DNA of 64,000 nt from Bifidobacterium sp. (GTDB taxonomy: Bacteria > Actinomycetota > Actinomycetes > Actinomycetales > Bifidobacteriaceae): assembly GCA_024104275.1 (NCBI GenBank), contig JAGGHK010000001.1:558001-622000 (forward strand), read 5' to 3'. Below are positions 1-64,000 of this stretch, in pieces. The stretch's first letter is position 1. Each line of letters starts with the position of its first letter. A model generated the notes under the pieces. It saw only the letters and a list, made by a program, of their open reading frames with translations, searched no databases and had not been told where the DNA came from. The position numbers were made by a program, and so were the translations under genes.

Positions 1-66
1 GTCCCGAACATTGTATATCCCAGCCCCTCCACTCAGTTAAGTTTTATTTGCAGTATTAGATTTTCC

Positions 67-1764
67 TTACATTGGTTTATTTTGAGTTGCTAGTCTCTTG
101 AGAGTTTGGACAGCGGATTCGTGATGAGAATCGGAATATGCGAGCAACTGTTCACAGCGGGCCTTGGTCCAGCGAGTTGGGTCGGAGATGTCTAGCGAGA
201 AAAGATGAACGTTCGTATGGTCCATGGGAGCGCCTTCGGCGTCTGTAGTGTATTGAGTTTGCGACGAGGCGATACCGGTCTTATTACCTTGCGAAACGGT
301 GATGTGGGACCAGGAGACGGCGACTACATCGTTTGGGAAACGCTTGATGATTTCGGCACGGAGCCAGGCGCGGGTGTCTTCCGGAGGCTTTGAAACGGCG
401 CGCCGGACCTCGATATCGGCCTGACTTTGGTTTTCATTCAAGCTTAGAGGCACACGTTTAGTCTGCGGCTGCAAACGTGAGAATACCGAATACGATGGAT
501 CCAGCGCGGCCCAGCTCAGGTCGAGAGCGGCCAGCTTCGGGTTAGACCAGTCACTGCCGGTTTTGCGGCGCAGACGCTCAAGCAACTGCCATTTGAGCAA
601 CCATTCAAGGCGCGAGCCCTCATCGGCCATTTTCAGACGTTTGTCGTCACCGGCATGGCGCACAGCGGCCACATCCACCAATGTCTGGCACCACATCGTC
701 ATGATCCGTTTCGTGGGCTCGTCCGGCCACAGTGGTTCTCCCCTGTTATCGCTTCCATAGGTCGCCGCACCTTGTGCAGATACGGCCGAAAACAGACGCA
801 CTTGAATCTGCCAAGCCGTGGTTTCACCTCCCTTTTCAAGGGGCAACTGGGCGGCAAGATTCAAATCATGCGAAACGATGTGCATCGCCTCGACGGGGTC
901 GACCAACTGCAAATCTGCAAGCAAACCGTTAAGGTCACAGGCCGAATCATCGGCATCCGCATGCTCAAGCAGCCACAACAGCATGCTTGTCGTGCCCAGT
1001 TTCAGAGCCTGCGGCACGTCCATGCGGTTGGCATCGCCGACAATGACATGCAACCTGCGATAGTCGCCGGTGACGTGGGATTCGTCACGTGCGTTGACAA
1101 TCGGACGGTCGAAGGTGGTCTGCAGGCCGATGATGGAATGAACATAATCGGCACGCTGGCTCAGCTGATAACCGGCCTCTTCGCTTTTCTCACCAATACC
1201 GACACGGCCGGAACCCGTGTAAATCTGGCGCGAAACGAAATCCAGGGTCATCAGCGATGCGACCTTATCGAACGGGACGCGACGCAGCATCATATAGTTT
1301 TCGTGCGTACCCCAGCTGGCTCCTTTGCCGTCCACATTGTTGCGGTGCAGGACGATGTTGGAACCATTGCGCCTATTGACTTGCTGAGCCGCTTCAAACA
1401 TAATTCGGTCGCCGGCATGGTCGTAGCAGACGGCTTCGAAGGGATCCATGGTCTCCGGTGCGGAATATTCGGGGTGGGCATGGTCAACATAGACACGGCC
1501 GCCATTGGGCGCAATGACATTGACTATCTGCCGTTGCGGCTCGTCAGTGAGCATCTCGGGACGCGCGGCGGCTCGGGGCAAACGGGTACCGCGAGCGTCG
1601 TTCAGCGGATCCTCCTGGCGATAGTCCCAGCGAATATACTGTGTTTCGGGATTCGCGGCACCGCTGACGACATCGAACGAAAGCTGCACCGGGTTGTAAT
1701 GGTCGGCTCCAAGGTCTGAAACAGCGTATTCTGTTTCAGTTCCCATCATTCTGCGTACGCTCAT
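67..1764 (-). CDS. dop: Pup deamidase/depupylase Dop
   Basis: This 565-residue protein is a glutamine-synthetase-fold enzyme of the pupylation pathway. Dop deamidates the C-terminal Gln of Pup and removes Pup from tagged proteins. The N-terminus carries the MGTETEYAV motif shared by Dop and PafA. The Dop-type stretch YVDHAHPEYSAPE follows, and its Asp corresponds to the residue reported as catalytic. The segment WDYRQEDPLNDARG lies in the loop region that separates Dop from PafA. The start at 1764 is chosen because GAGGGGAG lies just upstream; a longer frame to 1857 has no such site and overlaps mpa. It lies 32 nt downstream of mpa on the same strand, so the two are probably co-transcribed. 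Pup and PafA would be expected beyond the left edge. PafA is the alternative assignment but is less likely. Confidence 0.9.
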   Translation of the reverse strand: MSVRRMMGTETEYAVSDLGADHYNPVQLSFDVVSGAANPETQYIRWDYRQEDPLNDARGTRLPRAAARPEMLTDEPQRQIVNVIAPNGGRVYVDHAHPEYSAPETMDPFEAVCYDHAGDRIMFEAAQQVNRRNGSNIVLHRNNVDGKGASWGTHENYMMLRRVPFDKVASLMTLDFVSRQIYTGSGRVGIGEKSEEAGYQLSQRADYVHSIIGLQTTFDRPIVNARDESHVTGDYRRLHVIVGDANRMDVPQALKLGTTSMLLWLLEHADADDSACDLNGLLADLQLVDPVEAMHIVSHDLNLAAQLPLEKGGETTAWQIQVRLFSAVSAQGAATYGSDNRGEPLWPDEPTKRIMTMWCQTLVDVAAVRHAGDDKRLKMADEGSRLEWLLKWQLLERLRRKTGSDWSNPKLAALDLSWAALDPSYSVFSRLQPQTKRVPLSLNENQSQADIEVRRAVSKPPEDTRAWLRAEIIKRFPNDVVAVSWSHITVSQGNKTGIASSQTQYTTDAEGAPMDHTNVHLFSLDISDPTRWTKARCEQLLAYSDSHHESAVQTLKRLATQNKPM

Positions 1765-1796
1765 TCGTCTCGCTCCCCTCGCTTTTCGATACCGGA

Positions 1797-3452
1797 TTAT
1801 TCGGCCGGACGGATACGGACCGCGTGACCGCCGGCGATGCCGTTGATCTTCGACCATTGCACCGGGTCGGAGTCCGTGACCGAATCGCTGGTCTCATTGA
1901 ACTCGTCATCTACGGCCCGAAGCACCGCGTCCGCACTGATTTCCATCGGCCGGCCGAGCATAATCGAATCCTTGACGGCGTGGGTTTTGACGCGATCGAC
2001 GATGTTTTTGAGCATCGCCCCGCTCATCACATCGGCCAAGGTGACCCTCGACCACCGGCCCTGGTCGTCACACACGTCACAAATATGCCGCTGAGAATCG
2101 TCTCCATAGGCACTGTCGACCAAGACCTTGGTCAGCGTTTCTGCACTCTGACCGGGTTCGTATGGCAGATTGTAGGTGAGATAATGCGATACAATTTGTG
2201 CCGCGGCTTCTTTATTCGGCCGGTCAATGCGAATCTTGACGTCAAGACGGCCAGGACGCAGCACGGCAGGATCGATCATATCCACGCGGTTCGAAGCCCC
2301 GATGACCATCACGTTGTCTAGGCTTTCCACACCGTCAAGTTCGGCCAGGAACTGCGGGACGATGGTGGTTTCCACATCGCTGGAAACGCCGGAACCTCGC
2401 GTACGCAGCAACGAATCCATCTCGTCGATGAAGACGATGACCGGCTTGCCCTCGGCTGCACGGGTTCGTGCCCGTTTGAAGATCAGACGAATCAGCCGTT
2501 CCGACTCCCCTACGTACTTGTTCAGGAGTTCAGGGCCTTTGACCGAAAGGAACACGCCATTTTCGGCATCACCACCGGAAAGCGCGTTAGCAACGGCCTT
2601 GGCGATCAGCGTCTTGCCGTTGCCAGGAGGCCCGTAGAGCAGCACACCCTTGGGAGGGCGCAAGTCGTAGCGTTCGAAGAGTTTACGGTGCAGGAAAGGC
2701 AGTTCGACGGCATCCTTGATACGCTCAATCTGCGAGTCAAGACCACCGATGTCGTCGAAGGTGGCATCCGGCGTCTGTTCCAGCACCAGATCCGTGGCGT
2801 TCTCCACTGGCAGCACCTCTAGTGCCATCCGTGCCATACTGTCCATCAAGACGCGAGCCGAGGGCTCGATGACGACGTCCGCGAGCGCACTCGCCCGTTC
2901 GATGAGCGTAACATTGCCGGATTCGTCGGCGACCATAAGCCGTCCGTCATCCAATGCCTGCTTGACGATACGAACGGTACCGACGATCGGCAACCCCCGC
3001 TGTTCGACCAGAACCATGTTCTCGTTCAAAAGCACCGTTCTGCCACCGACCAGACGTGAGGCAGGCACATTCGAAGCGACCCGCACGATAAGCCGTCGGT
3101 TGCCAGAAAGCACTTCGGCTTTGGCGTGCTGCACGCCCTGTTCATCGGTGCTGCACGAGTCCACGCGCACCATTGTGGCGAAGTTCAACGGCGGCGAGGC
3201 CATCAACCCAAGCTGGGACTTCGCCTTCTGCAGCTCCTTGCCCGCACGGGTCAAAGCAACGGCGAGCGCATGGTTCTTGGCCCGCAGATTGTCGTTCTCG
3301 CGCGCAAAGTCGCCGAGCGTTTCGCCATGCCCGGTATGCGAATCGAGACTACGCTTCGTACCGGAGCTCCCCGCGTTGCCCGTTTCGGTCGCATCATGCG
3401 TTCCGTTTTGGTCGGATACTTGTCCGTTGTCGCCTTGCTCGCCGTCACTCAT
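1797..3452 (-). CDS. mpa: AAA ATPase Mpa/ARC, proteasome-associated-type ring ATPase
   Basis: This is a 551-residue AAA ATPase of the Mpa/ARC family that unfolds pupylated proteins. After a low-complexity N-terminus (about residues 1-45) come a coiled coil (about 48-82), OB-like domains (about 90-200) and one AAA module. Walker A is GPPGNGKT (about 274-281) and Walker B is VIVFIDEMDS (about 338-347). The C-terminus ends in VRIRPAE, so I do not see the GQYL-type tail that proteasome-docking Mpa proteins use. ATG at 3452 is preceded by GTG at 3455 in frame; a GAAGTGG-like site upstream could serve either. It heads an operon with dop. In bifidobacteria this family is usually annotated as ARC. 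Confidence 0.92.
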   Translation of the reverse strand: MSDGEQGDNGQVSDQNGTHDATETGNAGSSGTKRSLDSHTGHGETLGDFARENDNLRAKNHALAVALTRAGKELQKAKSQLGLMASPPLNFATMVRVDSCSTDEQGVQHAKAEVLSGNRRLIVRVASNVPASRLVGGRTVLLNENMVLVEQRGLPIVGTVRIVKQALDDGRLMVADESGNVTLIERASALADVVIEPSARVLMDSMARMALEVLPVENATDLVLEQTPDATFDDIGGLDSQIERIKDAVELPFLHRKLFERYDLRPPKGVLLYGPPGNGKTLIAKAVANALSGGDAENGVFLSVKGPELLNKYVGESERLIRLIFKRARTRAAEGKPVIVFIDEMDSLLRTRGSGVSSDVETTIVPQFLAELDGVESLDNVMVIGASNRVDMIDPAVLRPGRLDVKIRIDRPNKEAAAQIVSHYLTYNLPYEPGQSAETLTKVLVDSAYGDDSQRHICDVCDDQGRWSRVTLADVMSGAMLKNIVDRVKTHAVKDSIMLGRPMEISADAVLRAVDDEFNETSDSVTDSDPVQWSKINGIAGGHAVRIRPAE

Positions 3453-3486
3453 CACAAATCCACTTCTTTTTTAAACCCGCTTGAAC

Positions 3487-4338
3487 TCAATCCACATCGA
3501 GCGGTATGCGATGGGTCGGTGCCGGATAACGCTTATCAAGCTGTGCTAAATCCTCGTCGGTCAGTTCGATGCCGGCTGCGCCGATGTTGGCACGCATATG
3601 CTCGGGGTTCGAGGTCTGCGGGATGACCAAGGTATTGCCGTCCCGCACTGCCCAAGCAATCAGGAGCTCATAGGTGGAAACGCCGTGACGCTGCGCTACC
3701 TGACGAACAGTGGCATCCTGCAACATACTGGTCTTCAAATCGTTGGCGAGGCCGCCGACCGGGCTGTAGGCGATCAGTGGGATATGGCGCTCTCGCTGCC
3801 ACGGCAGCAGATCGTATTCCACGCCGCGTGACTCGATATTGTAGAGGTCCTCATTGGCAGCGACGTTGCCACCGGCGGGAAGCGCCACCAGTTCCTGCAT
3901 GTCTGGAATATCGAAGTTCGAAACGCCCCAAGAACGAATTTTGCCGGTTTCGCGGAGTCTGTCGAGTTCGGCGACAGTTTCTTCAAGGGGAATCGAGCCG
4001 CGCCAATGGTAAAGATACAGGTCGAGATGATCGGTCTGAAGCCGTTTCAGGCTGGCATCAAGATGCTGCTCCATCACCGCCTTGGAAGCATTGTCCGGCT
4101 TTACTTTGGAGATAAGAAAAATATCGTCGCGGTTGAACGGCTTGAGCGCCTCACCGACCAGGGTTTCGGATTTTCCGTCGCCATACACCTCTGCGGTGTC
4201 GATAGCCCTCGCCCCGGCTTCGATGCCGGTTCGAATCGCCGCGACCTCTTCATCGTGCTTTTCCGTATCATTGCCCATGTGCCACGTGCCGATGCCGACC
4301 GCCGGCACAGTTTGCCCTGCAATGTTCAGTTTCCTCAT
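3487..4338 (-). CDS. Aldo/keto reductase
   Basis: This 283-residue TIM-barrel oxidoreductase belongs to the aldo/keto reductase superfamily and reduces carbonyls with NAD(P)H. The catalytic tetrad is visible as Asp47 and Tyr52 (IDTAEVYG), Lys78 (ISKVK) and His111 (LYHWRG). The signature GVSNFD and the phosphate-binding IPQTSNPEH near the C-terminus also fit, and the length is normal. The start has AAGGAAGG upstream. It sits 34 nt upstream of mpa on the same strand, but nothing links it functionally to pupylation. The substrate cannot be told from sequence; the 2,5-diketo-gluconate reductase type and general aldehyde reductases are both possible. Confidence 0.88.
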   Translation of the reverse strand: MRKLNIAGQTVPAVGIGTWHMGNDTEKHDEEVAAIRTGIEAGARAIDTAEVYGDGKSETLVGEALKPFNRDDIFLISKVKPDNASKAVMEQHLDASLKRLQTDHLDLYLYHWRGSIPLEETVAELDRLRETGKIRSWGVSNFDIPDMQELVALPAGGNVAANEDLYNIESRGVEYDLLPWQRERHIPLIAYSPVGGLANDLKTSMLQDATVRQVAQRHGVSTYELLIAWAVRDGNTLVIPQTSNPEHMRANIGAAGIELTDEDLAQLDKRYPAPTHRIPLDVD

Positions 4339-4424
4339 AGCATGCCTTCCTTGTGCATTTCACACTTCAAGTGCGTTACCTTTTGCTTTCGCTTTGCCAG
4401 TCTAGCGGCTTTAAGCCTTCAATC

Positions 4425-5459
4425 TCAATCGACGTAAGCATCTGCGGACAAGCGAGCGCCACGGGCCCAATCAGCGGCGCGCATGGCCTTCTTGCCCTGC
4501 GCCTTGACTTCTTCAAGCTCAAGAGGCGCAGTGGCAGTGCCTATCCACACATGCTTTTTGGTACTCGCCAGCATGCCGGGTTTCAGGTCGACGGGAACCT
4601 GCGAGTCGTTGGCATCGACGGGACGCGCCTTCAGGACATGGAACGGCTCGGCGTCGCCCATATCGCGTTCAGTACTTAACGAAACCACGTTTTTATCCGA
4701 TGCAGCTTGCATGCGGGAATCATCGCTTGCCCCTTGTGGATGCAGCATGCACCATGCACCCGGTTCGGGGGTGCAGGCGCGAATCTGCCGATCGACGGCG
4801 AAAACAGGAACATCGAAACGGATGCGTGCATCTTCGTGCGTGATTTTCTTGGCCACTTCGTAGGCACCCTGTGGTTGCGCCTGTTGCACAATTCGGCCTT
4901 CGGCCATAGCCGTCAACGCCGAGGCCAACAGGTGCGAACCGTCCTCGGCGAGCCGGGAAAGGATATCCCCTGAAGTCTCATGCGCGCCGATCTCGCAAGT
5001 CGACTGTGCCAGAATCGGACCGGTATCCATGCCCTTGGTAAGTCTGAAAACGGTGGCACCAGTAATGGTGTCGCCGCTCCAAACGGAACGCTGCACCGGG
5101 GCCGCACCGCGCCATTGCGGCAGCAACGAGAAATGCAGGTTGTACCAGCCCATCGGCAGCGCACCCAAAACGTCTTCCTTGAGGATTTTGCCATAGGCGA
5201 CCACCGCACCTGCTTCGGCACCGGTTACCTTGAGCTCGGCGATGAAGGTCGGTTCCTTCGGATCACATTCCAGAACGGGTATGCCAAGGTCCAGCGCGGC
5301 CTCTTTGACCGGACTTGGAGTCAGTTTTCGTCCACGGCCCTGAGGCGCATCCGGCCTGGTAAGCACGGCGACGACCTCGAAATGCTCCTTGTCTTCGGCC
5401 AACCGGCGCAACGCGGGAACCGCCACTTCCGGGGTTCCGGCAAACAACACTTTCAACAT
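4425..5459 (-). CDS. fmt: Methionyl-tRNA formyltransferase
   Basis: This 344-residue cytosolic enzyme formylates initiator Met-tRNA using 10-formyl-tetrahydrofolate. The N-terminal formyltransferase domain begins LKVLFAGTPEVAVPALRRL and contains the folate-site motif SLLPQWRGAAPVQ. A C-terminal OB-type tRNA-binding domain covers about residues 220-344. An insertion with DSRMQAASDKNVVS lies in the C-terminal domain and makes the protein slightly longer than the usual 310-330. The start at 5459 is set by AAAGGA a few bases upstream; a 10-residue upstream extension has no better site. It is followed 87 nt downstream by the aldo/keto reductase on the same strand. Confidence 0.95.
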   Translation of the reverse strand: MLKVLFAGTPEVAVPALRRLAEDKEHFEVVAVLTRPDAPQGRGRKLTPSPVKEAALDLGIPVLECDPKEPTFIAELKVTGAEAGAVVAYGKILKEDVLGALPMGWYNLHFSLLPQWRGAAPVQRSVWSGDTITGATVFRLTKGMDTGPILAQSTCEIGAHETSGDILSRLAEDGSHLLASALTAMAEGRIVQQAQPQGAYEVAKKITHEDARIRFDVPVFAVDRQIRACTPEPGAWCMLHPQGASDDSRMQAASDKNVVSLSTERDMGDAEPFHVLKARPVDANDSQVPVDLKPGMLASTKKHVWIGTATAPLELEEVKAQGKKAMRAADWARGARLSADAYVD

Positions 5460-5619
5460 GGAAATTCCTTTCATCATCGCCCAATTCAAGCAGACACTAT
5501 ACGAATGACCAAATTATCGCAACAAGGTCACAATGCTCATAACCGACCCGTCCACACCCTCGGAAAGCCAATCATCCATCAATCCTTGGAAACAAAAGAA
5601 CCATGGACTGCCTGCGAGC

Positions 5620-6327
5620 TCAATCCTGAATGTCGGGGATGCCGATGCCGTTTTGCCTAAGCAATGCCCTTAATTTCGCGGAATCATTGAATCGTACACC
5701 GCGTATACCGGCAGAGTTGGCGCCTACGATGTTCATGGCCTTGTCATCGACGAACAGGGCGGTATCGGCAGGAATGCCGAACCGTTTCAGCGCGAATTCG
5801 AAGATGTCGCGATGCGGCTTGCGCAGCTTCACGTAACCGGAGACCACGGCGTCATCCAGATCGCTTAAAATCGGATAGAACTTCCTGGCCGGAGGGAACA
5901 GTTCCGTCGCCCAGTTCGACAGGCCCCACACACCGATGCCGGCGGCCTTGAGATCATTGACCAAAACACGCATACCTTGAACCGGGCCGACAAGCGAATC
6001 CTCGAAATTCTTGAAATAATAGTCGAGCATATCGGCCCATGGTTCGCCATACTGCTTGCGCACCGAAGCCACGGCCTGAACCGAAGTCCCCCCGATATCC
6101 ATGGCGTCGCTGGCATCGTAAAACCCCGAAACGTCATTGTCGAGGAATCTGTCGGTCAACTCCTGCGAATATCGCGGCAACATGACCGCCTGCGGATCCC
6201 AATTGACCAATACATTACCAAAATCGAAGACCACGTTCTCGATCGGTTTGCCATCGGCACCTTTCGCCGCATCGTCGGACTTGATTACGTTGTAATCCAT
6301 TTCCGGTTCACCCGGCCAGCCTTTCAT
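5620..6327 (-). CDS. HAD-superfamily hydrolase, subclass IA, YihX-like
   Basis: This 235-residue phosphatase-type protein has HAD motif I in VVFDFGNVLVNWD, with the first Asp as predicted nucleophile. Motif II Ser/Thr is in GLSNWA, motif III Lys in RKPHRDIF and motif IV in FVDDKAMN. The FDFGNVLVNWD form resembles the YihX-type sugar-phosphate phosphatases. The start at 6327 is well supported by AAGGAGGAG seven bases upstream, and an upstream extension to 6348 is rejected for that reason. The substrate is unknown. It lies between fmt and priA on the same strand, so it may be in their transcript. Confidence 0.85.
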   Translation of the reverse strand: MKGWPGEPEMDYNVIKSDDAAKGADGKPIENVVFDFGNVLVNWDPQAVMLPRYSQELTDRFLDNDVSGFYDASDAMDIGGTSVQAVASVRKQYGEPWADMLDYYFKNFEDSLVGPVQGMRVLVNDLKAAGIGVWGLSNWATELFPPARKFYPILSDLDDAVVSGYVKLRKPHRDIFEFALKRFGIPADTALFVDDKAMNIVGANSAGIRGVRFNDSAKLRALLRQNGIGIPDIQD

Positions 6328-6415
6328 GGCTCCTCCTTGGAAAAACACTCACTATCCTAACTGTTTCCATGCTTTCATGGCACAACGACGAAAGCCTCGA
6401 CATCGTCGCTATCGG

Positions 6416-9142
6416 CTAAATCAAATCCTTGGGGTCAAGCTGGAAACGCAACTCGCCAGGTGCGCGCGAAGCTACATGGCGAGCCACTTCGGTATGCAGA
6501 CGCTTGGCAAGCTGGGCACGCAGGCGTTGCGGGACGCGCACGACGGCTTTGACGCGGTCCTGAGTCGCCTCCAGCTCGCGCGCATCCACAGTCCTGGGCT
6601 GGGCAATGGGCACTGGGCCAAGGACAGACGGGAGCTCGCCGACTTCGGTATTGACCTGGGCCCAATCACCGGTCAACGCCCCTATATTATTCAACGTTTC
6701 CATCACCGCGTCCCTGCGCCCCCACACGCAAGCCACAGCAAACACCGGGGAAAGGCCTGTCTCGGCACGTTCGTCGAGCTCTCTGGCGGCCAGGATGCGG
6801 GAATCCCATTGCTTGAGCGATTCCGCGATGGCAGGGTCGGTTTCGCCGATCAGGAGAACCTGCCCACCATCCTTGCGGCAGGCGCACATCGCAGCGGCGC
6901 GCATCCAGGCAGTAAGCGCATCGATACGCGCGTCCACTCCCGGGGCGTAGAGGCTCGTCCATGCGTCGAGAATCGCTACGGCTTGGTAATTGCCAATACC
7001 GCCGTCTTCCATACGCACGCGCGGCTCGGCCTCCGGCGTCGCGATGACGATTAGCGGACGGTCCGGCACCCATTCGACGATGCCGCCCCGCTGGCTTGGG
7101 CTGGAAAGCACCATCGGTATATCGCGGAACAAGTGCTGCAATTGTGCGGCGGTTCCGGCAGCGCCGACACGCACGACACTCATGCGTTTGCCGTGGCAAT
7201 GAGGGCATGTCCAATCGCTGGCCGGGGCCCCGCACCACCGGCATCGCGGCGCTCCCCCGCGTACCTGCTGCAATGGGCCTGTACAACGAGGGCAACGGGC
7301 CTGCCGATGGCATCGTGCACAACTCAATACTTCGGCGATGCCGTCGTGCGGGATGGAAAAGAGAATCGGGCTTTTTTCCAAAGCTTGCGAAAGCACACGA
7401 ACGGCTGTATGAGGCACGCGGGCGCCGATGGACGGGTCGGCCAGACGTGCCAATTCGTCTCGGTTAAGCCAACGAACCCACGGCGATACATCTTCAACCA
7501 CGGCCGGCAACGGGTGCACCGCCGTGCTGAACCCGCTGACCGGCGTCTCGCAGACTTCGACGTGGCAGGTCGGCTCGGTGGAAAATATCGCGTCGTCAGC
7601 TTCCGCCTTTTCCCGTTTCGTTAATTCCTCGGATTCTTGAGCTTGTCCTAGATTCTCATCATCATGTAGCGGATAGGTCTCACCAGTTTCCAATATCGGT
7701 TCTGACACATTTATATCGGAATCAATCTCAGTTTCGAATCCAGTTTTATTCAGCGTCGTTGCAACCGTATCGGCAATCACATTTTTTGCAGCGTCCATCG
7801 CAGAAGACGTAACATTCAAACCAGAACTAACTGCAGTAGCGATTTCGCCTCTTGCAGCATTGGCAGCATTCGCGAATGTGTTTTGTGCAGCAGAAGTCGC
7901 AGAGGCCACATCACCTGCAACCGATTTGGCAGCGTTCTCAATCATTCCGCCAGCTGCATGGATACCGTTGGAAATCAAGGACACGGAATCAGCAATACCA
8001 TCTTTAAAACCTAGGTTGGATGCCAAATTACCCCCGGAAGATTCCACAATTCTAGCAGCATTCCCGCTTGCCTCCCACTCGCTGGTGGCGCTGCGGGCGT
8101 TGGCCATGGCCACAAAGGTACCGGCGTGAAGCTTGGCACGCAGACGCAGCACCCCTCTCGCAGCGGCGTACGGCATCATGCCGTCAGCGTTCTGATACGC
8201 CGAATCTTCAAGGATGGCGAAGAGGCCAGGCCCTTCGACCGGCGCGTACATCGCCGCCCTGGTGCCGATGACGCAACGCACTTGCCCGCTCGTGGCCGCA
8301 AGGTAGGAACGATAACGCTCGGAAGGAGCCATCGCTGCAGAGAGCAGGGCAAAATCACCCTTGAAACCGCCGTTGTTGGCGTTCGTCTTCTGAAATGGTT
8401 TCAAGCCGAATCGTCGCAACGCAGCCGCAACGTCATTGACTTCGCGCATGGTCGGCAGCACCAGCACGGCGGTTCTGCCGGACTTGAGCGACAGGCAAGC
8501 CAAGTAGGCCAGATCTCGCGCCCATCGATCGGCCCCGGGCAAGGCGTCAACGACGAATGAGGCGAATTCCCCGCCACTCAACGCATCCTGCAACGCTACG
8601 GCCTGGTCATAACTCGCCCGCAGATGTTGCGACCCCTGCTCGAGCTCGTCTTCGTCAAGCTTCACGCGACCCCGGCTTCCGACCCAGGTTCCGGACATCG
8701 CCAGATGCTGTTCTTTATCGACTTTGGCGACTCTTGGAGGCACGGCAAGACGCAGAATATTGGCCGGCGTGCCGCCGTATGCTTCGGCGACGGCGGTGAT
8801 GTCGCGACGCATCGAGGACGAAACCAGCACGTCCGGGGTCATCACCCGTTCGATATAACGCAGTGCGGAAGCTGCGGTATGACTTTTTTCGACACGGTTC
8901 CAGATGATGCCGTTGACCCGTCTGCCACCAAAACGCACGCGTACCATGACGCCCGGCTGCGCAGCATCGGAGAATTTCTCGTCGATGAGATAATCGAACG
9001 TCTGGCCCAGATGGGTGGCCTGCACGTCCAGCACGACCTGCGCAATCGGATTTTCCGCGGCCGAGGTATGGGTGACCGTCTTGCGGCGCTTGCGCGGGGC
9101 CAGCCCGGCGAGCGCGGGTTGTTCGGCCTGCGGTTCACTCAT
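6416..9142 (-). CDS. priA: Primosomal protein N' (PriA-like), degenerate helicase with an internal Ala-rich insertion
   Basis: This 908-residue protein matches actinobacterial PriA, the replication-restart factor. The N-terminal DNA-binding region (HLGQTFDYLIDEKFS, VRVRFGGRRVNGIIW) is recognisable. The zinc-binding Cys cluster lies around residues 606-653 (CARCHRQARCPRC, CRWCG, CPHC). At the place of the usual GxTGSGKT loop (about residue 200) I read DALPGADRWARD, so Walker A is lost, as is common in actinobacterial PriA. Roughly residues 365-550 form an insertion that is Ala-rich and helical (SAAQNTFANAANAARGEI), then acidic, encoded by visibly AT-richer DNA. The ATG at 9142 follows a weak GGAA. 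DNA binding is likely retained; ATP-driven unwinding is doubtful. Confidence 0.85.
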   Translation of the reverse strand: MSEPQAEQPALAGLAPRKRRKTVTHTSAAENPIAQVVLDVQATHLGQTFDYLIDEKFSDAAQPGVMVRVRFGGRRVNGIIWNRVEKSHTAASALRYIERVMTPDVLVSSSMRRDITAVAEAYGGTPANILRLAVPPRVAKVDKEQHLAMSGTWVGSRGRVKLDEDELEQGSQHLRASYDQAVALQDALSGGEFASFVVDALPGADRWARDLAYLACLSLKSGRTAVLVLPTMREVNDVAAALRRFGLKPFQKTNANNGGFKGDFALLSAAMAPSERYRSYLAATSGQVRCVIGTRAAMYAPVEGPGLFAILEDSAYQNADGMMPYAAARGVLRLRAKLHAGTFVAMANARSATSEWEASGNAARIVESSGGNLASNLGFKDGIADSVSLISNGIHAAGGMIENAAKSVAGDVASATSAAQNTFANAANAARGEIATAVSSGLNVTSSAMDAAKNVIADTVATTLNKTGFETEIDSDINVSEPILETGETYPLHDDENLGQAQESEELTKREKAEADDAIFSTEPTCHVEVCETPVSGFSTAVHPLPAVVEDVSPWVRWLNRDELARLADPSIGARVPHTAVRVLSQALEKSPILFSIPHDGIAEVLSCARCHRQARCPRCTGPLQQVRGGAPRCRWCGAPASDWTCPHCHGKRMSVVRVGAAGTAAQLQHLFRDIPMVLSSPSQRGGIVEWVPDRPLIVIATPEAEPRVRMEDGGIGNYQAVAILDAWTSLYAPGVDARIDALTAWMRAAAMCACRKDGGQVLLIGETDPAIAESLKQWDSRILAARELDERAETGLSPVFAVACVWGRRDAVMETLNNIGALTGDWAQVNTEVGELPSVLGPVPIAQPRTVDARELEATQDRVKAVVRVPQRLRAQLAKRLHTEVARHVASRAPGELRFQLDPKDLI

Positions 9143-9158
9143 GATTCCATGATAACGT

Positions 9159-9311
9159 GGCTCACAAATTTTCGACACGTTTAAATTTTGTGAGCCAAAT
9201 GAACATTGGCCCTAAGCGTAATGGCTTCATTCCAGCCCTAACCACCTATGCTCTAAGCACAATGTTCGTTTGAGACTCACATTTTTTAGGGCAGGTCAAA
9301 AAATGTGAGCC
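9159..9311. repeat. Compound inverted repeat between cfa and priA
   Basis: Two similar short hairpins flank a larger dyad. The first is GGCTCACAAATTTT (9159-9172) against AAATTTTGTGAGCC (9183-9196). The second is GACTCACATTTTTT (9274-9287) against AAAAAATGTGAGCC (9298-9311). In addition, 9183-9208 (AAATTTTGTGAGCC then AAATGAACATTG) is an imperfect inverted copy of 9258-9287 (CAATGTTCGTTT then GACTCACATTTTTT). The whole 150-bp block could therefore fold as a long branched hairpin. It lies downstream of the cfa terminator and directly before priA. It could be a small non-autonomous repeat or a 5' leader structure of priA. Confidence 0.6.
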
Positions 9312-9322
9312 TCGTCCAGCAT

Positions 9323-9355
9323 AAAAAATGCCACGGCCGAAACCGTGGCATTTTT
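9323..9355 (-). terminator. Intrinsic terminator of cfa
   Basis: On the minus strand AATGCCACGG and CCGTGGCATT pair around a short loop and are followed by TTTTTT. It begins 14 nt after the cfa stop codon. Confidence 0.9.
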
Positions 9356-9368
9356 ATTCCGTTGAATA

Positions 9369-10679
9369 TCAGATTTCGGTCGGCTTGACGCTCGAATCCT
9401 CGACCCACCACGGACGCAGCGGGTAGGTGTCGGTCATCTTCTCGTCGTCCGGACGCACACAGAGGAACTGGTGAATCTGGATGTTGTTGAGTTCGAAGTT
9501 CAGTGCGCAGCCAGCCATGTAGAGGCCCCACAGGCGTGCCTTGGGCTCGCCCATCAGCTCGACGGCGCGGTCCCAGCCAGCAACCAGATTCTTGTTCCAG
9601 TTGTGCAGGGTGAGCGCGTAGTGCTGGCGCAGGTTCTCCTGGTTGACAACCTCGAATCCGGTGTCTTGGATGACGGTCTCGATCTCGCCCGGGGAAGCCA
9701 ACTGGCCGTCGGGGAAAATATAGCGGTCGATAAACTCGCCGGCGGCCTTGCCTGTCATGGAATTGACGCGGGTGATCTGATGGTTCAGCAGGCGGCCGTT
9801 GGGCTTGAGCTTGTCGAAGATCTCCTTGAAGTAGGAGGGATAGTGCTTGAAGCCGACGTGCTCCATCATGCCGATCGAGCAGATGCCGTCGAAATCGCCT
9901 TCGGGCACGTCGCGGTAATCCATCTGACGGACTTCGGCCAGGTCTTCAAGGCCTTCACGCTTAATCCATTCCTGTGCCCACTTGACCTGCTCACCGGCCA
10001 GAGTGACCCCCAGGACCTTGATGCCGCGCTGTGCGGCGCGAATCTCCATGGAACCCCAGCCGCAGCCGATGTCGAGCAGGCGGTCGCCGGGCTTCAGATT
10101 AAGCTTGTCGAGCACGAGGTCGAGCTTGCGCCATTCGGCATCCTCGAGCGAATCCTCGGGCGAGGTGAACACGCCGCAGGTGTAGGTCATCGAGGAACCG
10201 AGGAAGAGACGGTAGAACTCGTTGGACTGGTCATAGTGATAGCTCACGGTGGCCTCGTCGCCGGCCTTGGAGTGCGGCAGCAGACCTTCGGCGCGGCGCT
10301 TCCAGCGGCTCGGGCCCTCTATAGAGGGGGCTTCGGGGTGGCGGATGCCGTGCGAATAGACCGCGGCGACGATGCGCGCCAAATCGGCCGGGCTCGGCTT
10401 CTTCATATCCGGCTTCAGCGCCATGAGTTCCTTGAACACCTCATATGGGTTGCCCGGAATGAGCTCGGGCGAGGCAATATCACCCTGAAGATAGGCACGT
10501 GCAAGGCCAAGGTCATTAGGATGATCGACCATGTAATACACAGCGCGCGAATTGTTCACCGTGATGTGCAACGGTGCATCCTGCGGTCCGAACGACGACC
10601 CGTCGAACGCGGTGATGTTGATTTTCCCTTTGTCCTCTAGGAACATTGAGACCATATCGGCTACGGTCATAGCGGCCAT
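9369..10679 (-). CDS. cfa: Cyclopropane-fatty-acyl-phospholipid synthase
   Basis: This 436-residue SAM-dependent methyltransferase adds a methylene bridge to unsaturated acyl chains of membrane phospholipids. An N-terminal lipid-binding region (about residues 1-120) precedes the Rossmann methyltransferase fold. The SAM loop is LLDIGCGWGSMEIRAAQRG. The family motifs SYHYDQSNEFYRLFLG, MTYTCGVF and IGMMEHVGFKHY are all present. The start at 10679 has GGAGG eight bases upstream; an upstream extension to 10703 lacks support. It ends in its own terminator. The upstream gene on the same strand is metK, which makes the SAM it consumes; three 62-bp repeats separate the two genes. Confidence 0.94.
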   Translation of the reverse strand: MAAMTVADMVSMFLEDKGKINITAFDGSSFGPQDAPLHITVNNSRAVYYMVDHPNDLGLARAYLQGDIASPELIPGNPYEVFKELMALKPDMKKPSPADLARIVAAVYSHGIRHPEAPSIEGPSRWKRRAEGLLPHSKAGDEATVSYHYDQSNEFYRLFLGSSMTYTCGVFTSPEDSLEDAEWRKLDLVLDKLNLKPGDRLLDIGCGWGSMEIRAAQRGIKVLGVTLAGEQVKWAQEWIKREGLEDLAEVRQMDYRDVPEGDFDGICSIGMMEHVGFKHYPSYFKEIFDKLKPNGRLLNHQITRVNSMTGKAAGEFIDRYIFPDGQLASPGEIETVIQDTGFEVVNQENLRQHYALTLHNWNKNLVAGWDRAVELMGEPKARLWGLYMAGCALNFELNNIQIHQFLCVRPDDEKMTDTYPLRPWWVEDSSVKPTEI

Positions 10680-10815
10680 ACGCAACCTCCATAATAAGTG
10701 CATTTCAGTGCATTTTTCTTAATGCAAATTATATTCAGCCTATTGCCCAGTTACGACACCGTAAGCGTTTTGCTGCCCATGAAAAGTTACCGCTTATCTC
10801 ATCCTTTGGTACCTG

Positions 10816-10951
10816 TTGGCGCGCCAAGAGGGCCGAAAAACAAAGAAATCAACTCAAATCTGCGAAAAACAGGCCTCTTGGCGCGCCAACAGGGTCAAAA
10901 AATGAAGAATTGAACCCAAATCTATGAAAAATGCGGTTCTTGGCGCGCCAA
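10816..10951. repeat. Three tandem 62-bp units, each with the palindrome TTGGCGCGCCAA
   Basis: The exact 12-bp palindrome occurs at 10816-10827, 10878-10889 and 10940-10951, a constant period of 62 bp. Each copy is followed by (G/C)AGGG. The AT-rich spacers are also related, sharing AAATCT and GAAAAA at the same offsets, so this is a true tandem repeat. Copies 1 and 2 are also mutual inverted repeats over about 20 bp (CCTGTTGG...CCAAGAGG against CCTCTTGG...CCAACAGG). The rest of the 432-bp gap between metK and cfa (10680-11111) holds no gene that I can support. The array lies upstream of cfa and may contain operator or structural sites. Confidence 0.85.
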
Positions 10952-11111
10952 GAGGGTTAAAAAAAGAGATATCGGCGAGTGGAATCAAAAATTCATCGCC
11001 AGCGCTCCTCCAAAATGCGATTTGGCCATATCCCCCATAGACAAAGCTACAGAATATGACCAAATCTGACATTCCAAAAGAATGGTTCCAGGCTATGGCA
11101 ACCGCGTTCCC

Positions 11112-12347
11112 TCAGCCTTCGGCGATGGCCGCCTTGAGCTCGTCGACCTTGTCGGTGGCCTCCCACGTGAAGTCGGGGTCGGTGCGGCCGAAGTGGCCGT
11201 ATGCCGCCGTCTTCAGGTAAATCGGGCGCAGCAGATCAAGCTCGTCGATGATCGCGGCCGGACGCAAATCGAAAACCTTGCGCACCGCAGCCTGGATCTG
11301 CTCGCGGGTCACACCGCCGATCTCGGTACCGAAAGTATTGACGTTGACGCTCACCGGGTCCGCGACGCCGATGGCGTAGGCCACCTGCACCTCGACCTTG
11401 TGCGCGAGTCCCGCGGCGACGATGTTCTTGGCCACCCAGCGCGTGGCGTAGGCCGCGGAACGGTCGACCTTGCTCGGGTCTTTGCCGGAGAAGGCGCCGC
11501 CGCCGTGGTGGGCCGCCCCGCCGTAAGTGTCGACGATGATCTTGCGGCCGGTGAGCCCTGCATCGGCGGCCGGACCGCCGAGGATGAAGGAACCGGTCGG
11601 GTTGACCAGCACGCGGTAATCGTCATGGCGAATCCTGGTGCCGCATACCTCTTCAAGCACCGGCTTGATGACATGCTCTTGCAGCTGCTCCATGAGCCAG
11701 TCGTGGTTGACCTCAGGATCATGCTGCGTGGAGATCAAAACGGTATCGACACGGACCGGACGGTCGTCGTCATCATACTCGATGGTGACCTGCGTCTTGC
11801 CGTCCGGGCGCAGATGCGGAACAATTCCGTCCTTACGTACCTGAGCCAAACGGAACGCCAGACGGTGCGAAAGATAGATCGGAAGCGGCATCAGCACGTC
11901 CGTCTCATCGCAGGCGTAACCAAACATGATGCCCTGATCTCCGGCGCCCTGCGCCTCATAGCGTTCCTCACGCGAAACCGCGGATTCCTGCTCGGGGTTG
12001 AGCCTGTCGACGCCCTGGTTGATTTCCGCGCTCTGTTCGGTCAACGAGACCAACACACCGCAGGAATCAGCGTCAAGGCCGACTTCGGAGGAGGTATAGC
12101 CGATATTCTTGACGACATTGCGCACGATGCGCTGGATGTCGGAATAGCCGGAACTCGTCACCTCACCAAAGATAAGGAATTGCCCGATGGCAGCCGACGT
12201 TTCGACAGCCACGTGGGAATGGGGGTCCTGACGAAGCATATCGTCAAGGATTGCGTCCGAAATCTGATCGCAGATCTTATCGGGGTGCCCTTCGGTAACC
12301 GATTCCGCTGAAATCAGGCGACGCTCTTTTGTCACTTCTGTAGACAC
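11112..12347 (-). CDS. metK: S-adenosylmethionine synthetase
   Basis: This 411-residue cytosolic enzyme makes SAM from methionine and ATP. Recognisable motifs are [17 protein letters not shown] at the N-terminus, [12 protein letters not shown] (methionine/ATP site), [19 protein letters not shown] (P-loop-like) and [12 protein letters not shown] take the start as GTG at 12347, with GGAAGAAAGAAG just upstream; an ATG at 12380 would add 11 residues unlike the family. It lies 411 bp downstream of rpoZ and has repeat arrays on both sides. It supplies SAM to Cfa downstream, among other methyltransferases. Confidence 0.96.
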
Positions 12348-12464
12348 AGTGAACTTCTTTCTTCCATGCCAGAGCCGCATAATGGCCGACGTGTATACAT
12401 ACGCAACGTCACTCTACGCGTATGCCCCTATTTTCAATTCGCCATTTTGAGATCGCACCTTCTC

Positions 12465-12663
12465 CTGCTGTTAAACTGCACCTAATTAGTCTTTATATGC
12501 CGTTTACCAGCAGCAAAATCAACAACCAATACATTGATGCTGGTAAACCGCACCTGAACAAAAATAAGAGTCCGTTTACCAGCAGCAAAATCAGAATCAC
12601 CACATTGCTGCTGGCGGACTGCACCTAATCAACTTTTATGTGCCGTTTACCAGCAGCAAGATG
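12465..12663. repeat. Three tandem hairpins with GCTGGTAAAC / GTTTACCAGC arms
   Basis: Right arms CCGTTTACCAGCAGCAA start at 12500, 12572 and 12643 (period about 72 bp). Matching left arms with the core TGCTG.TAAAC.GCACC start near 12465, 12536 and 12607. Each pair can fold into a stem of about 15 bp with one to three mismatches around an AT-rich loop. The third left arm is the most diverged (CTGCTGGCGGACTGCACC). The array occupies the 411-bp gap between rpoZ and metK and could be in the metK leader. No gene is supported in this gap. Confidence 0.8.
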
Positions 12664-12702
12664 ATTCTTGCACCGTAATGAGCCACTGACATGAGCATCA
12701 AC

Positions 12703-12736
12703 GCAAAAAGCCCGACTCCATAAACGGAATCGGGCT
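12703..12736 (-). terminator. Intrinsic terminator of rpoZ
   Basis: On the minus strand AGCCCGATTCC pairs with GGAGTCGGGCT (one mismatch), followed by TTTTTGC. It begins 22 nt past the rpoZ stop. Confidence 0.88.
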
Positions 12737-12758
12737 AAAGAAAACGCTTGAAAACGAA

Positions 12759-13052
12759 CTAGTCGAGACTGCCTTCGCTCAGGTCGTCCTCGCCAAGGGT
12801 CTCTTCCAAGAGGCCTTCGTTGATCTCACGGAAGGAGATGGAAAGCGGCTTCTCGTTGTTCTGGTACTCCACCAGCGGGCCGACGTTCTGCAGAAGGCCT
12901 TCGTTGAGCTGGGTGAAATAGGAATTGATCTGACGGGCACGCTTCGCAGCGAAAATCGACAACGAATACTTGTTGTAATCGGAATGCTCCATCAACTCGT
13001 CGATCGTCGGATCGGCAAGACCGCTCGGTGTAGGCTCGGTGCCAAATGCCAT
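12759..13052 (-). CDS. rpoZ: RNA polymerase omega subunit
   Basis: This 97-residue protein has the omega-subunit layout: [28 protein letters not shown] followed by a short acidic C-terminal tail ([11 protein letters not shown]). Omega helps fold and assemble the beta-prime subunit of RNA polymerase. The start fits GGGAGCAAAC immediately upstream. In actinobacteria rpoZ normally follows gmk; here gmk lies 3 kb upstream, with ilvD and a toxin-antitoxin pair between. It ends in a clear terminator, so metK is likely expressed separately. Confidence 0.93.
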
Positions 13053-13219
13053 ATTGTTTGCTCCCTAAAGAAGAATAAAGCTACTCAAATAATATAGTAT
13101 ACGCCGATATAACGATTTCACTATAGTTTTCAACGATTGGCTAAGGAAAATATAAAAAAATCCGTTCATCATTCGGTCGAAAATCAGCAAATATGAGACG
13201 AATGAACTTATATGGGATT

Positions 13220-15079
13220 ATGCAAATGCGTTCACATAATATCATGACCGGCCGCATGTTCGCCGGTGCCCGAGCACTCTATCGCGCCGCAGGCGTGGCC
13301 GGAGAGGACTTGGGCAGGAAACCCATCGTCGCCATCGCCAATTCGTTCTCCGAGTTCGTGCCCGGCCATGTCCACCTCAACAAGGTCGGACGCTTCGTCT
13401 CGAAGGCCGTCGAAGAAGCCGGCGGCATCCCCCGCGAATTCAACACCATCGCTGTCGATGACGGCATCGCCATGGGCCACACCGGCATGCTCTACTCGCT
13501 GCCAAGCCGCGACCTGATCGCCGACGCCGTGGAATACTCCGTCAACGCGCACTGCGCCGACGCCCTGATCTGCATCTCCAACTGCGACAAGATCACCCCC
13601 GGCATGCTGATGGCCGCGCTACGTTTGAACATCCCGACCATCTTCGTCTCCGGCGGCCCCATGGAAGCCGGCGAGACCACGCTGTCCAACGGCAAGACCG
13701 ACACCACCGACCTGATCGACGTGATGTACGCCTCGGCCGACGACAACGTCTCGGACGAGGACCTGCTCGCCTATGAGAAGACCGTCTGCCCCACCTGTGG
13801 CTCCTGCGCCGGCATGTTCACCGCCAACTCGATGAACTGCCTGACCGAAGCGCTCGGCCTGGCCCTGCCCGGCAATGGCACCACGCTGGCCTCGCACGGC
13901 TACCGCAAGCAGCTTTTCGTTGATGCAGGCCACAAAATCGTCGACCTTGCGCACCGTTACTACGACGAGAATGACGAGAGCGTGCTGCCACGCGCCATCG
14001 CCACCAAGAAGGCCTTCGAGAACGCCATGACCATGGACGTGGCCATGGGCGGTTCCACCAACACCGTGCTGCACATCCTCGCCGCTGCCCAGAGCGCCGA
14101 CGTCGACTTTACGCTCGACGACATTGAGCGCATCAGCCATACCGTGCCCTGCATCTGCAAGGCCAGCCCCTCGGGCGACTGGGAGATCTCCGACGTGCAC
14201 CGCGCCGGCGGCATCTGCGGCATCCTCGGCGAACTCGACCGCGCCGGCAAGCTCCACAAGGACGTTCATTCCGTCGATTATCCCGACCTTGAATCCAAGC
14301 TCAACGATTGGGACATCATGCGCCCGACCTGCCTCGCCAAGGCGAAGGAACTCTATCGCGCCGCTCCGGGCCATATCAAGTCCCCCGAACCGTTCGTCCA
14401 GGAGACGCTGTCTGACGAGCTCGACACCGACCGCGTCAACGGCGCCATCCACGACATCGACCATCCGGCCGTGAAGGAAGGCGGCCTCGCCATTCTGCGT
14501 GGCAACCTCGCCCCCGACGGCTGCGTCGTCAAGACCGCGGGCGTGCCCGAGAACATCTGGAAGTTCCACGGACCGGCCCACATCGTCGAATCGCAGGAAC
14601 AGGCCGTCGAGGTCATTCTGGGAGACAAGCTCAAGAAGGGCGAAGCACTGGTCATCCGCTACGAGGGACCGAAGGGCGGCCCGGGCATGCAGGAAATGCT
14701 CTACCCCACCTCATTCGTCAAAGGCAAGGGAATCGGCAAGGATGTCGCGCTGATCACCGACGGTCGTTATTCCGGCGGTTCGTCAGGCCTCGCCATCGGC
14801 CACGTCGCCCCCGAAGCGGCCAATAAGGGGCCAATCGCCCTGATCAAGGATGGCGACATGATCGACATCGACATCCCCAACCGCACCATCAACGTGGAAC
14901 TTACCCCAGAGCAGTTCGAGGAGCGCCGCAAGGAGCTGGAAGCCGGAGACGGCTACGTCGCCCACCGCGACCGCAAGGTCTCCCTGGCTCTCAAGGCCTA
15001 CGCCGCCTTCGCCCGTTCCGCCGACAAGGGCGCGACGAGGGATCCTGAGCTTATCGATAAACTCAGTGGCCTTGCGTGA
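13220..15079 (+). CDS. ilvD: Dihydroxy-acid dehydratase
   Basis: This 619-residue Fe-S enzyme catalyses the third common step of valine, leucine and isoleucine synthesis. Iron-sulfur ligands are visible in SNCDKITPG and [16 protein letters not shown]. The stretch [20 protein letters not shown] and the C-terminal [20 protein letters not shown] are family signatures. I start at the ATG at 13220 ([12 protein letters not shown]), which matches the family N-terminus; in-frame ATGs at 13193 and 13202 would add up to nine residues and no start has a strong ribosome site. It runs divergently from rpoZ and ends in a strong terminator, so it is monocistronic. Confidence 0.95.
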
Positions 15080-15102
15080 TGTGCTAGCAATATAGCAATT
15101 CG

Positions 15103-15138
15103 AAAAGGCTGATTCTTCAAATAGAATCAGCCTTTTTT
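15103..15138 (+). terminator. Intrinsic terminator of ilvD
   Basis: AAAAGGCTGATTCT and AGAATCAGCC form a 10-bp or longer stem with a 6-nt loop, followed by TTTTTT. It lies 24 nt after the ilvD stop. Confidence 0.92.
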
Positions 15139-15181
15139 ATTACCTGACTAACCAAAATCAAGATATCGTCAGTATCTGTCG

Positions 15182-15201
15182 TATGCCAGTTAGCTGGTAT
15201 A
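15182..15201 (+). promoter_or_regulatory. Probable autoregulatory operator of the toxin-antitoxin pair
   Basis: TATGCCAGTT and AGCTGGTATA form a near-perfect 20-bp dyad that runs into a -10-like TATAGT. It lies about 46 bp upstream of the antitoxin start. Ribbon-helix-helix antitoxins typically bind such palindromes; the assignment is inferred from position. Confidence 0.55.
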
Positions 15202-15247
15202 GTATTATGACAAATCTCAAAACAAATGCTTGAGAGGAAATATCGAC

Positions 15248-15544
15248 ATGGCTACTGCAACTGTTTCCGCAAAGATAGACAAACGGACCGAAGAACTGGC
15301 CGACTCGTATATCCGTCAGGCTGGTCTCACTGCCGATAAATTGATTAGCCAGCTTTGGTCGAACATTGCCCGTACTGGCGTGGTTCCGACATTCGGTAAA
15401 GTCAGGAATGCTCGTCAGCACGACGACCGCAGAAAAGCGTTCCAAAAAGCTCAAAATATCGTATCGAACTTTCCCAAGGGAACCAGGCTCGTATCCATGA
15501 GCTATGACGATATACGCCAGGAACTGGAAGACCGCGATGTCTAA
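15248..15544 (+). CDS. RelB/DinJ-like antitoxin
   Basis: This 98-residue protein begins with a ribbon-helix-helix-type segment, ATVSAKIDKRTEELADSYI, followed by the helix pattern GLTADKLISQLWSNIARTGVVP seen in RelB/DinJ antitoxins. The C-terminal part is basic and then acidic (QELEDRDV), as expected for a toxin-neutralising tail. GAGAGGAAAT gives a good ribosome site for the ATG at 15248. It overlaps the toxin gene by 8 nt, so translation is coupled. Pairing of this antitoxin type with a PIN toxin instead of RelE/YafQ is the unusual point. Confidence 0.8.
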   Translation: MATATVSAKIDKRTEELADSYIRQAGLTADKLISQLWSNIARTGVVPTFGKVRNARQHDDRRKAFQKAQNIVSNFPKGTRLVSMSYDDIRQELEDRDV

Positions 15545-15953
15545 ACTTCTGATTGACACCAATGTCCTTATTGATTACTTGGTTCCCGATAGGCCGGAAC
15601 ACAGCAACGCGGAGCGGCTGTTGGCTCATCTTGCCGATAGCAATGACTGTGGTTATGTGACATCCGGGTCTCTGAAGGACTGCTACTACATTTGCTGCAA
15701 GTATATAGGTGAACAGGCTTGCAGAGGGCTGATTCGGGAATTTCTGATTATGTTCGAAGTTCCGCCAACCGGCAAGGTCGAATGTCAGGAATCCGCATAT
15801 TCGGATGAACCGGATTTCGAGGATGGTCTCATCCGGGCCGTGGCGGAAAACAACGACGCTGATTCCATCATTACCCGAGATTCTGCGGCTTTCCAGACCT
15901 CAGACATAAAAAGTATGACAGCAAAAGAATATTTGCAAAGTCTAGACCATTAA
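15537..15953 (+). CDS. PIN-domain toxin (VapC-like ribonuclease)
   Basis: This 138-residue protein has the PIN fold markers: LLIDTNVLIDYL at the N-terminus with the first metal-binding Asp, a central acidic segment DEPDFEDGLIRAVAE, and ADSIITRDSAAF near the C-terminus. PIN toxins are Mg-dependent endoribonucleases that usually cut tRNA or rRNA. The ATG at 15537 lies inside the end of the antitoxin gene. All expected acidic residues appear intact, so it is probably active. The target is unknown. Confidence 0.85.
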   Translation: MSKLLIDTNVLIDYLVPDRPEHSNAERLLAHLADSNDCGYVTSGSLKDCYYICCKYIGEQACRGLIREFLIMFEVPPTGKVECQESAYSDEPDFEDGLIRAVAENNDADSIITRDSAAFQTSDIKSMTAKEYLQSLDH

Positions 15954-16058
15954 CATCAGGGTTTCACCCTCCACGATATCGGCAAAACGTTCGGCATCTT
16001 GTATCAGCGGGTTCATCAGCTCGTCAAGGCTTGATACCATGTAAACCAAGTAAACCGG

Positions 16059-16679
16059 TTATTCGTTGATGCCGTATTCCTTGGCGATGACGTCCCAGAG
16101 CTCGTCGGCGGCGCGATCCACGGTGTCGTTGACGATCTTGACATCGAATTCCGGCTCGGCGGCCAGCTCGACTTTCGCTGTTTCGAGACGTTTTTTGCGT
16201 TGTTCCGCGTTCTCCGTGCCACGACCGATCAGGCGCTTCACCAGCTCGTCGTAACTCGGCGGGGCGATGAACACCGAGACGATCTCAAGGTTAAGTTCGG
16301 CGGCACGTTGCTTCACACGTCTGGCACCTTGCAGGTCGATTTCAAGAATCGTCGGGATGTTCTTGGCCAAGTGGTCGAGCACCGGCTGCAACGGCGTACC
16401 GTAATGGGCCATGCCGTGCACGACAGCGGTCTCCAAGAACCAGTTCCGCTTCTCGCGCGCGACAAACTCGTCCTCGCTCATGAACCAGTAGTTCTTTCCG
16501 TTGACCTCCCCCGGCCGCGGCTCGCGCGTGGTGGCGGACACAGACACCCAGACCTCAGGATGCTTAGCCAGCAGATTCGCCTCAACGGTCCCCTTGCCGA
16601 CGGCCGTAGGCCCGGTCAGCACAATCAGCCGACCTTTATGTTGTTGCGTGCTTTTCTCGTTTCCACTGTTTGCGCTCAA
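16059..16679 (-). CDS. gmk: Guanylate kinase
   Basis: This 206-residue enzyme phosphorylates GMP to GDP. The P-loop is LTGPTAVGKGT, followed by the GMP-binding stretch SVSATTREPRPGEVNGKNYWF and the lid region IGRGTENAEQRKKRL. The start is TTG at 16679, with AAGGAG six bases upstream; no ATG nearby fits as well. Length is normal. The short N-terminal extension (SANSGNEKSTQQHKG) before the core is typical of actinobacterial members. It is separated from rpoZ by the plus-strand ilvD and toxin-antitoxin genes. Confidence 0.95.
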   Translation of the reverse strand: MSANSGNEKSTQQHKGRLIVLTGPTAVGKGTVEANLLAKHPEVWVSVSATTREPRPGEVNGKNYWFMSEDEFVAREKRNWFLETAVVHGMAHYGTPLQPVLDHLAKNIPTILEIDLQGARRVKQRAAELNLEIVSVFIAPPSYDELVKRLIGRGTENAEQRKKRLETAKVELAAEPEFDVKIVNDTVDRAADELWDVIAKEYGINE

Positions 16680-16784
16680 TGTCCGCTCCTTGCCGATATA
16701 TGGCTTATTCTAGCCAAGCCACCGAATCGCGGCCAACCACGAAGACGTATCCAGGCCCACCGTGACATATAAGCGACAAATACG

Positions 16785-16823
16785 TTTTGGCCCCGCCGGC
16801 AATGAATGCAGGCGGGGCCAAAA
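16785..16823. repeat. Perfect 13-bp inverted repeat (hairpin) between gmk and the amidohydrolase
   Basis: TTTTGGCCCCGCC (16785-16797) and GGCGGGGCCAAAA (16811-16823) are exact inverted copies around a 13-nt loop. It lies about 90 nt past the stop of the sugar operon. No U-tract follows in either direction, so it is not a textbook intrinsic terminator, although it may end or stabilise that transcript. Confidence 0.75.
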
Positions 16824-16915
16824 CAGAAGGATGAGACCGAATCACGCGGACGCGGCGAGCCTAAACGCTCAACGTCCCACGTCGGTTCGCGGATCCGGTC
16901 ATCGCATCATGATGC

Positions 16916-17884
16916 TCACTCTCCGGTGACCGGGTCGACGGCTTCGGCCACGGCCTTGACGTTCTGCGGCTTGAAGTAGATGCGCTCGGGGTTGTTGTAG
17001 AACACATCCTCAAGCTCGGACTCAGTGAAGATGTCCGTGGCCTCGAGCCAAGTGGACAGGTTGTGGTACGAGTTGAAGGTCGAGGACCACGGCGAATCGG
17101 TGCCCCAGAAGATGCGCTTGGCGCCAAGCACCTTCTTGGCCAGGGCGGTATCCTTCTGGCAACGCGGGAACGGGAACTCGGTCTCGCCCTCGATGTCCTC
17201 GATCGCGGAAAGCTCGACGGAGATGTTCGGATACGGCTCCCACTGACGCAGCTCGCATTCCAGGCGGTTGAGGTGGTCGGCGTTCGGGAAGGACAGGTGG
17301 CAGACCACGAAGTCGAGTTGCGGGTAGCGCTGCGCGAGGTTGGCGATGGCTTCGGGCTGATGGCTCAGCTGCGTGTAGTCGCCATAGTCCACGGTCACCA
17401 CGAAGCCGGGGTAATCCGAGATGTAATGGAAGAAGAGCCCGAGCCTCGGGTCGTTGTCGAGACGGAACGCATGGTGGTAGCCCATCAGGCCGCCTCCCTG
17501 GCTGATCTCAAGCTTGACCGCACGGAAGCCGAGGTCGTCGATATGGCGCTTGACCGAGGTCATCGCCTCGTCACTGAACGGATCGAATGAGAAGGCGCCA
17601 ATGAAACGATCCGGGTACTTCTTGACCGTCTGATAGGTGTAGTAGTTCTGGAAAGCGTAGAGGCTACCCTGCAGCAGGACGGCCTTGTTGATGCCGTTGT
17701 CGTCCATCACCTTGAGGGCCGACTCGGCGAGGAAGTCGTCGTCGCCCCAGCCGTCGGGGATGAGCTTCAAGGGCATGCCGTTGTCCCAGATGGCCTTGCC
17801 ATCGCCCAGCGGGGTCATGCGACCTTTGCCGTTGTAACCTGAGACCGAACGAACCAGATGCAGATGTCCGTCAATTTTTTTCAT
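16916..17884 (-). CDS. Amidohydrolase-family metal-dependent hydrolase, possibly a lactonase
   Basis: This 322-residue TIM-barrel protein belongs to the amidohydrolase-2 family. Metal ligands are visible: the HxH pair in DGHLHL (His7, His9), a His in VVCHLSFP and the late Asp in WGTDSPWS. A charged stretch PDGWGDDDF lies near the N-terminus. Relatives hydrolyse sugar lactones or decarboxylate aromatic acids. Because its neighbours act on sugars or sugar acids, a lactonase role is my inference. The start has AAAGGAG upstream. It is the last gene of the island, 25 nt after the PTS IIC gene. Confidence 0.75.
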   Translation of the reverse strand: MKKIDGHLHLVRSVSGYNGKGRMTPLGDGKAIWDNGMPLKLIPDGWGDDDFLAESALKVMDDNGINKAVLLQGSLYAFQNYYTYQTVKKYPDRFIGAFSFDPFSDEAMTSVKRHIDDLGFRAVKLEISQGGGLMGYHHAFRLDNDPRLGLFFHYISDYPGFVVTVDYGDYTQLSHQPEAIANLAQRYPQLDFVVCHLSFPNADHLNRLECELRQWEPYPNISVELSAIEDIEGETEFPFPRCQKDTALAKKVLGAKRIFWGTDSPWSSTFNSYHNLSTWLEATDIFTESELEDVFYNNPERIYFKPQNVKAVAEAVDPVTGE

Positions 17885-17909
17885 AATATACTCCTTTGTT
17901 ATTGGTTAA

Positions 17910-19364
17910 TCAGTACGTGATCTTTTCATCGCTGCCCGCATATCCGGCGTTCTTCTCGGACATCTTACGCAGGTAACGCCAAATCTGAGAGCGATACTTA
18001 CGAAGCAGGAACAGCAAAATCAGATAGACAACCACGCAGGCGCCGATGATGAACGGGTTCTTCGAGATGAATGCCGCGAAGATGAGCGCGTTCAGAGGAC
18101 GGGCCATGAGGTTGAAGCTGGTGATCAGCACCACGCCAGCGGGGATGGCCGCGCCATACTGCGAGACCGCGCCGGTGTAGATGTCGCCGAGCCAGCTGGA
18201 GGCGTAAAGGCCGAGGCTGAACCAGACGATGCCGTTGGCGATGACCTTCAGGATGTTGCCGCGGGTGATGGCCACGATGGACTCGACCATGAACGGCAGG
18301 GAGATGAGGTCGACGATGGGCAGGGTCTTGTTGCCGGGAAGCAGGAAGGCGATGAGCACCATGATCGGGATGAGAATGACGCCGGAGATGATGGTCGCGG
18401 GCTCGCCGTAGCCGACACCGTCGTCCACGCCGAGGAACCAGCGCTTCTTGTCATCGATCTCGTCGACGCTCGCGTCCTCTTCGCCGGCCTTCTTCTTGTG
18501 GTTCTGGTCGATCTCGTCGGCCAACGGGGCGAAGGCCTTGGAAAAGACGTTGGTGACCAGCGGGAAGATGGTCATCACTGCGGAGAGCTCGATGGTGAAG
18601 GTCAGGATCTGGCCCCATGCCTTGAGGCTCGCGAGGTTCGTGATGTTGGCGATGATGCCGATGATCAGGCCCAGGATGATGCCGAGTGTGGTCGGCTCGC
18701 CGAAGACGCCGAGCTTCTTCTTGAAGTACTGCGGGGTCATCTTGACCTTGTTGAAGCCGAGGAGGTTCCACAGCGGGTCGAGGAGGATGGCCGGGACGAC
18801 CTGCTCGATGTTGTGCAGGGAGGAGACCGTCGCGTTCTTCACGCCGTAGTAATCGGACCAGCGGTCGGCCTGGACTTCGGCCAGCAGCAGGGTGTAGAAG
18901 AGCATGAAGAAGGAGAGGCCCAGGGAAAGGGCGAAGTTATGGGTGACGTAGTAGCACAGCGTGCCCCAGATCATGAAGCCGAAGTTGTTCCACAGGTTGG
19001 AGGCCATGAAGACCTTGGTGATTCCCAACGCGAAGAGCAGCAGCTCGACGATCAGTCCGAACACGAAGAACGTCAGGCCCACCGGCGAGCCGAATGAGGC
19101 CAGCGAGCCGGCCTGCCAGCCGATGTCGACCACCGGCAGCTTGATGCCGGTGTTGTTGACCATCTGCTTGATGACCTTGGTCACCACGGGGGTGAAGGCC
19201 TGGATGATCCAGGTGAAGCCGGTCAGGCCGACGCCGGCGTAGAACGCGCTCATCATGGCGGTTTTCGGTTTGACCCGCAGACACAGAGCGACGATGAAGA
19301 TCATGATCGGGACGACGACGCTGGCCCCGAAGGTCTGGAATATTTGATTTACGGTTTCGAGCAT
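17910..19364 (-). CDS. PTS galactitol-type membrane component IIC (GatC family), orphan
   Basis: This 484-residue polytopic membrane protein has about 11 hydrophobic segments and a charged cytosolic loop (DQNHKKKAGEEDASVDEIDDKKR, about residues 285-310). The pattern matches the GatC/ascorbate-galactitol IIC superfamily. IIC proteins normally work with IIA and IIB phosphotransfer subunits, but neither is encoded nearby. A separate FGGY kinase is encoded in the island, so this IIC may act as a plain permease or borrow subunits encoded elsewhere. The start has only a weak GAGCGGAA site. A 390-bp gap with structured DNA separates it from the epimerase gene upstream. Confidence 0.82.
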   Translation of the reverse strand: MLETVNQIFQTFGASVVVPIMIFIVALCLRVKPKTAMMSAFYAGVGLTGFTWIIQAFTPVVTKVIKQMVNNTGIKLPVVDIGWQAGSLASFGSPVGLTFFVFGLIVELLLFALGITKVFMASNLWNNFGFMIWGTLCYYVTHNFALSLGLSFFMLFYTLLLAEVQADRWSDYYGVKNATVSSLHNIEQVVPAILLDPLWNLLGFNKVKMTPQYFKKKLGVFGEPTTLGIILGLIIGIIANITNLASLKAWGQILTFTIELSAVMTIFPLVTNVFSKAFAPLADEIDQNHKKKAGEEDASVDEIDDKKRWFLGVDDGVGYGEPATIISGVILIPIMVLIAFLLPGNKTLPIVDLISLPFMVESIVAITRGNILKVIANGIVWFSLGLYASSWLGDIYTGAVSQYGAAIPAGVVLITSFNLMARPLNALIFAAFISKNPFIIGACVVVYLILLFLLRKYRSQIWRYLRKMSEKNAGYAGSDEKITY

Positions 19365-19505
19365 TTCCGCTCACACTTTCTTTCAAGGTACAGGTCATGC
19401 CCGTAAGGGCATGTGTACGACGAATTCCTTGAAACTTTCCGGTGCAACCACTGCACCCTGTTCGGCATTGAAGGAGTTAGCTTCATCGCCTTCAACTATG
19501 CAATC

Positions 19506-19521
19506 ATGACAACTTTATCGA
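19506..19521 (-). promoter_or_regulatory. Degenerate copy of the island operator upstream of the IIC gene
   Basis: ATGACAACTTTATCGA matches the 16-bp operator ATGACACCGGTATCAT at 11 of 16 positions, keeping ATGACA and TATC. It lies about 140 bp upstream of the IIC start. The match is only suggestive. Confidence 0.3.
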
Positions 19522-19539
19522 TTGCTTGCATTTGGTTTT

Positions 19540-19750
19540 GCCACCCATGGAATGGTGCTTGGGCCCATACCTTCTCTCATCAATGGTATGGAAGGCGCCT
19601 CCCTCTTGAGCGGGGTTGGAGTCATCATTTCAGATGCTGGGCGGTTCGGCTCCAACCCCAGGGACAAGCCCTTCGTCACCAGGTTCTGCCATGAGATCCT
19701 TCTTTCTCATCGTGGTTCCCCAGGCGGGGTCGCCCGGGGTTTCTCATTAA
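19540..19750 (+). other. Structured intergenic block ending in a plus-strand terminator
   Basis: Inside the 390-bp gap between the IIC and epimerase genes are CCATACC/GGTATGG (about 19567 and 19585) and GGGGTTGGAG/CTCCAACCCC (about 19615 and 19650). A GC-rich hairpin CCCCAGGCG/CGCCCGGGG follows at about 19718-19739, with a TTTCTC tail on the plus strand. The tail orientation suggests a plus-strand transcript ending here, against the flanking genes. Open frames exist on both strands, but none has a ribosome site or family resemblance I recognise. A small RNA, a leader or a decayed gene are all possible. Confidence 0.45.
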
Positions 19751-19754
19751 AAAG

Positions 19755-20624
19755 TCAGTCGACGGGTTCCTGCTGGATGCCGACCTTGCGGAAGATGTCG
19801 TCGAAGAAGCTCTTGGCCTTCTTCACTTCGGCGACAGGGTCCGGGGCCTTGTTCGTCCACATCTCGATGGTCATCGCGCCGGTGTAACCCAGACGGTGCA
19901 GGGTGCGCAGGCATCCCTCGAAGTCGACCGAGCCATCGCCGAACGGCACATCGCGGAACTGGCCCTTGCTGGTCGCACTCACGGGCTTGCTGTCCTTCAG
20001 GTGCACGGAGACGATGTTGTCGATGCCCATCTCGAGCTCCTTGCCGACATCGTTCTCCGGCCAGCCGGAAAGGTTGCCGAGATCAGGATAAGCCTGCAAC
20101 CACGGGCTGTGGATCTGCGTCTTCAGATAGATGATCTTCTGCAACGAGTTGAGGAACGGATCATCCATGGTCTCGATGTCGAGCATGACCTGCCGGGTCG
20201 CCGCGTATTCGACGCCCTTCTTGAGATTCTCGACGAACCATTCGCGCGATTCGAGGGTCTTCGGCTCGTAATACACGTCGTAGCCGGCCATCTGGATGTT
20301 GCGGATGCCAAGGTCATAGGCCAGGTCGATGGCCTTGTAGAGCATCTCGAGGCTGTGCTCGCGCACCTTGGGGTCGGCGGAGCCCATCGGGAAACGGCGG
20401 TGGCCGCTCAGCATGAGCGTGTGGATGCGCACGCCCGTGTCCCAGGCTGCGTTGCGCAGGTCCTCGCGCTGCTCGCGTGTCCAGTCCAGGCGGGCCAGGC
20501 GCTCGTCGCTTTCGTCCACCGAAAACTCGATGAAATTGAAACCGAGGTCATGCACCAGCTGCAGGGTCTTATGCCAAGACTCGACGGCAGGCAACGCCTT
20601 CTCATATATACCCAGTGAATTCAT
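19755..20624 (-). CDS. ulaE: L-ribulose-5-phosphate 3-epimerase (UlaE/SgbU-like)
   Basis: This 289-residue TIM-barrel protein of the xylose-isomerase-like fold matches UlaE/SgbU, which interconvert L-xylulose 5-phosphate and L-ribulose 5-phosphate. Markers are NSLGIYEKALP at the start, EFSVDESDERLARLDW, the catalytic/metal Glu in LDIETMDDPF, and IVSVHLKDSKPV. The late acidic residue in MTIEMWTNKAPDP also fits. The ATG at 20624 has GAGGAAGG upstream and overlaps the kinase stop by 4 nt, so it is translationally coupled to the FGGY kinase. This gives the island its clearest biochemical anchor. Confidence 0.9.
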   Translation of the reverse strand: MNSLGIYEKALPAVESWHKTLQLVHDLGFNFIEFSVDESDERLARLDWTREQREDLRNAAWDTGVRIHTLMLSGHRRFPMGSADPKVREHSLEMLYKAIDLAYDLGIRNIQMAGYDVYYEPKTLESREWFVENLKKGVEYAATRQVMLDIETMDDPFLNSLQKIIYLKTQIHSPWLQAYPDLGNLSGWPENDVGKELEMGIDNIVSVHLKDSKPVSATSKGQFRDVPFGDGSVDFEGCLRTLHRLGYTGAMTIEMWTNKAPDPVAEVKKAKSFFDDIFRKVGIQQEPVD

Positions 20625-22141
20625 CGTGTTCCTTCCTCAGGGGTTGCTTGTAATTTTGACCAGACACCGTTCAGAGCATCCAGCAACGTCTGATAACGTT
20701 CGTACTTCTCGTCGTATTTGCGGTGTTGCACCGCATCGGGCTCGAAGCGCGAATCGACGTGGATCATGTGGTCCGCGGCCTGCTGCAAGGTCGCGTATTC
20801 GCCCGTGGCGAATGAGGAGAGCACCGCGCCGCCGAGGCCGGTGATCTCATGGCCTTTGATTGTCTCCACCGGCAGACCGAGGATATCGGCGAACATCTGC
20901 ATCCAGGAGGGCGAATTGGCCGCGCCGCCGCAGACCCGCAGGGATTCCGGGCGCGTGGTGTCCGAGCTCAGCAACTGGTCGATGTGCTGGCGGTGCGCGA
21001 AGACGACAGCCTCGTAGACCGCGCGGACCAGCTGCATGCGCGTGGTCGTGCTTTCCAGACCCACGAACGAAGCCGTGGCGTCCGGGTCGCTGTTGCTGCC
21101 GTAAAGGAACGGAGTGTAAAGCACCTGTGTGAAATCGGCGTCCTCTTGTTTGAGGTTCGCCTCCAAGCGCTGGTAGTCCTCGCCGCTGTCCTTGCCGTCA
21201 GGCGAAAGCAGGCGCAGAATCCGGCTGAGGTTACCCGAGGATGTCGGACTCGAGGCCTCGACCAACACCCGGCCCTTCAGGAACAAAGAGTTCATGATGC
21301 CGGGCATGCGCACGGTCGGCGCCTTGGAAAGATAGGTGTTGATGCTCCACGTGCCGGCGATCACCGAATAGTGGTTATGGTCCAGTGCTCCGGAGCCCAA
21401 GGTTCCCGCATCGATGTCGAAAAGTCCTCCGGTGACCGGTGTTCCTTCGATGAGACCGGTCTCATGTGCGGCTTTAGCGTCAACTCTATCAACGATATCG
21501 GCGGATTCGACCAAGCCCGGCAGCCATTGCGAGGCTTCGGAAATACCGAAGAAAGCGAGAAGCCTGTCGTCGTAGTTACGGGTCTTCAAATTGATGAGGT
21601 TGTTGCCCGAGGCGTCGCCGACCTCCTGGTGGATGCCGCCGGTCAGCAGATAACGCACGAAATCCTTGGCCGACAGGACGCTGCCGATGTTGACATAGCG
21701 CTGGGGATCGTGGTCCTTGATCCAACGCAGCAGGACCGGCGACTGGCTGGCCATGACATGCTGGTGGCTGATTGGGTAGATCTCCTCGATCCGCGTCTCG
21801 AAGCTACGCGCCAAAGCCTTGGCGCGCTCGTCGGTCGACAAAATGCCGTTGCAGAAAATCTGGCCGTTCTTGTCGAGCATGTAAAGGCCCTTGCCATGCC
21901 CCACGCAGGTGATGCAGGCGATGTCCTTCGGCGAGACGCCGGTCTTGTCAAGAACCTGCCTGATCGCGGCGAACAACGAGTCGCGCATGCCCTTGAGGTC
22001 GATCTCCCTCATCTCGGGCGTGTCCTGGATCCAAGGTGTGTCGAAGACGGAGACCCCGACCTGGGTCCCTTCCTCGTCGAAGATCAACGCGCGGGTGTTG
22101 GTCCCGCCGTTGTCAAGAATCAGGAAATAACGTGCGGCCAT
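20621..22141 (-). CDS. FGGY-family carbohydrate kinase (L-xylulose/L-ribulose kinase type)
   Basis: This 506-residue kinase has the FGGY N-terminal phosphate loop FLILDNGGTNTRALIFD and the central catalytic motif GGLFDIDAGTLGSGAL. The C-terminal ATP-site signatures are RVCGGAANSPSWMQMFADI and ITGLGGAVLSSFATGEY. Such kinases phosphorylate ketoses, polyols or related sugars. Coupling to an UlaE-like 3-epimerase and a YiaL-like protein suggests L-xylulose or a close ketose, as for LyxK, but the substrate is inferred from context. AGGTGA lies upstream of the ATG. It starts 2 nt after the propeller gene ends, so they share a transcript. Confidence 0.85.
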   Translation of the reverse strand: MAARYFLILDNGGTNTRALIFDEEGTQVGVSVFDTPWIQDTPEMREIDLKGMRDSLFAAIRQVLDKTGVSPKDIACITCVGHGKGLYMLDKNGQIFCNGILSTDERAKALARSFETRIEEIYPISHQHVMASQSPVLLRWIKDHDPQRYVNIGSVLSAKDFVRYLLTGGIHQEVGDASGNNLINLKTRNYDDRLLAFFGISEASQWLPGLVESADIVDRVDAKAAHETGLIEGTPVTGGLFDIDAGTLGSGALDHNHYSVIAGTWSINTYLSKAPTVRMPGIMNSLFLKGRVLVEASSPTSSGNLSRILRLLSPDGKDSGEDYQRLEANLKQEDADFTQVLYTPFLYGSNSDPDATASFVGLESTTTRMQLVRAVYEAVVFAHRQHIDQLLSSDTTRPESLRVCGGAANSPSWMQMFADILGLPVETIKGHEITGLGGAVLSSFATGEYATLQQAADHMIHVDSRFEPDAVQHRKYDEKYERYQTLLDALNGVWSKLQATPEEGTR

Positions 22142-22142
22142 A

Positions 22143-23159
22143 TCAGTTCACCTCATCGGTAATGTGGTAGATGGCCAGCGAATTGCTTTCGCGGTTGGCG
22201 CTCAGCAGATAGTCCTCGCCGTCCTTGCGGAACACGGTGACGTTGCTGGGACCGACCCCGGATTCGATGATGGTCTTGTGCATCTTGCGGTCGGGGGCCG
22301 TGATGGTCATCAGCTCCTGGTCTCCCCCGCGGTAGCCGAAGAGGAAATAGGGCTTTCCAAAAAGCATCTCGCTGTCAATGGCATGACCGAACGGCGACGA
22401 GCCTCCCTCGGTGGTGTCCAACGTGTTGAACTGGTCGTCGTAAAGCCTTAAGTGGTCACCATGGAAACCCTGGATGGCCAGATACTCTTCATGGCCGTGG
22501 CCGTCGATGTCGATCATGGCGATGTCGCTGGTCTCGTCATCGGCCAAGCGCTCGATACGCCAATCCTCGCCATCCTGCGGATAGTGCAGGCGGAAGATGC
22601 CCTCGTGCCCGGTGATCAGCGAGGTCGTGGGGGTCTCGCGACGGTATCCGTGGTTCTTGGTGATCCTGACATCAAGCTCGCGGACGTCCTTCAGGCAGTC
22701 GGCCACCGGGTCATAGTTTCCCACGAAGACCTTGCCCGGATCAGACCAGTCGTCGGTGAACTTCTTGGAATTGGCGATGGAGCAGCCGACGTACCAATAC
22801 CCGCCATCATGCTTGATGACGTCGAAGCGGTGGATGTAGGGTGTGTCAGCTATCGGCGTGACGTCCCAGTCGCTGCCGTTGAAATGCGCGTGCACGATAC
22901 GGCAGGCCTTGGAGTTGAAGCCCGGATAGAAACGCTGGGTGGCTAGGAAATCCAGCGTTCCCGGCAGCTGGACCATGGTCATCGTGCCGCCGACATCCGG
23001 CCAGACCGTGATGCGGCGGTAGTTGTCGTCGAGATCGTAGGCATAGCAGGGGCGATTCTCCTCGGAAGCGATGAGCACAAAATCGCGTCCGAGTTCGTTC
23101 ATCCGCAAAATCGCGTAACCATGGTCGAGCTCGTCTTTGAAAACCTTGGAAAATCGCAT
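22143..23159 (-). CDS. Unrecognised cytosolic beta-propeller-like protein
   Basis: I do not recognise a named family for this 338-residue protein. It is rich in beta-strand-like segments and acidic loops, with FG-GAP/VCBS-like pieces such as AMIDIDGHGHEEYLAIQGFHGDH. Repeating aromatic turns suggest a propeller. There is no signal peptide or membrane segment, so it should be cytosolic, unlike most FG-GAP proteins. It sits between the dehydrogenase (24 nt upstream) and the kinase (1 nt downstream), tightly inside the operon. A lactonase, epimerase or sugar-binding role would fit the position, but none is shown. The start has GGAGAGGTC-like sequence just upstream. Confidence 0.7.
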   Translation of the reverse strand: MRFSKVFKDELDHGYAILRMNELGRDFVLIASEENRPCYAYDLDDNYRRITVWPDVGGTMTMVQLPGTLDFLATQRFYPGFNSKACRIVHAHFNGSDWDVTPIADTPYIHRFDVIKHDGGYWYVGCSIANSKKFTDDWSDPGKVFVGNYDPVADCLKDVRELDVRITKNHGYRRETPTTSLITGHEGIFRLHYPQDGEDWRIERLADDETSDIAMIDIDGHGHEEYLAIQGFHGDHLRLYDDQFNTLDTTEGGSSPFGHAIDSEMLFGKPYFLFGYRGGDQELMTITAPDRKMHKTIIESGVGPSNVTVFRKDGEDYLLSANRESNSLAIYHITDEVN

Positions 23160-23183
23160 GACCTCTCCTATGCCTGTTTGCTG

Positions 23184-24137
23184 TTACTTGTTGACGACGT
23201 TGATCGGCTTGCCGTCGAAGAAGCTGATCAGGTTGTCGGTAGCCTCGGCGGCGAGCCTGATGCGGGCCTCGACGGTGCCGGTGCCGGCGTGGGGCGAAAG
23301 CACCACGTTGGAAAGCGAGCGGAGCTCTTCGGAGACCTTCGGCTCGAACTCGAAGACATCGAGCCCGGCGCCGGCGATCTGGCCGGTTTTCAGCGCTTCG
23401 ACAAGCGCCTTCTCCTGGACGATCGGGCCGCGCGCGGCGTTGACCAGATAGGCGGTGTCCTTCATCTTGGCGAACGCATCGGCATTGAAGACGCCATGCG
23501 TGCTCGGCAGCTCGGGAGCGTGGATGGTCACCACGTCGGAACGCTTCAAGAGCTCATCGAAGCTGACATACTCGCAATTGTTCTCACGGTCGAAATCCTC
23601 GCCGAAGGGGACGTCGTTGTTGTAGATGACCTTCATGCCGAAGGCCTGCGCGAGCTTGGCGACCGTCTTGCCGATGCGGCCCATGCCGAAGACACCCAAA
23701 GTCAGGCCGTTGAGCGTGCGGCCCTGGTACTTGCGCTCGGAAGGATCGATCCACTCGCCGCGGCGGACGATGCCGTCATAGAAATGCAGACGCTTGACCG
23801 TGGCGAGGATCAGCGTCATCGTGAACTCGGCGGTGGGGATGCGCACCTCACGCGGGCTGTTCGAGACGACGATGCCCTTCTGCTTGGCGTAGTCGACATC
23901 GACGTGGTCGTAGCCAACGCCGTTGACCGAAATGACCTTCAGGTTGTCGCAGGCGTCAATGAGCTCGCGGTCGCCCTTCTGCGCCATGAGGATCATGCCG
24001 TCGTACTCGTGGCCGTGCTCCAGGACGAAGTCGCGGGTGAACGGCTTGTCAGCGGAATACGTCACATCGAAACGGTCGAACAGCTTGTCAAGCCCTTCGC
24101 GAGGAACAATCCCCGTCACCAGAATTTTCTCGGTCAT
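23184..24137 (-). CDS. D-2-hydroxyacid dehydrogenase
   Basis: This 317-residue NAD(P)-dependent enzyme has the D-isomer-specific 2-hydroxyacid dehydrogenase layout. The nucleotide motif is LGVFGMGRIGKTVAKLAQ. The catalytic residues are Arg in NAARGPIVQE, Glu in GAGLDVFEFEP and His in LSPHAGTGT. It could reduce a 2-keto sugar acid or oxidise the matching hydroxyacid. The ATG at 24137 is preceded by AAGGAGAACA. It is the first gene behind the strong promoter and two operators of the island. In the E. coli yia pathway the reductase is YiaK, which is unrelated, so this would be a functional substitute if the pathway is similar. Confidence 0.88.
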   Translation of the reverse strand: MTEKILVTGIVPREGLDKLFDRFDVTYSADKPFTRDFVLEHGHEYDGMILMAQKGDRELIDACDNLKVISVNGVGYDHVDVDYAKQKGIVVSNSPREVRIPTAEFTMTLILATVKRLHFYDGIVRRGEWIDPSERKYQGRTLNGLTLGVFGMGRIGKTVAKLAQAFGMKVIYNNDVPFGEDFDRENNCEYVSFDELLKRSDVVTIHAPELPSTHGVFNADAFAKMKDTAYLVNAARGPIVQEKALVEALKTGQIAGAGLDVFEFEPKVSEELRSLSNVVLSPHAGTGTVEARIRLAAEATDNLISFFDGKPINVVNK

Positions 24138-24215
24138 TGTTGTTCTCCTTCGTTAACAAATAAAAACCGTTAAGCTCAAATATTCTTTGGAATCAAAATC
24201 CTTGAAATTACAAGG

Positions 24216-24231
24216 ATGACACCGGTATCAT
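24216..24231 (-). promoter_or_regulatory. LacI-type operator, proximal copy
   Basis: ATGACACCGGTATCAT is a near-palindrome with the central ACCGGT. An identical 16-mer lies at 24281-24296. This copy lies about 80 bp upstream of the dehydrogenase start. A LacI-family repressor is encoded 0.8 kb away, so autoregion control by that protein is likely but inferred. Confidence 0.8.
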
Positions 24232-24280
24232 AAGGAACAAAACACCTTCGCCTCGGTTTCTGCATTTCAGGTTTCTCCTA

Positions 24281-24296
24281 ATGACACCGGTATCAT
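24281..24296 (-). promoter_or_regulatory. LacI-type operator, promoter-proximal copy
   Basis: This is an exact second copy of ATGACACCGGTATCAT, 65 bp from the first. It begins about 25 bp downstream of the -10 box at 24321-24326, where a bound repressor would block transcription. Two sites 65 bp apart would also allow looping. Confidence 0.82.
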
Positions 24297-24320
24297 TTTT
24301 CGATTTCAATAACAACTCTT

Positions 24321-24348
24321 ATTGTAAATACAAATTCAGCGTTGTCAA
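24321..24348 (-). promoter_or_regulatory. Near-consensus promoter of the sugar/sugar-acid operon
   Basis: On the minus strand TTGACA (24348-24343) and TACAAT (24326-24321) are separated by 16 bp. The predicted start site leads into two identical operators and then the dehydrogenase gene. The surrounding DNA is AT-rich. Confidence 0.75.
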
Positions 24349-24431
24349 ATGAAACACACATCTTGCTCGTCCTGCCCGCAGTCCATGGCCCCATACGGCG
24401 TGTCGGCGATCCATGAGCACAGACCAGCGTT

Positions 24432-24902
24432 TCAGAGCACCGAGATCTTGACGACGACCTTGTGCACTGGTTCGGCAGTGTCCCCCACCATGCCGCGCGG
24501 GGCATGCATGTCCTCGGGATAGACGAGCACGTAATGTTTCGGGGTCAAAAGAACGCGGTTGCTGTGCTCAGGATGCGGATAGAAGACGATATCATTCTCG
24601 GCGTTGTACTCCGTCTTCGGCTCAACGCTGCCGGTGTCCCACCAGCGCACGTATTCCTGGCCAGAAAGCAGATAATGCAAGTCGATGTGGTCGTGGTGGC
24701 TTTCGTAGTTGATCTTGTCGTAGTCCATCGAATCGTAGCTCTGCAGATGCACGACGATGTCGTCGCTTCCGTCCAGCGAGTAGGTCTCATCGGGCTTGTC
24801 CGCAAGTTCCTGCCAGTGCGAGTTGAGGTAGGCGATGGCCTTGTCGATCCTGGCGCGGACCTTGGGATCCGTACGATAGTCCACAGCGTTTCCGTTTTCC
24901 AT
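24432..24902 (-). CDS. YhcH/YjgK/YiaL family protein
   Basis: This 156-residue cupin-like protein belongs to the YhcH/YiaL/TabA/EbgC family. Family features are SYDSMDYDKINYESHHDHIDLHYLLSG, with the His and Glu residues that form the central pocket, and VLVYPEDMHAPRGM near the end. Members are thought to act as sugar or sugar-acid mutarotases or isomerases and often sit in sialic acid or diketogulonate operons. AAAGGAG precedes the ATG at 24902; an upstream start at 24920 is less supported. It lies between the LacI terminator and the main promoter, so it may form its own short transcript. Its presence beside an FGGY kinase and UlaE recalls E. coli yiaL-lyxK-sgbU. Confidence 0.85.
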   Translation of the reverse strand: MENGNAVDYRTDPKVRARIDKAIAYLNSHWQELADKPDETYSLDGSDDIVVHLQSYDSMDYDKINYESHHDHIDLHYLLSGQEYVRWWDTGSVEPKTEYNAENDIVFYPHPEHSNRVLLTPKHYVLVYPEDMHAPRGMVGDTAEPVHKVVVKISVL

Positions 24903-24942
24903 AATGATTCTCCTTTGCATCGTAATGAATCACATGAAAGCA

Positions 24943-24958
24943 TCGTTCTTGGTAACGA
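24943..24958 (-). promoter_or_regulatory. Possible operator upstream of the yhcH-like gene
   Basis: TCGTTCTTGGTAACGA has 5-bp inverted arms (TCGTT/AACGA) around a 6-bp centre, 41 bp upstream of the ATG. It differs from the main island operators. Support is weak. Confidence 0.3.
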
Positions 24959-24961
24959 CAA

Positions 24962-24994
24962 ATAAAAATCCTCACACTGGAAAACAGCATGAGG
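24962..24994 (-). terminator. Probable intrinsic terminator of the lacI-type gene
   Basis: On the minus strand CCTCATGCTG and CAGTGTGAGG pair with two mismatches around TTTTC, followed by ATTTTTATTT. It starts about 50 nt past the regulator stop codon. Confidence 0.7.
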
Positions 24995-25042
24995 CCTACC
25001 GACACGCTTCATGAACGGAGTATGGAACGAGAACCCGGAAAC

Positions 25043-26029
25043 CTAGCGAAGCGCCGTCGAATCCCTGATCACCAGTTTCGACTGTATGATATGGGTCTCG
25101 GGCTTATGACCGACCAGGGTGGCGCCTTCGAGCAGCGTTTTGGCCGAGACATAGCCCATCTTGTACGAATCCTGTCGGACCGCGGTGATCGCCGGGTTTA
25201 GGAACTCCATCCAGTCCCAATCCTCGAACGAGATCACGCCGACATCGCGGCCAATGGCGATGTGGTGTTTCCTGGCGAACTTCAGAAAGATCTTCAGCGC
25301 CTCGCCATTGGAGGTGAAGACCCCTTTCGGCCGCCTGCCTGACACGAACAGGCTCAACAGCTTTCCATCGGCCTCATCCGCGGTGTCAAAGGAAACGACC
25401 AACGGTTCCTGCTGGTCTTTCACGGCATCAAGATAGGCATCGCAACGGATGGAACGGGTGGTCACCGACTTCAGATCAAGCGTCACAAAGGCGATGGGCG
25501 TGCATTGTTGGTGTTGAAGATAGCGGATGGCGTTCAGAGTGCTGTCGTAGTTGTCGGAAGTGACGGTTGAGAAGAGGTCTTTTTTCAGCGGGCGGTCGAT
25601 GATGACGGTTTTCTGCGAATCGAGCCCGGAGAGGAACTTCTCGTTGTCTCCGCAGGTCTGGATGATCAGCCTGTCGACACTGGATGACCCGAAATTCTTG
25701 ATGATGTCGCGTTCCCGTTTGATGCTTCCACCGGAAATGGCGAACGCCGTGGATTGCCCACGTTCCGCACAGGCGTCAAAGATGCCTTTCATGAACACCG
25801 AAGAAAAAGGATTGCTGATGTCAGAAACGACGACACCGACCGTCGGCATCTGCCCACGTGCCAAGCCAACGGCCACCTGGTTGGGCCGATAATCAAGTTC
25901 CTGGATGACCTTTGACACGATTTCCTGGGTGGAAGGCGAGATCTTGTCCCTCTCCCCTCGGATGTAACGGGAAACGGTCGATTTCGAGACACCGGCTCGC
26001 CGCGCGATATCTCTAATCGTGTAATGCAT
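25043..26029 (-). CDS. LacI-family transcriptional regulator
   Basis: This 328-residue repressor has an N-terminal helix-turn-helix, YTIRDIARRAGVSKSTVSRYI, then the hinge helix region YRPNQVAVGLARG. A periplasmic-binding-like effector domain follows (GVVVSDISNPFSSVFMKGI, VISFEDWDWMEFLNPAITAV). The length is normal and the start has AAAGG upstream. It is the most likely binder of the two identical ATGACACCGGTATCAT sites upstream of the neighbouring operon. The effector is probably the imported substrate or a phosphorylated intermediate. Confidence 0.92.
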   Translation of the reverse strand: MHYTIRDIARRAGVSKSTVSRYIRGERDKISPSTQEIVSKVIQELDYRPNQVAVGLARGQMPTVGVVVSDISNPFSSVFMKGIFDACAERGQSTAFAISGGSIKRERDIIKNFGSSSVDRLIIQTCGDNEKFLSGLDSQKTVIIDRPLKKDLFSTVTSDNYDSTLNAIRYLQHQQCTPIAFVTLDLKSVTTRSIRCDAYLDAVKDQQEPLVVSFDTADEADGKLLSLFVSGRRPKGVFTSNGEALKIFLKFARKHHIAIGRDVGVISFEDWDWMEFLNPAITAVRQDSYKMGYVSAKTLLEGATLVGHKPETHIIQSKLVIRDSTALR

Positions 26030-26177
26030 TCTAAGCCTTTAAACTCGACACTGGCTGACAAGTTCTACAATACCGTATCACGCGAATATCAGCCAAAGCG
26101 GCGTCAACTTTCCACTTGAAAAATCCACGCAAGGACGAAAGTCAATCGTTGGCACCGCATTGGCGATTTCTCTTGTG

Positions 26178-29100
26178 TTACTCCACGTCTGAGGCGAAGA
26201 GCTGCTTGGCGTGTTCCTGGATGCTCATCACCTGGTAGTCGTTGGCCTGCACCGCCTCGATGGCCAGAAGCACCGCGTAGAACTCGGTGATGGTGGTGAA
26301 TTCGGGGATGTCGGCGATGATGGCCGAGGCGCGGATCGCGTAGCCGTCGCTTCGGGCGCCGCGCGAACTTGGCGTGTTCAGGACCATGTCGATTTCGCCG
26401 TCCTCGATCATCTGGACAGGGTTCTTGCCGATGTAATCGTCGCCATATTCCGCCTTTACTTCCTGCTCGTGTTCCGGCGTTTCCGAAATCTTGCTGACGA
26501 CCTTGGAATCGATGCCGTAGCGGCGCAGGACCGAGGCGGTGCCTTCCGTGGCGCAGACCGTGAAGCCTAGCTCCTTCAAACGCGTGGCGACCAATGGCAA
26601 CTGACGCTTGTCCGTGTCGGAAACCGAAAGGAAGACATTGCCATGAGTCGGCAGACCACCCTCATAGGCGGCGAGCTGGGACTTGGCGAAGGCGTGCGGG
26701 AAGTCGCGGTCGAAGCCCATGACCTCGCCGGTCGAGTGCATTTCCGGACCAAGCAGTGTATCGACGGATTTGCCGGCCTCGGTGCGGAAGCGCTTGAACG
26801 GCAAGACGGATTCCTTGACGGCGACCTGCTGACCGGGGCGGATGGTGCCGCCGTCGCCCTTGGGAAGGAGCAGCCCGCGGCGACGCTGATCGGTGATGGT
26901 CTCCCCCACCATGATGCGGGCCGCGGCCTTCGCCAGCGCCACGCCGGTCGCCTTGGAGGCGAAGGGAATGGTGCGGGAAGCGCGCGGGTTGGCCTCGATG
27001 ACATAAAGCGTGTTGGCCATGTAGGCGAACTGGACGTTCATCACGCCGCGCACGCCGCAGCCTTCGGCGATGGCAAGCGTCGCCTTGCGCAGGCGCTGGA
27101 TCTGGTCATCGGAAAGCGTGGAGGGCGGCAGGGTGCAGGCGGCGTCGCCGGAATGAACACCGGCTTCCTCAACGTGCTCCATGATGCCGCCGATGTAAAG
27201 TTCCTTGCCATCGTAAAGCGCGTCCACGTCGATTTCGATGGCGTCCTGAAGGAACTTGTCGATCAGGAGCGGCGAAGGCAGGCGACCGGAAACCACCGTG
27301 TCGGCCTTGGCCTCTTCGAGTGCGCGGTCGACATATTTCTCAAGCTGGGCATCGTCGTAGACGATTTCCATGCCGCGTCCGCCAAGCACGTAGCTTGGGC
27401 GCACCAGCACCGGATAGCCGATGGAGTGGGCGGCTTCAAACGCTTCGTCGATATTGAGCGCGGTGCCGTAGCGCGGTGCGTTGAGCTTTTCGCGACGCAG
27501 CACCTCACCGAACAGCTCACGGTTTTCGGCCAAGTCGATGGACTCAGGCGAAGTGCCGAGAATCGGAACACCAGCGGCCTTGAGACGTGCTGCCAACGAC
27601 AGCGGGGTCTGCCCGCCGAGCTGGACAATGACGCCCTTGATCGGGCCTAGCTTCTTCTCGGTCGCGTAGATCTCCATGACGTCTTCGAAGGTAAGTGGTT
27701 CGAAATAAAGCCGGTCGGACATGTCGTAATCGGTGGAAACCGTCTCAGGGTTGCAATTGACCATGATGGTGTCATAGTCCTTGCCCAATTCCTGCACGGC
27801 GTGCACGCAGGTATAGTCGAACTCGATGCCTTGGCCGATACGGTTGGGGCCGGAACCCAAGATGATGACAGCTTCACGCTTACGCGGCTTAAGCTCGGAT
27901 TCATCGGCATAGCAGGAATAGTAATACGGCGTGACCGCGTCGAATTCCGCAGCACAGGTGTCGACGGTCTTGTAGACCGGACGCAGGCCATAGTTGTGGC
28001 GCAGCTCGCGGATCGTGTTCTCACCCTCGTCGCCCAGGTGACGTAGGTGTGCAATCTGCAGGTCGGAAAGTCCGGCCAGCTTGGCCTTCTTTAGTAGTTT
28101 CGGAGACAGGATTTCGGTGAAGCGCACTTCCATCGCGGTCTGGTTGATCAAGGCGAACTGCTTGAGGAACCACGGATCGATCTTGGTGGCGTCGTAGAGC
28201 TGCTCGAGCGTGGCTCCGCCCCAAAGTGCGCGCTGGACCTGCAGATAACGATTCTCCGTAGGCGTGCGCATGTCTTCGAGCAGCTGATTCACCTCGGCCT
28301 GGTCAGGCTTGGTGCCGTCCCAGCTGAAGCCCATGTGACGCTTGTCGATGGATCGCATGGCCTTGCCCAGCGATTCCTGGAAGTTGCCGCCAAGGGCCAT
28401 CGCTTCGCCCACCGACTTCATCGAAGTGGTCAGTGTCGGGTCGGCTCCCGGGAACTTTTCGAAGGTGAAACGCGGCACCTTGGTGACCACGTAGTCGATG
28501 GTCGGCTCGAAGCAAGCCGGGGTGGACTGGGTGATGTCGTTGCGAATCTCGTCCAGGCTGTAGCCGAGGGCGAGTTTCGTGGCGATCTTGGCGATCGGGA
28601 AACCGGTGGCCTTCGAGGCAAGGGCCGAGGAACGGGAGACACGCGGGTTCATCTCGATGACGATGATGCGGCCGTTCTTCGGGTTGACGGCGAACTGGAT
28701 GTTGCAACCGCCGGTGTCGACGCCGACTCCACGGATGATGGCGATGCCGATATCGCGCATGCGCTGGTACTCGCGGTCGGTCAGCGTGAAGGTCGGGGCC
28801 ACGGTAATGGAATCACCGGTGTGCACGCCGACCGGATCGACGTTCTCGATCGGGCAGACGACCACGACGTTGTCGTTGCGGTCGCGCATGAGCTCGAGCT
28901 CGTATTCCTTCCAGCCTTCTATGCCCTCTTCGATCAGGACCTCATTGGTCGGCGAATAGTGGATACCTGCGCCGGCGATGCGGTGCAGTTCCTCTTCGTT
29001 GTGCGCGATGCCGGAACCGAGCCCGCCCATGGTGAAGCTGGGGCGGACGACCACCGGGAAGCCGAGTTTGTCGACGATGGCGTCGACTTCTTCAAGGGTA

Positions 29101-29549
29101 TGGGCCACGTCGCTTCGCGCGGACTCTCCCCCGACCGATTCCACGACCTTCTTGAACTGCTCACGGTCTTCGCCACGGTCGATGGCAGCAAGCGAGGCGC
29201 CGATGAGTTCGACGTGGTATTTGTCGAGCACGCCGGCCTTGCCCAGCGCTTCTGCCGCGTTCAACGCGGTCTGGCCACCGAGTGTCGGCAGCAGCGCGTC
29301 TGGGCGTTCCTTGGCGATGATGCGTTCCAGAATCGGCACGTCAATCGGCTCTATATAAGTGGCATCGGCCATTTCCGGATCGGTCATGATGGTGGCCGGG
29401 TTGGAATTGACGAGAATGACACGGATGCCTTCCTTACGCAGCACGCGGCAGGCCTGGGTGCCGGAATAGTCGAATTCCGCGGCCTGGCCGATGACGATGG
29501 GGCCGGAGCCAATGACCATGACGGATTTGATGTCCTGACGTTTCGGCAT
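26178..29549 (-). CDS. carB: Carbamoyl-phosphate synthase large subunit
   Basis: This 1123-residue synthase makes carbamoyl phosphate from ammonia, bicarbonate and two ATP for pyrimidines and arginine. Two ATP-grasp halves are visible: [20 protein letters not shown] near the N-terminus and [20 protein letters not shown] near the middle. The C-terminal allosteric MGS-like domain follows ([30 protein letters not shown]). AAGGAG precedes the ATG. The start overlaps the carA stop as TAATG, so translation is coupled. It is the last gene of efp-nusB-carA-carB. Confidence 0.97.
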
Positions 29550-30853
29550 TACTTGTTCTCCTTGTCAGTGGCGGCGTTTTGGCCGGTTGCAGCGTTATTC
29601 GAATTTGATAATGAGGTCGGCGTCGCGAGCACGTCCGAGACCGGCTCCCCCGCCTTGTGCGCCCGCATCAGCGCAACGAAACGGTCGAAGAGATAGGCGG
29701 CATCGTGCGGACCTGCTGCGGCTTCAGGGTGATATTGCACCGAGAAGGCCGGGATGTCAACGCATTGCAGACCTTCGACCACATCATCGTTCAGGTCGAT
29801 ATGGGAAACGAAGACACGACCGAATTTGCCGTTATCATACGGCGATTCCACAATCTTACCGACCGGCGCGTCGACTGCGAACCCGTGGTTGTGGGCCGTG
29901 ATCTCGACTTTGCCTGTGGTCATGTCCTTGACAGGCTGGTTGACGCCGTGATGGCCGAACTTGAGCTTGTAGGTGTCAAAACCGAGGGCACGTCCGAACA
30001 GCTGGTTGCCGAAGCAGATGCCGAAGAAGGGGTATCCGGCATCAAGTACTTGGCGCAGCAAATCGACTTCGGGAGCGGCTTCTTGTGGGTCGCCCGGGCC
30101 GTTCGAGAAGAAGACTCCGTCGGGATTCAGCGCTTTGATTTCATCGATTGTGACCGTGGAAGGTACAACGTGGACGCGGCAACCGCGTTCAGCCAATCGG
30201 TGAGGGGTCATACCCTTGATGCCAAGATCGACGGCTGCGACGGTGAAGAGCGGTTCCTTGCCTTCGAACTCACCGCTGGTCTCGACGGTATAGGTCTCAT
30301 CGGTGCTCACGCGGTCATAAAGCCGGGCACCCTGCATCTTCGGCGAGGCTAGGACTTCCTGCAGCAACGCATCAACGGAACGCAACGAACCCGTCGCTTT
30401 GTCGAGCAACGCATCCCCAGAGAAAATACCGGCGCGCATCACACCTGCGCTACGCAGGTGACGCACCAGCTTGCGGGTGTCAATATTGCTGATGCCAACG
30501 ATGCCATCGCCTTTGAGCTCGTCGTCAAGGCTGTCGTTCGCCCGCCAGTTGCTGACATTCGGGCTGGGCTGACGCACAACGTAACCGGCGACCCATACTC
30601 GTTTGGACTCCGGATCCTCGTCATTGACCCCGGTGTCGCCGATATGCGGGAAAGTCTGCACGACAATCTGTTGATCGTAGCTCGGGTCGGTTATCGTCTC
30701 CTGATAGCCGGTCATGGCCGTGGCGAAGACGATCTCGCCAAACGTCGAGCCAAACTTGCCGTAAGGTTCGCCCACATAAAGCTGGCCGTCTTCCAACAAC
30801 AGCACAGCATCATCCTTAGAATACTGTGCCGCCGAAGCTTCTTGCTGACTCAC
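29549..30853 (-). CDS. carA: Carbamoyl-phosphate synthase small (glutaminase) subunit
   Basis: This 434-residue subunit hydrolyses glutamine to supply ammonia to CarB. The N-terminal CarA domain ([31 protein letters not shown]) precedes a class I glutamine amidotransferase domain. The catalytic Cys is in [16 protein letters not shown] and the His-Glu pair in [13 protein letters not shown] start at GTG 30853 (VSQQEA), with AAGGGGG upstream; a longer frame to 30931 gives an atypical leader, and GTG at 30856 is the alternative. The Asn/Ala-rich C-terminal tail of about 25 residues ([15 protein letters not shown]) looks disordered. Confidence 0.95.
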
Positions 30854-30951
30854 CACGAGTCCCCCTTGCTCCGGGCCCCTGCGCGGACTCGGAAATAACT
30901 GGACCGGAAAACAAATTCGCGGCCCGGCCACCGTACCGCGGTCAGAACTAA

Positions 30952-31881
30952 TTACACAATTGTTGAATTATTGTCGCCATCGGGTGGCAACGGTTGTCCC
31001 TCACCAGCCGAATCAGGCTGGATTGGTACGTCGTTGGGCGACGACGAATCCATGGCGTCATCGCTCGGAACTTTAGGCATTGCCGAATCGTCACTCTCGA
31101 CACCATCAACGTTGCCGGATGAATCGGTATCTATCTCAGCAACAGTGTCGGTCTCGGTATCAGTATCGGCAACCAGACTGTCAGGAATGGACTTTTCAAC
31201 CGAACTTCCATCTTCGTCGGCAGAGTTTGGCATGCCATCGGAAGTATCTGTATCGGTTGCGCTTGATTCTGCGTTGTCTCTATCAGGAGATTCCGCATTA
31301 TCGTTTTCCTGCTCGTCTTCAGGCGCGGTTTCGAACGGTACGCCGTCGCCCTTGCCGGAAATTCCACGGGATTGAAGGAAACCAGGAGCGGTGGGCGAAT
31401 TGAGCCGACGTTCAGCCGCCTCACTCTCCGCCTTTTCCTTGGCCTTGGCTTCGTGAGCCGCTTTGATATCGGCAAGAACCGTGTCCTTGTCATCGCAAAG
31501 CGCGCTCAACAGACCATGGATGAACGCCAGGGAATCGTCGTCGGAAAGGGTTTTCGCCAATCCCAACGCCTCGTCGATGGCCACACGGTCCGGCACGTCG
31601 TCGTTGAACAGAATCTCCCAAGCGGCAACCCGCAGGATGTTCCTGTCGACCACAGCCATCCGGCGCAGCGGCCATTTGGTGGAGTGATCTTCGAGCGCCC
31701 GGTCGATACCGGCCTGCTCATCGGCCACACCACGGACAATCTGAATAGCATAATCCGGCAACGGAGTCTGGGCCCCAGGTTCGGCAATACGTTCGGCGAG
31801 CAGCGACGGAATGTCTTGCCCTTTCTCATCCGCTTCGTAGAGCGTATTCAGCGCCCGTTTGCGAGCTGTCGAACGTGCCAT
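30952..31881 (-). CDS. nusB: Transcription antitermination factor NusB with a long acidic tail
   Basis: The first 140 residues are a normal NusB helical domain: [41 protein letters not shown] and [17 protein letters not shown]. NusB binds boxA RNA with S10 in rRNA antitermination. The remaining 165 residues (about 145-309) are extremely rich in Asp, Ser, Thr, Glu and Pro, with repeats such as ATDTDTSDG and DTDTETDT, and are surely disordered. Most NusB proteins end near 140-190 residues. The gene lies between efp and carA on the same strand, about 98 nt after each neighbour. Confidence 0.93.
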
Positions 31882-31979
31882 CTAGCCAGTTGCCTCCCAG
31901 TCAAGTTTTCGCGGATTACCGCTAGCAAATACAGTATTCCGACTTGGGTGACGACGTCGCGCCAAGCCGGAAGAAAAAA

Positions 31980-32546
31980 TCAGTTGTTTTCGCGTCCGAG
32001 GTAGGAACCGTCGCGGGTATCAACCTTGACCATTTCACCTTCGCCCACGAAAAGCGGCACCTGAATCTCGGCACCGGTTTCGACAGTTGCGGGCTTGGTG
32101 CCGGCGTTGGAGCGGTTGCCCTGCACGCCCGGCTCGGTCTGCGTGACCTTGAGCACTACGGAGGCCGGCAGCTCAACGCTCAGCGGGGTGCCGTCGTGGA
32201 AGCTGACGATACAGTCGGTGCCTTCGAGCAGGAACTTGGCCTGATCGCCGACAAGCTCCTTGGGGATGCTGATCTGATCATAAGTGGTCATGTCCATGAA
32301 GACGTAAGTGTCGCCTTCCTCATAGGAATACTGCAGCGTACGGTTGTCAACGGTTTCAAAGTCCATCTTCATGCCGGCGTTGAACGTCCTGTCAACAATC
32401 TTGCCGGAAAGCACGTTCTTGATGGTGGTGCGCACGAAGGCCGGCCCCTTGCCGGGCTTGACGTGCTGGAATTTCGTGACGGTCCAAAGCTGTCCGTCGA
32501 GGTTCAATACCGACCCGTTTTTGATGTCATTGCTAGTTTGTGCCAC
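31980..32546 (-). CDS. efp: Elongation factor P
   Basis: This 188-residue factor relieves ribosome stalling at polyproline. The N-terminal KOW-like domain has [19 protein letters not shown], whose Lys lies at the modified loop tip. Two OB domains follow, ending in [23 protein letters not shown]. The start is GTG at 32546 with AAGGTGA upstream. Length is typical. It is the first gene of the efp-nusB-carA-carB run. Confidence 0.96.
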
Positions 32547-32672
32547 GTCTCGTCACCTTAGTCATTTACTTTTCAAACGATTTGCATTCCATAAAATGCC
32601 TCAGCAATTATGCCACGGCGTGTGTACAGCAGACAAGTCGGATGTTGTTTGAGTTTTCACCTGTAGATACGG

Positions 32673-32704
32673 TTGTGCCCCGCACCAATCGATACGGGGC
32701 ACAA
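32673..32704. repeat. Hairpin downstream of tuf without a U-tract
   Basis: TTGTGCCCCG (32673-32682) and CGGGGCACAA (32695-32704) are perfect inverted copies around a 12-nt loop, 35 nt after the tuf stop. It is placed like a terminator, but no T-run follows in either direction. Confidence 0.65.
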
Positions 32705-32738
32705 ACAGTGAAGTAAATCTACAACTTACGTTTTAGAA

Positions 32739-33941
32739 CTACTCAATCACCTTGGTGACACGACCTGAGCCGACGGTGTGGCCACCTTCACGAACTGCGA
32801 AGGTCAGGCCCTCTTCCATCGCGACGGGCTGAATCAGCTCGACGGAGAAAGTAGCATGGTCGCCAGGCTGAACCATCTCGACGCCTTCCGGCAGCGTGAT
32901 AACGCCGGTGACGTCGGTGGTGCGGAAGTAGAACTGCGGACGGTAGTTGGAGAAGAACGGCGAATGACGGCCGCCCTCATCCTTCGTCAAGACGTAGACT
33001 TCGCCCTCGAACTTGTGGTGCGGGGTCACGGAGCCGGGCTTGGCCACAACCTGGCCGCGCTCGACGTCGTCACGGTTGATGCCGCGAAGCAGCAGACCGG
33101 TGTTGTCGCCAGCCTCGGCCTCGTCCATCTGCTTGTGGAAGGTCTCGATGGAGGTGACGGTGGTGGTCTGGGTCGGACGAAGGCCGACGATCTCTGCCGG
33201 AGCGTTGACCGGGATACGGCCACGCTCGACACGGCCGGTGACCACGGTGCCACGGCCGGAGATGGTGAAGACATCTTCGATAGGCATCAGGAACGGCTTG
33301 TCAAGGTCGTGGACAGGGGTCGGGATGTAATCGTCGACGGCATCCATGAGTTCCTTGATGGTCTGAACCCACTTGTCGTGGTCCGGAGCGTCATCGTGCA
33401 GAGCGCCATAGGCGGAGGTGCGGATGACCGGGCAGTCACGATCGAAACCGTTTTCTTCGAGGAGGTCGCGGACCTCTTCTTCGACGAGCTCGATGAGCTC
33501 TTCGTCGTCGACCATATCGCACTTGTTGAGCGCGACGAGAATCTTCGGCACGCCTACCTGACGAGCGAGCAGAACGTGCTCGCGGGTCTGAGCCATCGGG
33601 CCATCAGTGGCGGCGACGACGAGAATCGCGCCATCCATCTGAGCAGCGCCGGTGATCATGTTCTTCACGAAATCGGCGTGGCCGGGGCAATCCACGTGAG
33701 CATAGTGGCGCTTGGCCGTCTGATACTCGATGTGGGCGATGTTGATGGTGATACCACGCTGCTTCTCTTCAGGAGCGGCGTCGATCTGATCGAAGTCATA
33801 CTCCGGGTTGAGGTCGGGGTACTCTTCGTGCAGCACCTTCGAGATGGCCGCGGTCAGGGTCGTCTTACCGTGATCAACGTGGCCAATGGTGCCAATATTA
33901 ACGTGCGGCTTAGTCCGCTCGTACTTTTCCTTTTCTGCCAT
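32739..33941 (-). CDS. tuf: Elongation factor Tu
   Basis: This 400-residue GTPase delivers aminoacyl-tRNA to the ribosome. The G motifs are [17 protein letters not shown] and NKCDMVDD. Domains 2 and 3 follow, with [18 protein letters not shown] and the C-terminal [20 protein letters not shown] region. AGGAGG lies upstream of the ATG. It follows fusA by 168 bp, a gap that contains a strong inverted repeat. Confidence 0.98.
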
Positions 33942-34048
33942 TACTTTGTCCTCCTGGACGTTTCGTAGTTATTCCCGAGCTTTTCAGCATCGAGATACTC
34001 GCTACAGTTTACTGGGTTTCTGGGTTACCTGCCACAAAGTGCCCGAAC

Positions 34049-34082
34049 CCAGTCAGCGCTAGAAAATTTTAGCGCCGACTGG
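34049..34082. repeat. Intercistronic hairpin between fusA and tuf
   Basis: CCAGTC-A-GCGCTA and TAGCGC-C-GACTGG form a 12-bp stem with one mismatch and an 8-nt AT-rich loop. It lies 27 nt after the fusA stop. No U-tract follows on the minus strand, so partial attenuation or RNA processing is more likely than full termination. Confidence 0.7.
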
Positions 34083-34109
34083 AGACAGACACGCCTTGGG
34101 CAAAGTATT

Positions 34110-36239
34110 TTATTCGCCGCGCTGGGCCTTGATGATCTCCTCGGAGACCGCCTTCGGCACCTCTGCATACGAATCCATCTGCATGGTGAACATCGCGCGG
34201 CCCTGCGTCTTAGAACGCAAATCGCCGATGTAACCGAACATCTCGCTGAGCGGAACCTTCGCCTCGATGACCTTGACGCCGGTGGCGTCCTTCATCTCGT
34301 TGATGTTGCCACGACGGGAGTTGATGTCGCCCATGACGTCGCCCATGTACTCCTCAGGCGTACGCACCTCGACGGCCATGATCGGCTCGAGGATGACGGG
34401 CTTGGCCTTCGGTGCCGCGGTCTTGAACGCCATGGAACCGGCGATCTTGAACGCGAGCTCGGAGGAATCGACATCGTGGATCTGGCCGTCGGTGACGGTC
34501 GCCTTGACGCCGACCACCGGGAACCCGGCGAGCACGCCGGACTCCATGGCTTCCTGCACACCAGCATCGATCGAAGGAATGAATTCCTTGGTGATGTGGC
34601 CGCCGGTGACCTCGTTGACGAACTCGTAATCCTTGCCCTCGGCGGGGTCGATCGGCTCGAAGTTCATCAGGACCTTTGCGAACTGGCCGGAACCACCCGT
34701 CTGCTTCTTGTGGGTGTATTCCTGGTTCATGACGGCCTTGCGGATGGTCTCGCGGTAGGCGACCTGAGGGTTGCCCACGTTGCACTCCACCTTGAACTCA
34801 CGACGCATACGGTCGACGATGATGTCAAGCTGGAGCTCGCCCATGCCGGAGATCAGCGTCTGGCCGCTTTCCTCATCGGTCTTGACCTGGAAGGTCGGAT
34901 CCTCGTCGGCGAGCTTGGCCAATGCGATCGACATCTTCTCCTGATCGGCCTTGGTCTTCGGCTCCACGGCGACCTCGATCACCGGATCCGGGAAGGTCAT
35001 GGACTCAAGGGAAATCGGGGCATTGTCGGCGCACAGCGTGTCACCGGTGGAAACGTTCTTCAGACCTACGAGCGTGTAGATGTTGCCGGCTTCGGCAGCG
35101 TCAACAGGGTTCTCCTTGTCGGCGTGCATCTGGAAGATCTTGCCGACGCGTTCCTTCTTGTCCTTCGTGGAATCGAGCACGGTGTCGCCCGGCTTGATGG
35201 AGCCGGAGTAAACGCGCACGAACACGAGCTTACCATAGAAGGGGTGGGTCGAGATCTTGAAGACCAGCGCGGCGAACGGATCGTCCATCGTGGGCTTGCG
35301 ATCGATCTCCTGGGACTCGTCACCGGGCTTGAAGCCGACGATAGCGGGAACGTCCTCAGGGCTGGGGAGGTAATCGACCACTGCGTCGAGCAGCGGCTGA
35401 ATGCCCTTGTCCTTGAAGGCGGAACCGCACAGAACCGGGTAGGCCTTGCGCTCGATGGTGAGCTTGCGGATGCCCGCGCGAATCTCTTCGTCGCTCATCT
35501 CGCCGGAATCGAGGTACTTTTCCATCAAATCGTCGTCGGACTCGGCCACCTGGTCGAGAAGCTCCGAACGATACTGCTCGGCCTTGTCCTTGAGGTCATC
35601 AGGGATGTCGACGGTGTCGTAGTGGGCGCCGAGATCGGTGGTGACGTCGTTCCAGACGTAGGCCTTCATACGGATCAGATCGACCATGCCGACGAAGTCG
35701 TTCTCAGCGCCGATCGGCAGCTGGACGACCAGCGGGACGGCTCCGAGCTTCTTCTTGATGGTGTCGACGGAGTAGTAGAAGTCAGCGCCGAGCTTGTCCA
35801 TCTTGTTGATGAAGCAGATGCGGGGCACGCCGTACTTGTCGGCCTGACGCCACACGGTTTCGCTCTGGGGCTCCACGCCTTCCTTGCCATCGAAGACGGC
35901 AACGGCGCCATCGAGCACACGAAGCGAACGCTCCACCTCGGCCGTGAAGTCCACGTGGCCGGGGGTGTCGATGATGTTGATCTGGAACTTCTTGTCGGGG
36001 TCATGGGTCTGACGGTTCCAGAAGCAAGTGGTCGCAGCAGACTGAATGGTGATGCCGCGTTCCTTTTCCTGGGCCATGAAGTCCATGGTCGAGGCGCCTT
36101 CGTGCGTCTCGCCGATCTTGTAGTTCTTACCGGTGTAGTACAGAATACGTTCTGTACACGTTGTCTTACCGGCATCGATATGAGCCATGATGCCGATGTT
36201 GCGGACCTCATTGAGGTCACTGAGCACATCAAGTGCCAT
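34110..36239 (-). CDS. fusA: Elongation factor G
   Basis: This 709-residue translocase moves tRNA and mRNA through the ribosome. The G motifs are [26 protein letters not shown] and [10 protein letters not shown]. Domains II to V follow with the expected order and length, ending [23 protein letters not shown] lies upstream of the ATG. It follows rpsG by 33 nt in the str operon. No fusidic-acid-resistance substitution can be judged by eye. Confidence 0.98.
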
Positions 36240-36272
36240 AAATCTATCCTTACCCTAACTCGTCTATCGAAA

Positions 36273-36743
36273 TTACCAGCGATAGTGGGCGAAGGCCTTG
36301 TTGGCCTCGGCCATCTTGTGCGTGTCCTCGCGACGCTTCACGGAAGCACCGAGGCCGTTGGAGGCGTCGAGAATCTCGTTGGCGAGACGCTCGGCCATGG
36401 TCTTCTCACGACGCTTGCGGGAAAAATCGGTGAGCCAGCGAAGGCTCAAGGCGTTGGCACGATTGGGCTTGACCTCGACCGGAACCTGATAGGTCGCGCC
36501 GCCGACACGGCGTGAACGAACCTCAAGGGACGGACGGATGTTGTCGAGCGCGCGCTTCAGCACGGCGACGGGTTCCTGATCGGTCTTCTCCTTGACCATG
36601 TCGAGTGCGGAGTAGACTATATCCTCGGCGATCGACTTCTTGCCGTCGAGCAGGATCTTGTTGATGAGCTGAGCGACCACGGTGGAGCCGTAGATCGGAT
36701 CAGGGAGCAGCTGATGCTTCTTGGATGGTCCTTTACGTGACAT
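36273..36743 (-). CDS. rpsG: 30S ribosomal protein S7
   Basis: This 156-residue protein organises the 3' major domain of 16S rRNA. Family features are [45 protein letters not shown] and the C-terminal KAFAHYRW. The length is typical. It follows rpsL by 5 nt, consistent with coupled translation in the str operon. In other bacteria S7 represses this operon by binding the intercistronic mRNA; I see no obvious target structure in this very short gap. Confidence 0.98.
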
Positions 36744-36748
36744 ATCTC

Positions 36749-37120
36749 TTACTTCGCCTTCTTTGCGCCGTACAGGGAGCGTCCCTGCTTGCGGTCCTTG
36801 ACACCCTGGGTATCGAGCGCGCCGCGCACGATGTGGTAACGCACACCAGGAAGATCCTTCACACGGCCACCGCGAACGAGCACGATAGAGTGCTCCTGCA
36901 GGTTGTGGCCCTCGCCCGGAATGTATGCGGTAACTTCGATGCCGGAGCTCAGGCGCACACGGGCGACCTTACGCAACGCGGAATTCGGCTTCTTCGGTGT
37001 AGTGGTATACACACGGGTGCACACGCCACGACGCAGCGGGCTACCCTTCAAGGCCAAAGTCTTGGATTTCTTTGACTTTGCCTTACGTCCTTTGCGGACA
37101 AGTTGTTCTATAGTAGGCAA
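36749..37120 (-). CDS. rpsL: 30S ribosomal protein S12
   Basis: This 123-residue decoding-centre protein begins [14 protein letters not shown] and contains the conserved stretches [17 protein letters not shown] and [11 protein letters not shown]. The streptomycin-sensitive lysines are in TPKKPNS and the later [10 protein letters not shown] loop, both looking wild type. The start is TTG at 37120, with GGAG eight bases upstream; no ATG fits the family N-terminus. It is the first gene of the str operon. Confidence 0.97.
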
Positions 37121-37332
37121 CTTCAGTTCTCCGATTCGTTAATCATTATTTCTTGCGGAGCCGCCTCGCTGCAGCCCCAATCGACGAATCGAAATGAGAC
37201 AGCCACAGTCCACCGGCCCGATGGCCCTTCGCTCTCCTGCCGCCGCATTGCTGCGCGCAATCTAACGAGTTCCGGGATATCCCAATGCCCACGCCTGTTA
37301 CATAAGGCATGCCACTGGCACACACAAATAAA

Positions 37333-37361
37333 AGTATAGCGCAAGAGCAAGGACATTCCAA
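37333..37361 (-). promoter_or_regulatory. Promoter of the str operon (rpsL-rpsG-fusA-tuf)
   Basis: On the minus strand TTGGAA (37361-37356) and TATACT (37338-37333) are separated by exactly 17 bp. The transcript would have a leader of about 205 nt before the rpsL TTG. The 305-bp gap (37121-37425) holds this promoter and leader and no gene I can support. Confidence 0.7.
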
Positions 37362-37425
37362 CGCGGCCACGCCGAACGCACAGCGGATCAGGATTCGGCT
37401 TCGACGTTCCGTTCACCTCGTTACC

Positions 37426-38286
37426 TTATCGTTTGACAACTGCTTCATTACAAACGCTATGTCGAATCTCGCGGTATCTGACCGGCGCCACGTCCTTGGC
37501 CAACTTGAATTTACGACCAAACACGCCAACGCCACTGAACCCGCACGAAGCAGCGACATCCTTCACACTCATGTCAGTCATCGCCAACAAATCGCATGCC
37601 TTGGTTATGCATACCGAATCGATGTACTGCTTGAGTGTTATACCCACCTTTGCGTGGAATTCCCTAGACAGGTAACTGCGATCCACGTTGAGATGCGAGG
37701 CGACGTCGCCGGTCGAAAGACCCTCACCGTAATGGGACACCACGAAGCCTATGGCGTTGTTGACGTTTGGACCGAAATCCGTGTCCTCACCACGGACCGA
37801 CGACCGGTCAATATGTTCACCGAGCAAATGAAGGAACTCGTAGCCGAGCGACTCAAGTTTCAACTCATCATTCAACGTGCCGGCCGTGTAGGAGAAACAT
37901 TGCGAAACGACATTGACAAACGGCACAGTCACGTCCACATATACGGCAGGGCTGCTAACGCCGAGCCCCGAATCCCTCAAATAACAATCGACATCATGTC
38001 CTTTGAAGCCCATCCACACATACGCCCAGGGGTGTGTATCAGAAGCCTCATAGAAGGATCCGTCATCCGGCCTGATGACAAATCCGTTATGTGCACGAAG
38101 CTTGTATTGAACGCCGTGGGAAAACAGCAGTCCCTCTCCCCCAATGACGATATGGACGATGTACGAATCTCTTAGCGCAGGGCCGAAAGAGTGGCTCGGC
38201 ATGGTCTGCGAAATACCGCAAAATGCGAAATCCACCGCGCCCGTCGGACGTAATGGATGATGAATATAATACAGTCCGTCTTCCAT
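37426..38286 (-). CDS. AraC-family transcriptional regulator
   Basis: This 286-residue regulator has an N-terminal cupin-like sensing domain (HIVIGGEGLLFSHG, GFVIRPDDGSFYEASDTHPWAYVWMGF). The C-terminal pair of helix-turn-helices includes LSTGDVASHLNVDRSYLSREF and VKDVAASCGFSGVGVFGRKFK. The layout matches MsmR/RafR-type activators of alpha-galactoside operons. The start at 38286 has GGAGGAAC eight bases upstream; an upstream extension to 38364 is rejected. It is the last gene behind the GH36 enzyme and MFS gene and probably activates their promoter. Confidence 0.88.
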   Translation of the reverse strand: MEDGLYYIHHPLRPTGAVDFAFCGISQTMPSHSFGPALRDSYIVHIVIGGEGLLFSHGVQYKLRAHNGFVIRPDDGSFYEASDTHPWAYVWMGFKGHDVDCYLRDSGLGVSSPAVYVDVTVPFVNVVSQCFSYTAGTLNDELKLESLGYEFLHLLGEHIDRSSVRGEDTDFGPNVNNAIGFVVSHYGEGLSTGDVASHLNVDRSYLSREFHAKVGITLKQYIDSVCITKACDLLAMTDMSVKDVAASCGFSGVGVFGRKFKLAKDVAPVRYREIRHSVCNEAVVKR

Positions 38287-38404
38287 CCCTGTTCCTCCAC
38301 AAACAAGTGACGGAGCCCCGGCCTTCGCCGAGACTCCACATGTATGAATGCTGCACCATCTCAATGCCGATCTACGGCGATTCGATGCACTCTCGCATTC
38401 CCGC

Positions 38405-39615
38405 TTACTTTACCGTCACATGCCTGGCCGCTAGCCGCACATCATGAATGATGACCGCAATCAAGATGAGCAGAAACACAACTGCGAGCACGTTGAACGG
38501 AAGGACCATGGAATTCGTTCTAAACACCAGCTGGATTCCTTGAAGGACTAGGGGTGCGACGAAGTTGCCAACGTTGCATCCCACGAAGATGAGAGAGGTG
38601 GCGAACGCACTGGTGTGTTGACTGGTGATGTTGGGTAGGGTGTTAAATATGTAGGGGAAGCATAGAGAGCCCGGGAATCCTGAAAGGAACAGACCGATCG
38701 TCGCCACGACGAAGTTCTCACCGGACAAGCCCACCAACGCGTCGGCGATGGCGTAAATCGCCAATCCCAAATACAGCACGTACTTACCCAGATGCTTATT
38801 GAGTACCCCGAAAAGAAGACCTGAAATGATTCCCAAAATAGGTAGGCCGGACAGCAGGAAGCTGGAATTGAATCCTTGCCCGCGCATACTGACTGCGATA
38901 GAGGGGAACCTCACGGTAATCGCCAATGAGTTGAGTACCTGAACCGCAGCGAACAACGCAAGCACATAGACGAACGGGTTCAAGTGCTCACCTTTTCCGT
39001 TACCACCGGCCGGTCTTTCGTCGGGACCCTGCTCGGCCTGATCGTCTCCCGTCGCATCTTGAGAAATATCGGGAACACAAATCCAGAAATAAGCCAAGAC
39101 CGGGAGCGCAAACAGATACACCGCGAAAGTCCAGTGCCAGCCAAGATTGAGCAGCAGCCCCGCGATAATCAACAGCACGGCTTGTCCGATGCTCTCTGCG
39201 GAACTGCGGAAGCCCAACAAGGTGGCCCTCGTATCCCCACCATAAAGGCTGTTGATGATATCAACCGCCAGTGAGTTGTAAAGGCCGAGGCCACAGCCAA
39301 GCACCAGCCTTGAGATGAAAATCACCGGATAATAAGTGGTGAACATCGGTACAATGCCCGACAAACCGACAATCAGCAAGCCTGCGGCCACAACGCGCTT
39401 TGCGCCGAATGTTCGTTTGAACCAACTGGACAGGAAAATAAAGACGACGACGGCAAGACTGGGCAGCGTCGACAGTATCTCGTTTTGCGAGGTCGTGGTG
39501 TTCATCGCCCTCTGCATCTTCGGCAGAGCACCATTGATGACCGGGCGCTGGTGAGCAATAGCGATATCGAAAGAACCGCACCTTTAGCGACCCATGATTC
39601 GCGTGAGACAGCCAT
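38405..39615 (-). pseudogene. MFS transporter with a frameshift near its start
   Basis: The readable frame (38405-39517) encodes 370 residues with about 11 transmembrane segments of an MFS permease (VVVFIFLSSWFKR, GCGLGLYNSLAVDI, LPNITSQHTSAFATSLIFVG). Its apparent start, MQRAMNTT, has no ribosome site. Upstream, an ATG at 39615 with perfect AAAGGAG opens MAVSRESWVAKGAVLSISLL, a typical MFS N-terminus with the first membrane helix. That frame shifts at the GGG run near 39543-39545 (CCC in the coding sense). Adding one C would give SAPVINGALPKMQRAM and one 403-residue protein. It is a real pseudogene, a homopolymer sequencing error or a phase-variable switch. It sits in an alpha-galactoside operon. 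Confidence 0.8.
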
Positions 39616-39683
39616 GGTTTTCTCCTTTGAGAATTTCATTAATCAAATACATTTGGATTTTGCACAATTCACTTACCACGCTT

Positions 39684-41978
39684 TTAATCCTGTGCGGACA
39701 GGACAAAGAGTCGTGAAGCGAAGTCCTCGGTCTCCCCCAGAGGATTGACGCCACCGGACTCTCCGGATGACGCGTCTGAAGAAACCATACCGACCTTCAT
39801 CAACTCCGAACCGGTAAAAATCAGCCCTTCGATGCTCGACACACCCGTACAATGAACTTTGTAATGCATCTTGGCGTCAAGACCTTCAAGGTATAGACGC
39901 TTAAAGGCGCTATTGGGAACGGCGAGCATGTGGTAGTCACCTACTATGGCGGTCCGGCGGTCCTCTGAGACTGCCATCCACGCCGCCGCATCACGTTGCC
40001 CCTCAAAGGGCGAAACCAACCGATAGAACACACCGGCGTGAATCACTTCACGGAAACGTTTAAAAAACGCAATCTGAGCCTTGACCTCCTCATAATCCCG
40101 GGTGCTCAGACGCGCTAGGTCCAATTCGTAACCGAACGTTCCGAACATTGCAACGCTGGCGCGTGTACACAGCGGGGTGACCCGTCCACTCTGGTGATTC
40201 GGGACTATGGAGACGTGCGAGCCCATCGAACCGAGGGGGTAGAACATGCTGGTCCCGTATTGAATCTTCATACGCGCCACGGCGTCGGTATTGTCGCTGG
40301 CCCAGATTTGCGGGGTATAGTAAAGCATTCCCAAATCGAAACGCCCGCCCCCAGAGGAACAGCCTTCGATCAGCAGATTCGGGAATGCCTGCAACAACAG
40401 TTCGTGGAGCTTATAGACGCCCAGAACATAACGGTGGAACAACTCACCCTGCCTCTCGAAACCACGCGTGGCGTCGTAACCTTCGCTGATATTCCTATTC
40501 ATATCCCACTTGATGTAGGAAATATCCGCGCTGCTAAGTAGAGCTTTCATCTGCTCATAAATGCCGTCCACCACCTTGTCATCGGCGAAATTGAGGACAT
40601 ACTCGTTTCTTCCGTGTGACATCGCCCGACCGGGAGTGCGAATGACCCAATCGGGATGCGCTTCATAGAGCTTGGACTTTTTGCTGATCATTTCAGGTTC
40701 GAACCACAATCCAAACAGCATTCCCAAATCATTGATTCGTTGCACGAGGCTCTTCAGCCCATGCGGCAAACGCCGAGGATTCGGGTACCAGTCTCCGAGC
40801 CCGGATGTGTCATCCTGACGATCGCCGAACCAGCCGTCATCGAGCACAAAGAGCTCCACGCCCGCATCATGCGCTTTCCGGGCTATAGAGACAAGCTTGT
40901 CCTCATCGAAATCAAAGTAGGTGGCCTCCCAATTGTTGATCAGTATCGGACGTTCCTTATCGCGCCAAGGTCCACGAACCAAGTGCTTCCGAACCACATC
41001 ATGGAACGTCTGGCTCATGCCGTTGTACCCCTCAACGGTAAAGCTCATCAACGCTTCGGGTGTCTGGAACGTCTCGCCCGCACCAAGATGCCAATGAAAA
41101 TCGAAATCGTCGAAGCCGACCTGCAGACGCGTGACGCCATAGGTATCGACCTGCGCGCTGATCTCATAGCTGCCGGAATAGATGAACGCCGCAGCGACGA
41201 CCTGTCCCGAATGCTCATTGGTCCCCGGTCGTGCGAGAGCCGAGACGGGATTGAAGAAGTGTCCGCTGGAGGCACGAAGCGACTCAACGGTCTGGGTGCC
41301 GGAATGGAGCCTATGACGTTCGACGTTGCGTTCCCTAGCCCATGCCCCGGTCAATTCCGTCATCTCGTAATCGGCATCGGGCAGATCGAGGTTGAAGCTG
41401 ACCAGACGTTCGATTTCCAACGCTTCGGCACCAATGTTCTCTACACGGGCCGAACGGGCGATTATCGGCAGATCCGCAATCACCGAATACCACAAACGCA
41501 CTCTCAATCCAGCCAGCTTGTCTAGAAGCACGACTTCAAGGGTCTTCGCATCGTCTGTAGAGTCGACATACAACGCCGGCAGACCACTCAGCCCCGGCTT
41601 CCCCTCAATGATCCGGAAACCCGTATACTCCAAGTTCGTTATGGCCGAACCGTTCGGTTGCCTTACACTGATCGCAGGACGTCGATAGTCGGAAGCCCCG
41701 TATTCAGGAAACTCCTGGCGAAGATGTTCCAACGAATACAGCAGGTTACCTTCCTGAGGACACGACGACATCGGACGATGCTGGTACTCGACGAGATAGT
41801 CGAAATCCTCCCGGTCCGGTACACCGGCTCCGAAATACAGGTTCAACAATTTCCCGTACTCGTTAGCTTCGAATATATAGCTGACGAGTCCATTGGTCAG
41901 ATGAAATTGCCTGCCATGGACGTGCACCATCGGCGCGTGTCCTGGCCCATCTTTAGATGCCATGTGATTAGATGCCAT
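39684..41978 (-). CDS. GH36 alpha-galactosidase
   Basis: This 764-residue cytosolic glycosidase hydrolyses alpha-1,6-galactosides such as melibiose and raffinose. An N-terminal beta-sandwich (about residues 15-320) precedes the TIM barrel. The predicted nucleophile is Asp492 in YIKWDMNRN and the acid/base is Asp562 in IWASDNTDA. FVLDDGWFGDR and the substrate-binding CSSGGGRFDLGM are also present. The start at 41978 has GGGGAGG upstream. The first residues (MASNHMASKD) reflect a 15-bp tandem duplication in the DNA. There is no signal peptide. It is the first gene of the operon with the MFS and AraC genes. Confidence 0.95.
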   Translation of the reverse strand: MASNHMASKDGPGHAPMVHVHGRQFHLTNGLVSYIFEANEYGKLLNLYFGAGVPDREDFDYLVEYQHRPMSSCPQEGNLLYSLEHLRQEFPEYGASDYRRPAISVRQPNGSAITNLEYTGFRIIEGKPGLSGLPALYVDSTDDAKTLEVVLLDKLAGLRVRLWYSVIADLPIIARSARVENIGAEALEIERLVSFNLDLPDADYEMTELTGAWARERNVERHRLHSGTQTVESLRASSGHFFNPVSALARPGTNEHSGQVVAAAFIYSGSYEISAQVDTYGVTRLQVGFDDFDFHWHLGAGETFQTPEALMSFTVEGYNGMSQTFHDVVRKHLVRGPWRDKERPILINNWEATYFDFDEDKLVSIARKAHDAGVELFVLDDGWFGDRQDDTSGLGDWYPNPRRLPHGLKSLVQRINDLGMLFGLWFEPEMISKKSKLYEAHPDWVIRTPGRAMSHGRNEYVLNFADDKVVDGIYEQMKALLSSADISYIKWDMNRNISEGYDATRGFERQGELFHRYVLGVYKLHELLLQAFPNLLIEGCSSGGGRFDLGMLYYTPQIWASDNTDAVARMKIQYGTSMFYPLGSMGSHVSIVPNHQSGRVTPLCTRASVAMFGTFGYELDLARLSTRDYEEVKAQIAFFKRFREVIHAGVFYRLVSPFEGQRDAAAWMAVSEDRRTAIVGDYHMLAVPNSAFKRLYLEGLDAKMHYKVHCTGVSSIEGLIFTGSELMKVGMVSSDASSGESGGVNPLGETEDFASRLFVLSAQD

Positions 41979-41982
41979 GTGG
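41953..41982. repeat. 15-bp tandem duplication at the alpha-galactosidase start
   Basis: TTAGATGCCATGTG occurs at 41953 and again at 41968, period 15 bp. It duplicates five codons including the ATG, so two in-frame start codons result (MASNHMASK). A second 15-bp-period repeat lies just upstream at 42018-42043. Confidence 0.85.
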
Positions 41983-42017
41983 TTTTCCTCCCCGAAACAT
42001 ACGGCGGCTTCATCGCC

Positions 42018-42043
42018 ATGTCTCTGTGTATACATGTCTCTGT
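42018..42043. repeat. Direct repeat CATGTCTCTGT with 15-bp period upstream of the alpha-galactosidase
   Basis: CATGTCTCTGT occurs at 42018-42028 and 42033-42043. The spacing suits one and a half helical turns, so it could be tandem half-sites for the AraC-type regulator, or simple slippage like the neighbouring duplication. Confidence 0.6.
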
Positions 42044-42049
42044 ACACCC

Positions 42050-42077
42050 ATTAAACTAGCCGAACGCGAACGTACAA
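42050..42077 (-). promoter_or_regulatory. Possible promoter of the alpha-galactosidase operon
   Basis: On the minus strand TTGTAC (42077-42072) and TTTAAT (42055-42050) are 16 bp apart. The predicted leader is about 65 nt. The rest of the 344-bp gap 41979-42322 shows no gene that I can support and must also hold the promoter of the plus-strand aldehyde dehydrogenase. Confidence 0.35.
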
Positions 42078-42322
42078 ATACCGACAGGAATGAACGAAAT
42101 GTGACTTCTTATCAGCATTTTGTAGCATGTTTTAACCGGGCGGGCTTTAATGGCGCACGCCAACCAAACATGTTCCTCTGCCAGTCTCTCGGAGAAGCAG
42201 GATGAGCACCCACAGAAAATGTTTCCCTGACGACCTCCCAAGGAACAAAAGTCGCACGAATCAACGCACTGCGGGGTATAGAGTTAAGACTTGTCAGCAT
42301 GGGTTGATCAGGAGGAACAATC

Positions 42323-43789
42323 ATGAGCGAAGAGGACAACCCGAACATGGCAGAAGTCAGGAATACAACTGAGAACGCGAACAACGCGAGTGACTCCGGC
42401 GCAACTGAGATCACGGGCAATACGGATACAGCGGAGACCGTGAACCTTCTCCATCGTGCTTTCGACCGCAGAATCACTCGGCCATTGGCTTGGCTCCGGA
42501 ACCAACTGCACGAACTTGGAAGGATGCTCAGTCTCAATCGTAGGGATATCGAACACGCCGTCCATCTCGATCTGGGCAAACCGGCAGCCGAAACCGCACT
42601 GATGGAAATCAAGCTGGTGCTTGACGAAATAAGATTCGTCACACCGCGCATCGAACGCTGGAGCCGACGATGCCACGTCGCCATGCCATGGCTCATGCAG
42701 CCGGCGAGAAGCTGGACAATCACGGAGCCCAAAGGCGTGGTGCTGGTGATCTCGCCGTGGAACTACCCCTTGATGCTGAGCCTGGAGCCGATGGTCGATG
42801 CCATCGCGGCCGGCAATTGCGTGTGCCTTAAACCCTCAGAGCTCTCCCCCAACACCAGCGCGTTGCTTCAACGACTTATCGGCAAATATCTTGACCCCCG
42901 GACGTTTGCGGTCATCCAAGGTGCGGTATCCGAAACCACGGAGTTATTGAGGCAACCGTTCGACCATATTTTCTATACAGGCAACGGCAAGGTCGGGTCG
43001 ATCGTGATGCAGGCGGCGGGGAAACAACTTACGCCAGTAACCTTGGAACTGGGCGGAAAATCACCGGTCTTCGTCGACGCGAGCGCCGATCTCGACGTCG
43101 CCGCCGGACGCATCGCCTGGGGACGCTTCACGAATGCAGGGCAGACCTGCGTGGCGCCTGATTATGTGCTGACCACGCCCAAGTCGGTGGAACCATTGGC
43201 ACGGAAAATCACGGCTTTCACCCGAACGTTCTTCGGTGACAATCCCGCGGAATCCGCAAGTTACGGTCGTATCGTCAATACCAAGCAATTCGACAGGCTC
43301 ATCAAGCTGCTGCCGCAGGACCGCAAGGTGTTCATCGGCGGCGAAACCGATCGCGCAAACCTTTACATCGCGCCGACCGTACTCACCAACATCCGGCCGG
43401 ACGATCCCGTGATGCAGGAGGAGATATTCGGCCCGATTCTGCCGATTCTTGCCGTCAACGATGCCCGTGAAGCCGTGACGTTCATCAACAGACGACCGAA
43501 ACCACTGGCCTTGTATGTCTTCACACGCCACAAAGCGACCCGAAGGCTGTTCGAACGCCATACCAGTTCAGGCGCGCTCGGCTTCAACCTTCCGTTGGGG
43601 CACCTATTGTCAAGCCGACTCCCCTACGGCGGTATCGGGGCTTCCGGTATGGGTTCACACCACGGCAAAGCCGGCTTCCTTGAATTCAGCCACATCAAAA
43701 CCGTCACCAGCAAACCGACATTCCCCGATACGCTGCACCTCGCCTATCCGCCGTATACGGCCACGATTCGTAGACTGTCGCGGCTGTGA
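42323..43789 (+). CDS. NAD(P)-dependent aldehyde dehydrogenase
   Basis: This 488-residue enzyme has the ALDH-superfamily fold of the class 3 type. Catalytic residues are Cys276 in NAGQTCVAPD, Glu242 in LELGGKSP and Asn147 in SPWNYPL, with Lys170 in CLKPSE. The first 40 residues are a polar extension (NTTENANNASDSG) not seen in the family core. AGGAGG lies upstream of the ATG. It is divergent from the alpha-galactosidase operon and has no clear partner; the substrate is probably a short or medium aldehyde. Confidence 0.92.
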   Translation: MSEEDNPNMAEVRNTTENANNASDSGATEITGNTDTAETVNLLHRAFDRRITRPLAWLRNQLHELGRMLSLNRRDIEHAVHLDLGKPAAETALMEIKLVLDEIRFVTPRIERWSRRCHVAMPWLMQPARSWTITEPKGVVLVISPWNYPLMLSLEPMVDAIAAGNCVCLKPSELSPNTSALLQRLIGKYLDPRTFAVIQGAVSETTELLRQPFDHIFYTGNGKVGSIVMQAAGKQLTPVTLELGGKSPVFVDASADLDVAAGRIAWGRFTNAGQTCVAPDYVLTTPKSVEPLARKITAFTRTFFGDNPAESASYGRIVNTKQFDRLIKLLPQDRKVFIGGETDRANLYIAPTVLTNIRPDDPVMQEEIFGPILPILAVNDAREAVTFINRRPKPLALYVFTRHKATRRLFERHTSSGALGFNLPLGHLLSSRLPYGGIGASGMGSHHGKAGFLEFSHIKTVTSKPTFPDTLHLAYPPYTATIRRLSRL

Positions 43790-43922
43790 ACGGGTGATGC
43801 GACCTGTTTTTAACAGTCGCCCCCCGTTATATCCCAAAGATGCATGTCATCGATGCTTGGCGGGGCTGTGTATGCAATCGTTACTAATCGTTACTGAATC
43901 GCCTGAAGCCCCAAAACTGAAA

Positions 43923-43950
43923 ATCCCCGGAACTTTGAGATCCCGGGGAT
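43923..43950 (-). terminator. Terminator of tRNA-His
   Basis: On the minus strand ATCCCCGGGA and TCCGGGGAT form a GC-rich stem, followed by TTTTCAGTTTT, about 7 nt after the tRNA 3' end. Confidence 0.75.
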
Positions 43951-43956
43951 CGATGG

Positions 43957-44029
43957 GGTGGCCAACGCGGTTCGAACGCGCGACCTTCTGAACCACAATC
44001 AGATGCTCTACCTGCTGAGCTATGGCCAC
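43957..44029 (-). tRNA. tRNA-His (GTG)
   Basis: The minus strand folds as a cloverleaf. The acceptor GTGGCCA pairs with TGGCCAC, the anticodon stem is TCTGA/TCAGA and the loop TTGTGGT carries GUG. The T-arm GCGCG...CGCGT with TTCGAAC is intact. An extra G precedes the acceptor at 44030 opposite the C73 discriminator, the expected G-1 of tRNA-His. No CCA is encoded directly. Confidence 0.95.
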
Positions 44030-44167
44030 CATCGAAGTGAGAAACCGATCGGTTCGACGAACCGAATCAACATCCGCACAACAGATAAGAACTATACATG
44101 ATTCTCAAGACCTTGAGTCTCCGGCGCGTCGCAATTGTTGCCAATGAAGAAAATCAACTCCATACCG

Positions 44168-47167
44168 TCACTTCACCTCGATGAAACCGTGTTCGCCCTT
44201 TTCGGCCAGACTCATCGTGTGGTTGACGAACGGGTATTTGCCGGGCTTGTCGATGCGGGTCTCCACGAATCCACCCTGCGCCGGCTCAAGCGGAAGCAAC
44301 TGGGCACCCGCGTTTGGCGACTGGCCACTCACATTGTTTACGCCGCCCGGTGCGACGAGATAGCGTCCCTCACTCCATACGGTATCGAACTGCGTACCAA
44401 CGATATGGAACGAAAGCTGCATGTTCGGACCGGCGTCGAGCACCCAGATACGCACCCGTCCGCCCGCTCGCAACGGCAAGGTGCGCGAATCGTACTGGAA
44501 CGCGCGGCCGTTGAAGGTCATGATGTCCGGCTTCATGGCAGCGACCTTGGTGGAATCAGCCATCGAGCCGTTGGCCCCGAGATAGATTTCCGATCCGATA
44601 AGCACGTACTCGGCGTCCACGGCCGGCAAGTTGTCTGGCTCGATGAGTACGGCACCGTACATGCCGTTGGCGATGTGGTTCGACATCGGGTCGCTGGAGC
44701 AATGGTAGAGCCATATGCCCGCGTGGTCGGCCGTGAAGGTGTAGTCGAGGCTTTTGCCCGGTTCTATGTTGCGCATCATCTCCTGAGGCACGGCGGGCCC
44801 GGCGTGGAAATCGATGGAATGGCTCATGCTGCCGTGGTTGACCAGATGGACGTGGAACGTGTCGCCGACCCGCCCACGCAACACCGGGCCGGGGCTCAGC
44901 GGCTCACCGGTCTTGTCACGCGGATGGGACCGCTCGTCGTAGCCCCACACCGTGCGGGTGACGCCATCCGCCACTTTCTCCTTGCGCTCCTTGATATCAA
45001 AGGTGTAGCGGCGTTCGTGGGTGCCCGGGGCTCCGGCGAATTCGTCACGGGGAACCGTTGCATCAAATGGTGTTGCGGAACGTGCGTAATCCTGCAGTTT
45101 CGCAGCAGCCGGAACGGCCGCGTCTCCTGGCGACGCATCGCCTGATCCTACGGAATTCGAAGCGTTCCCGGAACCTTGGGTCTCCGGTTTCCCACCTATC
45201 GCGTGGACCTTGAGTTCCATGCCCATCTGACGGTGGCCCGCGAGCGCGCACCATGCGACATTGTCTTTGCCGATGGTCCCCACATCCAGCGTGGCCTTCG
45301 CCCCTACCGAGACGTTGCCGGTCTGCTTGCCGTTCGCGAACGTGAGGTTATGCCGCTGGTCACCGGTATTGGTGAACGTCACCACAAGCCTGTTTCCGGC
45401 TGGCAACGATATGGAGGAGGGCACGAACGACATGCCTTTCACGCCTATTTTCGCTGTAGTGGTGTGCCCCGTAGCCGAAACACCGGCAGACAAATCGTCG
45501 CCCGAGGAGGAAGAACCACCGATTTTCGAGGAGGCCGGCATAGTCGCAGACGTCCCGTTGCCATTGCCGGAAACCAGACCGGTATTCAATCTGGACGGCT
45601 TCATCAATGCATACACAGCGAAGAGTGCCAGGGAAACAAAGACGGCCACGCAGAACAACGCCACGGGTCTCAGGGCGCGGACAGAGCTGGAAGACCGCGC
45701 CGAAGTTTCTGCGGACGTAACGATGGAGGGAACCGGGCCATCTTGCCTTGCAGGGTAATTGTCAAGATGATGAGCCCCGCCGGAAACCGTTGAATGCGCC
45801 GATCGATGCCGGCGCTTCATCTCAAGTATCCGACGGCCGAAGACCACAAGGCCCATATCCAGCACCATCATCGTCAGCACCCCGATGACGCTGACCGTAT
45901 CCCCCACTTTCCAAAGGGTTTGCGTTCCCCTGACGGTCCCGGCCAACCGCAACGTCAGGCCGGCCTGGACGATGGCCCAGGAAACCCACAGTACAGGGTG
46001 GAACGGCATCGGCCGGCGCGTCACCGAAGGAATGATGACATCGGCGTGGGCGATGACCATGGTCATGACGAAACCGAGGGCGAGGGCGTGCAGGCCCATA
46101 TCCGTCCAATAGCCACCGGCTTCGATCGGCGCAAAAAGCCAGACGAACGCGGCAACAAGGCCCCATGCATATGCGCTCAATATACAGGTGCCCATGAATC
46201 CTGTAAGCCCCGAGTTGTGCCAGGTACCGAGAGCGACATCATGCTGGAACATATAGGCCATCAGAGCCGCAAGAACCAAGCCAAGCAAAGGATAGCCCAC
46301 TTGGGGCACCAGGCATTGGACGATCAGCGCCGGCACCGTGGCGAGGCAAAGGCCAAGCACCACGTTTTCGACATGCGGCTTGGAGAACATGGCACGGGCC
46401 AGTTCGACCCGCTCGCCGACGATGGTCAGCACCAGGAACATCAGCCACATCGGGGCCAGTATCGTCGCATCGACATTACCCAGCCAGAGCGTCACACCGA
46501 CGAGTCCGACGAACGCGGCAATCAGCTGCATCAGCACTTCCCGTGATGGTTGGCGGCGGTAGAGGGCGGCGTAGATCGCGAAGAGCACGGCCATCGAGGC
46601 GATCCAAAGTGTGCCGGCCACGGTATGGCCGACGTTCGTCAAGTCCGTGGAATGAATCACCGAGGAAACCGCGTTGAAAACCAGCAGCGTCAATGTACCC
46701 AAGCCGCCACACAACGGCGCGGCGAAACACCAATAGGCGTGCCCGTCGCCGCCACCGCGATAAGCCACGGCCCTTTCCAGACTGATGGCCGTGCCCAAAA
46801 ACCCGAACACCATCAGCACGCCATGGTTATCCGGCATCACCGCCGCCGGAAGCGAAGCAGTGACGTTGGCGCGGACCAAGGCCCCGGCAAGTCCAAGCAA
46901 TGCGGCCAACCCGGTAAGCAGAAGCAAGGCGATACGCCCCTTGGGCAATTGCGCAAATCGTCGCACCGAACGCATCGACCCGCTTTCGTGGTGTCCTCCG
47001 GATGCATGTCGAGCCTTAGCGGACATAGGTTTATCGGCACTGTCGAAATCGCTGCCCTGCTTCGCCGAGGGCAGCAGGCCCTTTTCGGCTCCAGCGATCA
47101 TTCCCTTTTCTTGATCGGTTCCTTGCCGCTTCCCAATCGTGGTCTCTCTGTGAAACCGACTCCTCAT
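44168..47167 (-). CDS. NnrS-like membrane domain fused to cupredoxin and copper nitrite reductase (NirK) domains
   Basis: This 999-residue protein has three modules. Residues about 78-448 form 12 membrane segments with His-containing helices (DNHGVLMVFGF, GLHALALGFVMTMVIAHAD) resembling NnrS. A 13th segment follows at 501-522. An extracytoplasmic cupredoxin (about 570-655) has type-1 copper ligands His606, Cys640, His645 and Met648 or Met650. Residues 700-999 are a two-domain NirK: His783, Cys823, His831 and Met836 for type-1 copper, and His788, His822 and His983 for type-2 copper. The catalytic Asp is Asp786. At the usual catalytic His position I read Gln926. The start is uncertain (47167, 47101 or 47026). 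It is divergent from a formate/nitrite channel, so nitrite reduction at the cell surface is the likely role. Confidence 0.85.
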   Translation of the reverse strand: MRSRFHRETTIGKRQGTDQEKGMIAGAEKGLLPSAKQGSDFDSADKPMSAKARHASGGHHESGSMRSVRRFAQLPKGRIALLLLTGLAALLGLAGALVRANVTASLPAAVMPDNHGVLMVFGFLGTAISLERAVAYRGGGDGHAYWCFAAPLCGGLGTLTLLVFNAVSSVIHSTDLTNVGHTVAGTLWIASMAVLFAIYAALYRRQPSREVLMQLIAAFVGLVGVTLWLGNVDATILAPMWLMFLVLTIVGERVELARAMFSKPHVENVVLGLCLATVPALIVQCLVPQVGYPLLGLVLAALMAYMFQHDVALGTWHNSGLTGFMGTCILSAYAWGLVAAFVWLFAPIEAGGYWTDMGLHALALGFVMTMVIAHADVIIPSVTRRPMPFHPVLWVSWAIVQAGLTLRLAGTVRGTQTLWKVGDTVSVIGVLTMMVLDMGLVVFGRRILEMKRRHRSAHSTVSGGAHHLDNYPARQDGPVPSIVTSAETSARSSSSVRALRPVALFCVAVFVSLALFAVYALMKPSRLNTGLVSGNGNGTSATMPASSKIGGSSSSGDDLSAGVSATGHTTTAKIGVKGMSFVPSSISLPAGNRLVVTFTNTGDQRHNLTFANGKQTGNVSVGAKATLDVGTIGKDNVAWCALAGHRQMGMELKVHAIGGKPETQGSGNASNSVGSGDASPGDAAVPAAAKLQDYARSATPFDATVPRDEFAGAPGTHERRYTFDIKERKEKVADGVTRTVWGYDERSHPRDKTGEPLSPGPVLRGRVGDTFHVHLVNHGSMSHSIDFHAGPAVPQEMMRNIEPGKSLDYTFTADHAGIWLYHCSSDPMSNHIANGMYGAVLIEPDNLPAVDAEYVLIGSEIYLGANGSMADSTKVAAMKPDIMTFNGRAFQYDSRTLPLRAGGRVRIWVLDAGPNMQLSFHIVGTQFDTVWSEGRYLVAPGGVNNVSGQSPNAGAQLLPLEPAQGGFVETRIDKPGKYPFVNHTMSLAEKGEHGFIEVK

Positions 47168-47231
47168 TTTTAGCCACCAAACCCTTCATCGACGGACTGA
47201 CTGTCGTAAGACAGGTTGATGGTATGCACAG

Positions 47232-47265
47232 TTTTGAGACTAGTCAATAGTTTTATGTCTCAAAA
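47232..47265. promoter_or_regulatory. Dyad in the divergent NirK/FNT intergenic region
   Basis: TTTTGAGAC (47232-47240) and GTCTCAAAA (47257-47265) are exact 9-bp inverted copies 16 nt apart. The region 47168-47438 is AT-rich and must hold the divergent promoters, so this may be a shared regulator site. It does not look like a known NsrR or FNR site. Confidence 0.5.
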
Positions 47266-47438
47266 AATAATTTTAAAATATTTTAGTATTATCCGTTTGT
47301 ATGTTTTGTCACATTATTCATGTGTTCTAGGTAACAAAATACCGTATTCCATACAAATGGCAAACGTTACAAGCCATAATGAAAGTCAGAGACTTTTACC
47401 TTTCAACCAATAATAAGCAGGAAATACAAGAAAGAACC

Positions 47439-48341
47439 ATGGGCAAATTATCCGAAATCAAAACGACCATTTCCGAATTCGAAGGAACCGAGGACGAAAC
47501 CAAGCCGCTCTTCCCCGGACGCGCGTTCATCTCGACCGTGCTTGACGCGCTTGACAACAAAGAGACCATGACCGGCAAGATGACCGGCCGTTATATCCAG
47601 CGCGCGACGATGGCGGGCATTCTGGTCGGCGTCTTCTTCACCGCGTTCTGGGTGATGATGGGAGCAAGTTCAAAAGGCGGGCCAGGGCTGCTGCTGGCAG
47701 GCAAAGTGCTGGCGGGAACAACGTTCGGCTGGGCATTGGTCCTCATCTACTACACCAATTCCGAACTGTTGACCTCGAACATGATGGTGGTCAGCATCGG
47801 TGCCTATCACAAGCGCATCGGCTGGCTGCAATCGTTGAAACTGTTAGGGTTGTGCTTGCTCGGCAATCTCCTGGGCGCGCTTATCGTGGCCATCATCCTG
47901 CGGTTCTCGACCATCATTTCGGGTGCCAGTTACGACGTCATGCTTACTGCGGCCAATACCAAACTCAATTATCTGAGCTCAATCGGTGGGGTCGGCGACC
48001 TCTTCGTACGCGCAATCTTCTGCAACTTCTGCATCAACATCGCCATGCTCATGGTCTACAACGGCAAGCTCTCCAACGATTTCACCAAGTGCATCATCAT
48101 GGTGGTCGCGGTGCTCGTCTTCACCTTCTGCGGTTTCGAGCACTCCGTGGCCGATTCCGCAATGTTCCTGATCCTCGGCATGTACGGCGCCATCAACGCG
48201 TGGAAGGCGATTCTCGTCATCTTCGTCGCCATTCTCGGCAATCTCGTCGGCGGGGGCATCCTCATCGGCCTCAACTTCGCGACGATGAACGACGAACGCG
48301 GCATCACCACCGACACCGACAATGACTCCGGCAAAGAATAA
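47439..48341 (+). CDS. Formate/nitrite transporter (FocA/NirC family)
   Basis: This 300-residue channel has six hydrophobic segments and the FNT fold. Segments include AGILVGVFFTAFWVMMGA, KVLAGTTFGWALVLIYYTNSELLTSN and VAVLVFTFCGFEHSVADSAM, the last with the central-pore His of the family (FCGFEHSVADS). The start at 47439 has AAGAAAG upstream; a 20-residue upstream extension is rejected. Divergence from the NirK fusion suggests nitrite transport; formate export is the alternative in a bifidobacterium. A terminator follows at 48403. Confidence 0.9.
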   Translation: MGKLSEIKTTISEFEGTEDETKPLFPGRAFISTVLDALDNKETMTGKMTGRYIQRATMAGILVGVFFTAFWVMMGASSKGGPGLLLAGKVLAGTTFGWALVLIYYTNSELLTSNMMVVSIGAYHKRIGWLQSLKLLGLCLLGNLLGALIVAIILRFSTIISGASYDVMLTAANTKLNYLSSIGGVGDLFVRAIFCNFCINIAMLMVYNGKLSNDFTKCIIMVVAVLVFTFCGFEHSVADSAMFLILGMYGAINAWKAILVIFVAILGNLVGGGILIGLNFATMNDERGITTDTDNDSGKE

Positions 48342-48402
48342 GGCAGTTTCAGGCCTCACTCACCATCAGAAAGTGTGATCGGGACCCAAAAAACATTCGA
48401 AT

Positions 48403-48436
48403 AAGGGTGTTCTCACAGAAGTGAGTACGCCCTTTT
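48403..48436 (+). terminator. Intrinsic terminator of the FNT channel gene
   Basis: GGGTGTTCTCAC and GTGAGTACGCCC pair around AGAA (two weak positions), followed by TTTTTATTT. It lies about 60 nt after the stop codon. Confidence 0.85.
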
Positions 48437-48550
48437 TATTTAGCCTCAATGGCAAGCCGAAAAGCAAAAGCGACTTACGTTTTACATTGCCATAGCCACC
48501 CATAGGATTATGGTGGAACATATTTAAAGAGGCATAAAGCAAGGAGCAAC

Positions 48551-49576
48551 ATGCTGGATTTCACCAGTGATTACACGGAAGGCGCCCATCCTGCAATCTT
48601 GAAGCGGATGGCCGAGACCAATATGGAGCAGCTGCCCGGCTACGGTTCCGATAAGTACTGCGATTCCGCCAAAGAGAAGATCCGCCAAGCCTGCGGCTGC
48701 CCGGATGCCGACGCGTGGTTCCTCGTCGGAGGCACGCAGACCAACCAGACCGTCATCGACACCATTACCCCGGCCTACGCGGGTGTCGTTGCTGCGACCA
48801 ACGGACACGTCAACGTCCATGAAGCCGGCGCTGTGGAATACACCGGGCACAAAGTGCTCACGCTTCCGAGCCACGAAGGCAAGATCGACGCGGCCGACCT
48901 CGACCAATACTGCAAGGATTTCTATGCAGACGGCAACTACACCCACATGGTCTTCCCCGGCTGTGTCTACCTCTCGCACCCCAGCGAATATGGCACGATG
49001 TACACCAAGGCGGAACTTACGGCCATCGCCGAAGTCGCCCACAAATACGACATGCCGCTATTCCTCGACGGCGCTCGCCTGGGCTATGGACTGACCGCCG
49101 AGGGCACAGATCTCACACTCGAGGACATCGCCCGCATTACCGACGTCTTCTATATCGGCGGCACCAAAGTCGGTGCCCTATTCGGCGAAGCGGTCGTCTT
49201 CACCAAAAACAACACGCCCAGCCATTTCCTTACGCAAATCAAGCAGCACGGCGCTTTGCTCGCCAAAGGTTGGCTGTTCGGTCTGCAGTTCGACACGCTC
49301 TTTACCGACGGCCTGTATACAAAAATCGCGAAGAACGCGAACGATAAGGCTTCGCAAATCCGGGCCGCGCTTAAGGCCAGGGGCTACCAGCTGGCTTACG
49401 AGAACCCAACCAACCAGATTTTCGTGGTCATGGATCAGCCAACCATCGACCGGCTTTCCCCACAAGTCGCCATGGGCTTCCTCGAGAAATACGACGACAC
49501 CCATTCGATCATGCGCATCTGCACCAGCTGGGCCACCACCCAGGAACACACCGACCAGCTCATCGCGTTGCTGTAG
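48551..49576 (+). CDS. Threonine aldolase-like PLP enzyme
   Basis: This 341-residue fold-type I PLP enzyme matches the beta-eliminating lyase/threonine aldolase family, which splits threonine to glycine and acetaldehyde. The N-terminus LDFTSDYTEGAHPAIL, the PLP Asp-containing LFLDGARLGYGL and the Schiff-base Lys in YIGGTKVGALFG all fit. AAGGAG precedes the ATG at 48551. It is convergent with the glycosyltransferase gene, 5 nt apart, with no visible terminator between. A different beta-lyase specificity remains possible. Confidence 0.88.
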   Translation: MLDFTSDYTEGAHPAILKRMAETNMEQLPGYGSDKYCDSAKEKIRQACGCPDADAWFLVGGTQTNQTVIDTITPAYAGVVAATNGHVNVHEAGAVEYTGHKVLTLPSHEGKIDAADLDQYCKDFYADGNYTHMVFPGCVYLSHPSEYGTMYTKAELTAIAEVAHKYDMPLFLDGARLGYGLTAEGTDLTLEDIARITDVFYIGGTKVGALFGEAVVFTKNNTPSHFLTQIKQHGALLAKGWLFGLQFDTLFTDGLYTKIAKNANDKASQIRAALKARGYQLAYENPTNQIFVVMDQPTIDRLSPQVAMGFLEKYDDTHSIMRICTSWATTQEHTDQLIALL

Positions 49577-49581
49577 CTTAT

Positions 49582-50832
49582 CTACAGCTCTGCTGAGCCA
49601 GTGTGAAAAGCGCCTTTTCGCCGGAGCGATGCCTCAGTAACTGCCTCGCGCTCCATCGCGACGAATTTGCGGACGCACTGCGGTAGAGCGTATTCCTCGC
49701 GTGCCTCCAGCGCATATTTCGGTCCCCATGCCGCCCGCTCCTGAGGATGCTCAATCCACCAGTCGATGCGCCGGGCGAGCGCTTGGGCGTTGCGAGCCGG
49801 GAAAACCGAGGAATCGGTCAGCGCGAACTGGCTGGCTGCCGAGAGTGGCGAATCGGCGATGACCGGCACCAAGCCGGACGCGATGCCTTCCAGAACGCTC
49901 AACGATTCGATGTCCACAATGGAGGGATGAACCAGCAAATCGGCCTGACGCAACAGGTTCGGCATATCATCATTGGCATGGAAACCGATATGCGCCGGCC
50001 GGGGCAACAAGCGCTTGGCAAGCCGACAAAGACGACGTTGCAATGGCCCAGTGCCGCAGATGGTCAGATCGATTTGTGAAGCATGCTTGCTTAACGCGAC
50101 CGCACGAATCAGGGTTTCGTGGTCTTTCTCGTGGGTGAGACGGCCAGAAGCGATGATGCGGAAGGTATTTTCGGCATGGTTGTCATCGCTATTTTCAATA
50201 TTGTCATTGTTGCCATCTTCATTATTCGCTGACGTTTCTGTGGGATGGAACCGGCTTGAATATCCGTTGGAAATGACATGCAGTCTTGCATGATAACCAT
50301 GCGCTCGCAGCTGGCGGGCGATCATTTCGCTCGGGGTATGGATATGACCGATATGATGATAGAGCCAGAAATCGAAGAGATAATAGATCAATGACGGTAG
50401 GCCTGGGACATAGCGCAACGGACCAGCGGAATACGTGACATTCTCGGGTTGCAAGTGAAAACCCGCGGTTACGGGTATCCCCATGGATTTCGCGACGGCG
50501 AGCGCACGCCTGCCGAACTTGAACGGCATATAGATATGCACTACATCGGCGCCCTCGAAGGCCTTGCGGAAAACAGCATCATCGGGCTGCGCAAATTGCA
50601 TCTGCTGCTTGGCCGCAAGCCAAGAAACGAACGGCAAATGGTGAACCTCAACCGGATAATCGGGCGCACCGACGCCGACAAGACGAACGTGATGACCTTG
50701 ATTCTCAAGTTCCCGGGCATACTGCAACGCCGAATTCGAGGTGCCGTTGCCGCGGTTGCCGACCGAATCGACCACCAAAACGATGGTCAGTGGCTTGTCG
50801 GCACCGCCTGCGGCGTTTCGGGAATCGGGCAT
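49582..50832 (-). CDS. GT4-type glycosyltransferase
   Basis: This 416-residue protein has the two Rossmann-like halves of GT-B family 4 enzymes. NRGNGTSNSALQYARELENQG near the N-terminus forms the acceptor-side glycine loop. The nucleotide-sugar site includes IIASGRLTHEKDHETLIRA and HPSIVDIESLSVLEGIASG with the EX7E-like pair. A low-complexity linker rich in Asn and Asp (NNEDGNNDNIENSDDNH) divides the halves. No membrane segment is seen. It probably makes a surface glycolipid or polysaccharide. AGGA lies upstream of the ATG. Confidence 0.87.
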   Translation of the reverse strand: MPDSRNAAGGADKPLTIVLVVDSVGNRGNGTSNSALQYARELENQGHHVRLVGVGAPDYPVEVHHLPFVSWLAAKQQMQFAQPDDAVFRKAFEGADVVHIYMPFKFGRRALAVAKSMGIPVTAGFHLQPENVTYSAGPLRYVPGLPSLIYYLFDFWLYHHIGHIHTPSEMIARQLRAHGYHARLHVISNGYSSRFHPTETSANNEDGNNDNIENSDDNHAENTFRIIASGRLTHEKDHETLIRAVALSKHASQIDLTICGTGPLQRRLCRLAKRLLPRPAHIGFHANDDMPNLLRQADLLVHPSIVDIESLSVLEGIASGLVPVIADSPLSAASQFALTDSSVFPARNAQALARRIDWWIEHPQERAAWGPKYALEAREEYALPQCVRKFVAMEREAVTEASLRRKGAFHTGSAEL

Positions 50833-51064
50833 GGTTCAATCCTAACGCCGTAGTCAAGTTCGCGGCTATCGAAATACAACAAACGGACTTTGTCAGTGCT
50901 AGACGACATTCTGCATGTTCAATTTATCGATTATTCGGTTCGTTTCATCCTACAATCGTCAAAATCTTTGGCACTACTATAACCCGATAGCAAGATTCCC
51001 ACAATTCATCAGTAACTATTAAATGATGAACTCGCTCGGGGTCATCCCATGCGACAATGAAGCC

Positions 51065-52339
51065 ATGAGCGCTGAAACTGCATCATCATCCGTCAACTAT
51101 CTGCTTGGCAACCCCGCCGAATCCCAGCAAACTCGCGTACTGCTGCTCGGTTCCGGCGAACTGGGACGTGAAATCGCCATCGAACTGACACGGCTCGGGG
51201 CCTTCGTCATCGCCGCGGACAGTTACGAGTACGCCCCGGCCATGCAGATTGCGCAGGAAAGCCATGTGCTGGATATGACCGATGCCGCAGCGCTTAACGG
51301 CTTGATTGCAGAAGTCAAGCCTTCCATCATCATTCCGGAAATCGAGGCCATTGCGACCGCCGAATTGGCAAAGGCAGCCTCGAACGGCATGCAGGTCGTG
51401 CCCAGCTCGCGCATCGCCGCAATCTGCATGGACCGCGAAGCTCTGCGAACGCTGATGCACGAAAAGCTTGGTTTGCCGACCACACCATACCGTTTTGCCG
51501 GTTCATTTGAAGAACTCAAAGCTGGAACCCAAGCCGTTGGCTATCCATGCGTGGTCAAACCGGTGATGAGCTCCTCTGGACACGGACAGTCCGTACTGCG
51601 CGGCGACGGCGACCTTGAATCAGCCTGGCAGGAAGCCCAAACCGGACGAAGAGACGTCAAAGAAGGCGGAATTTCAAGGGTTATTGTAGAGGCGTTCGCG
51701 CCCCTTGATTACGAGCTGACCATGCTCACCGTCTCTTCCAGCGCCGGCATCGTGGTCTGCTCCCCCATCGGCCAGCGCCAGGAGGACGGAGATTACCGCG
51801 AATCATGGCAACCAGCCCAGGTCGATTCCAACGTTCTAAAAAAAGCGCAAGAAATCGCCCGTAAAGCGGTCGGTGGACTGGTCGACATCGCCCATGAAAA
51901 CCACGAACGAGGCTGGGGCGTTTTCGGCGTCGAGCTATTCATGTTGAAGAACGGCGAAGTTCTTTTCAACGAGGTCTCCCCTCGCCCCCACGATACAGGT
52001 ATGGTGACGATGATTTCGCAACACCTAAGTGAATTCGCACTGCACGCCAGAGCCGTCCTGGGCATTCCCGTCACCGAAGAAAGCGTTGCGCTAAGCCTTA
52101 AAAACAGCGAAGTCGCAGCCAGCCACGCCATAGTGGTCAGCGGACACGGCCAAGTCACCTTCACCAATATTCCAAAAGCCTTATCGCAACCTGATACCGA
52201 CCTGCGTATCTTCGGCAAGCCCAAGGTAAACGGCCACCGCCGCATGGCCGTCGCGTTGGCGACCAGTCACAACGAGGCCGGAGCACGCAAGAAAGCAGCC
52301 CAGATCGAAGCGGCTCTGGACATCACAGTCACCCAATAA
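51065..52339 (+). CDS. purT: Formate-dependent phosphoribosylglycinamide formyltransferase
   Basis: This 424-residue ATP-grasp enzyme makes formyl-GAR from GAR, formate and ATP. Signature segments are RVLLLGSGELGREIAIELTRLG, IIPEIEAIAT, CVVKPVMSSSGHGQS and EVSPRPHDTGMVTMIS. I choose the ATG at 51065 (MSAETASSS), near the family N-terminus with a weak GAAG; the frame stays open to 51023. It is longer than E. coli PurT (392) mainly through the N-terminal extension and small loops. It opens the plus-strand purine cluster and uses formate, which bifidobacteria also produce. Confidence 0.94.
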   Translation: MSAETASSSVNYLLGNPAESQQTRVLLLGSGELGREIAIELTRLGAFVIAADSYEYAPAMQIAQESHVLDMTDAAALNGLIAEVKPSIIIPEIEAIATAELAKAASNGMQVVPSSRIAAICMDREALRTLMHEKLGLPTTPYRFAGSFEELKAGTQAVGYPCVVKPVMSSSGHGQSVLRGDGDLESAWQEAQTGRRDVKEGGISRVIVEAFAPLDYELTMLTVSSSAGIVVCSPIGQRQEDGDYRESWQPAQVDSNVLKKAQEIARKAVGGLVDIAHENHERGWGVFGVELFMLKNGEVLFNEVSPRPHDTGMVTMISQHLSEFALHARAVLGIPVTEESVALSLKNSEVAASHAIVVSGHGQVTFTNIPKALSQPDTDLRIFGKPKVNGHRRMAVALATSHNEAGARKKAAQIEAALDITVTQ

Positions 52340-52618
52340 CCCATTCATGCACTAAATCTGATGTACCCGTCAAAGGCTTTCCAATAACCTCGATGATCAT
52401 TGCTATTCCGGATACCCAAACGACACGTAACAAAAAATTTACAAAGCGCTTTTTTACTGGAAAAACACGAAATCCTAAAAACCGCTTACATAAATAAAGT
52501 ACAGAATGTCGTATTTTTGTGCGCTCTGAGCGGGGAACTTGTTGGCTTCGATTGGTATATTTCTGTTGTAAGTTCACCTCATTCAATCAATCTCGTTACT
52601 CTACGGGAAGGGCGAATC

Positions 52619-53368
52619 ATGGAGAAACTGGATATGCTCTACAAGGGCAAAGCCAAGAAACTCTATTCAACGGATGACCCGAATGTACTCTGGGTCGAAT
52701 ATATGAATCAGGCCACCGCCGGCGACGGCGCGAAAAAGGCCCAGATTCAAGGAAAAGGAAGTCTCAACAACCGCATCACCACGGTTCTTTTCCGGCTTCT
52801 GGAGGCTGAAGGCGTCAAGACGGATTTCATCCGCCGCGTCAACGAGACCGAACAGCTCAACGAAAAGATCACGATGTTCCCGCTTGAAATCATCATGCGC
52901 AACACCGCCGCCGGTTCCTTCGCCCAACGTTACGGCATCAAGGAAGGCACCGAGCTCAAGCGCCCGATCCTCGAATTCTGCTTCAAATCCGACGAGCTGC
53001 ATGATCCGTTCATCAACGTCGACGGCATCGTGGCCCTTGGCCTGGCAACGGACGAGGAAATGGCCGAAGTCTCGCGGCAGGCCCGTGACATCAACGAAAA
53101 GCTCACGAAGATTTTCCGCGACGTCGACGTGAAACTCGTCGATGTCAAGATCGAGGAAGGCAAGAACAAAGACGGCGACATCGTTCTGGCCGACGAGATC
53201 ACTCCCGATACCTGCAGGCTTTGGGATTTGAAAGACGGTTCCGGCAAAGTCGAGCATCTCGACAAGGACCTTTTCCGCAGAGACCTGGGCGATATCATTC
53301 CCGCCTACGAGGAAATCTACAAACGACTGCTTGATCTGGCCGCCCATCGAGGCGTCAAGGTCGAATGA
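52619..53368 (+). CDS. purC: SAICAR synthetase
   Basis: This 249-residue ligase joins aspartate to CAIR in purine synthesis. It begins with the typical [18 protein letters not shown] and has the ATP-site stretch [20 protein letters not shown] (read here as [14 protein letters not shown]). The end [17 protein letters not shown] also fits ([12 protein letters not shown] here). The ATG at 52619 has GGAAGG upstream; an open extension to 52400 lacks family similarity and a ribosome site. The 279-bp gap before it shows no riboswitch I recognise. It lies 136 nt upstream of purL. Confidence 0.95.
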
Positions 53369-53504
53369 CATATCGCTCGCATACCGTAATCGTTGGTATG
53401 CGAGCGATTTTTGGTTATTGCGCAATGCGCCGTTTCCAAACTATTTTTCCATTTCCTGTTCCATTACCTCCAATTACTTGACTCAGCTACGCTAAGGAAC
53501 ATCA

Positions 53505-56500
53505 GTGCTTTCAACAGTTTTTCGCGTGTATGTAGAAAAGAAACCCGGCTTTGACATCGAAGCCGGCAATCTTGCCAACGAGCTACGGGACGTCCTCGGA
53601 CTTTCTGGACTCGAGCGTGTCCGCATCATCAACCGTTACGATGCGCAGGGTTTGGATTCCGGGCTTTTCGAAGTAGCCATACCTACGGTTTTCAGCGAAC
53701 CGCCGGTGGACACCGCGACACGAGACCTTCCCGACTTGGATGGAGCACAGGTGTTCGCGGTGGAATATCTGCCGGGTCAGTTCGACCAGCGGGCGGAATC
53801 GGCCAGTCAGTGCATCCAGCTCTTGAGCCAAGGGACACGGCCCGACGTACGGACGGCAAAAGTCTACGCGCTATACGGCAGTCTTTCCGCCGACGATGTT
53901 GCCGCCATCAAACGCTACGTCATCAACCCTGTTGACGCACACGAAACCGGGCTTGGGACCCGCGAAACGTTGGAAAACGAAGTCAAGGTTCCCTCCGACG
54001 TCGAAATAATCGACGGATTCAACGAACTTGACAATGCTGGATTGCAGCGTTTCATCGCCGAACGTGGGCTGGCGATGGATTTCGGTGACGCCAAGTGCTG
54101 CCAAGACTATTTCCGCGGCGAGCACCGTGAACCGACCATCACCGAAATCAAGGTCATCGACACCTATTGGTCCGACCACTGCCGCCATACCACTTTCGGC
54201 ACCGAGCTGACACAGGTCAATATCGACGACAGTGTTGTCGCCGCCGCATTCCAGCGCTATCTCAAGGTTCGACAAGACTTGGGACGCACCAATAAACCCG
54301 TGACCTTGATGGATATGGGCACCATCGGAGCCAAGGAACTCGAGGCGCAAGGCGATCTGACCGGACTCGACAAGTCCGAGGAAATCAATGCCTGCACCGT
54401 CAAAATCAAGGTGGACGTCGACGGCGAACCGCAGGATTGGCTTTTCCTCTTCAAGAACGAGACACACAACCATCCCACGGAAATCGAACCGTTCGGAGGG
54501 GCGGCCACCTGCATCGGCGGCTGCATCCGCGACCCCCTGAGCGGACGTGCCTACGTCTATCAGGCCATGCGCGTCACCGGAGCCGGAGACCCGCGCGTTC
54601 CTGTCTCGCAGACGCTGGAAGGCAAGTTGCCACAACGCAAACTCGTCACCACCGCCGCGCAAGGGTATTCCTCATACGGCAATCAAATCGGGTTGGCCAC
54701 CGGACAGGTCAACGAAATCTATCATCCGGGATATGTCGCCAAACGTATGGAGGTCGGGGCCGTGGTCGGCGCCGCTCCGGCGGAAAACGTACGCCGTGAA
54801 ACCCCGACACCTGGCGATAAAATCATCCTTTTGGGCGGACGCACCGGATGCGACGGCATCGGCGGGGCAACGGGCGCTTCCAAGGCGCAGGACACCGACA
54901 GCCTGGTTGAATCGGGTGCCGAGGTGCAGAAAGGCAACGCGACCGTCGAGCGTAAACTGCAACGGCTGTTCCGACGTCACGATGCCAGTGTGCTTATCAA
55001 GCGCTGCAACGATTTCGGCGCTGGCGGCGTGTCTGTGGCAACCGGAGAAATCGCCGACGGCTTGCGGATCGACCTCGACAAAGTTCCCAGGAAATACGAG
55101 GGCCTGGATGGCACGGAACTGGCCATTTCCGAATCGCAGGAACGCATGGCCGTCGATGTGGCGGCCGAGGATGTGGACGAGTTCCTGCGCTACGCACGCG
55201 AGGAAAACCTTGAGGCCACGGTCATCGCCACCGTCACTGCGGAGCCACGCATGGTGATGGATTGGCGCGGCAAGTGCATCGTCGATCTCTCGCGCGAATT
55301 CCTTGCCTCGAACGGTGCTGCAAAACACCAGAACGTCCATGTCCTGCCGGCCGAGGATTACACGGTTCCGCGATTCTGGGAATCCGGCGATCTGAACGAA
55401 CGCCTGACCTCATTGGTCAGTGATATCAACATCGCCGGCAACAAGGGACTCGCCGAGCGCTTCGATTCCACCATCGGTGCAGGCACGGTGCTGATGCCTT
55501 TCGGCGGACGCGAACAGCTCACACCAAGCCAGGCCATGGTCGCCAAGCTGCCGGTGCCCAACGGGTTGACCCATACGGCGAGCGCCATGGCTTGGGGCTT
55601 CAACCCGTACATCACGGAACGCAACCAGTTCGCCGGGGCTTATCTGGCCGTGGTGGAATCGGTCTGCAAGCTCGTCGCCTCCGGCTTCACCAGGGAGAAC
55701 GCTTACCTGAGCTTCCAGGAGTATTTCGGCAAGCTTCATCAGGACCCGGAACGCTGGGGCAAACCGACCGCGGCACTGCTCGGCGCTCTGAGTGCCCAGC
55801 TTGATCTCAAGGTCGGCGCCATCGGCGGCAAGGACTCGATGAGCGGCAGTTTCGAGCAGGACGGCAAGGAAATGGATGTGCCGCCGACCCTGATTTCCTT
55901 CGCCGTGTCGACCGGCAATATGAACGGTACGGTCTCGCCGGAATTCAAGGGTCCCAGACATCGCATCGTGTGTATAGCACCGCAACGGTATGGATACGGT
56001 ACGACTTCTGGCAATGCAAGCGACGCCAAAAGTGCTTACCGTCTTATTCCCAACCCCGGTGATTTGCTCAAGACTTTGACGTTGGTCGAGCAACTGACCG
56101 CCACCAATCAGTCTCTCGCTATTTCCACGCCGGGATATGGTGCCACCGCCGAAGCCTTGTTCAAGATGACTTTAGGCAACCAGATCGGCGTCAGGCTGAA
56201 CAACGATATCAACCTTGATGCCCTCTTCGAGTCCATGTACGGTTCCTTTATCTTGGAACTCGCCGAAGGTGCCGAAGTACCGGAAAGTGACGAGCAAGTT
56301 AGCGTCGAAGTGATTGGCGCGACCGAGGCCACCTACGAATTCGCTGCAGCTGGCGAAACCGTCGATCTCGGTGAAGTGCAGAACGTCTGGGAATCCGCGA
56401 TGGAGGAAATATTCCCCTACCGCAGCCATGACAGCGACAGCAAAAGCGATCTTACAGGAACTGGAGCAAAAGCCGTTCAAACCGCTACAGATGACATTCC

Positions 56501-57392
56501 TCCACAGGCTCCTACCCGCGATGAAACAACCACTGAAACCATCAGCTACCGCAGCGGCCAGCAAGTTTTCTACGTCGACAATCCGCTCAAGGCCAAACCT
56601 CGCGTGCTCATTCCGGTATTCCCAGGCAACAACTGCGAGTACGATGCTGCGGCTGCATTTGCAGCGGCAGGAGCCGACCCACACACGCTGATCGTCAACA
56701 ACCTATCCCCCGAGGCCGTGGCACAATCCTCACGCCAATTGGCCAAAGAAATCAGGGCTAGTCAGATTGTCATGATTCCCGGCGGTTTCTCCGGCGGCGA
56801 CGAACCCGACGGATCGGCAAAATTCATCACCGCCTTCTTCCGCGCACCGGCCGTGGCGGACGCCGTGCTTGACCTTTTAAACAACCGAGACGGCCTGATG
56901 CTCGGCATCTGCAACGGATTCCAGGCTCTCATCAAGCTCGGCCTCGTACCGTACGGCGACATCGTCGAACCCAGCGAGAACCAGACGACGCTGACTTTCA
57001 ATACCATCGGACGGCATCAAAGCCGATTGGTGCGCACGCGGGTTTCGAGCAATCTCTCGCCTTGGATGGCTGGCAGCGAGGTCGGCGATATCTACACCAT
57101 CCCGATTTCGCACGGTGAAGGCCGTTTCGTAGCCACACCCGAACAAATTAAACGGCTCGCAGCCAACGGACAAATCGCAGCTCAGTACGTCGACGAAAAC
57201 GGCAACGCGAGCATGAATCTCGCCGACAATCCCAACGGCTCCATGGCCGCCGTCGAAGCGCTGACCAGCCCTGACGGCAGGGTTCTCGGCAAGATGGGTC
57301 ATTCCGAACGCCGTGGCGACGGGCTGTATTTGAACGTTCCCGGCCGTGAGTTCCAGCCGATTTTCGAGGCAGGGGTGAGATATTTTGCATAA
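53505..57392 (+). CDS. purL: Phosphoribosylformylglycinamidine synthase, single-chain PurL with fused glutaminase
   Basis: This 1295-residue enzyme converts FGAR to FGAM with glutamine and ATP. The N-terminal PurS-like part (VFRVYVEKKPGFDIEAGNLA) is followed by two AIRS-type synthetase domains (TYWSDHCRHTTF, NETHNHPTEIEPFGGAATC, RCNDFGAGGVSVATGE). The C-terminal class I glutaminase has Cys in LMLGICNGFQALIKLG. A Ser/Thr/Asp-rich linker of about 60 residues (near 970-1035) precedes the glutaminase. It resembles the single-chain type found in bifidobacteria and clostridia. The start is GTG at 53505 with AAGGAACA upstream. Confidence 0.95.
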   Translation: MLSTVFRVYVEKKPGFDIEAGNLANELRDVLGLSGLERVRIINRYDAQGLDSGLFEVAIPTVFSEPPVDTATRDLPDLDGAQVFAVEYLPGQFDQRAESASQCIQLLSQGTRPDVRTAKVYALYGSLSADDVAAIKRYVINPVDAHETGLGTRETLENEVKVPSDVEIIDGFNELDNAGLQRFIAERGLAMDFGDAKCCQDYFRGEHREPTITEIKVIDTYWSDHCRHTTFGTELTQVNIDDSVVAAAFQRYLKVRQDLGRTNKPVTLMDMGTIGAKELEAQGDLTGLDKSEEINACTVKIKVDVDGEPQDWLFLFKNETHNHPTEIEPFGGAATCIGGCIRDPLSGRAYVYQAMRVTGAGDPRVPVSQTLEGKLPQRKLVTTAAQGYSSYGNQIGLATGQVNEIYHPGYVAKRMEVGAVVGAAPAENVRRETPTPGDKIILLGGRTGCDGIGGATGASKAQDTDSLVESGAEVQKGNATVERKLQRLFRRHDASVLIKRCNDFGAGGVSVATGEIADGLRIDLDKVPRKYEGLDGTELAISESQERMAVDVAAEDVDEFLRYAREENLEATVIATVTAEPRMVMDWRGKCIVDLSREFLASNGAAKHQNVHVLPAEDYTVPRFWESGDLNERLTSLVSDINIAGNKGLAERFDSTIGAGTVLMPFGGREQLTPSQAMVAKLPVPNGLTHTASAMAWGFNPYITERNQFAGAYLAVVESVCKLVASGFTRENAYLSFQEYFGKLHQDPERWGKPTAALLGALSAQLDLKVGAIGGKDSMSGSFEQDGKEMDVPPTLISFAVSTGNMNGTVSPEFKGPRHRIVCIAPQRYGYGTTSGNASDAKSAYRLIPNPGDLLKTLTLVEQLTATNQSLAISTPGYGATAEALFKMTLGNQIGVRLNNDINLDALFESMYGSFILELAEGAEVPESDEQVSVEVIGATEATYEFAAAGETVDLGEVQNVWESAMEEIFPYRSHDSDSKSDLTGTGAKAVQTATDDIPPQAPTRDETTTETISYRSGQQVFYVDNPLKAKPRVLIPVFPGNNCEYDAAAAFAAAGADPHTLIVNNLSPEAVAQSSRQLAKEIRASQIVMIPGGFSGGDEPDGSAKFITAFFRAPAVADAVLDLLNNRDGLMLGICNGFQALIKLGLVPYGDIVEPSENQTTLTFNTIGRHQSRLVRTRVSSNLSPWMAGSEVGDIYTIPISHGEGRFVATPEQIKRLAANGQIAAQYVDENGNASMNLADNPNGSMAAVEALTSPDGRVLGKMGHSERRGDGLYLNVPGREFQPIFEAGVRYFA

Positions 57393-57733
57393 TGCTATTT
57401 ATCATCGCAAACGACAAACAATCAGTGTGATAACCGTTAGTGATGGCACGGATGATGAACCTTCGATAGCAGGGAAGCCGGCGGCGTTGCATTCTGAAAC
57501 TTCAGTGCTGCGTATGGAACAAACACAGGGTGAGGAATCATTGGAAAATAGCGGACCGAAATTTTGCAATACTCTGATTACGCAGCACGGAAGCGTCAAG
57601 TCGTCCCATAATCGGCTTCAGCGCTGGATGTTCCCCGTTTTTCTTACTAAACCAGCACCAATCTTCATTGTGATAGTCATCAAAGCCAGAAAGTCAACGA
57701 ATCCCACACCGATCAGCGAAAGGAAGGCCTGAG
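57393..57733 (+). other. 341-bp gap between purL and purF with no supported gene
   Basis: An open frame spans most of the gap but starts inside the purL stop region, has no ribosome site of its own and shows no resemblance I know. The DNA is less GC-rich than its neighbours. I see no riboswitch or clear terminator. It may hold the purF promoter. Confidence 0.5.
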
Positions 57734-59296
57734 ATGTCATTCGAACTTGAAGATATCCACGAAGAATGCGGCTTGTTCGGCGTTTGGGGCCATCCTGACG
57801 CCGCGCGCCTGACCTATTTCGGTCTGCACGCCCTGCAGCACCGTGGACAGGAAGGCGCTGGCATGGTCTCCAACGACCACGGCAGGCTTATCGGCCATCG
57901 CGGACTGGGCCTGTTGACCGAAGTGTTCCACGACGAGCATGAAATCGAACGCCTCACCGGCGACCGTGCCATCGGCCACGTCCGCTATGCCACGAGCGGC
58001 TCCAGCGGCATCGACAACATCCAGCCGTTCATTTTCCGTTTTCATGACGGCGATTTCGCCTTGGCCCACAACGGCAACCTCACCAATTGCATCGCCTTGC
58101 GCACCAAGTTAGAGAACGAAGGCGCCATCTTCCATTCGAACTCTGACACCGAAGTGCTGATGCATCTGATCCGCCGCTCGAACAAGCCGACGTTCGTCGA
58201 AAAACTCAAGGAAGCACTGAACATCGTTCACGGCGGGTTCGCCTATCTGCTGATGACCGAAAACGCGATGATCGGCGCGCTCGATCCAAACGGTTTCCGT
58301 CCGCTTTCACTTGGGCAGATGAGCAACGGGGCTTACGTGTTGGCCAGCGAGACCTGCGCTCTTGACACTGTGGGCGCCGAGCTCGTGCGTGACATCCGGC
58401 CTGGCGAAATCGTCGTCGTCAACGATGACGGTTATCAGATTCTGACCTATACCGACAAAACCCAGCTGGCGATTTGCTCAATGGAATTTATCTATTTCGC
58501 CCGTCCGGATTCCAATATCTACGGCGTCAACGTCCATTCCGCCCGCAAACGTATGGGTGCGCGCCTCGCCAAAGAAGCGCCGGTTGATGCGGACATGGTG
58601 ATCGGCGTGCCGAATTCCTCGCTCTCCGCCGCTTCCGGTTACGCCGAAGCCAGTGGCCTGCCCAACGAGATGGGACTTATCAAAAATCAATATATCGCCC
58701 GCACCTTCATCCAGCCAACGCAGGAACTGCGCGAACAGGGCGTAAGGATGAAGCTTTCGGCAGTGCGCGGCGTGGTGAAAGGCAAACGAATCATCGTCAT
58801 CGACGATTCCATCGTGCGCGGCACCACCTCCAAGCGCATCGTCCAGCTTCTGCGTGAGGCGGGAGCAGCCGAGGTGCACATGCGCATCAGCTCACCGCCG
58901 CTGAAATACCCATGCTTCTACGGCATCGACATCTCGACCACCCGCGAACTGATCGCCGCGTGCATGAGCGTCGAGGAAATCCGAAAATATATCGGCGCGG
59001 ATTCCCTGCAATTCTTGAGCCTTGACGGCCTCATCGAATCCATCGGGCTCAACGCCGACGCACCTTACGGGGGCTTGTGCGTCGCCTACTTCAACGGCGA
59101 CTACCCCACCGCGTTGGACGATTACGAGGACGAATTCCTCGCCTCGTTGAAGCCCGAGGAACGCGAGCGCCTGCCACGTTTCGCCAAATACGAAAGCCAA
59201 TATGTGGACAACGAATACAGCAGCGCAGAGTCATCCGAAAATAACGCCAGCCGCACAAGTAATACAGAAAACGCCACCACCAGAAGGAGGGCATAA
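57734..59296 (+). CDS. purF: Amidophosphoribosyltransferase
   Basis: This 520-residue enzyme commits PRPP to purine synthesis. A short propeptide ([11 protein letters not shown]) precedes the N-terminal nucleophile Cys12 of the glutaminase domain ([12 protein letters not shown]). The PRPP loop is [20 protein letters not shown]. The Cys residues in [11 protein letters not shown] and [19 protein letters not shown] would suit the Fe-S cluster type. The C-terminal Ser/Asn-rich tail of about 20 residues is disordered. AGGAAGG lies upstream. Its stop is 1 nt from purM. Confidence 0.96.
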
Positions 59297-59297
59297 C

Positions 59298-60338
59298 ATG
59301 CCTCAAGCATACGAACAAGCGGGAGTCAGCGTCGAAGCCGGCTACGAGGTCGTCCGCCGCATCAAGTCGCACGTCGCACGGACCAACCGGTCTGGTGTAG
59401 TCGGCGGCATCGGTGGGTTCGGCGGGCTTTTCGACCTGGCGAGCCTCGGATACAAGGAGCCGATGCTGGTTTCCGGCACTGACGGCGTGGGCACTAAGCT
59501 CATGGTCGCGAACATGGCGGGCAAGCACGACACCATCGGCATCGATTGCGTGGCGATGTGCGTCAACGACATCGCAGCCCAAGGCGCGCAACCGCTCTTC
59601 TTCCTCGATTACATCGCCTGCGGCAAGAACAATCCGGCGCTTCTTGAGCAGGTCGTTGCCGGCGTAGCCGACGGTTGCGTTCAGGCCGAGTCGGCGCTTA
59701 TCGGCGGCGAAACGGCGGAAATGCCGGGCATGTATGACGAAGATGAATACGATTTGGCAGGCTTTGCCGTCGGAGTCGCCGAAAAATCAGCCATCGTGGA
59801 CGGCTCGGGTATCCACGAAGGCGACGCACTGATTGGCTTGGAATCCTCAGGCGTCCATTCCAACGGATTCTCGCTGGTACGCGAGGCTTTGTTCAGCGAA
59901 GCAGGCTATAACGTCAATACGAAACTCGACGAGCTCGGCGACACGACCTTGGGCGACGTCCTCTTGACCCCTACGAAAATCTATGTCAAGGCGCTCAAGC
60001 CACTCTTCGCCGCTGAGCTTATCAAAGGCGTCGCACACATCACCGGCGGCGGGTTCATCGAGAACATTCCCAGGATGATTCCCGAAGGTCTTGCCGCCTC
60101 GATCAAGATCGGCACATGGAGCATTCCGCCGATTTTCGACATCATCGAGCGCGCCGGCAGCATTGACCACGAAGAAATGTTCAACGTCTTCAACATGGGC
60201 ATCGGCATGGTCTTGGCCGTCAATCAGGCAAACGTGAACCAGACGCTCGAAACCCTTGGAACCATAGGCGAAACCGGTCACGTCATTGGCTCGATTATTC
60301 CGGAACCCAGCGATGGGCAACGCGTACGATTCGAATGA
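59298..60338 (+). CDS. purM: Phosphoribosylaminoimidazole (AIR) synthetase
   Basis: This 346-residue enzyme closes FGAM to AIR using ATP. Family markers are [50 protein letters not shown] and [13 protein letters not shown]. The ATG at 59298 has GGAGGG eight bases upstream and follows the purF stop by 1 nt, so the two are translationally coupled. Length is typical. Confidence 0.96.
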
Positions 60339-60544
60339 TTGATTCCCGTCTCTTCGGTTTGCTGAGCTGAAAATGGGAAGACTACGTGGAGCGCAAGTTG
60401 TTCGAAGTGTCCCAATTTTCAGGGTCAACAAAATATAAAGATTCACTAAGTGCTAAGAACCTGGAAAATCGACTAAGTGCTAGGCGTAAAACCGAGTGAT
60501 GCAAGATAATTGAACAAGGTAGAAGGCCTCGGAAAGGACACGAA

Positions 60545-61882
60545 ATGGGTATGAAGGTTTTGGTCATCGGATCGGGCGCACGCGAACACGCCATCGCTGC
60601 CACGCTGCTCAAAGGCGCGAGCGTCGATGAAGTCACCGTCGCCCCTGGCAATCCGGGCATGGAGCTCGATGGCATCCGCACCACCCACATCGACCCGTCC
60701 AATCACGCGGCGCTCATTGAATTCATGCAGTCCAGCGGCTACGACTGGGCGCTGGTCGGCCCCGAGGTGCCGCTGATGCATGGCATCGTCGACGATTTCC
60801 GCGAAGTCGGAATCAAAGCGTTCGGCCCCACCCGCGCGGCCGCACAGGTCGAAGGTTCCAAGGATTTCGCCAAGCAGCTCATGGCTCGCCATGCCATTCC
60901 GACCGCCGCCTACCGCACGTTCACCGACTATGAGGCGGCCGCAGCATATGTTGCTGAACACGGCGCGCCGATCGTCATCAAGGCCGACGGATTGGCCGCC
61001 GGCAAAGGCGTGACCGTCGCACTCGACACGCAGACGGCACTCGGCGCCCTTGAAGACATCTTTATCGAACGCCGTTTCGGCAACGACGACCTCAAAGTCG
61101 TGGTCGAAGACTTCCTCGAAGGCCAGGAATTCTCGCTGATGAGCTTCGTCAACGGCACCGAATTCTGGCCGATGCCCATTTCGCAGGACCACAAGCGCGC
61201 CTACGACGGCGACAAAGGCCCGAACACCGGTGGCATGGGAGCCTATAGCCCCGTCCCGCAAATCAGCGACGCAACCGTCGAACAGGCCATCAACACCATC
61301 GTTCGCCCCACCGTCGAAGCGTTGGCCGAGGAAGGTACGCCGTTCACCGGCATTCTCTATGCCGGCCTCATCGCCACCGACGAGGGGCCGAAAGTCATCG
61401 AGTTCAACGCCCGTTTCGGCGACCCCGAGACGGAGGCCGTGCTGCCGCTGCTCACCAGCGACTTCGGCGAGGGCATCAACGCCATCCTCAACGATGAACA
61501 GCCGACGTTCACCTGGCGCACGGATGCCACAGCTCTTGGCGTGGTGCTGGCCGCCGACGGTTACCCAGGCAAGCCGAAGAAGGGCACCTTGGTTCCCGCC
61601 TTCCCTTCCGATGCTGATTCCCATATCTATTATGCTGGTGTAAAAAAACCAAAGCACCCCGAAAACCAGAATCCCACCGACTTGGCCACTTCAACCGGTT
61701 TGGTCTCTGCTTCCGGCCGCGTCTTGGTCTACGAGACCGTCGCCCCCACCCTCCAAGCCGCCCAGTCCAAAATCTACGACACTTTGGACGCCCTAAACAC
61801 CACCGGTTTCTTCTACCGCCACGACATCGGTGCCAAAGCCTTGGAAGCCGTCGTTCCGGACAATACGAAGCAAATCGGATAG
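60545..61882 (+). CDS. purD: Phosphoribosylamine-glycine ligase (GAR synthetase)
   Basis: This 445-residue ATP-grasp ligase joins glycine to phosphoribosylamine. It begins KVLVIGSGAREHAIAATLL and carries IVIKADGLAAGKGVTVA, PNTGGMGAYSPVP and EFNARFGDPETEAVLPLL. GGAAAGGA lies upstream of the ATG. A short insertion (VKKPKHPENQNPTD, about residues 363-376) enlarges the C-terminal domain slightly. The 206-bp gap after purM contains the direct repeat ACTAAGTGCTA at about 60446 and 60473. A bidirectional terminator follows. Confidence 0.96.
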   Translation: MGMKVLVIGSGAREHAIAATLLKGASVDEVTVAPGNPGMELDGIRTTHIDPSNHAALIEFMQSSGYDWALVGPEVPLMHGIVDDFREVGIKAFGPTRAAAQVEGSKDFAKQLMARHAIPTAAYRTFTDYEAAAAYVAEHGAPIVIKADGLAAGKGVTVALDTQTALGALEDIFIERRFGNDDLKVVVEDFLEGQEFSLMSFVNGTEFWPMPISQDHKRAYDGDKGPNTGGMGAYSPVPQISDATVEQAINTIVRPTVEALAEEGTPFTGILYAGLIATDEGPKVIEFNARFGDPETEAVLPLLTSDFGEGINAILNDEQPTFTWRTDATALGVVLAADGYPGKPKKGTLVPAFPSDADSHIYYAGVKKPKHPENQNPTDLATSTGLVSASGRVLVYETVAPTLQAAQSKIYDTLDALNTTGFFYRHDIGAKALEAVVPDNTKQIG

Positions 61883-61955
61883 TAAAAACATATTAAAGCA
61901 GAAGAATGTAATATTTTCTGCAAAATCCATTCTCAAGACTGAATTTCAAAATAGC

Positions 61956-62029
61956 AAAAAGGTCGGCCAATACTAAAACCAAAATGGCGGAAAACAGCCA
62001 TTTCTCGATTGATATCGACCGACCTTTTT
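61956..62029. terminator. Bidirectional terminator between purD and the LTA-synthase-like gene
   Basis: AAAAAGGTCGG (61956-61966) and CCGACCTTTTT (62019-62029) pair perfectly, giving T-runs on both strands. An inner hairpin AAATGGC/GCCATTT (61982-61988 and 61997-62003) lies inside. It serves two convergent genes. Confidence 0.9.
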
Positions 62030-62050
62030 GCTTAATGGAACCTGACAAAT

Positions 62051-64000
62051 TCAGCCCATGAACCCGGCGTCTTTCAGATAGCCTTTGCCGGCGGTGACGT
62101 CGTATTGGATGAGCTTGTAGTCGTGCATAAGCTGCTTGGTCTCTTTGTCGAAGTCGCTCGCCGCCATCGGTTGGCCCTTCGGGTCGAGGTAGATCGGCTG
62201 GCCCTCGGGGATGCGCGACCAACCCTGGATCTGGTTGACCACGGGCGGTTCCATCGCGGAGACCTTGCCGTGCAGCTGGGTCAGGAAAGCGAGGAACGGC
62301 GTGACCTTGGCGTTGGTCTGTTCGGTGGCCTGCGCCATGAAGAAGTTCGGCGAGGAATATTGCCCATCCGGGCTCTTGTAGCCCTGCCGTCCGCTGGCCT
62401 TGTTCGACCAGATGAAGTAGTCGGTGGTGTGCAGCGCCAGCGAGTTCTTCTGGTCGGCCGAGGCGGTCTTGTAGATGCCCGGCAGGTGGTCGCCGTAGAA
62501 GACGACAGTCACCGGCTTGTTCAGCGAATCCATCTGATCCAAGAACTTGGCGGTGGCCTTGTCGGTGATGTTCGCGCCCTTGGCATAGGTGTTGATCGAT
62601 TCGTTTTCGTCAGAGCCGAGCGGCTGCGACGGGTCGGTGGATTCGGCCTTGAACGTGTTGCCCTTGTACCAATTGTGATACGGCATGTGGTTCTGCATCG
62701 TGGCCAGCTGGACGAATTCGTTTTGCGGATTCTTCTTCATCGACTCGTAGACGCTCTGGTAGGCCGAGGTGTCGGAAACGTAAGGCGAGGAATCGATCTT
62801 CTGCCGATGCGCAATGACCTCGGGAGGCTCCAGCGAGTAGAAGTGGGAAAAACCGAACTTCTTGTAGTTGTTGGCACGCAGATACATCGACGGCTCATAA
62901 GGGTGGAAGGCCACGGAATGTTCCTTGCTCCCCCACAGCTGGTTGATGGTTGGCGTCCATTTTTCGCCCGGAATGAGCTGCTGGTAGGGGCTGGTGAGCG
63001 ACGAGTCGAAATTGGCCATCGACATGCCCGTAAGGCTCATGTATTCGAGGTTCGCGGTGCCGCCGCCGTAACCGGAAGAAAGCATATAGCCGCCGGTCGT
63101 ATGTTCCTTGATTTCCCGGGTATTGGGAATCGCATCATGATTGAGCTTCAGCCCCGGCACACGTGACGGATCGGAATAGGATTCGGAAAGGATGAAGACC
63201 ACGCTGCTGTCATTCATTTTGGCGGTACGCGTCTTGTTGATCTTGGCAGCTTCAGCGTTATATCGCTTGGCGATCTGCTTCATCGTCGCCTCGCTATAAT
63301 CATTCGGCTGATCCATCACTTTCGGATGCGCCTGCCCCAGGAACGAAACCAGCGGACCGTTGCGTTGCGCGTCATAGACGGAATCCCACATCGAGGGAAT
63401 ATAGCCCATTGCGCCGGCAAAGGAATTGGTGAACGTATTGATCTGCCCGACCTGATAACTGAATCCGGTCACCAAAAGCAGCGGTATGGCGATCAGAATG
63501 ATGCGTAGAGCGGCACCAAGGCTTTTGCTTTTTACTCTGCTACCGCGTGCCTTATTATCATTACCGACATTACTTTCGTTGGCACCGTTTTTATTCGTGT
63601 CCTCGTTGCGTTCGCTATGATCGCTGACATTGTTGGCTGCTTTATGGTTTTCGAAACCGAAGACTTTTCCGTGCCGCACGTCAAAATGATTAAGTATTAC
63701 AAACAACGCGACAATCAAGACCATGACGACCACGACGCCAGCAATGAGCCCGCCAGAACCGGAGGGAATGAAACTCATGATCGACCCGGCGTCGCCGTTG
63801 GAAACGAAACTCAGATCGGAAGGCAGAATCGTCTCATAGCGAACACTCACCTTGAAATGCTCCACAACCGCAATAAGGATGACCAAAACAAACATGACCG
63901 GAGTGGCTATCCAGAAACGGTTGAACAGCATGATCACAGCCAGATAGATGAACCCCAACAGCAGCAGATTCAAAACGAGGACGAAATTGCCTTTCTCCCA
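62051..64000 (-). CDS. LTA-synthase-family sulfatase-fold phosphoglycerol transferase (5' end outside the window)
   Basis: The reading frame runs off the right edge, so the N-terminus is missing; 649 residues are visible. Four membrane segments are seen at the visible N-terminal side (LLLLGFIYLAVIMLF, FVLVILIAVVEHF, AGVVVVMVLIVALFVIL, IILIAIPLLLVTGF). The extracellular sulfatase-fold domain follows. It contains Glu in FILSESYSDP, the likely Thr nucleophile in YGGGTANLEYMSLTG, and the metal site FYGDHLPG. LTA synthase and MdoB-type enzymes transfer phosphoglycerol to surface polymers or glycolipids. The long, charged and Asn-rich loop between segments 3 and 4 is atypical. The end is marked by a shared terminator. 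Confidence 0.88.
   Translation of the reverse strand, partial: WEKGNFVLVLNLLLLGFIYLAVIMLFNRFWIATPVMFVLVILIAVVEHFKVSVRYETILPSDLSFVSNGDAGSIMSFIPSGSGGLIAGVVVVMVLIVALFVILNHFDVRHGKVFGFENHKAANNVSDHSERNEDTNKNGANESNVGNDNKARGSRVKSKSLGAALRIILIAIPLLLVTGFSYQVGQINTFTNSFAGAMGYIPSMWDSVYDAQRNGPLVSFLGQAHPKVMDQPNDYSEATMKQIAKRYNAEAAKINKTRTAKMNDSSVVFILSESYSDPSRVPGLKLNHDAIPNTREIKEHTTGGYMLSSGYGGGTANLEYMSLTGMSMANFDSSLTSPYQQLIPGEKWTPTINQLWGSKEHSVAFHPYEPSMYLRANNYKKFGFSHFYSLEPPEVIAHRQKIDSSPYVSDTSAYQSVYESMKKNPQNEFVQLATMQNHMPYHNWYKGNTFKAESTDPSQPLGSDENESINTYAKGANITDKATAKFLDQMDSLNKPVTVVFYGDHLPGIYKTASADQKNSLALHTTDYFIWSNKASGRQGYKSPDGQYSSPNFFMAQATEQTNAKVTPFLAFLTQLHGKVSAMEPPVVNQIQGWSRIPEGQPIYLDPKGQPMAASDFDKETKQLMHDYKLIQYDVTAGKGYLKDAGFMG

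Follow-up and report, generated by a model that had tools for sequence, protein, structure and literature searches.

An eight-gene island of Bifidobacterium that resembles a variant form of bacterial vitamin C catabolism, with a possible new enzyme for the decarboxylase step

Two described systems come closest to the locus reported here: the Escherichia coli operon yiaKLMNO-lyxK-sgbHUE, whose regulator PlaR/YiaJ is assigned to the IclR family in the abstract of PMC6958661, and the L-ascorbate operon ula (ulaABCDEF with ulaG and ulaR), whose route runs via 3-keto-L-gulonate 6-phosphate and L-xylulose 5-phosphate according to the part of PMC3219644 that treats it. For Bifidobacterium bifidum, the regulon passages of PMC4746261 predict SgaR for L-xylulose (elsewhere in that paper L-xylonate) and SgaR2 for ascorbate; in view of these regulons, the original prediction that the substrate is undescribed for bifidobacteria was too broad. 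The LacI-type island is not mentioned in the same passages, and nothing on it was found in the literature on ascorbate in bifidobacteria and on bacterial diketogulonate use. No paper was found on replacement of UlaD.

The window, a stretch of 64,000 nucleotides from Bifidobacterium sp. (contig JAGGHK010000001.1), contained eight minus-strand genes at 16916-26029, and an ORF check located every one of them where it had been predicted (Table 1). Their products include a protein without family assignment, for which PROP is used as a working label. When other Bifidobacteriaceae were searched for the whole gene set, four further genomes of the genus proved to have all eight genes with gene order unchanged, and the island is therefore a real unit. 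Among named genomes, two loci only were found, in Bifidobacterium sp. ESL0784 and B. commune. The LacI regulator shared 58% identity with the regulator of the island in another PROP-bearing genome, G149.

Table 1. Features of the island, in window coordinates.
Feature	Position	Strand	Evidence
Amidohydro_2 protein, proposed lactonase	16916..17884	-	PF04909 104.5 bits
GatC-type EIIC, no IIA/IIB beside gene, proposed non-phosphorylating importer	17910..19364	-	PF03611 (EIIC-GAT) 232.9 bits
Intergenic stretch between epimerase and EIIC genes, conserved, highly structured	19365..19754	-	folding z-score -3.14
L-xylulose-5-P/L-ribulose-5-P 3-epimerase (UlaE/SgbU)	19755..20624	-	PRK13210 (NCBIfam L-ribulose-5-P 3-epimerase) 417.6 bits, cut-off 200
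FGGY kinase, LyxK group	20621..22141	-	FGGY_N and FGGY_C; 298 bits to E. coli LyxK
PROP, 338 aa	22143..23159	-	no family over cut-off
D-2-hydroxyacid dehydrogenase, proposed 2-keto (2,3-diketo-L-gulonate) reductase	23184..24137	-	PF02826 204.7 bits
Putative operator O2, ATGATACCGGTGTCAT in window	24216..24231	.	one base changed, ATGAGACCGGTGTCAT, in the other four genomes
Putative operator O1, ATGATACCGGTGTCAT, near-palindrome	24281..24296	.	identical in five genomes with intact island
Predicted sigma-70-like promoter TTGACA-16-TACAAT, before dehydrogenase gene	24321..24348	-	11/12 matches
YhcH/YjgK/YiaL (DUF386) protein, possible mutarotase/anomerase	24432..24920	-	PF04074 107.6 bits
LacI-family regulator	25043..26029	-	PF00356 64.7 bits, Peripla_BP_3 62.1 bits

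Both hexamers of the predicted promoter were recognisable in five aligned genomes; promoter-like sites in the region numbered three, against 3.3 expected by chance. The spacing of O1 and O2 was 62-65 bp across the five genomes. These conserved elements precede the dehydrogenase, PROP, kinase and epimerase genes, and it is only for these genes that the sequence supports the predicted co-regulation. As for the intergenic stretch, none of 100 shuffles was as stable and mean column identity in five genomes was 85%; an Rfam search of the island including this stretch gave no match up to E 1.

The kinase was closest to E. coli LyxK in blastp (34.7% identity over 499 aa, 298 bits), with LsrK at 134 and XylB at 114 bits, and formed a clade with LyxK in a tree (support 99/99). 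Action on a common sugar such as D-xylulose or glycerol, named originally as the finding that would speak against the prediction, was not borne out by sequence, and an assignment as D-xylulose or glycerol kinase was rejected on these comparisons. The epimerase showed 52% identity to both UlaE and SgbU of E. coli and also matched AP_endonuc_2, and the YhcH/YiaL protein was 31% identical to YiaL of E. coli across 90 aa. A yia/sgb-like core beside a LacI gene with operators was thus supported, as were the absences noted at first: in family searches none of the eight proteins belonged to the YiaK, TRAP, UlaD-type decarboxylase or UlaF-type 4-epimerase families. No island protein matched YiaK by blastp either; the TRAP result comes from family models. 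The 4-epimerase expected elsewhere in the genome was found on contig 14 as UlaF (PRK06557, 373.8 bits, cut-off 251).

A kinase-epimerase pair would be enough for L-xylulose, and LyxK is annotated as an L-xylulose kinase. The island's substrate might then be a free sugar, either a pentulose or a pentose (L-xylulose, L-lyxose), with the kinase giving L-xylulose 5-phosphate directly for the epimerase and the acid and lactone enzymes acting on a side substrate, e.g., a pentonolactone. We consider this improbable: no sugar-isomerase family (e.g., L-arabinose or L-fucose isomerase) was present among the eight proteins, the hydroxyacid dehydrogenase, amidohydrolase and YiaL-type protein suit an acid, and PROP is tied to ula operons (see below), with their intermediates 3-keto-L-gulonate 6-phosphate and L-xylulose 5-phosphate.

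The sole match of the EIIC among solved structures was galactitol IIC (9u82; 138.6 bits). Identity with UlaA was rejected, since blastp at E up to 1e-3 did not match the EIIC to the E. coli protein. A cognate IIB was sought genome-wide with PF02302. At E up to 1e-3, three genomes with intact islands (G097, G103, G104) yielded no PF02302 IIB, nor did G038; the window's genome had one, adjoining another EIIA and EIIC, and G101 had four. Because this IIB was not found in three of the five intact-island genomes, the EIIC is probably outside a phosphorylating PTS, and PTS phosphorylation of the substrate was rejected as the general mode. The "PTS IIC" first proposed is corrected in this respect.

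The dehydrogenase retained all of the GxGxxG, Arg, Glu and His motifs. In the Amidohydro_2 protein the HxH, His and Asp metal-ligand motifs were kept in all eight aligned sequences, and no solved relative was found at E up to 0.001. Two genomes of another class, which we take to be Coriobacteriia, have homologues with 42-44% identity close to ula and dehydrogenase genes.

PROP had no Pfam or NCBIfam family at E up to 0.01, and its matches in the PDB were weak only (Lin2199, E 0.049 by sequence; best profile match, E 0.29). FG-GAP_3 was detected in one homologue from the other class (30 bits, cut-off 26.9); of five further PROPs none reached the cut-off, four scoring below it and the window protein giving no match. 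The propeller-like character originally proposed thus has indirect support only. Across 22 sequences, 51 positions (start residue included) were invariant, among them His110, His170, His233 and His259. PROP was present in 7 of 189 Bifidobacteriaceae. The other class had it in 16 of 246 genomes, with proteins only about 30% identical to that of the window. Within a phylum sample of 396 genomes, PROP was confined to the window's genome and three from the other class; UlaG occurred in the same three and not in the window's, where no homologue was found at E up to 1e-60. Plasmid records yielded no match with two queries, and a search of viral contigs led nowhere.

In the other class, PROP lies in ula operons between EIIB and UlaG. 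The order EIIA-UlaA-EIIB-PROP-UlaG was found in 14 of 15 PROP loci, one locus ending at a contig end, and UlaG homologues of at least 70% identity were confined to 15 of the 246 genomes, all within the 16 with PROP. An identity of PROP as an ascorbate-6-phosphate lactonase replacing UlaG was rejected, UlaG adjoining it in those 14 loci. By tblastn, UlaD was absent from the 12 PROP operons that could be read through both UlaE and UlaF; this count leaves out G727 (contig end), G717 (UlaE only), G643 (contig end, in a genome without UlaG at E up to 1e-60) and G715 (PROP fragmented at contig ends). In two complete ula operons without PROP (G787 and G762), UlaD directly followed EIIB. PROP thus sits in place of UlaD in one form of the operon. 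The comparison leaves out three UlaG loci (G720 and second copies in G781 and G717), which had neither PROP nor UlaE/UlaF nearby. The chance of such a split is 1 in 91 for 12 PROP operons, a figure overstated by the shared descent of the operons. All ten checked UlaD positions were intact in both UlaDs of the PROP-less operons and in no PF00215 protein of the 23 PROP genomes; in ten PROP genomes the single PF00215 protein over cut-off was PyrF-like. Since PROP holds, in these related operons, the position that others give to UlaD, the decarboxylase step of vitamin C breakdown may have a new enzyme in PROP.

One genome of the other class, G791, carried on one strand EIIA-UlaA-EIIB-PROP-UlaG, ABC-importer genes, an amidohydrolase, a dehydrogenase, a LyxK-like kinase (42% identity to the window's kinase), UlaF and UlaE; PROP, UlaE and UlaF would therefore be common to two branches, one fed by the PTS and one by the kinase. 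This run, together with the invariant PROP positions, makes it highly improbable that the island is an unrelated catabolic unit sharing a propeller-like protein with ula operons by happenstance, a reading to which the low identity of the other-class PROPs and the window epimerase, 61% identical to that of the UlaD-type operon in G787 vs 43% to PROP-type ones, would lend some weight. The epimerase identities also count against the reading favoured below.

The search for ulaD elsewhere in the genome led to a UlaD-family protein on contig 14 (262.6 bits, cut-off 250, NCBIfam 3-dehydro-L-gulonate-6-phosphate decarboxylase subfamily). It carried K64R and D67E at positions which we take to be catalytic, as did the copies fetched from ten of the 30 genomes with this type, and no SgbH/UlaD decarboxylase with intact catalytic residues was found in the island. 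Of 189 Bifidobacteriaceae, 30 had this type, against six of the seven PROP carriers (chance 6e-5, relatedness disregarded); all six genus genomes with PROP have it, at another locus. In G149, PROP shared an island with a PF00215 protein that scored 124.6 bits as hexulose-phosphate synthase vs 49-52 as UlaD, and six other-class PROP genomes had further PF00215 proteins elsewhere. Lactonases and mutarotases are common among propeller proteins, and a beta-keto acid may lose CO2 without an enzyme. In the same ascorbate-type route, PROP could thus be accessory (lactonase, mutarotase, sugar-acid isomerase or sensor), with decarboxylation by the contig-14 protein, by an unrecognised enzyme or spontaneously. 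The over-representation of the contig-14 type among carriers and the neighbours in G149 speak for this alternative, which we regard as rather unlikely in view of the altered residues and of ten other-class PROP genomes without a UlaD-like protein, nine with UlaG and eight with UlaG, UlaE and UlaF at the PROP locus; moreover, UlaG already supplies the lactonase in those operons.

On balance, we lean slightly toward the island being a catabolic operon under LacI control whose substrate is a vitamin-C-type sugar acid in unphosphorylated form, with PROP perhaps as decarboxylase. We infer each substrate and reaction from sequence; dehydro-L-ascorbate and/or 2,3-diketo-L-gulonate would most likely be the substrate. 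The GatC-type EIIC would import it without phosphorylation, the Amidohydro_2 protein would open a lactone (its substrate is a guess), and the dehydrogenase would stand in for YiaK by reducing the 2-keto group. The LyxK-like kinase would then yield 3-keto-L-gulonate 6-phosphate, which PROP would convert to L-xylulose 5-phosphate in the part of UlaD/SgbH; the UlaE-like epimerase would give L-ribulose 5-phosphate and UlaF, from the other contig, D-xylulose 5-phosphate for the bifid shunt. Taken alone, the decarboxylase role of PROP is a tentative assignment, held at somewhat less than even confidence. The island could draw on the UlaD-family protein at the contig-14-type locus, in which case PROP would have a different task; the PF00215 proteins in G149 and the six other-class genomes count against the role, as does the number of complete PROP-less operons, two only, with all operons related by descent. 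From a D-2-hydroxyacid dehydrogenase one would expect a product with the C2 configuration opposite to that of L-gulonate, although this configuration is lost at decarboxylation.

To our knowledge, decarboxylation of 3-keto-L-gulonate 6-phosphate is known only from the OMP decarboxylase suprafamily. If the favoured reading is true, PROP would be a second, unrelated solution to this step and would complete ascorbate routes that seem broken in nine genomes read with UlaG and without a UlaD-like protein. It would also give a testable function to a protein nameless in Pfam and NCBIfam, and would show how a kinase branch that takes oxidised vitamin C in unphosphorylated form is assembled from swappable parts, the importer being an EIIC, GntP-like or ABC type and an amidohydrolase alternating with a Hydantoinase_A protein.

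Compared with known systems, the island resembles a variant form of bacterial vitamin C breakdown. Ascorbate and L-xylulose use is predicted in Bifidobacterium under SgaR/SgaR2 in the regulon passages of PMC4746261, whereas the island's regulator is LacI; the contig-14 locus, rather than the island, may be related to those regulons. With the E. coli yia/sgb operon the island shares a homologous YiaL-type protein, LyxK-type kinase and UlaE/SgbU-type epimerase and the expected intermediates 3-keto-L-gulonate 6-phosphate and L-xylulose 5-phosphate. Unlike that operon, it lacks YiaK, the TRAP importer, SgbH and SgbE (the 4-epimerase UlaF being on contig 14), contains a D-2-hydroxyacid dehydrogenase, GatC-type EIIC, amidohydrolase and PROP, and has a LacI-type instead of an IclR-family regulator. 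Unlike the ula operon, it has neither the UlaA/B/C PTS nor UlaG, and a kinase stands in for PTS phosphorylation; like it, it has a UlaE-type epimerase, and in one other-class form of that operon PROP occupies the place of UlaD.

The eight-gene island was confirmed at the position originally described; its genes lie on the minus strand in the order LacI-type regulator, YhcH, D-2-hydroxyacid dehydrogenase, an unnamed protein (hereafter PROP), FGGY kinase, 3-epimerase, EIIC, and Amidohydro_2. According to the coordinates, gaps of 24 bp (dehydrogenase-PROP), 1 bp (PROP-kinase), and 25 bp (EIIC-amidohydrolase) were found, the kinase and epimerase genes overlapped by 4 bp, and 390 bp separated the epimerase from EIIC. 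The genome assembly consisted of 19 contigs with 94.85% completeness. A PIN-domain protein (PF13470) encoded between ilvD and gmk overlapped a small upstream ORF, which had no Pfam match; the two perhaps form a toxin-antitoxin pair.

Features of the island, its surroundings, and related loci
Feature	Position	Remark
carB	window 26178-29549	flanks island; name from sequence
Island	window 16916-26029 (-)	eight genes
PROP	window 22143-23159 (-)	338 aa
gmk	window 16059-16679	flanks island; name from sequence
PIN-domain protein and small ORF	window 15230-15953	
Promoter-like TTGACA-16-TACAAT	window 24348 down to 24321	ahead of dehydrogenase; promoter scan
Near-palindrome ATGATACCGGTGTCAT, copy 1	window 24281-24296	downstream of promoter
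Near-palindrome ATGATACCGGTGTCAT, copy 2	window 24216-24231	downstream of promoter
Perfect palindrome ATGAGACCGGTCTCAT	window 21450-21465	inside kinase gene
Structured stretch	window 19365-19754	390 nt, epimerase-EIIC; 10-bp stem GGGGTTGGAG/CTCCAACCCC
B. commune island	L014 8946-13355	
Second ula-like locus	L016 5462-13079, genome contig 14	divergent regulator adjoining
Permease/Hydantoinase_A/unnamed protein	L015 4252-8582; L087 13461-18033; L115 9220-13819	

PROP was detected in seven of the 189 Bifidobacteriaceae genomes searched, including the window's own. The whole gene set, sought in other members of the family, was complete and identically ordered in G101, G097, G104 (Bifidobacterium sp. 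ESL0784), and G103, with 84-100% identity per gene. The gmk gene adjoined the island in G104, G103, and B. commune R-52791 (G038); it was not detected in the sequence retrieved from G101 and G097. The island of B. commune is decaying, since the regulator, dehydrogenase, kinase, epimerase, and EIIC were present only as pieces or broken frames and only PROP and the amidohydrolase were whole; YhcH was not found in that stretch. The gene set differed in G149, which belongs to a different genus. Besides dehydrogenase, PROP, kinase, and epimerase, it comprised LacI, two copies of YhcH, a permease that looks GntP-like by eye but had no Pfam match, a Hydantoinase_A protein, a 261-aa unnamed protein, a PF00215 protein, and UlaF.

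Co-regulation is supported at the sequence level for the genes from dehydrogenase to epimerase, which are covered by a promoter-like site and two candidate operators. Because the scan found 3 such promoter sites against 3.3 expected by chance, the weight of this one comes from its conservation. Downstream of it, the first copy of the near-palindrome was identical across five genomes and the second had a single-base change in the four besides the window's, with a spacing of 62-65 bp in all five; these are sites that a LacI-type repressor could use. With up to two mismatches allowed, the near-palindrome was absent from the stretch carrying the decayed B. commune island, and the G149 stretch contained a single two-mismatch copy, ahead of the regulator. 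For YhcH, EIIC, and the amidohydrolase, co-regulation is plausible, because the promoter comes after YhcH, and EIIC and the amidohydrolase lie beyond the intergenic stretch between epimerase and EIIC. This stretch was conserved and was predicted to form a strong RNA structure (z -3.14; none of 100 shuffles as stable), with no Rfam match. In addition, a perfect palindrome two mismatches from the operator was observed within the kinase gene, and G097, G104, and G103, but not G101, had a similar site equally far from the start of the kinase gene; the palindrome may represent a third operator, or simply the codons for HETGLI.

The island kinase matched E. coli LyxK (298 bits) above LsrK (134), XylB (114), and GlpK (82). 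In a tree of 14 rows, in which several reference branches were long, LyxK grouped with the window's kinase and six other island-type kinases (support 99/99). Passages of an FGGY survey report LyxK only from a few Gammaproteobacteria groups (PMC3245297), so an actinobacterial LyxK-like group extends that range on sequence grounds. The island epimerase showed 52% identity to SgbU and UlaE; its identity to another UlaE-like protein, encoded elsewhere in the genome, was 42%.

The island EIIC was GatC-like (138.6 bits to the solved structure 9u82). PTS IIB (PF02302, E up to 1e-3) was not found in G097, G103, G104, or G038; G101 had four, and the window's genome one, which lay next to a separate EIIA and EIIC. 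The island EIIC therefore most likely works without phosphorylation, which would fit a kinase acting further along the route.

Beyond the family, the PROP profile matched four of 396 genomes in a phylum sample (that of the window plus three from another class), and 16 of 246 genomes of that class. We take this class to be Coriobacteriia, partly because a ula operon is mentioned for Atopobium in passages of PMC3219644. Among the 15 loci fetched from it, 14 had the order DeoR-type regulator, EIIA, UlaA-type EIIC, EIIB, PROP, and UlaG, in most cases with UlaF, UlaE, transaldolase, and transketolase coming next; the fifteenth (G643) stops at a contig end. Both UlaE and UlaF were reached in 12 loci, and UlaG and UlaF of G525 each shared 59% identity with their E. 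coli counterparts. UlaD, the 3-keto-L-gulonate 6-phosphate decarboxylase of the ula route, was not found in these loci by tblastn with two UlaD queries. A UlaG query yielded 20 loci in 18 of the 246 genomes: 15 at 70-100% identity, all in PROP genomes, and five at 49-53%, comprising two complete operons without PROP (G787 and G762) and three loci without UlaE/UlaF nearby. The two complete operons had the order UlaG-EIIA-UlaA-EIIB-UlaD-UlaE-UlaF. Thus, in the operons read, EIIB is followed by one of two genes, PROP or UlaD.

Both gene sets were combined in G791, in which ula genes with PROP lay on one strand with ABC-importer genes (binding protein and two permeases by Pfam), an amidohydrolase, a dehydrogenase (34% identity to the window's), a LyxK-like kinase, UlaF, and UlaE; G727 and G749 contained related mixtures. 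The three UlaG-like genes at L141, L142, and L143 (one each in G720, G781, and G717; 47-50% identity here) were accompanied by a distant UlaA-type EIIC, had neither UlaE nor UlaF in their vicinity, and probably serve another route. Three genes traveled as a group next to ula or LyxK-type genes, in one relative among the bifidobacteria and in two genomes from the other class: they encode a permease judged GntP-like by eye, a Hydantoinase_A protein (Pfam assignment made on the L015 copy), and an unnamed protein, which in L015 has 261 aa and a HELFH motif noted by eye.

A search for the wider UlaD family (PF00215) covered all 23 PROP genomes. Among those of the other class, ten had a single protein over the cut-off: three, whose sequences were read, carried the PyrF motif DLKVHDIP, and the other seven did not match E. 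coli UlaD significantly. UlaG was present in nine of these ten genomes, and UlaG, UlaE, and UlaF at the PROP locus in eight. Additional members occurred in six further PROP genomes of that class and in all seven Bifidobacteriaceae carriers; that of G149 looks, by sequence, more like hexulose-6-phosphate synthase. Ten E. coli UlaD positions, which we take to be residues with known roles (D11, E33, D62, K64, D67, E112, H136, R139, T169, and R192), were compared. All ten were kept in the UlaDs of G787 and G762, and none of the PF00215 members found in PROP genomes keeps them all.

A 4-epimerase had been suggested elsewhere in the genome, and UlaF was indeed encoded on contig 14, from where it can complete the island's route; D-xylulose 5-phosphate enters the bifid shunt in Bifidobacterium. 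The same locus encoded an MFS transporter (by eye), a PfkB kinase, the second UlaE, a phosphotriesterase-type lactonase, and a UlaD-family protein, so that both families sought outside the island were located there. This UlaD-family protein counts against PROP as the decarboxylase: it passes the NCBIfam subfamily cut-off for 3-dehydro-L-gulonate-6-phosphate decarboxylase, and its type, found in 30 of 189 Bifidobacteriaceae, occurs in all six genus carriers of PROP and is over-represented among PROP carriers (6/7 vs 30/189). Such over-representation would be expected if the protein served the island, or simply from common descent. K64R and D67E were present in all copies fetched, from ten of the 30 genomes with this type, the window's included.

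An alignment of 22 PROP sequences contained 51 invariant positions, counting the start residue, among them His110, His170, His233, His259, Arg111, Arg277, Arg323, Asp137, Asn169, Glu324, and a DxDGxG loop (positions 217-222). One homologue exceeded the curated FG-GAP_3 cut-off, the others matching more weakly or not at all. A ring formed by the four histidines would, at a guess, suit a metal site of the kind present in some propeller lyases.

In the proposed scheme, a branch with PTS and UlaG and a branch with importer and kinase would meet at 3-keto-L-gulonate 6-phosphate and would share all later steps. In the shared gene set, every gene but PROP could be assigned a role, and every step but decarboxylation had a gene. 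What is new here, and open to experiment, is the possibility that PROP serves as an unrelated substitute for UlaD. The idea at the core of the original prediction held in part; the island route as a whole appears to be a variant of the known yia/sgb and ula pathways.
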